Assembly: GCA_900318115.1 (NCBI GenBank)
Contig: ONJJ01000035.1
Span: 1 to 36,310 of the forward strand
Direction of reading: 5' to 3'
DNA: 36,310 nucleotides
From: an uncultured Prevotellaceae bacterium
GTDB taxonomy: Bacteria > Bacteroidota > Bacteroidia > Bacteroidales > Bacteroidaceae
This document shows positions 1 through 36,310 of this stretch, piece after piece. A model generated the notes under the pieces. The model saw only the letters and a list, made by a program, of their open reading frames with translations, had not been told where the DNA came from and made no database searches. The position numbers and the translations under genes are program-made. The first letter of the stretch is position 1; each line of letters starts with the position of its first letter.

Positions 1-264
1 GGAGCATCCCGATGTTGCCACGTCCTATAACAACATCGGCTCTGTCTATTACAGCCAAGGCGACTATGCCAAGGCGTTGGAGTACGATCAGAAGGCGCTG
101 GCGATTAGGGAAAAGGTGTTCGGCACGGAGCATCCCAATGTTGCTACGTCCTATAACAAAATCGGCAATGTCTATGGCAGCCAAGGCGACTATGCCAAGG
201 CGTTGGAGTACTATCAGAAGGCGCTGGCGATTAGGGAAAAGGTGTTAGGGTCGGAGCATCCCGA
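1..264 (+). repeat. 126-bp direct repeats encoding TPR units
   Basis: The string beginning GGAGCATCCC recurs at 1, 127 and 253, a period of exactly 126 bases (42 codons). Units 1 and 2 differ at about 11 of 126 positions by eye, and the third is only a start. DNA-level similarity this high points to recent unit duplication, and such arrays can expand or contract by recombination. Confidence 0.85.
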
Positions 265-406
265 CACAAAGATAACTATAGAGAACATTGAAAATATTGA
301 GAAGAGAAGGATTACTTCAAATCCAGAGAGGATGAAAGACCGTGTGTTCACAGAAACAGTCGTTGATGGAAATGGAAGAAAAGATAATGTTAAGTTGTGC
401 GAATAG
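2..406 (+). CDS. TPR-repeat protein, 3' end only (5' truncated by window)
   Basis: The frame is open at the left edge, so the true start lies outside the window. The visible part has two nearly identical 42-residue units and the start of a third, each beginning EHP and containing YNxIGxVYxSQGDYAKALEY and QKALAIREKVxG, the kinesin-light-chain type of tetratricopeptide repeat. After the third EHPD the protein runs into a charged, non-repetitive tail and stops at 404-406. Such repeats form helical protein-binding scaffolds; nothing visible shows an enzymatic activity. The TIR gene begins 49 bases downstream on the same strand, so cotranscription is plausible. Any N-terminal effector domain is out of view, so the function is open. 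Confidence is high for the fold and low for the role. Confidence 0.85.
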   Translation, partial: EHPDVATSYNNIGSVYYSQGDYAKALEYDQKALAIREKVFGTEHPNVATSYNKIGNVYGSQGDYAKALEYYQKALAIREKVLGSEHPDTKITIENIENIEKRRITSNPERMKDRVFTETVVDGNGRKDNVKLCE

Positions 407-455
407 ACTGACGTGAAGCGTATCAAGAAAATGTTAAACGAAGAATAATCACGAT

Positions 456-1610
456 ATGGCGCAACAGCAATTCAGATACTTTGCCTTTATCAGCTACAGC
501 TCCAAGGATACTGAGTGGGGCAAGCGGGTGCAGCAGAAGTTAGAGCACTACCGCATGCCGGCAACGCTGTGCAGTGAGCACGGATGGGAGCGTACACCTA
601 TCAAGCCGGTGTTCTTTGCACCTACGGATATCCAGCCCGGCGGGCTGACGGAAGAGCTGCAGGAACGCCTGAGGGCGTCAAGGAACCTGATTGTCATCTG
701 CTCGCCCAACTCGGCACAGTCGGAGTGGGTGGGCAAGGAGATAGAGTTCTTCCACAGTCTTGGGCGTACGAAGCAGATACACTTCTTCATCGTGGACGGA
801 GTGCCACATAGCGGCGACAAGGCTACGGAGTGCTTCAACCCCGTTGTCGATAGGCTGGGGCTGCCCGAGATATTGGGCGCCAATATCCACGAACAGACAC
901 AGACCTATCCCTACACTCGCATACCGTGGGCAAGGATGAACAGGGAGAGGGCATACGTGCAGCTGGTGTCGAAGCTGCTGGGCGTAGAGTTTGACGCCAT
1001 CTGGCAGCGGCACAAGCGGCTGCTGATCCAGAAAATGGTGGCGTATGCTGTCGCCATACTGGCTGTGCTGGCAGCACTCGTCGGCGTATGGGTGGCCAAT
1101 CAGCCAGTGGATGTAAAAGTAAGGCTCAATGAGGCCTCCGTTCATAACGGCTATCTTCCTCCGCTGAGAGACGCCGTTGTCACGCTTATGTTAGACAACG
1201 AGACCAAGTCGGATACCGTACAAACGCTTGACGGCTGTGCGTTATTCTCCAACATCCCCCATCGGTATCTCAACAAGGAGGCTCGCATGACGATGACCTG
1301 CCAGGACTTTATGAACATCGACACCACTCTTGTCCTGACCAAGGATGTCGTGCTGAATATCCAACGTGATGCGGCTGTTTACGGCGATGTGCATTTCCGG
1401 CTGTGGAATCCGGAGACGGAGCAGGCTGTTGCCGGGACTGAGTTGGAGGTGGCAGGACAGAAAGTTATCTCAGACAACATTGGGCGCGTTTCGCTCTTCG
1501 TTCCGTTGGGGGAGCAAAGGAGTGTTTATCAGGTGGCATCTTCCGTGCCGTTGGCAAACGACACCATCTATATGCCGTGCGGTCCGGATGACGTTATCTT
1601 AGCTAAATAA
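456..1610 (+). CDS. TIR-domain protein with one membrane segment and a C-terminal extracytoplasmic region
   Basis: The 384-residue protein begins with a TIR domain (about residues 6-180): FAFISYSSKD at 9-18 is the first strand and box, and SPNSAQSEWVGKE at 83-95 holds the Trp-x3-Glu pattern (W91, E95) whose Glu is catalytic in NAD-cleaving TIR proteins. A hydrophobic segment at about 194-214 follows basic residues. The last 170 residues are mostly predicted beta strands and are probably outside the inner membrane. Bacterial TIR proteins often act in defence by consuming or converting NAD, but many also serve as scaffolds. Activity is inferred, not shown. It lies between a TPR gene and a small secreted peptide with short gaps, consistent with one transcription unit. 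No cyclic-nucleotide synthase or Thoeris-type partner is visible here. Confidence 0.85.
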   Translation: MAQQQFRYFAFISYSSKDTEWGKRVQQKLEHYRMPATLCSEHGWERTPIKPVFFAPTDIQPGGLTEELQERLRASRNLIVICSPNSAQSEWVGKEIEFFHSLGRTKQIHFFIVDGVPHSGDKATECFNPVVDRLGLPEILGANIHEQTQTYPYTRIPWARMNRERAYVQLVSKLLGVEFDAIWQRHKRLLIQKMVAYAVAILAVLAALVGVWVANQPVDVKVRLNEASVHNGYLPPLRDAVVTLMLDNETKSDTVQTLDGCALFSNIPHRYLNKEARMTMTCQDFMNIDTTLVLTKDVVLNIQRDAAVYGDVHFRLWNPETEQAVAGTELEVAGQKVISDNIGRVSLFVPLGEQRSVYQVASSVPLANDTIYMPCGPDDVILAK

Positions 1611-1618
1611 CCAAGCGT

Positions 1619-1783
1619 ATGAAAAGAAATTCTATCTTATTAGGGCTCCTACTGATATGTATGGCGGCCACAGCTGGGGGCATCGCTGCCGCGACTTCCG
1701 GTATGGAGGTCCCGCAGGAACTGGCCCAGCGCTGTTTCGACTTGTTGCCACCGGACTTCCAGGAAATCATCGTCCGTTCGTGA
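1619..1783 (+). CDS. Small secreted or membrane peptide, 54 residues, unknown function
   Basis: An ATG 8 bases after the TIR stop codon opens a 54-codon frame. The product starts MKRN, has a hydrophobic stretch ILLGLLLICMAATAGGIAAA (residues 6-25) that looks like a signal peptide or membrane anchor, and ends in a short acidic, amphipathic tail with one Cys (QRCFDLLPPDFQEI). I do not recognise a family. The tight spacing and the terminator hairpin at 1833-1869 support a real last gene of the TIR operon. A chance frame cannot be excluded at this length. Confidence 0.5.
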   Translation: MKRNSILLGLLLICMAATAGGIAAATSGMEVPQELAQRCFDLLPPDFQEIIVRS

Positions 1784-1832
1784 AAAACAATCTCAGGGAT
1801 TGGCTCTTTACCATTCCCCTCAGTCATCTTAT

Positions 1833-1869
1833 GGCTCGCCCCACACCATTTCCGGGAATGGGGCGAGCC
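1833..1869 (+). terminator. Hairpin terminator after the TIR operon
   Basis: A perfect 10-bp stem, GGCTCGCCCC (1833-1842) with GGGGCGAGCC (1860-1869), encloses a 17-base loop and is followed by a T-rich stretch. It sits between convergent genes (TIR operon and vsr) and could serve both directions, although the T-rich side favours the plus strand. Confidence 0.7.
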
Positions 1870-1913
1870 TCTGTTACTTAATCTTACGTGAGTTCGGTAT
1901 AAGCTTTATGCAA

Positions 1914-2510
1914 TTAATCTGGTTTTGTCAATGATCTGGCTGATGTATCCTCTGCCGCCATCATCGACTCTTCCTCCGGAATCTCATAATGCTTGACAGT
2001 CCTGTCTTGCAGAAAAATCCTGTTGAGCGTAAATGCCAGCGACTCCAGTGTCTTTTCCCGTACCTTTGGCTTCAATTCACATTCCCAGATGGTAATGGAG
2101 TGCCAGCCCATCGAAGCCAGTTCACGCTGTACTCTCGTGTCCCGCTCCTGATTCCTCCGTATCTTTGCCACCCAGAAATCCCGATTCGTCTTCGGAATCT
2201 TGCAACACTCGGAACTCTCAATGTAATCACTCCCCTCGACTTCCATCTCCCATTTTTCACTTTTCACTCTTTCACTTTTCACTTGTGGCTCTGCCACATT
2301 GTGTCCGTGCCAGAAGCAGCCATTCACGAATATACACGTCCTGTACTTTCGCATCACGATATCAGGTTTCCCTGGCAATCGTGGATGATTCAGTCTATAA
2401 CGATACCCATGACCCCAAAGCCAGCGACGCACCACCATCTCCGGCTTCGTATCTTTGCCGCGGATGGCAGCCATATTAGCGTGGCGTTGTTGGGAGGTGA
2501 GGGTGTCCAT
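1914..2510 (-). CDS. vsr: Very short patch repair endonuclease Vsr
   Basis: Vsr nicks next to T:G mismatches made when 5-methylcytosine deaminates, so it normally accompanies cytosine-5 methyltransferases, as here. The ATG at 2510 gives 198 residues. Family signatures are MAAIRGKDTKPE (13-24), GKPDIV with catalytic-type D50, FVNGCFWHGH (61-70) with the active-site histidines, KIPKTNxxFW, and a C-terminal GW-x-W-E-C strand. A segment of nearly 30 residues between the histidine motif and KIPKTN is absent from the E. coli protein and is encoded by GTGAAAA-type repeats (about 2253-2284). It lies 46 bases after the last methyltransferase in the defence operon. The core motifs look intact; the effect of the insert is unknown. 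Confidence 0.93.
   Translation of the reverse strand: MDTLTSQQRHANMAAIRGKDTKPEMVVRRWLWGHGYRYRLNHPRLPGKPDIVMRKYRTCIFVNGCFWHGHNVAEPQVKSERVKSEKWEMEVEGSDYIESSECCKIPKTNRDFWVAKIRRNQERDTRVQRELASMGWHSITIWECELKPKVREKTLESLAFTLNRIFLQDRTVKHYEIPEEESMMAAEDTSARSLTKPD
2253..2284 (-). repeat. GTGAAAA-type tandem repeat inside vsr
   Basis: On the minus strand four degenerate copies of a 7-8 base unit (AGTGAAAA) follow each other and are read in frame as VKSERVKSEK, residues 77-86 of Vsr. The unit resembles words found at gene junctions elsewhere in this window (16812, 25657, 4350). Confidence 0.75.
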
Positions 2511-2556
2511 TGTTTTGCACAATTACTAGCAAATTATACTGAAGTCCATATTTGCA

Positions 2557-3444
2557 CTATTTATAATGGGCTATACAGGTGGCTACATACTCCGCCATCT
2601 TCACAGGCACAGCATTACCGATGGCTTGCTCCACGGATGAAGTTGTTCCCACAAATTCAAAAGACTCGGGGAAAGACTGGATGTAACTGCGTTCCTTGGT
2701 AGTCAGGACATGTACCTTAGAGAGGTCGCTGGTCTTGTCAGCCGGATGGATAACGTAATTAGCAGGAATAGGCCTGTTGACACTTCTTATCGTTGACAAT
2801 GGCTCATCAACGGAGAAGATAGCCCGACGTTTGTATGTGCGCGGATGCTGATAGATGTATTCTGCATCAAGCGGTTTGTCCTCAAAATACTTTCTAACAG
2901 TCATCCGCTCTTTAGATAAGCCAGACAATAGCCTTTCCAAAAGGAAATCGTCATTCTCGCCAAGTTTGCCTATCACGAAGTATCTCCGCCGCATCTGTGG
3001 GACGCCCATATAGCTGGCATCCAAAACATGCTTGGTTATACCATATCCTGCTGATTTGAAGATTGCAAGAACCTCCTCAAAAACTGGTGACTTTTCTATG
3101 TTATAGACGTTCTCCATCACAAACCATTGTGGACAAACTTCCGAAACAATCTGTCCGTATTTTAGAGTTAGGTTAGCCCGTTTGCCTCTAAACTCCCGCT
3201 TACCCGCAATGGAGAAGTCTTGGCACGGAGGACCACCGATGATCATGTCAGGATGAAGGTCATGCAACTCAGGTGCAATATTTTCCGTTGACAAGTCTTT
3301 CTTGTAGATGGGGTGCTGAAAGTTACGCTGATAAATGTCAATAGCAGGCTGCCAGTAGTCGTAAGCAGCCACTATCTGGAAACCTGCGTTCTGAAAACCC
3401 AGGCTCATTCCTCCGCATCCAGAAAACAAGTCAACTACCCTCAT
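2557..3444 (-). CDS. DNA (cytosine-5)-methyltransferase, second of a tandem pair
   Basis: This 295-residue protein transfers methyl groups from S-adenosylmethionine to C5 of cytosine in a specific site. Visible motifs in order are I, DLFSGCGG (5-12); IV, GGPPCQ with catalytic C74; VI, MENV; VIII, QMRRR; and X, GNAVPVKMAEYVA near the end. The target-recognition part between VIII and X is short. The sequence is clearly paralogous to the upstream methyltransferase along its whole length. Its ATG overlaps the upstream gene by 14 bases, which indicates translational coupling. The site methylated cannot be read from sequence. With Vsr downstream it forms a methylation-plus-repair module. Confidence 0.95.
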   Translation of the reverse strand: MRVVDLFSGCGGMSLGFQNAGFQIVAAYDYWQPAIDIYQRNFQHPIYKKDLSTENIAPELHDLHPDMIIGGPPCQDFSIAGKREFRGKRANLTLKYGQIVSEVCPQWFVMENVYNIEKSPVFEEVLAIFKSAGYGITKHVLDASYMGVPQMRRRYFVIGKLGENDDFLLERLLSGLSKERMTVRKYFEDKPLDAEYIYQHPRTYKRRAIFSVDEPLSTIRSVNRPIPANYVIHPADKTSDLSKVHVLTTKERSYIQSFPESFEFVGTTSSVEQAIGNAVPVKMAEYVATCIAHYK

Positions 3445-4348
3445 TCTCTTCTATATACTTTTTAATGCAGTTGGCGATGTATTCGGCCAATTTCACAGGA
3501 ACTGCATTACCGATAATCTGATTGAGATTAGTCTTTGTTCCTTCCCAAATGAAGTCCTTAGGGAAGGTCTGAACCCAACTGCGTTCCTGATAAGTAAGCG
3601 TTCTGATGTCAGGGGTGAGTGGAGCAGAATCAGCCGGATGACCTTTGTAGCCTTTGGGTACAGGACGGTCTACACCCCGAATAGTCATAGCAGGCTCGTC
3701 GATGCTGTAAATGCCACGACGAGAATAATTTGTAGGCACACGAAAATAGTGCTTGAAACCCAAGGAGTCGCCAAAATAGTCTCGCATTGTCATCGGCTTT
3801 TCACTTTGTCCTCTCTTGAAGATTTCCTCAGCATCTCCATCTTTGCCACCGAGCACTCCAAAGGTGATGAAACGCATTCGTTTCTGAGGAACACCGCACT
3901 TGCTGGCATCCAAGACAAGTTGGGTCAACCCGTATCCAGCATCTTTGAAAATTTTATTTACGACTTTCAACGTCTTGCTCTTCTCAATGACAGCCACATT
4001 CTCCATCAAGAAATATTTGGGTCTGATATGTTCCACAATCTTAGCAAAGGAAACAGTAAGAGCAGCCCTTCCTCCATTCTCGTTCATGTGGCCCGCCGTA
4101 GAATAGTCTTGGCAAGGAGGGCCTCCAATAATTATATCAGGATGAACTGCTTCTAAGTCAGTCAGGTCATCAGTGTCGCTCAAATCCCGTTTGACTGCAG
4201 GATGGTTGAAATTCTTTTTGTAAATGTTCAGTGCCACATCCCACCAATCGAAGGCAGAAGCAATGTGATACCCTGCATTCTGGAAACCTAATGAAAGACC
4301 TCCACAACCGCAAAACAAGTCTATTACTTTATAATCTTCTGTCTTCAT
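3431..4348 (-). CDS. DNA (cytosine-5)-methyltransferase, first of a tandem pair
   Basis: The 305-residue protein has motif I DLFCGCGG (10-17), motif IV GGPPCQ with catalytic C79, MENV, QKRMR and a terminal GNAVPVKLAEYIA. I chose the ATG at 4348, which leaves one base after the stop of the MmeI-like gene; a GTG four codons earlier would overlap that stop. It is paralogous to the next gene, with matching blocks such as LGFQNAGY and HPADS but divergent target-recognition segments. Two such enzymes often methylate the two strands of an asymmetric site, or protect two different sites. Which applies here is inference. Confidence 0.95.
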   Translation of the reverse strand: MKTEDYKVIDLFCGCGGLSLGFQNAGYHIASAFDWWDVALNIYKKNFNHPAVKRDLSDTDDLTDLEAVHPDIIIGGPPCQDYSTAGHMNENGGRAALTVSFAKIVEHIRPKYFLMENVAVIEKSKTLKVVNKIFKDAGYGLTQLVLDASKCGVPQKRMRFITFGVLGGKDGDAEEIFKRGQSEKPMTMRDYFGDSLGFKHYFRVPTNYSRRGIYSIDEPAMTIRGVDRPVPKGYKGHPADSAPLTPDIRTLTYQERSWVQTFPKDFIWEGTKTNLNQIIGNAVPVKLAEYIANCIKKYIEENEGS

Positions 4349-4349
4349 T

Positions 4350-4361
4350 TTACTTTTCACT
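4350..4361 (-). repeat. AGTGAAAAGTAA word over the stop of the MmeI-like gene
   Basis: This 12-mer encodes Ser-Glu-Lys-stop. The identical 12-mer ends murG (25657-25668) and a one-base variant ends ftsL (16812-16823). Confidence 0.8.
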
Positions 4362-7145
4362 AATCAGTTTCTTATATAGTTTTAGAAGAGCTTTTGTGAC
4401 TTCTTCATCGGTCATTCCTGTAAAACCATATGCTTTCATTACAGCTTTGTCATTGTCAAGATGGGCTTTCTTCAAATCATCAGGCATTGTCACAACATCG
4501 TAAAGGTCAGCCAGACTACTTTCCGGATACCTTTCCCTCATTTCCAATATCTTCTTAGCTGTTGTCTCTATTGCTTCTTTGTCTTTTTGTGAAACATCTG
4601 GCCAAGGGAAATTATTGAATACCACATCAGTGCTATAGCGAGGACGGAAATCCTTATAGCCGCATATCGCTTTAGTCCATATCATGTGTACTTTGCTCTG
4701 TAGCACACCAAAATGATAGAAGGTTGCTCCAGGCATCAGCTTAACCAGATTACTGAATAGTTTCTTTGTTGTTTCCTTCACTTCCACGTATTCCATCGGG
4801 ATGTAATCGCGGTTCTCAGAGGTAACTTCTGGGATCACTATGAAATCTTCCTCAGGAATGTTGGTTACATGGAACTTGGTCGGGAAGTCTGCTAGTTTCC
4901 GTGTGCCTGCGTCACTACTCCTTCTTCTCGCCTCCTGCACTTTCTCCCGACGTTCCATACTCAGTGGCATCTTTCTTAACTCCGATGGGGGGCAGTTTGC
5001 AAGCCACAGGAAATATCTGCGATGCCCTTTTATGAGTTCATCGGCACCATACCATTCATAGAAATACTTTTCAGCAAGTGGTTCTGCTTTGATAAAATCT
5101 GCTTTCTGTTGAGGTCTAAACAAAAAGTTACCACCGTCAATTGGCTTGTTTCCAATTCCTGTGCTGGGTACTTTACACAGAGGTTTACTTGGCCGTGAAG
5201 CAACAAGTATGTTTTCTTCGTCCCTCAGATAAGGGCTGATGTTTTCTGCCATTCTTGGTGCTTCGTCTTCTGTCCCCGAATAAATCATTTTTGGACTACA
5301 AATCTCGGTACACCCAAATCCTATAATAGTGCAATGGACCTGAGCATTATTCCTGGCTTCACTGTACCATTCGAACGGAAGGTATGCATAGTAAATCTTG
5401 ATACCATATTTCTCCAAAAGACTTTTCCATAGCAAAGAAACCTGTTCGCCACGGGTTATATTAATTGTTGACACAAAAGAAACTTTGATATTTGTGCCCT
5501 GTATGTACCTTGCAGCCTTAAAGAACCAACCAGAGACATAATCGAGATTTCCTGGCTGGGCACTGTCAGTTCCTATGAGTTTTTCCAACTCTTCTTTCTG
5601 TTCCTTCTTTCTAGTCTTTTTCCCTTTGAATGGCGGATTGCCTATGATATACGACAACTTGTCGGAAGCAATAATCTCATTCCAATCCTTTGTCAATGCA
5701 TTTGCATGCTGCACATGTGAATAACTTTTCAGAGGTAGGAATTCCAAATCCTTCAGAACGATGTCTTCCGTTTCTTTCATCATCTGAGCCTCTGCTATCC
5801 ATAGTGCTGCTTTTGCAACTGTAACGGCAAAATCGTTCACCTCCATTCCGTAGAAATGCTCTATTTTCACCTTGATAGGACTAAAATCTCCATTCATGGA
5901 TAAAGTCCCGTCACTAAGCATCTTCAATACCTCGTTTTCAAGCTTGCGTAGGGACAGGTAGGTTTCAGTCAAGAAGTTGCCTGACCCACAAGCAGGATCA
6001 AGAAATTTCAGTCCTCCTATCTTCTTTTGGAAGGACTGCAATGCTTGCTTACGCTTCTTGTCTATCTTGATTTGCAGGATGTCTTTAAATTCTCTACTGA
6101 GCTCATTCATGTAAAGTGGATCAATTACCTTATGGATGTTCTCAACAGAGGTATAGTGCATGCCTCCTATTTCTCGAGTCTCAGGATTCATGGTGTCCTC
6201 AAATAGCGCACCAAAAATAGTGGGTGAGATACCGCTCCAGTCAAAACCAGCGCTACATTCGATAAGTAAAAGATTGGCTATGGACTCCGTGAACTGAGGA
6301 ATCTCTATCTTCTCTTCCTTGCTGAAAAGACCTCCATTGACATAGGGAAATCTACTTAAAGATTCTTCCATGTAGGGGTCGCGTTCATGCTCTTCTGTAT
6401 CAAGCACATCAAACAGGTCCTGAATCGCCTTGCGCATTTGGGAAGGTTTATAGGCCATCAGATAGTCGTGAAAAGCACTTCGGTTATCACCAAACAAAAG
6501 ACTCTTCTCTGCAAACAAGCAGAAGACCAGACGGATGCAAAGCACATTCAGGGAATGTAGTGCCTGGGGAGTATCTGGATTGTGATACTGCTGGTGGAGT
6601 TCGTTATACAGTTTTCCTATCAGTTCACCTGCCTTGACGGATAGTTCCTTTTCACGCCGCAATGAAGTCGTATTGTCATCTACAAGAAACTTTAGCAGGT
6701 AGTACTCGCGCTCCAGGTTTTCAAGAAGTATCTCCATAGGTTCAGCCTGAGGCTGTTCCATATCGTAAACCTTGAAGGACTTGAAGTTGCAGGTCACTAT
6801 CCATCGGGGGTATTGTGAGTATGATAGCCCTCCCACATAACGCTGTGCCTGTTCGTATGGAGTCAATTTGTCGCCATCGCTTTGTTTTCCTGCCGCTTCC
6901 AAGTCCTTTTTGATTTCCTTCTGCTCTATTATTACCTTCGTGGAAGGAATATAGGCATCAATGAAATTAGTACTCTTCAGATGCACGGGCAGTTCAAACT
7001 GAATGAAGTTTGCAGGAACCTCAACTCCGAATATATCATGCAGCAACTGATACCAGAAAGGTTGTGTCTCACCTTTCTCGTATCCGCGCCCCTTCCATGT
7101 TTCCACGAATCGACGGGCTGCTGCCTGTTTATTATTATTTGCCAT
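4350..7145 (-). CDS. MmeI-like (type IIL) fused restriction endonuclease-methyltransferase
   Basis: The 931-residue protein matches the size and layout of MmeI (about 919 residues), in which one chain both cuts DNA and methylates adenine. The N-terminal nuclease domain has D63-x10-E74-Q-K76 in FIDAYIPSTKVIIEQKE, the D-ExK pattern. A helical spacer follows, then an amino-methyltransferase domain with LDPACGSGNFL (382-392) and NPPF (503-506). A target-recognition domain has GHRRYFLWL, and the C-terminal segment carries LYDVVTMPxxLKKAH. All catalytic motifs look intact. It starts 2 bases after the Mrr-like gene and is followed one base later by a methyltransferase, so it is part of one operon. 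It needs no partner for its own system, so the other enzymes probably form a second one. Confidence 0.9.
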   Translation of the reverse strand: MANNNKQAAARRFVETWKGRGYEKGETQPFWYQLLHDIFGVEVPANFIQFELPVHLKSTNFIDAYIPSTKVIIEQKEIKKDLEAAGKQSDGDKLTPYEQAQRYVGGLSYSQYPRWIVTCNFKSFKVYDMEQPQAEPMEILLENLEREYYLLKFLVDDNTTSLRREKELSVKAGELIGKLYNELHQQYHNPDTPQALHSLNVLCIRLVFCLFAEKSLLFGDNRSAFHDYLMAYKPSQMRKAIQDLFDVLDTEEHERDPYMEESLSRFPYVNGGLFSKEEKIEIPQFTESIANLLLIECSAGFDWSGISPTIFGALFEDTMNPETREIGGMHYTSVENIHKVIDPLYMNELSREFKDILQIKIDKKRKQALQSFQKKIGGLKFLDPACGSGNFLTETYLSLRKLENEVLKMLSDGTLSMNGDFSPIKVKIEHFYGMEVNDFAVTVAKAALWIAEAQMMKETEDIVLKDLEFLPLKSYSHVQHANALTKDWNEIIASDKLSYIIGNPPFKGKKTRKKEQKEELEKLIGTDSAQPGNLDYVSGWFFKAARYIQGTNIKVSFVSTINITRGEQVSLLWKSLLEKYGIKIYYAYLPFEWYSEARNNAQVHCTIIGFGCTEICSPKMIYSGTEDEAPRMAENISPYLRDEENILVASRPSKPLCKVPSTGIGNKPIDGGNFLFRPQQKADFIKAEPLAEKYFYEWYGADELIKGHRRYFLWLANCPPSELRKMPLSMERREKVQEARRRSSDAGTRKLADFPTKFHVTNIPEEDFIVIPEVTSENRDYIPMEYVEVKETTKKLFSNLVKLMPGATFYHFGVLQSKVHMIWTKAICGYKDFRPRYSTDVVFNNFPWPDVSQKDKEAIETTAKKILEMRERYPESSLADLYDVVTMPDDLKKAHLDNDKAVMKAYGFTGMTDEEVTKALLKLYKKLISEK

Positions 7146-7147
7146 TA

Positions 7148-8065
7148 TTATTCTTCAAAATAATCTGAATCTAACTTCTTAACTTCATACACTTTCTTCT
7201 CGCTGACACCGACGTTGTATTCAATCATGTAGTCAGCGAGGGTCTTGCCATCAATAAGCACTATCTTCTTGCTGGCTTTTTCTGCTGTTTCCTTAGCACC
7301 GGCCGTGAACTTACTAGTAGTGATAAACACTCCTTTTGAAGCTTTTTGCTCATCAAGTGCACCGATAAATTTATGTATCTCTGGCTTGCTGACAGGATTA
7401 TCGGTATATCGCTTAGCTTGGATGTAAATCTTGTCAAGACCAAGGGCATCCTCTGGTATAATGCCATCCACCCCATTGTCGTGACTGGTAGGCGTTACAA
7501 TAGCCATTTCTTTATTCCGGCTGCCAAATCCCATATTCAAGAGCAGGTCGAGCACCAACTTTTCAAAGAAGTTTGGACTCATATCCAAGACTCTCTGCAG
7601 TAAATCAGCTGCCAAATCATCGTTGATACTCTTGAAAGCAACATCCATCTGTTCTGTTGGAGTCATCTCCCCCAACTTCTCCTCTATTTCCTTCTTTTCA
7701 GCGGTACTATCTACCTTTGACGCAACAGGCATGTGGGCATACTCTGCGTATTCAGGATATTGCAGCAGGTCTTCCTGCCGCAGGTCTGTATGCGATTGCA
7801 GGTAGTCCTTGCCTCTTTGGGTAATGCTATATATTCCTCTCTGGGGAATTTCAATGAAGAGCGCACGGCGAAGCCACTGACGGCACCATCCTATTCGATC
7901 GTTGAGTTGGAAGGCTGAACCGCTCTTCGTCTTCAGTGAGCAATCCTCCTCTGTAAGATTGAAGTGCTTAACCAATGCATCCTTCATTTCTTTTGTACTG
8001 ACATCCTTGTCCTTCAACTGAATCAGAAACGGATATAGGAAATCTTCAAATTTTGGTATTGCCAT
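7148..8065 (-). CDS. Mrr-like restriction endonuclease
   Basis: The 305-residue protein has an N-terminal winged-helix region (about 1-95, with RGIYSITQRGKDYL) like the Mrr N domain, a charged linker, and a C-terminal Mrr catalytic domain. The latter shows FFEKLVLDLLLNMGFG, D200 in NGVDG, and Q216-A-K218 in YIQAKRY, the D-QxK form of the PD-ExK nuclease site. Classic Mrr cuts methylated DNA without a partner. Relatives also work as the endonuclease of type II systems beside methyltransferases. Its place next to two cytosine methyltransferases favours a partner endonuclease, because a methyl-dependent nuclease would attack the host. It is 7 bases from the upstream regulator and 2 from the downstream gene. 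Confidence 0.9.
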   Translation of the reverse strand: MAIPKFEDFLYPFLIQLKDKDVSTKEMKDALVKHFNLTEEDCSLKTKSGSAFQLNDRIGWCRQWLRRALFIEIPQRGIYSITQRGKDYLQSHTDLRQEDLLQYPEYAEYAHMPVASKVDSTAEKKEIEEKLGEMTPTEQMDVAFKSINDDLAADLLQRVLDMSPNFFEKLVLDLLLNMGFGSRNKEMAIVTPTSHDNGVDGIIPEDALGLDKIYIQAKRYTDNPVSKPEIHKFIGALDEQKASKGVFITTSKFTAGAKETAEKASKKIVLIDGKTLADYMIEYNVGVSEKKVYEVKKLDSDYFEE

Positions 8066-8072
8066 ATTCCTA

Positions 8073-8300
8073 TTATTTTTCTTGTGACAGAAGGTATTGT
8101 TTATATTCCCTCACAAACAATTCTCGTATATCGACCTCTAGCAAGTCTGCTATTTTGAGAATTGTAGCGAGGTCGGGCTGAGAAGAGTTGGTACACCACT
8201 TACTAACGGTAGAAGGGGTGACACCCATTTCACCTGCCAGCCACCGAGCTGTTTTCTTCTTCTCGAACAGAACCATCTTTATTCGGTTAATATCTTCCAT
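8073..8300 (-). CDS. XRE-family small DNA-binding regulator (controller-like)
   Basis: The 75-residue protein is almost entirely one Cro/CI-type helix-turn-helix domain: TARWLAGEMGVTPSTVSKW (about 18-36) holds the two central helices, followed by SQPDLATILKIADLLEVDIRELF. Such proteins directly upstream of restriction genes are often controller proteins that time endonuclease expression. It is first in the defence operon, 7 bases before the Mrr-like gene, and just behind a promoter with a 12-bp AT palindrome (8303-8314) that could be its operator. Autoregulation is inferred from this layout. Confidence 0.88.
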   Translation of the reverse strand: MEDINRIKMVLFEKKKTARWLAGEMGVTPSTVSKWCTNSSQPDLATILKIADLLEVDIRELFVREYKQYLLSQEK

Positions 8301-8302
8301 AT

Positions 8303-8314
8303 ATTATATATAAT
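8303..8314. promoter_or_regulatory. 12-bp perfect palindrome, candidate operator of the defence operon
   Basis: ATTATATATAAT is its own reverse complement. It lies between the predicted transcription start (near 8323) and the ATG of the XRE gene at 8300, a position suited to repression by that regulator. AT-rich palindromes also arise by chance. Confidence 0.45.
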
Positions 8315-8329
8315 GTAATGTTTACCCTG

Positions 8330-8337
8330 CAAAGGTA
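8330..8337 (-). promoter_or_regulatory. Promoter -7 element of the defence operon
   Basis: On the minus strand TACCTTTG matches the Bacteroidetes -7 consensus TAnnTTTG exactly, 29 bases before the XRE start codon. No convincing TTTG at the -33 distance is present, which may indicate a weak or regulated promoter. Confidence 0.6.
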
Positions 8338-8656
8338 GTGAAATTCTTTCAATTTCTGCCACTCTCTTTTAAATAATCGTGGTTATAGGCCCTTCTTTTA
8401 TGCTTTTTTATGTGTTTTTGCTGTTCATATATCCACCAAATATGGTTTTCTTGATGATTAGCGGAGGCAACTTCAAACCACATACCTAAATCTGGTATTT
8501 GGTTTACTTCTCCTGCTTACCGCTTTGAGATAATGCCCCTTGTTTTCGCTGTCATCTTTGCGAAAACATTTCTTGAACTCACAAATAATCTCTCTACGTT
8601 TCAGAAGGTAACGCAGGGTCACTTTTGCTTCAAAAAGGTCACTTGAAGGTCACCGT
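8338..8656. other. Non-coding stretch between defence operon and tRNA
   Basis: No protein of credible length is seen on either strand. The sequence is AT-rich. Near its right end it has three copies of GGTCAC (8619, 8638, 8648), the first two continuing as GGTCACTT. It may include remnants of the island boundary, but no transposase, integrase or clear terminal repeat is visible. Confidence 0.5.
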
Positions 8657-8694
8657 GAAAAGAAAAAGCACTTGCGAGAAACTCGTAAGTGCTT
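8657..8694 (-). terminator. Terminator of the CAU tRNA gene
   Basis: Arms 8666-8678 and 8682-8694 (AAGCACTTGCGAG and CTCGTAAGTGCTT) pair over 13 positions with one imperfect pair and a 3-base loop. On the minus strand the hairpin is followed by TTTCTTTT, as in an intrinsic terminator just downstream of the tRNA. A T-run also follows on the plus strand. Confidence 0.75.
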
Positions 8695-8706
8695 GATTTT
8701 TCGATG

Positions 8707-8780
8707 TGGACCAGCTAGGGCTTGAACCTAGGACCTCCAGATTATGAGTCTGTTGCTCTAACCAACTGAGCTACAAGTCC
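8707..8780 (-). tRNA. tRNA with CAU anticodon (Ile2 or elongator Met)
   Basis: The minus strand folds as a 74-base tRNA. The acceptor GGACTTG pairs with CTGGTCC, with one T-T mismatch and one G-T pair. The D arm is GCTC/GAGC, the anticodon loop CTCATAA gives CAT, and the T arm CTAGG-TTCAAGC-CCTAG is perfect. The discriminator base is A and CCA is not encoded. CAT is used by initiator and elongator Met and by Ile2, where lysidine modification changes reading to AUA. The GGAC acceptor start resembles known Ile2 tRNAs, but this cannot be settled by eye. It has its own promoter (8819-8851) and terminator. Confidence 0.93.
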
Positions 8781-8818
8781 AGCGCAGACGGACGGGGTGT
8801 TTCGAGCCGTTGCGGGTG

Positions 8819-8851
8819 CAAAAGTAGTGTAAAATTAGCGAACTGCCAAAA
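8819..8851 (-). promoter_or_regulatory. Promoter of the CAU tRNA
   Basis: On the minus strand TTTG (8848-8851) is followed after 20 bases by TACTTTTTG (8819-8827), one base longer than the TAnnTTTG consensus. It lies about 40 bases upstream of the tRNA 5' end. Confidence 0.6.
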
Positions 8852-8883
8852 AAAACAGCAACTTTTTGTTCCTAAAGGGGTGC

Positions 8884-8913
8884 GAGGGAGTGAAATGGGT
8901 GATTTCACTCCTC
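8884..8913 (-). terminator. 3' hairpin after the mannose-1-phosphate guanylyltransferase gene
   Basis: Arms 8884-8896 and 8902-8913 form a 12-bp stem with one bulged G and a 5-base loop. There is no T-run on the minus-strand side, so it could be a factor-assisted terminator or a stabilising mRNA 3' structure rather than an intrinsic terminator. Confidence 0.4.
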
Positions 8914-8970
8914 GTAGAAGGGGAGGAAAGTGGTGCAATTCCTTGCTCGGGGAAGGTAGGCGGATGCGAG

Positions 8971-10098
8971 CTATTCCTCCAGGGTATCAAGGTGGGCGAG
9001 GGTCTGCAAACGACGCATGGCTGCGGTGTCGTTCTTGGGACAGATCATCAGCACTCCATCCTGCTCTGCCACGACAAATCCCTCGAGACCACTTATGACA
9101 GCGAGATGACCGCTGGACAGCCGAACGAGGTTGTCGGAAGCATCATCGAAAAGAGCCTCGCTATGCAGCATGACGTTTTTTCGGCCATCGGTCTTGACGT
9201 CCGTAGGCGGCACGGGAGTGTTTATCCGCGGTGCATGGAGCGCATCGGTGCTCAGACACTGCCAAGTACCCAAGTCAGCCCATCCGAAGTGGCAGCGCTG
9301 GACGTAGCGGTGCTCGGTGTGCTCCAGGAGGGCATACTCGAGAGAGAGGTTTGGCAGGGCGGTGTAGAAACGGGGAGTCTCGTCCGTGGTGGCGGTGGCG
9401 CCGAGGTTGGCCAGTTCGGGGAAATCATCACGGTACTCGGGCACGTGCTTGAGGATGTTGCTGAGCATATATTGTGCACCGAAGACAAAGAGTCCTGTGT
9501 TCCAGAGGAATTCACCGCTTTCACAGAATATCGTGGCGAAGTCCAGACCGGGCTTCTCGGTAAAGGTCTTGACACGGAAGATATTTGGCGAGCGCCGCGC
9601 GGGTTCCCCTATCTGAACGTAGCCATAGCCCGTCTCGGGGCGCGTGGGTATGACTCCGAGGGTGATGACTCCTTCGTTGCTGCTGGCTATATCGAGGGAA
9701 TGCAGGATGTCTGCGGCAAAGGCATCGTTGTCATAGATCTCCTGATCGGAAGGTGTGACGATGATGCGTGCCTCTGGACAGATATTGGCGATGGCACTGG
9801 TGGCCCAGGCTACGGGTGCCAGCGTGCCACGGCGCACGGGTTCTGCCAGCACCTGGCAGCGTGGCAGCTGGGGCAGCTGCTCGTGCAAGAGGGGGAGGTA
9901 GCTCTCCTGAGTGGACACATAGATGTTCTCCGGACGGATGAAGGTGGCAAAGCGGTCGTAGGTCTGCTGGATGAGGGTCCTTCCGCTGCCTACAAGATCC
10001 AGATATTGCTTGGGACATTTCTCGCGACTGACGGGCCAAAGTCGGCTGCCTACGCCACCTGCGAGAATCAGGCAAAAATTGTTAGTCGTTTTGTTCAT
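8971..10098 (-). CDS. manC: Mannose-1-phosphate guanylyltransferase
   Basis: The enzyme makes GDP-mannose from GTP and mannose 1-phosphate in the cytoplasm, feeding glycan and GDP-fucose synthesis. From the ATG at 10098 it has 375 residues. The nucleotide-binding signature LILAGGVGSRLWPVSREKCPKQ lies at the N-terminus. Next come TPSDQ, the sugar-binding TFTEKPG, LWNTGLFVF, and a beta-helix-like C-terminus with FGWADLGTW. The frame extends 28 codons further upstream with poor initiators, so the internal ATG fits the family start better. It lacks the C-terminal phosphomannose isomerase domain of two-domain ManC/AlgA proteins. It has its own promoter (10128-10159) and diverges from ung. Confidence 0.93.
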   Translation of the reverse strand: MNKTTNNFCLILAGGVGSRLWPVSREKCPKQYLDLVGSGRTLIQQTYDRFATFIRPENIYVSTQESYLPLLHEQLPQLPRCQVLAEPVRRGTLAPVAWATSAIANICPEARIIVTPSDQEIYDNDAFAADILHSLDIASSNEGVITLGVIPTRPETGYGYVQIGEPARRSPNIFRVKTFTEKPGLDFATIFCESGEFLWNTGLFVFGAQYMLSNILKHVPEYRDDFPELANLGATATTDETPRFYTALPNLSLEYALLEHTEHRYVQRCHFGWADLGTWQCLSTDALHAPRINTPVPPTDVKTDGRKNVMLHSEALFDDASDNLVRLSSGHLAVISGLEGFVVAEQDGVLMICPKNDTAAMRRLQTLAHLDTLEE

Positions 10099-10127
10099 GG
10101 AAGACGGTTTTGTGCGTAATCTTTTCG

Positions 10128-10159
10128 CTAAGGTAAGCTGTTTTTCGCATTCGGGCAAA
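10128..10159 (-). promoter_or_regulatory. Promoter of the mannose-1-phosphate guanylyltransferase gene
   Basis: On the minus strand TTTG (10156-10159), exactly 20 bases, then TACCTTAG (10128-10135), one mismatch from TAnnTTTG. The -7 box is about 30 bases before the chosen ATG, which also supports that start. Confidence 0.65.
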
Positions 10160-10209
10160 CTTCTTTTACTATTTTTCACCAAAAAAGCTAGTTTTTCGTA
10201 GAAAATAAC

Positions 10210-10217
10210 TACTTTTG
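10210..10217 (+). promoter_or_regulatory. Promoter -7 element of ung
   Basis: TACTTTTG matches TAnnTTTG exactly and lies 40 bases before the ATG at 10258. No clear -33 TTTG is seen at the right distance. Confidence 0.55.
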
Positions 10218-10257
10218 CACGGTCTACTTGTCAAATCAAGTCTTAGAAACCTCCAAA

Positions 10258-10920
10258 ATGAACGTTAAAATCGAAGAAAGCTGGGGCGCGCGACTCTGCT
10301 CAGAGTTCTCTCAGCCCTATTTTGCTGAGTTGGCCGCTTTCGTGCGCCAGGAATACGCAGCCGGGGAATGCTATCCCCCCGGGAGCCGAATCTTCAACGC
10401 TTTTGCCCAGACGCCCTTCGAGCAGGTGAAGGTCGTCATCCTGGGACAGGACCCATACCACGAGCCAGGTCAGGCCATGGGTCTGTGCTTCTCTGTGCCG
10501 GACGGGGTGATGTTGCCTCCTTCGCTGAAGAACATCTACGAAGAGATCCACAGCGAGTTCGGCACTCCCCCACCTTCCTCGGGCGACCTCACGCGCTGGG
10601 CTCAACAAGGAGTGCTCTTGTTAAACGCCACCCTGACTGTGCGCCGCGGGCAGGCCGGCTCACACCAGCGACGTGGATGGGAGACCTTCACGGACGCTGC
10701 CATCCGCGCGTTGGCCTCGGAGCGCGAGCACTTGGTGTTCCTACTCTGGGGCAGCTATGCGGGACAGAAGGCCGCTTTCATTGATCCCCAACGCCACCTG
10801 GTACTGCGTTCGGCTCACCCCTCCCCCCTTTCGGCCTACCGCGGCTTCTTCGGCAACCATCACTTCCAGCTCTGTAATGATTATCTTATAAGGTATGGAC
10901 AGAGACCCATTGAGTGGTAG
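10258..10920 (+). CDS. ung: Uracil-DNA glycosylase, family 1
   Basis: Ung removes uracil from DNA, the first step of base-excision repair of deaminated cytosine or misincorporated dUMP. The ATG at 10258 gives 220 residues starting MNVKIEESW, the usual start in Bacteroidales; an upstream TTG at 10228 is unlikely. The water-activating loop GQDPYH has D65. PPSLKNIYEEI, LLLNATLTVRxGQAxSH and the DNA-intercalation loop HPSPLSAYRGFFG with H187 are all in order. It has its own promoter and diverges from manC. Heptamer-like repeats (GTTTAGA) follow its stop codon near 10930-10947. Nothing is missing compared with the family. Confidence 0.97.
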   Translation: MNVKIEESWGARLCSEFSQPYFAELAAFVRQEYAAGECYPPGSRIFNAFAQTPFEQVKVVILGQDPYHEPGQAMGLCFSVPDGVMLPPSLKNIYEEIHSEFGTPPPSSGDLTRWAQQGVLLLNATLTVRRGQAGSHQRRGWETFTDAAIRALASEREHLVFLLWGSYAGQKAAFIDPQRHLVLRSAHPSPLSAYRGFFGNHHFQLCNDYLIRYGQRPIEW

Positions 10921-11060
10921 TTTTTTTTCAAGTTTAGAGTTTAGGGTGGCATCAAAGGAAACGATTGAGTATCGTTTTCGAAGATGACTTCTCAGCGCTC
11001 AGAGGATGCAAGACAAGTTTACTTAGTCACAGCAGCCGACGTTAAGCGCGTGAGGGAAAA

Positions 11061-11132
11061 GAGTTTAGAGTTTAGAGTTTAGAGTTTAGAGTAGTTTTAA
11101 AGTTGAGAGTTGAAAGTAGTTTAGAGTTTAAA
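11061..11132 (+). repeat. GAGTTTA heptamer tandem repeat in the DUF3109 gene leader
   Basis: Four perfect GAGTTTA units occupy 11061-11088, followed by degenerate units that run up to the GTG start at 11133. A shorter relative lies at 10930-10947 after ung. The repeat is in the mRNA sense of the downstream gene. Confidence 0.9.
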
Positions 11133-11762
11133 GTGAAACAGATTCCTATACTTGAAGTGGGCGAAGTGTTGATTTCCACGTCCATCCTGACTGAGAAGTT
11201 CTGCTGCGACCTCAGTGCCTGCGGCGGTGCTTGCTGCATCGAGGGCGACGCCGGCGCCCCCGTGAGCATAGAAGAGATTGGCGAGATCGAAGACTCGCTG
11301 GATGCCGTATGGTCCCTGATGTCCGCTCAGGCACAAGCCGTCGTGGATCGTCAGGGTGTTGCCTACACCGACGCTGAGGGCGATCTGGTAACCTCCATCG
11401 TCAACGGCAAGGACTGCGTGTTCACCTATTATAATTACCCCCCTCACACGGTGGAAGGACTGCCTCCGGGATGTTGCCTTTGCGCCTTGGAGAAGGCTTG
11501 TCGCGAAGGTCGCTCGCGCTTCATGAAACCAATCTCTTGCGCCCTCTATCCCATCCGCGAGAAGCGTTTCTCCGGCGGGCTCGTCGGTCTGAACCTGCAT
11601 CGCTGGGCTGTCTGCGACGCGGCCTTCCGCAAGGGGGCCGAATTGGATATCCCCGTTTACCGCTTTCTCCGCGAACCCCTCATACGCCGATTCGGCAAGG
11701 AATGGTACCACGAACTGGAAATCGTGGCTGAAGAGTTCGAGAAGACTTACTCAGAAGGGTGA
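11133..11762 (+). CDS. DUF3109 family cysteine-rich protein
   Basis: The 209-residue protein has many cysteines in family-typical positions: CCDLSACGGACC near residue 25, GCCLCALEKAC near 115, ISCALYP and AVCD further on. Together they suggest a bound metal or iron-sulfur cluster, as in the related YkgJ-type putative metal-chelating proteins. I recognise the family from FCCDLSAC followed by GACCIEGDAGAP; its biochemical function is not known to me. The start is uncertain: GTG at 11133 gives VKQIPILEVGEVLIS, while a TTG at 11103 would translate part of the repeats. No promoter of the consensus type was seen, so it may be read from ung. Not truncated. Confidence 0.88.
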   Translation: MKQIPILEVGEVLISTSILTEKFCCDLSACGGACCIEGDAGAPVSIEEIGEIEDSLDAVWSLMSAQAQAVVDRQGVAYTDAEGDLVTSIVNGKDCVFTYYNYPPHTVEGLPPGCCLCALEKACREGRSRFMKPISCALYPIREKRFSGGLVGLNLHRWAVCDAAFRKGAELDIPVYRFLREPLIRRFGKEWYHELEIVAEEFEKTYSEG

Positions 11763-11794
11763 CGCTGCTTCGCAGCCGGTAAGAGAGCTCTATC

Positions 11795-11841
11795 CGGCAG
11801 AAAAAGGAATGAGAAGAAGGATAAAACTGAGTTATCTGCCG
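11795..11841. promoter_or_regulatory. Inverted repeat upstream of the cytochrome bd promoter
   Basis: CGGCAGA (11795-11801) and TCTGCCG (11835-11841) are perfect 7-base inverted arms 33 bases apart, ending about 40 bases before the -33 element. They could bind a regulator or form a long-loop hairpin; chance is possible. Confidence 0.3.
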
Positions 11842-11881
11842 CAAAGTTGTGGCCGGGGACGAAAAAAAATGCTATTTTTCA

Positions 11882-11911
11882 CTTGAGTTTCGGGAATTAT
11901 ACTTATCTTTG
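11882..11911 (+). promoter_or_regulatory. Promoter of the cytochrome bd operon
   Basis: CTTG (11882-11885), 18 bases, then TATCTTTG (11904-11911), an exact TAnnTTTG match. It gives a leader of about 70 bases before the DUF4492 ATG. Confidence 0.65.
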
Positions 11912-11986
11912 CCGCAGAAAAACTCCTTTACGGAGCTAATTACTTAAAGTCCACTTTTACCAACCATAATCAAATCTACCACCTCC

Positions 11987-12214
11987 ATGCGCACCGACAG
12001 CTTTCTCCATCGTGCATTCCACCTATACTACGATGGTTTCCGTTCGATGACTCTCGGACGGACGTTGTGGCTCATCATAGGCATCAAACTCTTCATCATG
12101 TTTGCCATTCTGAAGGTGTTCTTCTTCCCAAACTTCCTCCGGCAAAACGCCGAGAAAGGAGGCGAGGCAGACTTCGTTGCCGCCGAGCTCGTGGAAAGAG
12201 GGGTGAATAAATGA
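11987..12214 (+). CDS. DUF4492 protein, small membrane protein of the cytochrome bd operon
   Basis: The 75-residue protein has one membrane helix (LWLIIGIKLFIMFAILKVFFF, about 27-47) after an N-terminal amphipathic stretch with FHLYYDGFRSMTLGRTLW, and a charged tail. This family is regularly found just before cydA in Bacteroidetes, and it lies 35 bases upstream of cydA here. By size, topology and position it could be an accessory subunit comparable to the small CydX of proteobacterial bd oxidases, although it is longer and the sequences are not recognisably related. That role is inference. Confidence 0.9.
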   Translation: MRTDSFLHRAFHLYYDGFRSMTLGRTLWLIIGIKLFIMFAILKVFFFPNFLRQNAEKGGEADFVAAELVERGVNK

Positions 12215-12249
12215 CGACTATCTCCCAAACTTTAAACCCTTAACTAATA

Positions 12250-13854
12250 ATGCTACATCTCCTCTCCATCGATCCTGCCGCTGTTGACTGGGCACGAGCG
12301 CAGTTCGCCCTCACAGCTGCCTACCACTGGCTCTTTGTCCCTCTGACATTGGGCCTGGCCGTCATTATGGCCATAGCAGAAACCATTTACTATCGCACGG
12401 GCGATGTCTTTTGGCGGCGGACGTCGCAGTTCTGGCAACGTCTGTTCGGCATCAATTTCGCCATGGGCGTGGCCACGGGCATCATCCTGGAGTTTGAGTT
12501 CGGCACGAACTGGTCGAACTACTCTTGGTTTGTGGGTGACATCTTCGGTGCGCCGCTGGCCATTGAGGGCATCGTAGCCTTCTTCATGGAATCGACCTTC
12601 GTGGCTGTTATGTACTTCGGCTGGGAAAAGGTATCGAAAGGCTTCCACCTCGCCTCTACATGGCTGACGGGATTGGGTGCCACCATCTCCGCCTGGTGGA
12701 TTCTGGTGGCAAACTCCTGGATGCAATACCCTGTTGGCTGTGAGTTTAATCCCGACACCATGCGCAATGAGATGGTGTCGTTCTGGGATGTGGCCTTCTC
12801 GCCTTATGCCGTGGACAAGTTCTTGCACACGGTCATCTCCACCTGGATCATCGGTGCTGTGTTTGTCGTAGCCGTGTCGGCCTGGTACCTGCTGAAGCAC
12901 CGAGAGGCAGAACGTCGCATAGCATTGGAAAGCATAAAGATTGCTGCCGCTGTGGGCTTCGTGGCCTCCGTCGGAGCTGCCATCACGGGCGACGAAAGTG
13001 CCTACAAGGTGGCCGAAGTGCAGCCGATGAAACTGGCAGCCATGGAGGCACTGTACAATGGAGGAAAGGACGTGAGCCTCACGGCTATAGCCTGGGTAAA
13101 TCCCTTCAAACAACCGGACTACACGGAAGAGGAGGAAGCGTCCCTGCGCGTGGCGGTCCCCTACGGACTGAGTATCCTGGCCACCCGCTCGCTACATGGA
13201 TATGTGCCGGGAGTGAACGATATACTTAAAGGATACACGCGCGAGGACGGCACCGTGGAGCCTTCGGCCGACGAGAAGATGCGACGTGGGCGTCTGGCTA
13301 TTCAGGCGCTGGCGGACTACCGCAAGGCCAAAGCTGAAGGCGACGAACAAGCGGCCGAAGAAAGCAAGGCTGTGCTGGCTGACAACTTCAAGTACTTCGG
13401 CTATGGTTACATCCGCGACGAAGCGGAACTGGTGCCCTATATCCCCATTAACTTCTGGGCCTTCCGCATCATGGTAGGATTGGGTACGCTGTTCATCCTC
13501 TATTTTGCCTACATCCTCTTCCTCTGGTGGAGAAAAGGCAGGAAACTCGCTGCCATCCATTCCCCGGAAGCTGGGAAGAGTCCTCAGGAAGGTTCCCCCT
13601 ATCCGCGCTGGTTGCTCATCGCCGCTATCGTGCTGCTGCCTTGCGCCTACCTCTGCTCGGAAAGCGGTTGGCTGGTGGCAGAGTTCGGCCGTCAGCCATG
13701 GACCATTCAGGACATGCTGCCCGTGGGAGCATCGATCTCTGACATCGGATCCAGCGCCGTGGCTACCACCTTCTGGATTTTCCTCATCCTCTTCACCACC
13801 ATGCTCGTCGTAGAAATCAACATCATGTTCAAACAAATAAAGAAAGGAGTATAA
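12250..13854 (+). CDS. cydA: Cytochrome bd quinol oxidase subunit I
   Basis: CydA holds haems b558, b595 and d and oxidises quinol at the membrane, reducing O2 to water with high affinity; in an anaerobe this allows growth or detoxification at trace oxygen. The 534-residue protein shows YHWLFVPLTLG with H26 (matching E. coli H19), H193 in KFLHTV (H186) and M408 in FRIMVGLG (M393), the known haem ligands. The quinol-loop signature GDESAY...QPMKLAAMEALY is present. GRQPWTIQ near the C-terminus is also typical. It is followed 2 bases later by cydB, a clear translational pair. Nothing unusual in the core; loops are of the short Bacteroidetes type. Confidence 0.98.
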   Translation: MLHLLSIDPAAVDWARAQFALTAAYHWLFVPLTLGLAVIMAIAETIYYRTGDVFWRRTSQFWQRLFGINFAMGVATGIILEFEFGTNWSNYSWFVGDIFGAPLAIEGIVAFFMESTFVAVMYFGWEKVSKGFHLASTWLTGLGATISAWWILVANSWMQYPVGCEFNPDTMRNEMVSFWDVAFSPYAVDKFLHTVISTWIIGAVFVVAVSAWYLLKHREAERRIALESIKIAAAVGFVASVGAAITGDESAYKVAEVQPMKLAAMEALYNGGKDVSLTAIAWVNPFKQPDYTEEEEASLRVAVPYGLSILATRSLHGYVPGVNDILKGYTREDGTVEPSADEKMRRGRLAIQALADYRKAKAEGDEQAAEESKAVLADNFKYFGYGYIRDEAELVPYIPINFWAFRIMVGLGTLFILYFAYILFLWWRKGRKLAAIHSPEAGKSPQEGSPYPRWLLIAAIVLLPCAYLCSESGWLVAEFGRQPWTIQDMLPVGASISDIGSSAVATTFWIFLILFTTMLVVEINIMFKQIKKGV

Positions 13855-13856
13855 TC

Positions 13857-15005
13857 ATGACCTATGAATTTCTTCAGCACTACTGGTGCTTCGTCGTGGC
13901 TCTTCTGGGAGCCCTGCTGGTGTTCCTGATGTTCGTACAAGGTGCCAACTCCGTGGCTCGCAGCCTGGGCTACACCGAGGAAGGTCGTCGCCTCATTTAT
14001 AACTCCACGGGCCGCAAGTGGGAACTGACGTTCACCACTTTGGTGACCTTCGGCGGAGCCTTCTTTGCCTCCTATCCGCTGTTCTACTCCACAAGCTTTG
14101 GTGGCGCCTATTGGCTCTGGATGCTCATATTGTTCACCTTCGTGCTGCAGGCCGTCAGCTACGAGTTTCAAAACAAAATCGGCAACCTCCTCGGCCCCCG
14201 CACGTTCCAGTTCTTCCTGACACTCAACGGCATTGTGGGTCCCTTGCTCTTGGGCGCAGCCGTGGCAACATTTTTCGAAGGATCGAACTTCATCGTGGAG
14301 AAGAACAACCTCATCGATGAAGCCGCACTCACACCCGTCATCAGCCATTGGGCCAACGCCAGCCACGGGCTGGACGCCCTACTGAATCCCTGGGTACTCG
14401 TGTTCGGCCTGGCTGTGGTCTTCCTTGCGCGCGTGTTAGGCATTCTCTATGTGATGAATAATATCGACGACGAGGACATCCGTTCACGCGGCAGCGTGCG
14501 ACTGGTCGGCACTTCTGTGCCCTTTGTCATCCTCTTCGTGGCCTACCTCGTCCACCTGCTGCTGAAAGATGGCTATGCCTACACCGACGACGGAGTCATC
14601 TTCATAGAACCCTATAAGTACCTACATAACTTCATGGATATGTGGTATCTAACCATCGCACTCCTCATCGGTGTCGTTTTGGTTCTCTACGCCATCGGCA
14701 AGACCATCTACTCAAAGCACTACGTCGGAGGCATCTGGCCCGCTGGCATCGGCACCGTGCTCACCGTGTTGGCCCTGCTGCTATGCTCTGCCTGGAATCA
14801 CACGGCCTACTATCCCTCGACCGCCGATCTGCAGTCGTCACTGACAATGGTCAACTCCTGTTCCAGCGAATTCACACTGCGCACGATGTTCTACGTATCG
14901 CTGCTCGTCCCCTTCGTGCTGGCCTATATCGCATACGTCTGGCATGCTATGGACCGCAAGAAAATCACACGAGAGGAAATCAAAGAATCCGAGCATGTCT
15001 ATTGA
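13857..15005 (+). CDS. cydB: Cytochrome bd quinol oxidase subunit II
   Basis: The 382-residue integral membrane protein has about eight hydrophobic segments and the CydB-typical N-terminus with FVQGANSVARSLGYTEEGR and GRKWELTFTTLVTFGGAFFASYP. It pairs with CydA in the inner membrane and stabilises the haem centre. It starts 2 bases after the cydA stop, and a terminator (15025-15071) ends the operon. Assembly also needs the CydDC-type exporter, which is not in this window. Confidence 0.97.
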   Translation: MTYEFLQHYWCFVVALLGALLVFLMFVQGANSVARSLGYTEEGRRLIYNSTGRKWELTFTTLVTFGGAFFASYPLFYSTSFGGAYWLWMLILFTFVLQAVSYEFQNKIGNLLGPRTFQFFLTLNGIVGPLLLGAAVATFFEGSNFIVEKNNLIDEAALTPVISHWANASHGLDALLNPWVLVFGLAVVFLARVLGILYVMNNIDDEDIRSRGSVRLVGTSVPFVILFVAYLVHLLLKDGYAYTDDGVIFIEPYKYLHNFMDMWYLTIALLIGVVLVLYAIGKTIYSKHYVGGIWPAGIGTVLTVLALLLCSAWNHTAYYPSTADLQSSLTMVNSCSSEFTLRTMFYVSLLVPFVLAYIAYVWHAMDRKKITREEIKESEHVY

Positions 15006-15024
15006 TTCCCTCGACACACCTATT

Positions 15025-15071
15025 CCCCTCTTTAATCCATTGACGTGGAGGCGAGAGGGGACTTTTCTTTT
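15025..15071 (+). terminator. Terminator of the cytochrome bd operon
   Basis: CCCCTCT (15025-15031) pairs with AGAGGGG (15054-15060) and is followed by ACTTTTCTTTT. It separates cydAB from the dcw cluster. Confidence 0.7.
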
Positions 15072-15152
15072 GAGTTAAAGTGATACTTTAAGCACCTAAA
15101 TCCACAAATTTAAATGCTTTATAACATTTTTAGAAAGAAAATTGCCAAAGTG

Positions 15153-15184
15153 CTTGCACGGATGAAATAAAGTTAGTACTTTTG
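15153..15184 (+). promoter_or_regulatory. Promoter of the dcw cluster, almost touching the rsmH start codon
   Basis: CTTG (15153-15156), exactly 20 bases, then TACTTTTG (15177-15184), a full TAnnTTTG match. Only 4 bases separate the -7 box from the rsmH ATG at 15189, so the mRNA would be leaderless or nearly so. Confidence 0.7.
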
Positions 15185-15188
15185 CGGC

Positions 15189-16112
15189 ATGGAATCCCAC
15201 GTATATCATATACCCGTAATGTTGATGCCGTCGGTGGACGGACTAAACATCAATGAATCGGGCGTTTACGTGGACGTGACGTTGGGCGGCGGCGGCCACA
15301 GCCGTGAGATTCTGCGTCGTCTGGGACCCAACGGACACCTCTATAGCTTCGACCAGGATGCAGAAGCCATTTCTTTCTCGCTTCAGACTTCGAGCTCAGA
15401 GCAATGGACACTCGTGCGCAGCAACTTCCGCTACCTGAAGAACTGGATGCGCTACTACGGCGTAGAGCAGGTGGACGGAGTACTGGCAGACTTAGGAGTC
15501 AGCAGTCATCATTTCGATGAAGCCGAACGTGGATTCAGTTTCCGCACAGACTCCCCACTGGATATGCGCATGAACCAGCAGGCCGATCAGACTGCAGCTG
15601 ATGTCGTAAACAACTATTCGACAGAACAGCTGACGTCCCTCTTCCGCATCTATGGCGAACTCCGACAAGCGCCACGTCTGGCAGCCGCCATCGTCAAAGC
15701 TCGTCAGCGACAGGAAATCCGCACTACAGGGCAGTTGGCGGAGCTGATGATTCCCTTGATGTCGCCTGCGGCACAGAAGAAAGATCTGGCAAAGGCGTTT
15801 CAAGCCCTCCGGATGGAAGTGAACCACGAGATGGATGCCCTGCGTGAGATGTTGCGAGCTGCCACGGATCTCTTGAAACCTGGAGGAAGGCTGGTGGTGA
15901 TGAGCTACCACTCCCTGGAAGACCGCATCGTGAAAAACCTGATGCGCGCCGGGAACATCGAAGGCGAGGTGCAGCAGGATGTGTTTGGAAGAATTGAGGC
16001 ACTGCTCCATCCCATAGGCAAGCCGTTGGTGCCCAGCGAAGAAGAATTGGCGCAGAACCCGCGCAGCAGGAGTGCAAAGCTGAGGATAGCGGAAAAAGTG
16101 ATTGAAAAATGA
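15189..16112 (+). CDS. rsmH: 16S rRNA (cytosine-1402-N4)-methyltransferase RsmH
   Basis: RsmH (MraW) methylates N4 of C1402 in the ribosomal P site. The 307-residue protein has YHIPVML at the N-terminus, the S-adenosylmethionine motif VDVTLGGGGHSREIL, ADLGVSSHHFDEAERGFSFR, SPLDMRM, and SYHSLEDRIVK near residue 240, all family hallmarks. The ATG at 15189 is the only start that keeps the conserved HIPVML. It is the first gene of the dcw cluster; mraZ, which usually precedes it, is absent from this site. Confidence 0.97.
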   Translation: MESHVYHIPVMLMPSVDGLNINESGVYVDVTLGGGGHSREILRRLGPNGHLYSFDQDAEAISFSLQTSSSEQWTLVRSNFRYLKNWMRYYGVEQVDGVLADLGVSSHHFDEAERGFSFRTDSPLDMRMNQQADQTAADVVNNYSTEQLTSLFRIYGELRQAPRLAAAIVKARQRQEIRTTGQLAELMIPLMSPAAQKKDLAKAFQALRMEVNHEMDALREMLRAATDLLKPGGRLVVMSYHSLEDRIVKNLMRAGNIEGEVQQDVFGRIEALLHPIGKPLVPSEEELAQNPRSRSAKLRIAEKVIEK

Positions 16113-16199
16113 TCTGCAGTAAGCATTCTGGATGATAGAAACGGAAACAGAGAAGACTCTGATAAAATATACTCACGAGTAGAAACGGATTTTTTTGAC

Positions 16200-16823
16200 A
16201 TGAGCAAGGTTAATGACAATAGTCAGGACGAGATACGTCCTGAGACATCGGCATTGGATGACATCCCGTTCGCCATCGAAGTGAATGAGGACGAGGAAGC
16301 TGCTGTGCCCGTGGAGCGTGGTGACGAGGAGATATCCTCGGATTGCACGGACACGGCAACCGAGCCTGTGGCGGACGATGGTGAGGGAGCCGGCAGTGGC
16401 GAAGAGCAGGTAGATGGAAAGAACGAGGAAGTAGCGGCAGATGCTGCAACCAAGAAACGTGGCTACCGTCCAAAGTTAGGACGCACGAAGGTGCCTTTCG
16501 AACCGGCTCTGTCATTGCGCGAGATTCTCTTCGGCGACTTCCTCCTCGGAACGTTCCTGCGCCGTCAGATATGGTTTATCCTCTTCCTGGTGCTTCTCAG
16601 CATCTTCTACATCAGCAACCGCTATGCAGCACAACAAGAAATCATCGAGGAAGAGACATTGCGCAAGGAACTGGTGGAAAAGAAAAACTATGCACTCACA
16701 CAGTATGCCGAGCTAACGATGGCCAGCCGACAAAGTGGACTGGAGCAACGGCTTCGCGCTTTCGGAGACTCACTGCTGACCACCTCCAACGAGCCACCCT
16801 TCGTTATTCAGAGTGAAAAGTGA
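16200..16823 (+). CDS. ftsL: FtsL-like division protein with long acidic N-terminal extension
   Basis: The C-terminal half is recognisable as the Bacteroidetes FtsL-type protein: SLREILFGDFLLGTFLRRQ, one membrane helix (about 125-142), then a periplasmic coiled coil with EEETLRKELVEKKNYALTQYAELT. FtsL normally pairs with a FtsB-like partner to activate FtsW/FtsI. This copy is 207 residues; family members I know are nearer 110-130. The excess is about 100 cytoplasmic residues rich in Asp and Glu (about 11-82) followed by a basic patch KKRGYRPKLGR. No later in-frame Met could replace the start. It sits between rsmH and ftsI as expected. The stop codon lies in an AGTGAAAAGTGA word shared with other genes. 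Confidence 0.85.
   Translation: MSKVNDNSQDEIRPETSALDDIPFAIEVNEDEEAAVPVERGDEEISSDCTDTATEPVADDGEGAGSGEEQVDGKNEEVAADAATKKRGYRPKLGRTKVPFEPALSLREILFGDFLLGTFLRRQIWFILFLVLLSIFYISNRYAAQQEIIEEETLRKELVEKKNYALTQYAELTMASRQSGLEQRLRAFGDSLLTTSNEPPFVIQSEK
16812..16823 (+). repeat. AGTGAAAAGTGA word over the ftsL stop
   Basis: It encodes Ser-Glu-Lys-stop and differs by one base from the words ending murG (25657-25668) and the MmeI-like gene (4350-4361, minus). Confidence 0.75.
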
Positions 16824-16871
16824 CAACAGAAAAGAAGAGAAACAAGGAAATGTGAAATATAAACGGGCTAT

Positions 16872-18917
16872 ATGAAATCCAACAGCAAACATACGGTATC
16901 GCGCTACCTGCTCATCGTCATCTTTGCAGCAGTAATCGGACTGATTGTCGTGGCCAAAGCCGGCTACGAGATGGTGGCCCGCAGCGAGTATTGGGAGACA
17001 GTAAGAGGACGCTTGGCTTCGCAACAGAAAGACGTGCCGGCAGTACGAGGCAACATCTATTCTGCCGACGGGCAACTGATGGTGGGGTCGATGCCTATTT
17101 ACACCTTGCGCGCAGACTTCGTTGTCAAGGACCCCAACGACAGTGTGGCCGAACGCAAGCTGCGCGACTGGCGAGATACGGTGTTTGTGAAGGAACTGGA
17201 CAGTCTCTGCCTGGGGCTGCACCAGCTGTTTCCCGACCGCTCGGCCGCAGACTTCCGCACCCTGCTGCTCGAAGGGCAGCGCCGTGGGAGACGCAATCTT
17301 TGTATCGCGCGCGGGGTTTCCTATATTAAATATAAGGAGTTCCTGAAGTTGCCCTATGTTCGCCATGGTCGCATCAAGACCGGGTTCTACGCCGAAGAGA
17401 TTCCGCAGCGCCAGAAACCCTATGGCACAATGGCCACACGCACCCTGGGCTCGCTGATGACAACCAATGACTCTGCCCGCAACGGATTAGAGTTGGCCTA
17501 CGACAGTATTCTACGCGGCATGAATGGCAAGATGCACCGCGAAAAAGTGCGCCGACAATGGATGGACCGCACGGACGTGGAGCCCGTGAACGGACTGGAT
17601 CTCATCACCACCATCGACGTAGGAATGCAGGATGCTGCCGAGAAAATTCTCGAGCGTAAATTACAGGAAATCAATGCCGAAATCGGAGTGGTGGTGCTCA
17701 TGGAGGTGAAGACGGGCGATGTCAAGGCCATCGTCAACCTCACACGCATAGCCCCAGGACGCTACGCCGAGGTGAAAAACAACGCCATCACAGACCTCTG
17801 GGAACCCGGTTCCACGTTCAAGACCGCCTCGATGATGGTGGCTCTGGAAGATGGCATGGTCAAGCGAGGTGACAAGGTGGATGTGGGCAATGGCGTTTAC
17901 ATGATGCATGGCCGTCCCATGAAGGACCACAACTGGCGCAAGGGTGGTTACGGACGAGCCATCTCGGTGGACGAGTGCCTGATGTTCTCATCGAACGTGG
18001 GTGTCAGCCGTATCATCGACGAGCACTATAAAGATCATCCGGAGAAGTATGTCGACGGACTCTACCGCGAGGGTGTGGGCGTGCCCTTTGAGCTGCCATT
18101 CCCCGGCGCGGGCAAGCCTTATGTTCGCCGTCCGAAGCCCGATGGCAGCAATTGGAGCAAGACCGCACTGCCCTGGATGTCCATCGGCTATGAAACTCAG
18201 ATTCCTCCCATCTACACCGTCACTTTCTACAACGCCATCGCAAACAACGGACGAATGGTCAAGCCCCGCTTCGTCCGTGCTATTGAGAAAGACGGCGAGG
18301 TGCTGAAGGAGTTCCCCGTGGAGGTGGTGAAAGAACGCATCTGCTCACCTCACACCCTGCGTGACATCCATGAAATCTTGGAGCGTGTGGTCAACGACCC
18401 GCTGGGATTGGGCAAAAAAGCCGGATGCAAGCAGTTCAAGGTTTGCGGAAAGACCGGTACAGCACAGGTTGCTGACGAAAGTGGCAGCTACCACAGCTCA
18501 CCCGCCCGCTACATGGTCAGCTTTGCAGGTTTCTATCCCTCGGAGGATCCGAAATACTCCTGCGTGGTCTGCATCAAAAAGCGCGGTTTGCCCGCATCTG
18601 GTGGTGGTCAGGCAGGTCCTGTGTTCAGCCAACTCGCTCAGTACGTGATGGCTAAGGGGGCATATCGCCCTGCCACCGATGCTGCCGACAGCACTTCTAT
18701 CTTCGAGGCCCCGCAACCTGTGGCACTTCCCGACACCGTGGAAGGCATCGTACCCGATGTGACGGGGTTGGGAGTGCGTCAGGCCGTTGCGCTGCTGGAA
18801 GCACAAGGAATGAAGGTGCGCATTCACGGGCAAGGGCGTGTGTCCAAGCAGAGCGTGGCTGCAGGATCCAAGGTCGTGAAAGGCGAACACGTGGACCTGC
18901 AGTTGAAATTGGATTAA
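16872..18917 (+). CDS. ftsI: Septal penicillin-binding protein 2/3-type transpeptidase with PASTA domain
   Basis: FtsI cross-links septal peptidoglycan made by FtsW. The 681-residue protein has a short cytoplasmic N-terminus, one membrane helix (about 11-30), a PBP-dimer domain with VRGNIYSADGQLM, then the transpeptidase domain with S314-T-F-K317, S373-S-N375 and K527-T-G-T530, the three active-site motifs. One PASTA domain forms the C-terminus (VPDVTGLGVRQAVALLEAQGMKV within the last 65 residues). Proteobacterial FtsI lacks PASTA, whereas Bacteroidetes often have it. It is 48 bases after ftsL in the dcw order. Confidence 0.96.
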   Translation: MKSNSKHTVSRYLLIVIFAAVIGLIVVAKAGYEMVARSEYWETVRGRLASQQKDVPAVRGNIYSADGQLMVGSMPIYTLRADFVVKDPNDSVAERKLRDWRDTVFVKELDSLCLGLHQLFPDRSAADFRTLLLEGQRRGRRNLCIARGVSYIKYKEFLKLPYVRHGRIKTGFYAEEIPQRQKPYGTMATRTLGSLMTTNDSARNGLELAYDSILRGMNGKMHREKVRRQWMDRTDVEPVNGLDLITTIDVGMQDAAEKILERKLQEINAEIGVVVLMEVKTGDVKAIVNLTRIAPGRYAEVKNNAITDLWEPGSTFKTASMMVALEDGMVKRGDKVDVGNGVYMMHGRPMKDHNWRKGGYGRAISVDECLMFSSNVGVSRIIDEHYKDHPEKYVDGLYREGVGVPFELPFPGAGKPYVRRPKPDGSNWSKTALPWMSIGYETQIPPIYTVTFYNAIANNGRMVKPRFVRAIEKDGEVLKEFPVEVVKERICSPHTLRDIHEILERVVNDPLGLGKKAGCKQFKVCGKTGTAQVADESGSYHSSPARYMVSFAGFYPSEDPKYSCVVCIKKRGLPASGGGQAGPVFSQLAQYVMAKGAYRPATDAADSTSIFEAPQPVALPDTVEGIVPDVTGLGVRQAVALLEAQGMKVRIHGQGRVSKQSVAAGSKVVKGEHVDLQLKLD

Positions 18918-19054
18918 CCCCAAAAGAAGATTCGAATTAAACATATCCTACGCAGGCTCCGATACAACAAGGAAGCCCCAAGGAACAGCCGCGAGATTCA
19001 TGCAATCCATGGCCTTAATAAAAGAAATGAATAGTAAAAAAAAATAGAAGATAT

Positions 19055-20512
19055 ATGAAGCTATCGGAACTCATCAAAGTCTTGCAGCCCGCCCAGGTGT
19101 CAGGCTCGCTGGATGTCGAAATCTCAGACATCGCCATTGACTCGCGCCAGGTTCGTCCCGGTCATCTGTTCATCGCTGTCCCTGGCACCCAGGTCGACGG
19201 TCATCAATTCATCCCGAAGGCCGTGGAACAAGGGGCTGTGGCCATTATCTGTCAGTTCCTGCCCGAGCAGCCTGCCGATGGTGTCACCTACGTGCAGGTC
19301 TCCGACAGCGAAGGTGCTGTAGGTCCCCTGGCGCATCATTTCTTTGGCGACCCGACGCAGAAATTGGATCTCGTTGGCGTCACGGGCACCAATGGCAAGA
19401 CCACCATTGCCACCTTATTATTTAAGGTATTCCGCCGCTTCGGCTACAAGTGTGGACTGCTCAGCACCGTCTGCAACTACATTGATGACGAAGCAATCCC
19501 CACAGACCACACAACGCCCGACCCCATCACGCTGAACCGTCTGCTGGGTCGCATGGCCGATGAGGGTTGCCGCTATGCCTTCATGGAGGTGAGTTCCCAC
19601 AGCGTGGCCCAGCGTCGCATTGCAGGACTCCGTTTCAAGGGAGGCCTCTTCACCAACCTCACCCGCGACCACTTAGACTACCACAAGACGGTGGAGGCCT
19701 ATCGCGATGCCAAAAAGGGCTTCTTCGACATGCTGCCGGGGGATGCCTTCGCCGTGACAAACGCCGATGACAAGAACGGCCTCTTCATGACGCAGAACAC
19801 TGCTGCCACCGTGAAGACCTACAGCCTGCGCTCGATGGCAGACTTCCGCGCCCGCATACTCGAGGAGAGTTTCGAGGGTATGGTGCTCGAGATTGATGGC
19901 CACGAGGTGTGCGTGCAGTTCATCGGACGGTTCAACGTCTCGAATCTGTTGGCTGTCTATGGTGCTGCAGTCTGCATGGGCAAGCAGCCCGAAGAAGTGC
20001 TGGTGGCACTCAGCACATTGCGCCCTGTCAACGGTCGCTTCGAAACCATCCGCTCCCGCGAGGGTGTGACCGCCATCGTGGACTATGCCCACACCCCCGA
20101 TGCCTTGGACAACGTACTTGCCACTATCAATGAGATCCTGAAGAAACCTGGTCAGTGCATCACCGTCTGCGGTGCCGGCGGCAACCGCGACAAGGGCAAG
20201 CGCCCGCTGATGGCACAGTCTGCCGTGCGCGCCAGCGACCGCGTCATCATCACCTCCGACAATCCCCGTTTCGAGGAACCACAGGACATCATTAACGATA
20301 TGCTTGCAGGCATCACCACTCCCGAGGAGAAGCGCAAAGTCATCGCCATCGCCGACCGTCGCGAAGCCATCCGCACCGCCTGTGCCCTCGCACAACCGGG
20401 CGACGTCATCCTCATTGCCGGCAAGGGGCATGAAGACTATCAGGAAATCAAGGGCGTCAAACACCACTTTGATGACCACGAAGTCGTTCGCGAAGCCTTC
20501 TCTTTGGAATAA
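19055..20512 (+). CDS. murE: UDP-MurNAc-L-Ala-D-Glu:meso-diaminopimelate ligase
   Basis: MurE adds the third residue of the peptidoglycan stem peptide using ATP. The 485-residue protein has the N-terminal substrate domain with [17 protein letters not shown], the ATP loop TGTNGKTT with K115, TTPDP, MEVSSHS, and D402-N-P-R405. The DNPR motif marks enzymes that add meso-diaminopimelate rather than lysine, so the peptidoglycan should be of the DAP type. A 137-base gap separates it from ftsI; I see no credible gene or consensus promoter in it. Confidence 0.98.
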
Positions 20513-20550
20513 CTTGCACGACACAAGTCGCTAATTGCAAGTCGCAACAT

Positions 20551-20589
20551 CGTAAATCTGTAAATCCGTAAATCTGTAAATCGTAAATT
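20551..20589 (+). repeat. YGTAAATC octamer tandem repeat in the mraY leader
   Basis: Four perfect 8-base units (CGTAAATC, TGTAAATC, CGTAAATC, TGTAAATC) fill 20551-20582, followed by a partial GTAAATT, ending 6 bases before the mraY ATG. The second and fourth units match each other, as do the first and third. Confidence 0.92.
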
Positions 20590-20595
20590 ACCAAG

Positions 20596-21861
20596 ATGTT
20601 ATACTACCTCTTCCGTTACCTCAGTGAATTTGGCATTCCCGGTTCACACATGTGGAGTTACATCTCCTTCCGTGCTATCCTGACGTTGGTGCTCTCCCTC
20701 ATCATCTCCGCCTGGTTCGGCGAGTGGTTCATCAAATGGATGAAAGCACGCAACCTGAGCGAGGAGCAGCGGGACGCCAGCATCGACCCCTATGGAGTAG
20801 AGAAGAAGGGCGTGCCCTCGATGGGCGGCATCATCATTATTGTCGCCACCGTCATCCCAGCCCTGCTCTTTGGTCGTCTGCGCAACATTTATATGCTGAT
20901 CATGCTTGGCACCACTCTCTGGTTGGGAATGCTCGGTTTCATCGATGATTACACAAAGATGACCAAGGGCAAAGATGGCATTCGTCCGCTCTATAAGCTC
21001 GTTGGTCAGGCCGTGCTTGGACTGGTTGTTGGCTTGGTCTTGTGGCTTAGCCCTGATGCTGTGGTCCACGAGAACGTGACCACTGAGCGACAGAACGGAA
21101 AAGAAGTGGTCATCCACACCAGCGAACCCGTGAAGAGCACTGTCACCACCATTCCCTTCGTGAAGAACAACAATCTCCGCTACTCCGATGCCTTCCTTTG
21201 GCTGGGAGAGTATCGCCGGGCTGCCGGGTGGATTCTGTTTGTGCTGGTGACCACCTTCGTGGTGATGGCCGTCTCCAACGGAGCAAACCTGAATGATGGC
21301 ATGGACGGAATGTGTGCCGGCAATTCCGCCATCATGTGTTTCGCCCTGGGCATCCTGGCCTATGTCTCGTCGCACATCAACTTGGCCGCCTACCTGAATA
21401 TCATGTTCGTCCCTGGAAGTGAGGAACTGGTGGTATTCCTGATGGCGTTCGTTGGCGCGCTCATCGGTTTCCTCTGGTACAACGCCTATCCCGCTCAGGT
21501 CTTCATGGGCGACACCGGTTCGCTGGCCATCGGAGGCATCATCGCCGTGACTGCCATCATCATCCACAAGGAACTGTTGCTGCCGCTCATCTGCTTCGTC
21601 TTTCTGGCCGAGAGTGTGAGCGTCATCTTGCAGACAAACTATGCCAAGTATGGCAACAAACGCGGGCTGAAACTACGTTTCTTCAAACGCGCTCCCCTCC
21701 ACGACACTTTCCGTGTGAAGCCAGGGCAACTGCCCTCCGACTTCCGTGTGCTCCTCAACTGGCCAAAAGGTTGTTGGTTGGAGTCTAAGATCACTACCCG
21801 CTTCTGGATCGTAACCATCATGATGTGCGCACTCGCCATCGTAACCCTGAAAATAAGATAA
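20596..21861 (+). CDS. mraY: Phospho-MurNAc-pentapeptide-transferase
   Basis: MraY moves phospho-MurNAc-pentapeptide to undecaprenyl phosphate, making lipid I in the inner membrane. The 421-residue polytopic protein has KKGVPSMGG, the catalytic FIDDYTKM, NGANLNDGMDGM, and MGDTGSLAIGG, all polyprenyl-phosphate transferase hallmarks. It is longer than E. coli MraY (360) because of a periplasmic-type insert near residues 155-200 (with VTTERQNGKEV), common in Bacteroidetes. It follows murE after a leader packed with octamer repeats and is 4 bases from murD. Confidence 0.98.
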   Translation: MLYYLFRYLSEFGIPGSHMWSYISFRAILTLVLSLIISAWFGEWFIKWMKARNLSEEQRDASIDPYGVEKKGVPSMGGIIIIVATVIPALLFGRLRNIYMLIMLGTTLWLGMLGFIDDYTKMTKGKDGIRPLYKLVGQAVLGLVVGLVLWLSPDAVVHENVTTERQNGKEVVIHTSEPVKSTVTTIPFVKNNNLRYSDAFLWLGEYRRAAGWILFVLVTTFVVMAVSNGANLNDGMDGMCAGNSAIMCFALGILAYVSSHINLAAYLNIMFVPGSEELVVFLMAFVGALIGFLWYNAYPAQVFMGDTGSLAIGGIIAVTAIIIHKELLLPLICFVFLAESVSVILQTNYAKYGNKRGLKLRFFKRAPLHDTFRVKPGQLPSDFRVLLNWPKGCWLESKITTRFWIVTIMMCALAIVTLKIR

Positions 21862-21865
21862 GAAA

Positions 21866-23197
21866 ATGAAAAGAATCGTCATACTCGGAGCTGCCGAGAG
21901 CGGAGTCGGTGCCGCAGCGCTGGCAAAAAAAGAAGGCTTTGATGTCTTCGTCACCGACATGGGCAAAATCAAGCCCCACTACAAGGAGATGCTGGATGCA
22001 CGTGACATCCACTGGGAAGAAGGGCATCACACGGAAGAACTCATCCTGAATGCCGACGAGATCATCAAGAGCCCGGGAATCCCGGAAACGGCTCCCATGG
22101 TGCAGAAGGTTAAGGCCGCCGGCATCCCCATCATCAGCGAGATTGAATTCGCTGGGCGCTACACCCACTCTAAGATGATCTGCATCACCGGCTCCAACGG
22201 AAAGACCACCACCACCAGCCTTATCTACCATATCTTCAAGAACGCTGGCTATGACGTGGGACTGGCTGGAAATATCGGCAACAGCCTGGCACTGCAGGTT
22301 GCCGAGGAGCCCCACGAATACTACGTCATCGAGCTCTCCAGCTTCCAGCTGGACAACATGTATGATTTCCGTGCGAATATCGCCGTGCTGCTGAATATTA
22401 CTCCCGACCACCTCGACCGCTACCACAATTCCATGCAGGAGTACACCGATGCCAAGATGCGTATCTTGCAGAACCAGACGGCAGACGACGCTTTCGTCTT
22501 CTGGAACGACGACCCCGTCATCACCCGTGAGTTGGAAAAGTACCACATCGAGAGCCGGATGTGCCCCTTCAGCATCATCGAGAAGAAAGGTATGATTGGC
22601 TACATCGCCGACGGCGAATACCACATCGAGCGCCCCACCCCGTTCAATATGGAGCAGGAAGAACTGGCCCTCTCTGGCAAGCACAATATGTACAATTCGC
22701 TGGCAGCAGGTATCACGGCCGACCTCAGTGGCATTTCCAACGATGTAATCCGGCAGAGTCTGAGTGATTTCCAAGGCGTGGAGCATCGTCTGGAGTTCGT
22801 GTGCACCGTACATGGCGTTACGTTCATCAATGACTCCAAGGCCACGAACGTCGATGCTTGCTGGTACGCTCTCGAGAGCATGAAGCAACCCACAGTGCTC
22901 ATCCTCGGCGGCCTAGACAAGGGCAACGATTACAGTGCAATCAAGGACCTCGTGCTCGAAAAGTGCAAGGCACTGGTGTTCCTGGGTGTGGACAACCGCA
23001 AATTGCATGAGTTCTTTGACCCCTTGGGCCTGCCCATTGAGGAAACCCATTCGATGAAGGATTGTGTAGCCGCCTGCGCCAAGCTGGCAGTCTCCGGTGA
23101 CACAGTACTCCTCTCGCCCTGCTGCGCCAGTTTCGATCTCTTCAAGAATATGGAAGACCGCGGCGAACAGTTCAAGGCACTCGCACGAGCCCTTTAG
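21866..23197 (+). CDS. murD: UDP-MurNAc-L-Ala:D-glutamate ligase
   Basis: MurD adds D-Glu, the second stem-peptide residue. The 443-residue protein has an N-terminal Rossmann-like part (IVILGAAESGVGAAALAKKEG), KSPGIPETAP, the ATP loop ITGSNGKTTTTSL, HYVIELSSFQLD in the variant EYYVIELSSFQLDN, NITPDHLDRY, NDSKATN and a C-terminal CASFDLFKNMEDRGEQF, all typical. The ATG is 4 bases after the mraY stop, so the two are translationally linked. All catalytic motifs are present. Confidence 0.98.
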   Translation: MKRIVILGAAESGVGAAALAKKEGFDVFVTDMGKIKPHYKEMLDARDIHWEEGHHTEELILNADEIIKSPGIPETAPMVQKVKAAGIPIISEIEFAGRYTHSKMICITGSNGKTTTTSLIYHIFKNAGYDVGLAGNIGNSLALQVAEEPHEYYVIELSSFQLDNMYDFRANIAVLLNITPDHLDRYHNSMQEYTDAKMRILQNQTADDAFVFWNDDPVITRELEKYHIESRMCPFSIIEKKGMIGYIADGEYHIERPTPFNMEQEELALSGKHNMYNSLAAGITADLSGISNDVIRQSLSDFQGVEHRLEFVCTVHGVTFINDSKATNVDACWYALESMKQPTVLILGGLDKGNDYSAIKDLVLEKCKALVFLGVDNRKLHEFFDPLGLPIEETHSMKDCVAACAKLAVSGDTVLLSPCCASFDLFKNMEDRGEQFKALARAL

Positions 23198-23210
23198 ATA
23201 CATTACAAAC

Positions 23211-23252
23211 TGTAAATCCGTAAATCCGTAAATTCGTAAATCCATAAATCCC
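23211..23252 (+). repeat. YGTAAATC octamer tandem repeat in the ftsW leader
   Basis: Five consecutive 8-base units with few substitutions (TGTAAATC, CGTAAATC, CGTAAATT, CGTAAATC, CATAAATC) fill 23211-23250, leaving 2 bases before the ftsW ATG at 23253. Confidence 0.92.
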
Positions 23253-24467
23253 ATGACCCTCCGCAACAAGACAATCAATGCCAGCAGCCTTTTTGAAGGC
23301 GACAAAGTAATCTGGATGATACTTTTCTTCCTGTGTATCGTCTCAGTCTTGGAAGTCTATAGCGCCTCCAGCACCATGACTTTCAATAAGGGTGCCTATT
23401 GGACTCCCGTGCTGAAGCATGGGCTGTTCCTTGGCGTAGGCGTCAGTGTTGCCTGGGGAACACACAAGATTCCGCAGCGCTACTTCGGCTACATCGCAGT
23501 TTTAGGTATCTTCTTCAGTGTCGCCTTCCTTTTGGTAACGATGCTACGGGGCCAGACCACAAACGATGCGGCGCGATGGATGGACTTGGGATTCTTCTCA
23601 TTCCAGCCGTCGGAACTGGCGAAAGGGTCATTGGTCATGCTCTCGGCCGTGCTGCTCAGCTACTTCCGCGACGAGAACGGAGCTACCTCCACGGCCTTCA
23701 AGTGGGTACTGGGAATCACGTGTGTCATCTGCGCATTGATCGTGACGGAAAACCTTTCTACGGCGGCACTGACGTTCCTCATCATCCTGCTGATGATGTT
23801 CATCGCACAAGTGCCCTGGAAATATTTGGGTAGCCTGCTGGGCATTCTTAGCATTGCTGCCGCACTGGGCTACTCGGCTCTGCGCTTCACCCCCGACAGT
23901 ATTCTCGACAAGTTCGAGGACACGCCGCTGGAGCGCGTGAAGACGTGGTCCCACCGTCTCCGCAACCACGTGGACTTCCCGGATGACCCCAAGCAGTTCG
24001 ACCTGAATACCAACCCACAGATTACGCAATCCCATATCGCGATTGCCACCTGCAACATCATCGGTCGCGGCCCAGGCAACAGCCGTGTGCGAGACTTCCT
24101 GCCTCAAGCCTACTCTGACTTCATCTATGCCATCATCATCGAGGAACTGGGACTCTTTGGCGGATTCGTGGTGATGTTCCTCTACATCATACTCCTCTTC
24201 CGTGCAGCACAGATAGCAAGTCGCAGCGATTCGATGATGCTGGGATTCATGGTGCTGGGGTTAGCACTGCTCATCGTCACCCAGGCATTAATCAACATGG
24301 CTGTTGCCGTAGGAGTGATGCCTGTGACTGGTCAGCCACTGCCGCTCGTCAGCCGTGGCGGTTCCAGTATCATGGTCAATTGCTTCTACATCGGCTTGAT
24401 GCTAAACATCAGCCGTTCGGCATCCCAAAAAGAGCAAGAATATGCTCTTGAGGCCACAAAAGCGTGA
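23253..24467 (+). CDS. ftsW: Septal peptidoglycan polymerase FtsW (SEDS family)
   Basis: FtsW polymerises lipid II into septal glycan together with FtsI. The 404-residue protein has about ten membrane helices, with family motifs DAARWMDLGFFSFQPSELAK, IVTENLSTAAL, GxGPGNS in the form GRGPGNSRVRDFLPQAYSDFIYAIIIEELG, and the C-terminal TGQPLPLVSRGGSSI. The conserved Asp in SDFIYAIIIEELG lies in the region needed for catalysis. It follows murD after a 55-base spacer largely made of octamer repeats. The end of the gene is followed by a GTTTGAGTTTAAAG word related to the heptamer family. Confidence 0.97.
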   Translation: MTLRNKTINASSLFEGDKVIWMILFFLCIVSVLEVYSASSTMTFNKGAYWTPVLKHGLFLGVGVSVAWGTHKIPQRYFGYIAVLGIFFSVAFLLVTMLRGQTTNDAARWMDLGFFSFQPSELAKGSLVMLSAVLLSYFRDENGATSTAFKWVLGITCVICALIVTENLSTAALTFLIILLMMFIAQVPWKYLGSLLGILSIAAALGYSALRFTPDSILDKFEDTPLERVKTWSHRLRNHVDFPDDPKQFDLNTNPQITQSHIAIATCNIIGRGPGNSRVRDFLPQAYSDFIYAIIIEELGLFGGFVVMFLYIILLFRAAQIASRSDSMMLGFMVLGLALLIVTQALINMAVAVGVMPVTGQPLPLVSRGGSSIMVNCFYIGLMLNISRSASQKEQEYALEATKA

Positions 24468-24527
24468 AAGTTTGAGTTTAAAGTAAAAAAAGAAGGCTCA
24501 AAACGTTTAACAAAAGAGATTTATTTG

Positions 24528-24535
24528 TATTTTTG
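24528..24535 (+). promoter_or_regulatory. Possible internal promoter before murG
   Basis: TATTTTTG matches TAnnTTTG exactly, about 21 bases before the murG ATG, in the largest gap between ftsW and murG. A weak TTTA lies 18 bases upstream instead of TTTG. Confidence 0.5.
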
Positions 24536-24555
24536 CGCAGAATTTCGAACTATCT

Positions 24556-25668
24556 ATGGCAACATCACTCAAAGTTATCATCAGCGGCGGCGGCACAGGA
24601 GGTCACATCTTCCCTGCATTGTCCATAGCCAATGCCATCCGCGCACTTCGTCCGGAGGCGGAAATCCTGTTCGTCGGTGCCGAAGGCCGCATGGAAATGA
24701 AGCGCGTTCCCGATGCCGGCTACCGCATCGTCGGACTTCCCATCCGTGGTTTCCTGCGTCCTTTGTGGAATCTCGGGAACATTGGTGTCGCCCTTGACTA
24801 CCTCAAGAGCAAGCGTATGGCAAAGAAGTTGCTGCGTGAATTCCAGCCCCAGGTGGCTGTCGGCGTTGGCGGCTACGCAAGCAGTGCCGCCTTAGGAGCG
24901 GCCAACAGCCTGGGGATTCCTACCTTGCTGCAGGAGCAAAATAGTTTTGCGGGGTTGGCCAATAAGCAGTTGGCCAAGAATGCCGCCAAGATATGCGTCG
25001 CCTACGAAGGCATGGAGCGCTTCTTCCCGAAGGATAAGATCATGCTCACAGGCAACCCGGTCCGTCAGTCCCTGCTCGAATGCAAGCTGACGAAGCCCGA
25101 GGCAGTGGAACGCTTAGGATTTGACCCCGTGCGTCCCCTCATCCTCATCATTGGAGGCAGTCTGGGAGCCCGCACCATCAATGAGAGCGTGCTCCAGAAC
25201 CTGCAACTCATCAGCGAGAGCCGTGTGCAGATTGTATGGCAGACAGGAGGCTACTACTTCGAAGACATCAAGCAGAGTCTGGCCGCAAAAGGATGTCCGG
25301 CCAACCTGAAGGTCACCGACTTCATCACCCGCATGGACGAAGCCTACCGCGCTGCTGACCTCGTCATCAGCCGTGCCGGAGCCAGCAGCATCAGTGAGCT
25401 CTGTCTGCTCGGTAAAGCTTCCATTCTCGTGCCTTCGCCCAATGTGGCGGAGGATCATCAGACCCACAACGCCATGGCTCTCGTCCACAAGGATGCCGCC
25501 CTGCTGGTGAAAGATATCGAGGCACGCGAACAGCTCCTCCCGCTGGCAGTCCGGACGGCTCTGGATATTCCGACCCTACAGCGTTTGAGCGCCAATGCCA
25601 AGGCCATGGGACTACCGGACTCCGCCCGCATCATTGCAGAAGAAGTCATCAAGTTAAGTGAAAAGTAA
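24556..25668 (+). CDS. murG: Lipid II synthase MurG (GlcNAc transferase)
   Basis: MurG adds GlcNAc from UDP-GlcNAc to lipid I on the inner face of the membrane, giving lipid II. The 370-residue GT-B protein starts with the glycine-rich ISGGGTGGHIFPALSIANA, has GVGGYASSAALGAA, LLQEQNSFAGLANK, GNPVRQSLL, IIGGSLGARTIN, SRAGASSISEL and SPNVAEDHQTHNA. It probably has its own promoter and is followed 4 bases later by murC. The last residues Ser-Glu-Lys come from an AGTGAAAAGTAA word. Confidence 0.98.
   Translation: MATSLKVIISGGGTGGHIFPALSIANAIRALRPEAEILFVGAEGRMEMKRVPDAGYRIVGLPIRGFLRPLWNLGNIGVALDYLKSKRMAKKLLREFQPQVAVGVGGYASSAALGAANSLGIPTLLQEQNSFAGLANKQLAKNAAKICVAYEGMERFFPKDKIMLTGNPVRQSLLECKLTKPEAVERLGFDPVRPLILIIGGSLGARTINESVLQNLQLISESRVQIVWQTGGYYFEDIKQSLAAKGCPANLKVTDFITRMDEAYRAADLVISRAGASSISELCLLGKASILVPSPNVAEDHQTHNAMALVHKDAALLVKDIEAREQLLPLAVRTALDIPTLQRLSANAKAMGLPDSARIIAEEVIKLSEK
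25657..25668 (+). repeat. AGTGAAAAGTAA word over the murG stop
   Basis: The 12-mer encodes Ser-Glu-Lys-stop and is identical to the one ending the MmeI-like gene on the other strand (4350-4361). In both cases the next gene starts within 1-4 bases. Confidence 0.8.
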
Positions 25669-25672
25669 AGTT

Positions 25673-27046
25673 ATGCAATATACATCAGTTTATTTTATAG
25701 GGATCGGTGGCATCGGAATGAGTGCCATTGCCCGCTATTACCTACAACGGGGGCTCACCGTCGGTGGCTACGACAAGACCCCCACCCCACTCACCCGGGA
25801 GCTGGAGAAGGAAGGGGCACTCATCCACTATGAGGACGATGTCCACCAAATTCCTGAACCTTTCCTGGACGAGACTTCCACGTTGGTTGTCTATACCCCT
25901 GCAATTCCGGCAGAACACACGGAGTTCCAATACTTCATCGCCAATCATTTCGATGTACAGAAGCGTGCACAAGTCTTGGGGACGCTCACGCGCACGCACA
26001 AGGGATTGTGCGTAGCAGGCACGCACGGAAAGACCACCACCAGCAGTATGACCGCCCACTTGCTGCACCAAAGCCATGTGGACTGCAACGCCTTCCTCGG
26101 AGGCATCACCAAGAACTATGGTACGAACTACATCCTCGCGCCCGAAAGCGACTATGTCGTCATCGAGGCCGATGAGTTCGACCGCTCCTTCCACTGGCTA
26201 ACGCCCTTTGCCACAGTCATCACCGCCACGGATCCCGACCACCTGGACATCTATGGCACAGAAGAGGCCTACCTCCAGAGCTTCCGCCACTACTCTGAAC
26301 TCATCCAGCCCGGAGGGTTTCTCGTCCTGCACACAGGGCTGAAGATGCAGCCCAACCCGCCCGCCAGCGTCACCACCTACACTTACTCCCGCGAATCCGG
26401 TGATTTCCACGCCGCCAACGTCCGCATCGGCGGCGGACAGATCTGTTTTGACCTTATTTCGCCCCTCGGCGACATCCGCGACATTGAGCTGGGAGTGCCG
26501 GTGGGAGTGAACATCGAGAATGGCATTGCTGCGATGGCTCTCGCACAGATTGCAGGCCTCACCGCCGAAGAGATCCGCACGGGTATGAAAACCTTTGGAG
26601 GTGTGGACCGCCGCTTCGACTTTCATGTGAGGAACGCCCACAAGGCCTACCTCAGCGACTATGCACACCACCCCGAAGAAATCCGTGCCAGCATCCAGAG
26701 CATTCGTGAGGTTTATCCCGGCAAACGAATCGTAGGCATCTTCCAGCCGCATCTCTATACCCGAACCCGCGACTTCTACCGCGAGTTCGCCGATGCCCTC
26801 TCACAACTGGACGAGGTCATCCTGACAGAAATCTATCCTGCCCGCGAGCAGCCCATTCCTGGCATCGACAGCCAACTCATACTCGACAACCTGCGTCCCG
26901 GAGTGCCTCACCGCCTCATCCAGAAGAAAGACGTACTCGACGCCGTCCGCCATACGGAATTCGACGTACTCATCACCCTTGGTGCCGGAGACCTCGACAA
27001 TTATGCCGACGAGATAGCAAAGATCGTTGAAAAAGAGAATAGTTAA
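25673..27046 (+). CDS. murC: UDP-MurNAc:L-alanine ligase
   Basis: MurC adds L-Ala to UDP-MurNAc, starting the stem peptide. From the ATG at 25673 it has 457 residues; a GTG at 25658 inside the murG end is less likely. Motifs are VYFIGIGGIGMSAIARYY at the N-terminus, SDxxxTxxT replaced by YDKTPTPLT, the ATP loop AGTHGKTTTSSM, EADEFDRSFHWL, ATDPDHLDIY, DYAHHPEEI and FQPHLYTRTRDF. It is coupled to murG by a 4-base gap, and ftsQ follows after 56 bases. Confidence 0.98.
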   Translation: MQYTSVYFIGIGGIGMSAIARYYLQRGLTVGGYDKTPTPLTRELEKEGALIHYEDDVHQIPEPFLDETSTLVVYTPAIPAEHTEFQYFIANHFDVQKRAQVLGTLTRTHKGLCVAGTHGKTTTSSMTAHLLHQSHVDCNAFLGGITKNYGTNYILAPESDYVVIEADEFDRSFHWLTPFATVITATDPDHLDIYGTEEAYLQSFRHYSELIQPGGFLVLHTGLKMQPNPPASVTTYTYSRESGDFHAANVRIGGGQICFDLISPLGDIRDIELGVPVGVNIENGIAAMALAQIAGLTAEEIRTGMKTFGGVDRRFDFHVRNAHKAYLSDYAHHPEEIRASIQSIREVYPGKRIVGIFQPHLYTRTRDFYREFADALSQLDEVILTEIYPAREQPIPGIDSQLILDNLRPGVPHRLIQKKDVLDAVRHTEFDVLITLGAGDLDNYADEIAKIVEKENS

Positions 27047-27102
27047 TAAGCCAGTCGGTGTAAAGTCCGAGTAATCTTTGCCTAACATAACAACAAGAGT
27101 CT

Positions 27103-27849
27103 ATGCAAAAGAGTTCCATACTGAAAACCATACTGAAGCTGCTCGTCTTCCTTGGACTGGCAGGTTACCTGACCTATGCCATCCTGGATTTCAATCGCCC
27201 GGCCCACAGTCCTGAGTGTACGGGGTTGGATATCATCATCAAAGACGAGCAGTGTACGGATTTTATCAATGAAAACGAGATCCGTGAGTTATTGGTGAGC
27301 AAGAAACTCTTTCCCGAAGGCAAGGCATTGGACGACATCGACCTCACCAACCTCGAGAAGGTGCTCACCGCCAGCCCATACATCGACGAGGCACTCTGCT
27401 TCAAGACCGCAGAAGGCCGTGTTGCCATACACCTGACGCCTCGCGTGCCAGTGCTGCATGTCCTCAACAGTGAAGGCGAGGACTTCTACATTGACAACCG
27501 CGGAGGCACCATGCCGCGCGGCCACCATACCATAGACTTGTTGGTCATGACGGGCAACGTCCCCAGCGCCAAGGCAGGTCCCCTCTATAGCAATATGGGC
27601 AAACGGCTGGGCAGCGACCCCTACTGGAGCCGTCAGATTCAGGAAATACATGTCCGCCCTGATGGCGACATCGAGCTCACCCCTATAGCAGGAGACTTCA
27701 CCATCCTGCTCGGTGACACCTCCAACCTCGACGACAAACTCAGCCGCATGCGCACCTTCTATTCCGAGGGACTCGACAAAGCCGGCTGGAACCGCTATCG
27801 CCTTATCAACCTGAAGTTCTCCGGACAAGTAGTTGCAGAACGCAGATAA
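27103..27849 (+). CDS. ftsQ: Cell division protein FtsQ
   Basis: FtsQ bridges early and late divisome proteins from the periplasmic side. The 248-residue protein has a short cytoplasmic tail, one membrane helix (about 10-28) and a periplasmic part with a POTRA-like segment containing INENEIRELLVSKKLFPEGKALDDIDLTNLEKVLTASP, then YIDNRGGTMP and a beta-rich C-terminus. This matches Bacteroidetes FtsQ in size and position, directly before ftsA. Sequence conservation in this family is low, so the call relies partly on gene order. The stop codon falls within the first octamer-like unit of the ftsA leader. Confidence 0.9.
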   Translation: MQKSSILKTILKLLVFLGLAGYLTYAILDFNRPAHSPECTGLDIIIKDEQCTDFINENEIRELLVSKKLFPEGKALDDIDLTNLEKVLTASPYIDEALCFKTAEGRVAIHLTPRVPVLHVLNSEGEDFYIDNRGGTMPRGHHTIDLLVMTGNVPSAKAGPLYSNMGKRLGSDPYWSRQIQEIHVRPDGDIELTPIAGDFTILLGDTSNLDDKLSRMRTFYSEGLDKAGWNRYRLINLKFSGQVVAERR

Positions 27850-27852
27850 ATT

Positions 27853-27880
27853 CGCAAATCCGTAAATTCGTAAATCGTCA
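27853..27880 (+). repeat. CGTAAATC octamer repeat in the ftsA leader
   Basis: Three units CGCAAATC, CGTAAATT and CGTAAATC occupy 27853-27876, then a partial GTCA; the ATG is at 27887. The ftsQ stop TAA sits just before. Confidence 0.85.
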
Positions 27881-27886
27881 TATACT

Positions 27887-29302
27887 ATGGGAGTTGAAAA
27901 GAACATCGTTGCCATTGAGCTCGGTTCCTCGTCCGTCCGAGCCATCGTCGGGCAGAAGAAGCCCGATGGAAGCCTGCAAGTGATAGGCTTCGAGAAGGAA
28001 AACGCCCCCGACAGCATTCACAAGGGCGTCGTTTATAACATCGACAAGACCGTACAAGCCATCGTCAGCGTCAAGAAACGCCTGGAAGAACATGGACATT
28101 TTATCATTGACCGCGTCTGCGTAGGCGTCAGCGGGCAGTCACTCCACAGCGTGGCCAACAGCGTCCATCGCCAGTTCGACATTAAGGTGACCGTCAGCGA
28201 CGAGATTGTCGACAACCTGCTCGATGAGAACCGTGCACAGGCCTACCCGGGGTTGGAAATTCTCGACGTCGTGCCTCAGGAGTACCGTGTGGGCTCCAGC
28301 CTTACCCACGAGCCCGTAGGCATCATGGCCGACCGCATCGAGGGCTACTACAAGAATATAGTCGCCCGCAAGTCCCTGCGCGAGAGCATCGGACGATGCC
28401 TGCAAGGCGCCAAGCTGGAGGTCGCCGACTACTTCATCGCTCCCCTCTTGCTTTCCAGCTACATACTGACCGACACCGAGAAGCGCTCCGGCTGCGCACT
28501 CGTGGACTTCGGAGCAGAAACCACCACCGTGGCAGTGTATGAGAAAAACATCCTGCGCCACCTGGCAGTGATACCCCTTGGGGGCAGCAACCTCACCACC
28601 GATATCGCCAACAGCCTCCACATCGAGTACGAGGAGGCCGAGAAGCTCAAGCTAACCTATGGCTCTGCCTACACTGACGAGGAACAGATAGATGCTGCAC
28701 GCACCATTAATATTTCCAACGACCGGACCATCGAACTGAAGAAGCTGCTCAACCTCATCGAGGCTCGCCAGCAAGAAATCCTGGCCAACGTCTGGGAGCA
28801 GATCAAGGACTATTCCGAACGCCTGCTGGCCGGCGTCTTCTTCACGGGCGGTGCTGCCAATATTCCCAACCTGGAGACTGCCTTCGTCCTGTACCATCAC
28901 TTCGACAAAGTGAAGACTCGTATGATGCCCGCGTCCACGGAGTACACCACCTCCCTGAAGCTCGATCCACAGATCACGACCATCGCCACACTCGTGGCAA
29001 TGCTGCGCCGCGGCGATCAGGAGTGCACCAGCGAGCGCCACGAACCCACAGACCTCTTTGACCAGGTGGCGGAGGAAGACCCCACGCCCGCAAAGCCCAC
29101 CGAGCCCTCGGCTGGAACAGGTGTCGTGCGCGAAGCCAAACCCACGGCAGAGCCCGAGGCGGAACCCGCCGCCGACACAGCGACAGAACCGGCCGCAGAA
29201 CCCGTGCACGAGGAACCCAAGGAGCCCAAAAAGCCCGGTGCCTTCAAGCGCTTTTTCAAGAAAGTGTCCGATGCCCTCGAAGGCCTCGTGGAAGAGAAGT
29301 AA
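27887..29302 (+). CDS. ftsA: Cell division protein FtsA
   Basis: FtsA is an actin-like ATPase that ties FtsZ to the membrane and recruits later proteins. The 471-residue protein has the phosphate loop IVAIELGSSSVRAIVG, the SHS2-type domain, CALVDFGAETTTVAVYEKN, IPLGGSNLTTDIA and FFTGGAANIPNLE. After residue 390 comes a low-complexity linker of Pro, Ala, Glu and Thr (about 55 residues), ending in a basic amphipathic helix KKPGAFKRFFKKVSDALEGL that should be the membrane-targeting sequence. A long linker of this kind is seen in several Bacteroidetes FtsA. ftsZ follows after 37 bases. Confidence 0.97.
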   Translation: MGVEKNIVAIELGSSSVRAIVGQKKPDGSLQVIGFEKENAPDSIHKGVVYNIDKTVQAIVSVKKRLEEHGHFIIDRVCVGVSGQSLHSVANSVHRQFDIKVTVSDEIVDNLLDENRAQAYPGLEILDVVPQEYRVGSSLTHEPVGIMADRIEGYYKNIVARKSLRESIGRCLQGAKLEVADYFIAPLLLSSYILTDTEKRSGCALVDFGAETTTVAVYEKNILRHLAVIPLGGSNLTTDIANSLHIEYEEAEKLKLTYGSAYTDEEQIDAARTINISNDRTIELKKLLNLIEARQQEILANVWEQIKDYSERLLAGVFFTGGAANIPNLETAFVLYHHFDKVKTRMMPASTEYTTSLKLDPQITTIATLVAMLRRGDQECTSERHEPTDLFDQVAEEDPTPAKPTEPSAGTGVVREAKPTAEPEAEPAADTATEPAAEPVHEEPKEPKKPGAFKRFFKKVSDALEGLVEEK

Positions 29303-29305
29303 TCC

Positions 29306-29340
29306 CGTTAAATGTTAATCCGTTAATCGTTAATCTGTTA
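29306..29340 (+). repeat. GTTAATC-type tandem repeat running into the ftsZ start codon
   Basis: Units CGTTAAAT, GTTAATC, CGTTAATC, GTTAATC and TGTTATGG follow each other, so the ATG at 29340 lies within the last degenerate unit. This is the same design as the GTAAATC repeats with an exchanged core. Confidence 0.85.
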
Positions 29341-30674
29341 TGGCAGACTCATATAACTCCGAGACGGGAGGCATCCAGTTCAACCTCCAGGTCAACAATC
29401 CCAGTATCATCAAGGTCGTAGGCGTCGGAGGCGGCGGTGGCAATGCAGTCACCCACATGTACAACGAGGGAATCCACGATGTCACCTACGTCCTCTGCAA
29501 CACCGACAACAAGGCGCTCACCGATTCTCCCGTGCCCAACAAACTGCAGATGGGCGAAGGACTCGGCGCCGGCAACAAGCCCGAGAAAGGTCGTCAGGCA
29601 GCCCTCGAGTCCATCGAGCAAATCAAGCAACTCTTCACCGACGGCACACGTATGGCCTTCATCACCGCAGGCATGGGTGGCGGCACCGGCACCGGCGCAG
29701 CACCCATCGTGGCCCAGTGCGCGCGTGAGATGGACATCCTCACCGTGGGCATCGTCACCATCCCCTTCCGCTTCGAGGGCCACAAGAAAATCGACCAGGC
29801 GCTCGACGGCGTGGAGGAGATGTCCAAGCACGTCGATGCACTGCTCGTCATCAACAACGAACTCCTCCGCCAGATCTATCCCGAACTCACCGTGCTCAAT
29901 GGCTTTGCCAAGGCCGACGACACCCTCAGCGTGGCCGCCAAGAGCATCGCCGAGATCATCACCATGCGAGGCATCATCAACCTCGACTTCCAGGATGTCA
30001 AGACCGTGCTCAAGGATGGTGGCGTCGCCATCATGTCCACTGGCTATGGCGAGGGCGAGAACCGCGTCACCAAAGCCTTCCAGGAAGCACTCCACAGCCC
30101 CCTGCTCAACAACAACGACATCTATAACTCCAAGAAGGTCCTCTTCTACATCTCCTTCAGCCGCAGCAACGAGAACGACCAGCTGACCATGGAAGAGATG
30201 AACGAGGTCAACGACTTCATGGCCAAGTTCCAGCAGGAGACTCTCGAGACCAAGTGGGGCATGGGCATCGACGACAGCCTCGGCAACAAGGTAAAAATCA
30301 CCCTCCTTGCATCTGGCTTCGGGCTCCAGAACATCCCGGGCATGGAGGAAGTGGAGCGCAAGCGCACACGCGAGGAAGAAGAGGAAATGCGCAAGCGCGA
30401 GGAACTGCGCGAGCAGAACGAGGACCGCCGCCGCATCTACTACACCGATGAGGAGAGCCGCCCCCAGAAACCGCGCCGCCAGATTTTCATCTTCAGCGAG
30501 AAAGACCTCGACAACGACGACATTATCTCCATGGTCGAATCCACCCCCACCGCCGAACGCAACAAGGCAGAGCTCAAGCGCATCCAGGAGAAAGCCGGCA
30601 AGGACGTTGGCGCCATCTCCGAAGCCTCCTCGTCCGATGCCTCCGGAGCCATCGATTTCACGATCACCTTCTGA
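29340..30674 (+). CDS. ftsZ: Cell division GTPase FtsZ
   Basis: FtsZ polymerises into the ring that organises septation. The 444-residue protein has GVGGGGGNAVTHM, CNTDNKAL, the tubulin signature GMGGGTGTGAAPIVAQ (near 110-125), and NLDFQDVKTVLKDGGVAIMSTG. The globular core ends near residue 320. The C-terminal tail is highly charged (KRTREEEEEMRKREE and more) and long. It ends in a conserved-looking terminal peptide GAIDFTITF that should bind FtsA. Codons end mostly in C or G, as in gyrB. The terminator for the cluster lies inside the end of the convergent recO gene. Confidence 0.98.
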   Translation: MADSYNSETGGIQFNLQVNNPSIIKVVGVGGGGGNAVTHMYNEGIHDVTYVLCNTDNKALTDSPVPNKLQMGEGLGAGNKPEKGRQAALESIEQIKQLFTDGTRMAFITAGMGGGTGTGAAPIVAQCAREMDILTVGIVTIPFRFEGHKKIDQALDGVEEMSKHVDALLVINNELLRQIYPELTVLNGFAKADDTLSVAAKSIAEIITMRGIINLDFQDVKTVLKDGGVAIMSTGYGEGENRVTKAFQEALHSPLLNNNDIYNSKKVLFYISFSRSNENDQLTMEEMNEVNDFMAKFQQETLETKWGMGIDDSLGNKVKITLLASGFGLQNIPGMEEVERKRTREEEEEMRKREELREQNEDRRRIYYTDEESRPQKPRRQIFIFSEKDLDNDDIISMVESTPTAERNKAELKRIQEKAGKDVGAISEASSSDASGAIDFTITF

Positions 30675-30678
30675 TCAT

Positions 30679-31398
30679 CTACTCAAAGACCTCGGCCAAC
30701 ACGCCGAGGCTTTTTATTTCCGGAAATTCCGGGATGTGCAGGCGATAGAAGAGGACGATGAGCTCGAGCGCCCGCCGGCGTGCATTCCTGTTCAGGCGCA
30801 CAGCGCGCATCGAGCGGTAGTCCATACGCAGGAACTTCTGCACCAGCGCCGCCTCGGCGGGCTCTATATAAAAAGGATACGCGGGGCGCGCGCGCACGAA
30901 GGAGGCCGCCTGCAAGTCGAAGTAGGCACCCTCCGTCCAGTCGTCCACGTTCGGCAGGAAGCCCAGGAAGCGGGAGAGGTGCAGCAGGAAGACCACATGG
31001 AAGTTGGCATACCGCTCCTCGGCAGCGTCCAGCCACTGCAGGCTGCTGACGAGGAAGTCGAAGAGGGCGCCGTTCTCCTGTTCCGAGGCCAGGGCGTGGG
31101 ACAGGAACTCCGCCAGGAACAGGCCCATTGTCGTCTTCACGGGCTGGAACGGGAGGTCATGCCAGGGCTGCCACAACGTCACCTCCTGCGGCTTCTGGAA
31201 ATTCATCCTCAGCCGTGGCTCCCACAGAATGTCCACCAGCGCCAGCGGCTGCCACACACTGGCCCGCAACCCCTGCTTGCCATTGCGCGGCAGGCGGACA
31301 ATGAAGGGGACGGTCCCCGACGTCTCCGTGAAGACGTTGAGGATCACCTGCTGGTCGCCGTAGCGCAGGGAACGGAGGACGATGCCGTGGGAGTGCAT
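30679..31398 (-). CDS. recO: DNA repair protein RecO
   Basis: RecO helps RecR and RecF load RecA on SSB-coated DNA. The 239-residue protein has an N-terminal OB-fold with HGIVLRSLRYGDQQVILNVFTETSGTVPFIVRLPR, and a helical C-terminal part with HLSRFLGFLPN and FYRLHIPEFPEIKSLGVLAEVF, as in Bacteroidales RecO. The zinc-binding cysteines of some RecO proteins are absent. Only 4 bases separate its stop from that of ftsZ, and the ftsZ terminator overlaps its last codons. It diverges from tRNA-Glu. Confidence 0.93.
   Translation of the reverse strand: MHSHGIVLRSLRYGDQQVILNVFTETSGTVPFIVRLPRNGKQGLRASVWQPLALVDILWEPRLRMNFQKPQEVTLWQPWHDLPFQPVKTTMGLFLAEFLSHALASEQENGALFDFLVSSLQWLDAAEERYANFHVVFLLHLSRFLGFLPNVDDWTEGAYFDLQAASFVRARPAYPFYIEPAEAALVQKFLRMDYRSMRAVRLNRNARRRALELIVLFYRLHIPEFPEIKSLGVLAEVFE
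30690..30719 (+). terminator. Terminator of the dcw cluster, inside the 3' end of recO
   Basis: CCTCGGC (30690-30696) pairs with GCCGAGG (30703-30709) with a 6-base loop, followed by CTTTTTATTT. It lies 16 bases after the ftsZ stop but within the last recO codons. Confidence 0.8.
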
Positions 31399-31417
31399 TT
31401 TTCTGAATTTTACGATG

Positions 31418-31425
31418 CAAAAGTA
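31418..31425 (-). promoter_or_regulatory. Promoter -7 element of recO
   Basis: On the minus strand TACTTTTG matches TAnnTTTG, about 20 bases before the recO ATG. No -33 TTTG is visible at the expected distance. Confidence 0.5.
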
Positions 31426-31496
31426 GCAAAAAACTTTGGGATAAGGACATAATGGGGCCTAAAATCCACTATTTTGCAACATTTTTTGTGGAAATA

Positions 31497-31528
31497 TTTG
31501 GCAGAACCGAAAATTTGCCGTACCTTTG
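31497..31528 (+). promoter_or_regulatory. Strong consensus promoter for tRNA-Glu and rpsT
   Basis: TTTG (31497-31500), exactly 20 bases, then TACCTTTG (31521-31528): both elements match the Bacteroidetes consensus fully. It is the best promoter in the window. Confidence 0.8.
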
Positions 31529-31536
31529 CACCCGCA

Positions 31537-31568
31537 AATCACACCACGGAATGTTAAGGCGTGTGATT
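31537..31568 (+). other. Leader hairpin upstream of tRNA-Glu
   Basis: AATCACAC (31537-31544) and GTGTGATT (31561-31568) are perfect 8-base arms with a 16-base loop, starting about 8 bases after the -7 box and ending 11 bases before the tRNA. It may mark RNase processing of the tRNA-rpsT transcript. Confidence 0.5.
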
Positions 31569-31579
31569 CAAGCAAGGCT

Positions 31580-31651
31580 GGTCCATTCGTCTATCGGTTA
31601 GGACGAGAGATTTTCATTCTCTAAAGAGCAGTTCGACTCTGCTATGGACTA
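31580..31651 (+). tRNA. tRNA-Glu (anticodon UUC)
   Basis: The 72 bases fold into a cloverleaf: acceptor GGTCCAT/ATGGACT with a G-T first pair, D arm GTCT/GGAC, anticodon arm AGAGA-TTTTCAT-TCTCT giving TTC, and T arm AGCAG-TTCGACT-CTGCT. The discriminator is A and CCA is not encoded. It lies between a strong promoter and rpsT, with which it is probably cotranscribed and then cut out. Confidence 0.95.
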
Positions 31652-31654
31652 CAA

Positions 31655-31688
31655 TAAATCGAAAATGTAAATCGTCAAATCGTAAATA
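31655..31688 (+). repeat. GTAAATC-type repeat between tRNA-Glu and rpsT
   Basis: Units TAAATC, TGTAAATC, GTCAAATC and GTAAATA follow one another up to 4 bases before the rpsT ATG at 31692, the same word family as before mraY, ftsW and ftsA. Confidence 0.8.
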
Positions 31689-31691
31689 GAA

Positions 31692-31946
31692 ATGGCAAAT
31701 CATAAGTCATCAATCAAGAGAATCCGTCAGGAGCAGAAGCGCCGCCTCCACAACCGCTACTACGCCAAGGCCATGCGCGCTGCAGTCCGCAAGCTCCGTG
31801 CCACTACCGAAAAGGCAGAGGCCGAGAAGCAGTATCCCGTCGTGCAGAAGATGCTCGACAAACTCGCTAAGACAAACACCATCCACAAGAACAAGGCTGC
31901 CAATCTGAAGTCCAAGTTGGCACGCTATATCCAGAAGTTGGCTTAA
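31692..31946 (+). CDS. rpsT: 30S ribosomal protein S20
   Basis: The 84-residue basic protein has the S20 pattern [22 protein letters not shown] at the start and [18 protein letters not shown] at the end. It binds 16S rRNA early in small-subunit assembly. It is placed right after tRNA-Glu, as in other Bacteroidales, with a repeat-filled leader in between and a strong terminator (32018-32052) downstream. Confidence 0.98.
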
Positions 31947-32017
31947 ATCTCCGTTTCATCAGTTCATATACTGGTAAAACAATAGTCCATAGCAAATAGC
32001 ACATAGATTTCTGTTGG

Positions 32018-32052
32018 AGGGCAGTGAACCGCGAGGTTCGCTGCTCTTTTTT
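32018..32052 (+). terminator. Terminator of the tRNA-Glu/rpsT transcript
   Basis: AGGGCAGTGAACC pairs with GGTTCGCTGCTC around a GCGA loop (one G-T pair) and is followed by TTTTTT, a strong intrinsic terminator. Confidence 0.85.
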
Positions 32053-32081
32053 GTGCCGCCGAGGCCATTTTTTCCACTTTT

Positions 32082-32097
32082 TACGCGCGTGCGCGCG
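32082..32097. other. 16-bp alternating pyrimidine-purine tract upstream of gyrB
   Basis: TACGCGCGTGCGCGCG alternates strictly and is mostly CG, the type of sequence that adopts Z-DNA under negative supercoiling. It ends 17 bases before the gyrB -33 position. Confidence 0.6.
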
Positions 32098-32114
32098 AAA
32101 AACTCTCTCCGAAA

Positions 32115-32146
32115 TTTCGTAGATTGTCTTTTTTTTATTAATTTTG
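32115..32146 (+). promoter_or_regulatory. Promoter of gyrB
   Basis: TTTC (32115-32118), 20 bases, then TAATTTTG (32139-32146), an exact -7 match. The leader is about 80 bases and holds small hairpins such as GGGCTctgAGCCC. Confidence 0.6.
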
Positions 32147-32189
32147 CGCCGCAAAACGGGCTCTGAGCCCCTATAGGCACCCCTTATGA

Positions 32190-34196
<2,007 letters not shown>

Positions 34197-34263
34197 CGCC
34201 CGTTACCCACCCCCAGACATTCCAGGTTACCAGCGGACTTCTGTCCACATCACTTTTTTCGAC

Positions 34264-34301
34264 GAGGGCCAATGCAGCATCCTGCATTGGCCCTCTCTTT
34301 T
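34264..34301 (+). terminator. Terminator of gyrB
   Basis: A perfect 14-bp stem (34264-34277 with 34282-34295) has a 4-base loop and is followed by TCTTTT. It lies between the convergent gyrB and the TPR/HTH regulator. Confidence 0.88.
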
Positions 34302-34337
34302 CGTCCCGAGCGTATCAAAGACCCATCATCCCAGTCC

Positions 34338-36101
34338 TCAATTACCCAGTTGTTCCTCTAAAGATTGCAAATGCCGATACACAGTACTGCGGTCAATCTT
34401 GAGGATTGCAGCAATTTCGTTCGTCGTCAGGCCCAGTTTCTTCATGTAGATGATGTAGAGGTCATCCTTTAATATCTTAGGGATTCTGTTGCGTATGTCC
34501 GTGCCGAAGTCCGGATACGTCTGGTCGATGAGTTGAAACATCATCTTTATCAGTTCCTTCTTGGATCTCCCTACGTTGTACCCTGCGGCTTTCTTCTGCA
34601 GTGCTTCCTTGACCTCCGAGAGATCCACCTCCACCACTTCTCTCTTCTTGGCTTCCAAATCCCATTTCGACGACAGGTCCTCGTTGATCTCCATCGTCCG
34701 AGAGAGTTGCACTTTCATCTCGTCCATCTCGGATTCCCGCATGTTCAGCAGGTTATCCAGTTCTTGCAGCCTCAGTTGCTTTTCATCCAGGATGTCATCC
34801 AGTTCTTCCAGTCGGGCCGTATCTTCCTTCAGCCGGGCTTCCTTTTCAGCAAGCATGTCATCCCGCTGCTCAATCTCCGTCTTCTGCCGTTGTATGACCT
34901 TTCTGGCCCTCCGCTCTCGCATCCACATCATCAGTACGAGGACATACAGCCCCACCAATCCCACGATTCCATAGGTCATCAGTTTCTGCTTGGCCTCCGC
35001 GGCCTGGCGGTATGCCTCTTCCTCCGCTTCGCGGTTTCTGCGGTATTCGAACTCATTCTGCACCAACTTGGTCTGCTGCCATTGCTGCTGGCGGTAGAGG
35101 GAATCATTGAGTTCTACAAACAGAAGCGTGTAGTGGTACATGGAATCTTTCTGGCCGATTTTACCGAACAGATGCGTCAAATCGCGTGCAGCTCGCATTT
35201 TCACCATCAGCTGGGGCGTTGTCTGGTATGACTTCCGATAATAATAGATGGCAGAGTCTGTTGGGCCAAATAATAAATAATATGTGCCCAAAGCCGATGC
35301 TACACTATATACGGAATCGAGGCCTGGATATTGTCTTAATACATCCACTCGTTTTCGGGCCTGCTTCTGGTCGCTATATCGATGAGCCAGTTGTGAGAGT
35401 TGACTGGCAATGAGGTCGCTGTTCTGTCGCTCCGCATGTTGTTCTACGATGTATTTTAAAGCCACATCATAGAGCAGTTTTCCTGAATCAGCCTGTTCCG
35501 CATAGACATAGCCGTTGGCCAGGTCCATGATGGTGCGCGGATTGTCGCAGGTATCTTTTGACAATTGGTACTCTCGCTTGCTGGCTTCCAGCGACCTCTG
35601 CCAATCGTATTGGTAGGAATAGAGTTCGCTCAACTGAGCATATACATTCCTCAAGACCGTGGAATCCACCTCCGTGATATGCTGCTCTCCCCACTGTGAG
35701 GCCTCTAAATACCACTTCAGGGCGCGGGGTGAGTCGTGCATGTCGCGGTACACGCTGCCTAAATAATACATGGCTTCCAGCTGCTGGTTCGCCGTCCCGT
35801 GGTCATGGTAGTACTCCACGACCACTTTCATCACGGAGTCAGATGTGTGGCTGACGAAAGCCTTATCACGCGCCTTGGTCTGCAGCAGGGCATAGCGCAT
35901 ACGAGCACTTCTGGGAGCGCGGTCGATGACGGTTCTGTAGGCCTCCAGCAACTCCAGGGCCTCCTGTGGTTCCACATTGCAGAGCGAGTCCACAGCATCC
36001 AGTTCCAGATGCGTCACTTCGCGGTTGCATGAAAGGACAAAAAGACACAGAGTCATTATCAGAGCAAAGCCTGTAAGTGATGTTTTTGAAGAAAGCTTCA
36101 T
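34338..36101 (-). CDS. Membrane-spanning TPR sensor with cytoplasmic coiled coil and HTH domain
   Basis: The 587-residue protein has an N-terminal signal with a lipobox-like VLSC (C25), a region of tetratricopeptide-like helices (about 30-330), a membrane helix (375-394), a long coiled coil rich in Glu, Leu and Arg (about 395-500), and a C-terminal helix-turn-helix with LGLTTNEIAAILKIDRSTVYRHLQSL. This layout is widespread in Bacteroidetes and suggests a one-component regulator: periplasmic TPRs sense a partner and the HTH binds DNA at the membrane. The target is not visible. If C25 is lipidated, the protein would be anchored twice in the inner membrane. It is convergent with gyrB and has its own -7 element. 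Confidence 0.85.
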   Translation of the reverse strand: MKLSSKTSLTGFALIMTLCLFVLSCNREVTHLELDAVDSLCNVEPQEALELLEAYRTVIDRAPRSARMRYALLQTKARDKAFVSHTSDSVMKVVVEYYHDHGTANQQLEAMYYLGSVYRDMHDSPRALKWYLEASQWGEQHITEVDSTVLRNVYAQLSELYSYQYDWQRSLEASKREYQLSKDTCDNPRTIMDLANGYVYAEQADSGKLLYDVALKYIVEQHAERQNSDLIASQLSQLAHRYSDQKQARKRVDVLRQYPGLDSVYSVASALGTYYLLFGPTDSAIYYYRKSYQTTPQLMVKMRAARDLTHLFGKIGQKDSMYHYTLLFVELNDSLYRQQQWQQTKLVQNEFEYRRNREAEEEAYRQAAEAKQKLMTYGIVGLVGLYVLVLMMWMRERRARKVIQRQKTEIEQRDDMLAEKEARLKEDTARLEELDDILDEKQLRLQELDNLLNMRESEMDEMKVQLSRTMEINEDLSSKWDLEAKKREVVEVDLSEVKEALQKKAAGYNVGRSKKELIKMMFQLIDQTYPDFGTDIRNRIPKILKDDLYIIYMKKLGLTTNEIAAILKIDRSTVYRHLQSLEEQLGN

Positions 36102-36139
36102 TTTAGGGTTTTAGATAGACCATATCTTTTATTTCGGCG

Positions 36140-36147
36140 CAAAGGTA
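36140..36147 (-). promoter_or_regulatory. Promoter -7 element of the TPR/HTH regulator
   Basis: On the minus strand TACCTTTG matches TAnnTTTG exactly, 38 bases before the ATG. No TTTG at the -33 distance. Confidence 0.55.
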
Positions 36148-36218
36148 CACATAATTCTTTGATTTGCCGCATTTTCGCGCGACTTTTTTCATTTCTCTTG
36201 CAACAAAATGCCATTAGT

Positions 36219-36237
36219 GTCCCGTTAAAATTGGGAC
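36219..36237. repeat. Inverted repeat near the right edge
   Basis: GTCCC (36219-36223) and GGGAC (36233-36237) flank GTTAAAATT. It may belong to an rRNA leader or to the end of a mobile element starting beyond the window; neither can be shown. Confidence 0.35.
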
Positions 36238-36281
36238 GAGTTAAATATTAATCAAACAACCCCGGAATAAGGGGACCAGAT

Positions 36282-36293
36282 TGCTCTTTGACA
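36282..36293 (+). promoter_or_regulatory. boxA-like antitermination site, possible rRNA operon leader
   Basis: TGCTCTTTGACA differs by one base from the E. coli rrn boxA TGCTCTTTAACA, to which NusB/S10 bind. Nothing codes between the regulator's promoter and the window end, so a 16S rRNA gene just outside is possible. No rRNA sequence is visible. Confidence 0.4.
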
Positions 36294-36310
36294 TCATTGG
36301 AATAAGTCTT

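Follow-up and report, generated by a model that had tools for sequence, protein, structure and literature searches.

The window (the whole stretch of DNA that was analysed, 36,310 nucleotides) carries short tandem repeats in the leaders of several genes. NCBIfam models confirmed mraY, ftsW, ftsA, and rpsT, the four downstream genes named in the preliminary description, although the ftsW match to TIGR02614 (254.3 bits) is under the curated cut-off of 337.5. The repeats and their genes are as follows.

11060..11138, + strand: AGAGTTT/AGTTGA heptamer array of a DUF3109 gene, overlapping its predicted start (11133)
20552..20589, + strand: mraY leader array, GTAAATCY octamer, four exact GTAAATC plus GTAAAT (TRF, pattern search, sequence)
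20596..21861, + strand: mraY (NCBIfam TIGR00445, E 7.5e-73)
23212..23251, + strand: ftsW leader array, five octamer units, GTAAATCC, GTAAATCC, GTAAATTC, GTAAATCC, and ATAAATCC (TRF, pattern search, sequence)
23253..24467, + strand: ftsW, FtsW/RodA family (TIGR02614, E 1.8e-75, and place in the dcw cluster)
27847..27876, + strand: ftsA leader array, imperfect octamer (TRF 77% match; sequence)
27887..29302, + strand: ftsA (TIGR01174, E 1.7e-63)
29314..29339, + strand: ftsZ leader array, GTTAATC(Y), reading GTTAATCCGTTAATCGTTAATCTGTT (TRF, pattern search, sequence)
29340..30674, + strand: ftsZ (TIGR00065, E 1.4e-95)
31580..31652, + strand: tRNA-Glu, immediately 5' of the rpsT repeat
31655..31688, + strand: rpsT leader repeat, irregular and TAAATC/AAATC-rich, with no 8-nt period (TRF, sequence)
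31692..31946, + strand: rpsT (TIGR00029, E 6e-27)

A search of the window for GTAAATCYGTAAATC, allowing up to two mismatches, gave ten sites, every one on the + strand, including a site in the ftsZ leader; 0.06 would be expected, and none of 100 shuffles gave more than one. The arrays are thus beyond chance, as had been proposed, and lie in mRNA sense just before the ATG, with distances of about 6 (mraY), 1 (ftsW), 10 (ftsA), and 3 nt (rpsT) read from the sequence. The exact 8-base period ascribed to all four leaders holds for mraY (TRF 20552-20588, 4.8 copies) and for ftsW (23212-23251), where 5.0 copies agree with the five units first counted; the ftsA array is imperfect (27847-27876, 3.8 copies, 77% match), and rpsT lacks the period. 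At mraY, the reading of four perfect units plus a partial one is correct for GTAAATC but not for the period, the last step being 7 nt. The ftsA array said to hold three units is present but contains only one exact GTAAATC, preceded by GCAAATCC and GTAAATTC. Instead of about four octamer units, the rpsT leader has irregularly spaced words, to which TRF assigns periods of 13, 7, or 21.

The statement that other leaders lack the repeat proved too strong: the ftsZ array, which the preliminary description missed, adjoins the ATG at 29340, and the DUF3109 gene has its AGAGTTT array, inside which the reverse complement of the word ACTCTAA is present. Nor are the genes scattered over the genome: mraY, ftsW, and ftsA belong to one dcw cluster, and rpsT begins 2.4 kb past the ftsA end. 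Rfam gave no match above the gathering score in the window besides two tRNAs, and a riboswitch or other known structured RNA was rejected on this basis.

Position and strand across the genome

Genome-wide, GTAAATCNGTAAATC occurs 33 times and the reversed pattern 0 times. Twenty of 24 arrays lie in mRNA sense with a predicted start at most 50 nt away, and one stands before a tRNA-Arg. Three are not sense leaders (L005, L007, and L019, minus strand): L005 is antisense and has an antisense start at a distance of 21 nt, and L007, judged by eye, adjoins the stop codon of an opposite-strand ThyA-like gene. A 252-codon sense frame is also listed at L007 and was taken for a shadow frame.

Strand counts were made in a 931 kb (0.93 Mb) sample containing 27.6 kb within the last 60 nt before starts and 813 kb of coding sequence. 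In the 60 nt before starts, 27 sense and 2 antisense copies of GTAAATC were counted, compared with 10 and 21, respectively, in coding sequence; the equality between coding and non-coding DNA and between strands that the preliminary description had named as contrary evidence was therefore not found. Sense-to-antisense ratios within 60 nt of starts are 12:1 for GTTAATC, 27:5 for ACTCTAA, and 22:2 for CGAAACA/CGAAATA, and no sense-leader bias was found for AAGTGAA or ACGAATT in the same sample. With the window and the stretches chosen by hits included, GTAAATC peaks 10-20 nt before the start in this genome and also in G088, a near relative. Without them, it occurs in 12 of 480 leaders here (simulated mean 2.4, maximum 4) with one antisense occurrence, and, hit-chosen stretches removed, in 9 of 592 leaders of G088 (simulated mean 2.8, maximum 6), again with one antisense; the simulated values come from a second-order Markov model built on the leader sequences. 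Among enriched leader 7-mers, with hit-chosen stretches removed, GTAAATC ranks 22nd here and 142nd in G088.

Several words of 7-9 nt, the octamer among them, are tandem in this genome (GTAAATCY, GTTAATC, ACTCTAA, CGAAAYAT, and others), and the genes downstream of arrays share no common pathway. TRF arrays of period 5-13 number 81 in 101 kb of intergenic DNA versus 32 in 813 kb of coding DNA, and exact arrays of period 7-9 are found in 18 of 474 leaders versus 1 of 597 coding tiles. A TA..TTTG box lies at most 150 nt upstream of 5 of 25 arrays and within 60 nt downstream of none (0/25), the arrangement that arrays within a transcript would show; on the other side of the balance, a promoter box is visible for only these five. 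For a possible three-frame stop function, to which unit lengths of 7 and 8 (indivisible by 3) would be suited, units containing a stop number 47 of 71, versus 37.3 in letter shuffles (P 0.005), with the same number in antisense, the words not being independent.

Leader folding and translation initiation

We found no excess of Shine-Dalgarno words (GGAG/GAGG/AGGA at -20 to -4), which occur in 49 of 574 leaders versus 42.0 on average over 20 shuffles. The leaders are A-rich at -11 to -16, -6, and -3, and C exceeds G in leaders generally (363 to 109) and similarly in arrays near starts (19 to 8 of 30). The 13 array leaders have a mean MFE of -2.41, versus -6.55 for 446 other leaders (P 0.002), -4.56 for the same 40 letters shuffled, and -14.42 around 400 internal Met codons. 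Unstructured 5'-UTRs without Shine-Dalgarno sequences are reported for Prevotella and other Bacteroidetes (PMC3155529), and in Flavobacterium johnsoniae adenines at -3, -6, -12, and -13 are reported to accompany high initiation (PMC6847099). The present leaders resemble these initiation regions in the absence of a Shine-Dalgarno excess, low folding, and A-rich positions; neither main text uses the word 'repeat', so arrays of this kind are not described there.

Weaker folding and the lack of a Shine-Dalgarno excess favor the unstructured A-rich landing site that was among the roles first suggested. The explanation we prefer, with about an even chance of being right, is that the arrays are mostly G-poor, unfolded leaders produced by 7-9 nt tandem duplication in a lineage whose genes lack a Shine-Dalgarno signal, and that they offer ribosomes landing space. 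Repeated short tandem duplication of 7-9 nt units would create leader sequence that is G-poor and intrinsically unfolded, and the arrays would be retained in mRNA sense as landing space. This explanation builds on position, strand bias, the missing Shine-Dalgarno excess, the predicted folding, which is weaker, the differences from species to species, and the many words; the arrays are presumably transcribed and may affect translation, and duplication is their putative source. Landing space leaves unaccounted for the recurrence of GTAAATC, ACTCTAA, and CGAAAYA at many unlinked leaders.

Array make-up, relatives, and competing explanations

The strongest competitor, possible but clearly less probable, is that the arrays are functionless in themselves: intergenic DNA would be prone to 7-9 nt duplication, selection would only remove harmful arrays (folded, G-rich, or in genes), and the sense bias would be a by-product of leader composition. 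Arrays do occur in every intergenic class, convergent gaps included (10 in 12.1 kb); periods 7 (44 of 71) and 8 (16 of 71) dominate, with none of period 6; and in most bacterial genomes heptamers reportedly outnumber every other class of long simple sequence repeat (PMC4679880). AAATC taken by itself shows no enrichment in leaders (83 versus 75.8 simulated here; 77 versus 89.8 in G088), and most array leaders differ from those of G088, at a median protein identity of 94.7%. However, the rpsT and infB-like repeat leaders are conserved (ranks 1 and 21 of 77), the rpsT repeat being identical in G088, and identical words recur at unlinked loci. Composition-matched shuffles are also more folded than the real arrays, and GTAAATC exceeds the Markov model of leaders, almost only in sense, in two species.

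Relatives carry different words at corresponding genes, and array-free orthologous leaders exist for several of these genes, which can therefore do without an array. Among 30 GTAAATC and 23 ACTCTAA arrays from other species, 4 and 8, respectively, run antisense to a leader, and 12 and 4 are in neither a sense nor an antisense leader. Four of the 23 ACTCTAA arrays (L244, L249, L264, and L269) sit upstream of a TATCTTTG/TACCTTTG box and, judged by this downstream box, are probably not leader RNA. The reversed-pattern control in relatives gave mostly 0 and exceeded the pattern in a few genomes (G004: 7 versus 1); one further such control is uninformative, as its repeat reads the same backwards.

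We consider it unlikely that the arrays form a species-specific tandem leader vocabulary in a rumen Bacteroidaceae genus, in which 8-nt-spaced (T)AAATC, here and in the near relative, would be a multi-site RNA signal that loads the ribosome or an RNA-binding protein, replaces Shine-Dalgarno pairing, and is rapidly rewritten as species diverge. Quite unlikely, too, is a multi-site RNA element with an 8-nt-spaced (T)AAATC core and free linkers, bound by a single-strand RNA-binding protein (RRM/RbpB-like, cold-shock, or bS1) that would control or assist initiation of scattered housekeeping genes. With no preset word, AAATC comes first among 5-mers that recur 8 nt apart in the leaders of this genome and of G088, with a sense bias of 10:1 and 11:2 (chosen stretches removed); the core recurs while linkers vary, and RbpB of B. 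thetaiotaomicron reportedly prefers AU-rich sequences frequent near the ribosome binding site (PMC11697453). Yet the position-wise mismatch of 49 non-ascertained units resembles that of chance A-rich 8-mers from the same leaders under the same filter, falling below chance at positions 3-6 only, most at 6 (0.02 versus 0.25), and we do not claim a selected core with free linkers for this reason. Words in other species (ACTCTAA, CAACTTT, CTCACTC) are unrelated, and among 150 leaders from other rumen relatives just 2 have AAATC at spacing 8.

Expression tuning by copy-number slippage, also among the roles first suggested, would be a form of phase-variable contingency repeat; the comparison covered different species, with the leader differences from G088 given above. 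In GTAAATC arrays the linkers of neighboring units (lag 1) are alike in 20 of 74 cases versus 20.1 by chance, and linkers at lag 2 (14/49) and lag 3 (5/28) are likewise no more alike than permuted ones. Recent single-unit slippage is therefore not visible, and as the sole maker of these arrays it is unsupported. The ACTCTAA arrays are more perfect (e.g., L146) and do look slippage-made.

A small spreading DNA element, a micro-satellite-like cassette that would copy itself into gene-adjacent spacers, is very unlikely: one word does stand at at least 20 unlinked leaders, some arrays adjoin opposite-strand genes, and 10 of the 25 arrays have GTAAATCTGTAAATCC in common (pooled-unit shuffle, P 0.007) and 8 share a 20-mer (P 0.012), but this excess fades with length (22-mer P 0.20, 24-mer P 0.053), and decayed-looking arrays, often at the same place in G088 leaders, argue for local descent. 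Compared all-against-all over 400 nt per side, the flanks of the 25 arrays are unrelated except for a 72-nt match at 78% between L001 and L004 and a few of 17-31 nt; shared flanks thus lend no support to the spreading spacer suggested earlier, and a MITE or mobile element with conserved flanks was rejected. The triple GTAAATC pattern has 0 matches in viral contigs, which also speaks against spread and led us to reject a phage origin of these arrays; triple ACTCTAA is present in 12 viral contigs.

Relation to known repeats and significance

The nearest published case is the TAACTGA repeats of Beggiatoaceae (PMC4679880), heptamer direct repeats reported from marine Beggiatoaceae, some cyanobacteria, and five Bacteroidetes (MacGregor 2015). 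As described there, they share with the present arrays little Shine-Dalgarno character, no evident mobile carrier, and a distribution that differs between related strains (TAACTGA) or species (here). Forward tandem sets just upstream of starts, which define that type, describe 20 of our 24 arrays. The unit is different (GTAAATCY, GTTAATCY, and others), and whereas words related to TAACTGA are reported as rarely or never tandem, many words are tandem in one genome here. The present arrays also differ in having several words per genome, species-dependent word use, an 8-nt unit, and no Shine-Dalgarno excess in the genome. Long simple sequence repeats of prokaryotes, with units of 5-11 nt and 7 nt the commonest, were described by Mrazek et al. 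2007 (via PMC4679880). Our arrays fit that account in being beyond chance and mostly non-coding, but some of their words are concentrated in sense leaders and the same word stands at unlinked loci. Cyanobacterial DNA has tandem heptamers of its own, the STRR heptamers, to which the present arrays are likened by description.

These arrays bear on the question of start-codon choice in Bacteroidota, where Shine-Dalgarno pairing is not used. Where an essential gene has an array of a defined word that is missing or replaced in a near relative's ortholog, the pair offers a natural comparison with and without the repeat. If functionless, the arrays would still show that intergenic DNA is unusually prone to repeats in a rumen clade that numbers over 100 species.

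Repeat arrays in the window and the genome

The window holds the dcw cluster (murE, mraY, murD, ftsW, murG, murC, ftsA, ftsZ), followed by rpsT, of genome G000 (3.33 Mb, 74 contigs, completeness 86.97). Its nearest named relatives are rumen metagenome genomes, labeled mostly Bacteroidales or Bacteroidaceae; RUG11694 (L031; genome G088) shares 96% FtsW identity and Paraprevotella 52–58%, in a search from which records very close to the window were possibly excluded. The preliminary description placed YGTAAATC octamer arrays before mraY, ftsW, ftsA, and rpsT, and took other leaders to lack the octamer. Clean 8-nt arrays are present at mraY and ftsW, but the ftsA array is imperfect, the rpsT repeat is irregular, and the ftsZ leader has a GTTAATC array that had been missed. 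Other repeat-bearing stretches of the window are as follows.

1–262: 126-bp tandem repeat in coding frame; protein TPR-like by eye
2254–2284: TTTTCAC heptamer array; intergenic, scored convergent
11060–11138: AGAGTTT/AGTTGA heptamer array across the start predicted for a DUF3109 gene, including the reverse complement of ACTCTAA, a word mostly sense elsewhere in G000
31580–31692: tRNA-Glu, repeat, and rpsT in succession, with gaps of 2–3 nt; the final 60 nt of the rpsT leader are the same in RUG11694

The phenomenon is repeat-prone intergenic DNA rather than a single word. Genes were called by a purpose-written finder (codon model, leader not used in start choice) in the window and the first ≤20 kb of 60 contigs, totaling 931,387 bases and 642 genes. 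TRF arrays of period 5–13 number 81 in 101 kb assigned as intergenic versus 32 in 813 kb of coding DNA, with 7 more in unassigned ends. Exact arrays of period 7–9 occur in 18/474 leaders of G000 (coding tiles, 1/597) and in 12/148 dcw-locus leaders of 13 rumen relatives (L031–L041, L051, L052; tiles, 0/191); counts are 0/67 in Paraprevotella (tiles, 0/152), 1/140 in Flavobacteriales and others (L054–L080; tiles, 0/432), and 0/34 in distant Bacteroidales (tiles, 0/142). Among 71 leader arrays (20 from G000, 34 from G088, and 17 from 12 rumen relatives), the period is 7 nt in 44, 8 nt in 16, 9 nt in 5, 10 nt in 2, 11 nt in 4, and 6 nt in none.

Arrays of the 9-mer ACGAATTAT / ACGGATTAG (L115 497–522, L134 1600–1678, L136 6074–6100) occupy convergent gaps, unlike the leader words; in L134, both orientations lie ~30 nt apart.

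Position and strand relative to gene starts

The sense-strand enrichment before starts that the preliminary description had proposed to look for is present. Within 60 nt of starts (27.6 kb), GTAAATC occurs 27 times in sense and twice in antisense, versus 10 and 21 times in 813 kb of coding DNA. The bias is shared by GTTAATC (12:1), ACTCTAA (27:5), CGAAACA/CGAAATA (22:2), and CATTAAC (7:0), but is absent for AAGTGAA (3:4) and ACGAATT (3:9). With the window removed, GTAAATC occurs in 12/480 leaders (simulated mean 2.4, maximum 4 in 20 runs; antisense 1), and in G088, without stretches chosen by match, in 9/592 (mean 2.8, maximum 6; antisense 1), ranking 22nd and 142nd, respectively, among enriched leader 7-mers. 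At least two GT[ATC]AATC units are found in 11/504 leaders, window included, versus 0.05 simulated. The top enriched words, TACCTTTG and TATCTTTG, which match the Bacteroidetes -7 promoter element, served as a method check. With no word preset, AAATC is the top 5-mer at lag 8 (sense:antisense 10:1 in G000, 11:2 in G088); single AAATC is not enriched in leaders (83 vs 75.8 simulated in G000, 77 vs 89.8 in G088), and only 2/150 leaders of other rumen relatives have the 8-nt (T)AAATC register.

Genome-wide, the tandem 15-mer GTAAATCNGTAAATC has 33 exact matches in G000 and its letter reversal has none. Thirty were fetched (L001–L030; C64:27198, C64:27206, and C73:35539 were left out), yielding 24 distinct arrays after de-duplication, 20 of which have a predicted sense start ≤50 nt from the first 15-mer. 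Array L025 lies 4 nt upstream of tRNA-Arg, and the arrays of L005, L007, and the minus strand of L019 do not lie in sense leaders. De-duplication had dropped a 25th array, L008, which has an ATG 17 nt downstream but gave no 60-codon reading frame there. A Pfam scan of 18 downstream reading frames, mraY and ftsW aside, matched 17, with no shared pathway seen in this set.

Pfam matches of genes downstream of GTAAATC arrays
1–5: CDP-alcohol phosphatidyltransferase, tRNA (guanine-1) methyltransferase, asparaginase, aminotransferase, HIT protein
6–8: two-domain RNase PH protein (polynucleotide phosphorylase-like), CobU, acyltransferase
9–12: IF2_N protein (infB-like), YbeY, DUF2752, CdaA-type DAC
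13–17: DUF2795, O-methyltransferase, class II (A) tRNA synthetase, DUF4254, DUF4290

The ordered unit pair GTAAATCTGTAAATCC is common to 10 of the 25 arrays (P 0.007); adjacent linkers are no more similar than by chance, and flanks are unrelated, save one 72-nt match and a few short ones. The sole longer flank match, L001 versus L004, may be accounted for by CTCTGTGT octamer arrays, which occur on either strand at L117 19261–19286, L122 4263–4287 (upstream of a GTAAATC array), and L112 9252–9278. At L019 1501–1615, two GTAAATC arrays of opposite orientation lie ~100 bp apart upstream of an IF2_N-domain gene, with matches at equal spacing in G088 (C4:49852–49964).

Leader folding and translation initiation

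The suggestion of an unstructured, A-rich leader lacking Shine-Dalgarno pairing gained support. Shine-Dalgarno motifs show no excess (49/574 leaders vs 42.0 in shuffles). Before starts, A is overrepresented at -11 to -16, -6, and -3. Predicted folding is -2.41 kcal/mol for array leaders (n = 13) versus -6.55 for other leaders (n = 446), -4.56 for shuffled letters of array leaders, and -14.42 around internal Met codons (n = 400). Prevotella and Flavobacterium studies describe genes of the phylum as lacking Shine-Dalgarno sequences, with initiation reduced by secondary structure in the start region and increased by upstream adenines (PMC3155529, PMC6847099). Given the weak folding, the lack of Shine-Dalgarno excess, and published Bacteroidota initiation, we take the arrays to be a repeat-made form of such leaders, which would be unfolded, A-rich, and independent of Shine-Dalgarno pairing.

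Elsewhere in the genus, 30 GTAAATC arrays (30 loci, 29 other genomes) comprise 14 scored as sense leaders (≤100 nt), 4 as antisense, and 12 as neither, 5 of these last inside predicted genes and some of the rest, by eye, at a poorly called start. Triple-ACTCTAA arrays, 23 in 15 genomes selected for their high counts in the 139-genome ACTCTAAACTCTAA survey, divide into 11 sense leaders, 8 antisense, and 4 neither, and four of the 23 (L244, L249, L264, L269) have a TATCTTTG/TACCTTTG box immediately downstream; the leader-RNA reading therefore suits GTAAATC better than ACTCTAA. These four arrays, which stop at the onset of a T-run and the promoter-like box, may be upstream promoter spacers.

Divergence between species and known repeats

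Orthologues with matching starts in G000 and G088 form 139 pairs, some double-counted through overlapping loci, with a median protein identity of 94.7%. An exact array lies ≤70 nt from the start in 13/139 rows, or 11 distinct genes: 2 in both genomes, 6 in G000 only, and 3 in G088 only. Across 77 distinct pairs with leaders of at least 40 nt, the median match is 0.85 (random pairs, 0.37), and in 8 of them one or both species have 8-spaced AAATC or a double GTAAATC. The rpsT leader is identical (rank 1/77) and that of the infB-like gene almost identical (rank 21); the other six rank 22, 37, 44, 47, 49, and 56. By eye, G088 leaders of mraY, ftsW, L017, and L021 have what looks like decayed TAAAT-rich sequence at the equivalent place. 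Together with the ranks, these decayed-looking versions point to older local arrays, decaying or renewed, rather than recent insertions.

Word preference varies by species, as the unequal per-genome counts indicate. GTAAATCNGTAAATC is present in 30/139 genus genomes (G000, 33 matches; next highest, 9 and 6), ACTCTAAACTCTAA in 85/139 (G000, 49; G088, 109; G061, 108), and TCAACTTTCAACTTTCAA in 63/139 (G000, 1; G023, 116; G010, 115); triple ACTCTAA occurs in 17/151 genomes sampled from the family (6/30 genera). The word also differs at the same gene: the ftsW leader has GTTAATC in L032, and the mraY leader has CTTTCAA in L052, CTCACTC in L037, and CACTATG/CACTTTAG in L040.

A limited literature search returned, among the matches listed, no account of tandemly repeated leader sequence from Prevotella, Bacteroidales, or rumen bacteria. 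The nearest known case is the TAACTGA heptamers of MacGregor 2015 (PMC4679880), a study that already suggests that they are read by S1 or some other RNA-binding protein and leaves their dispersal unexplained. The present arrays are a variant of this kind, with many words, mostly of 7 and 8 nt and species-specific, in a lineage without Shine-Dalgarno sequences.
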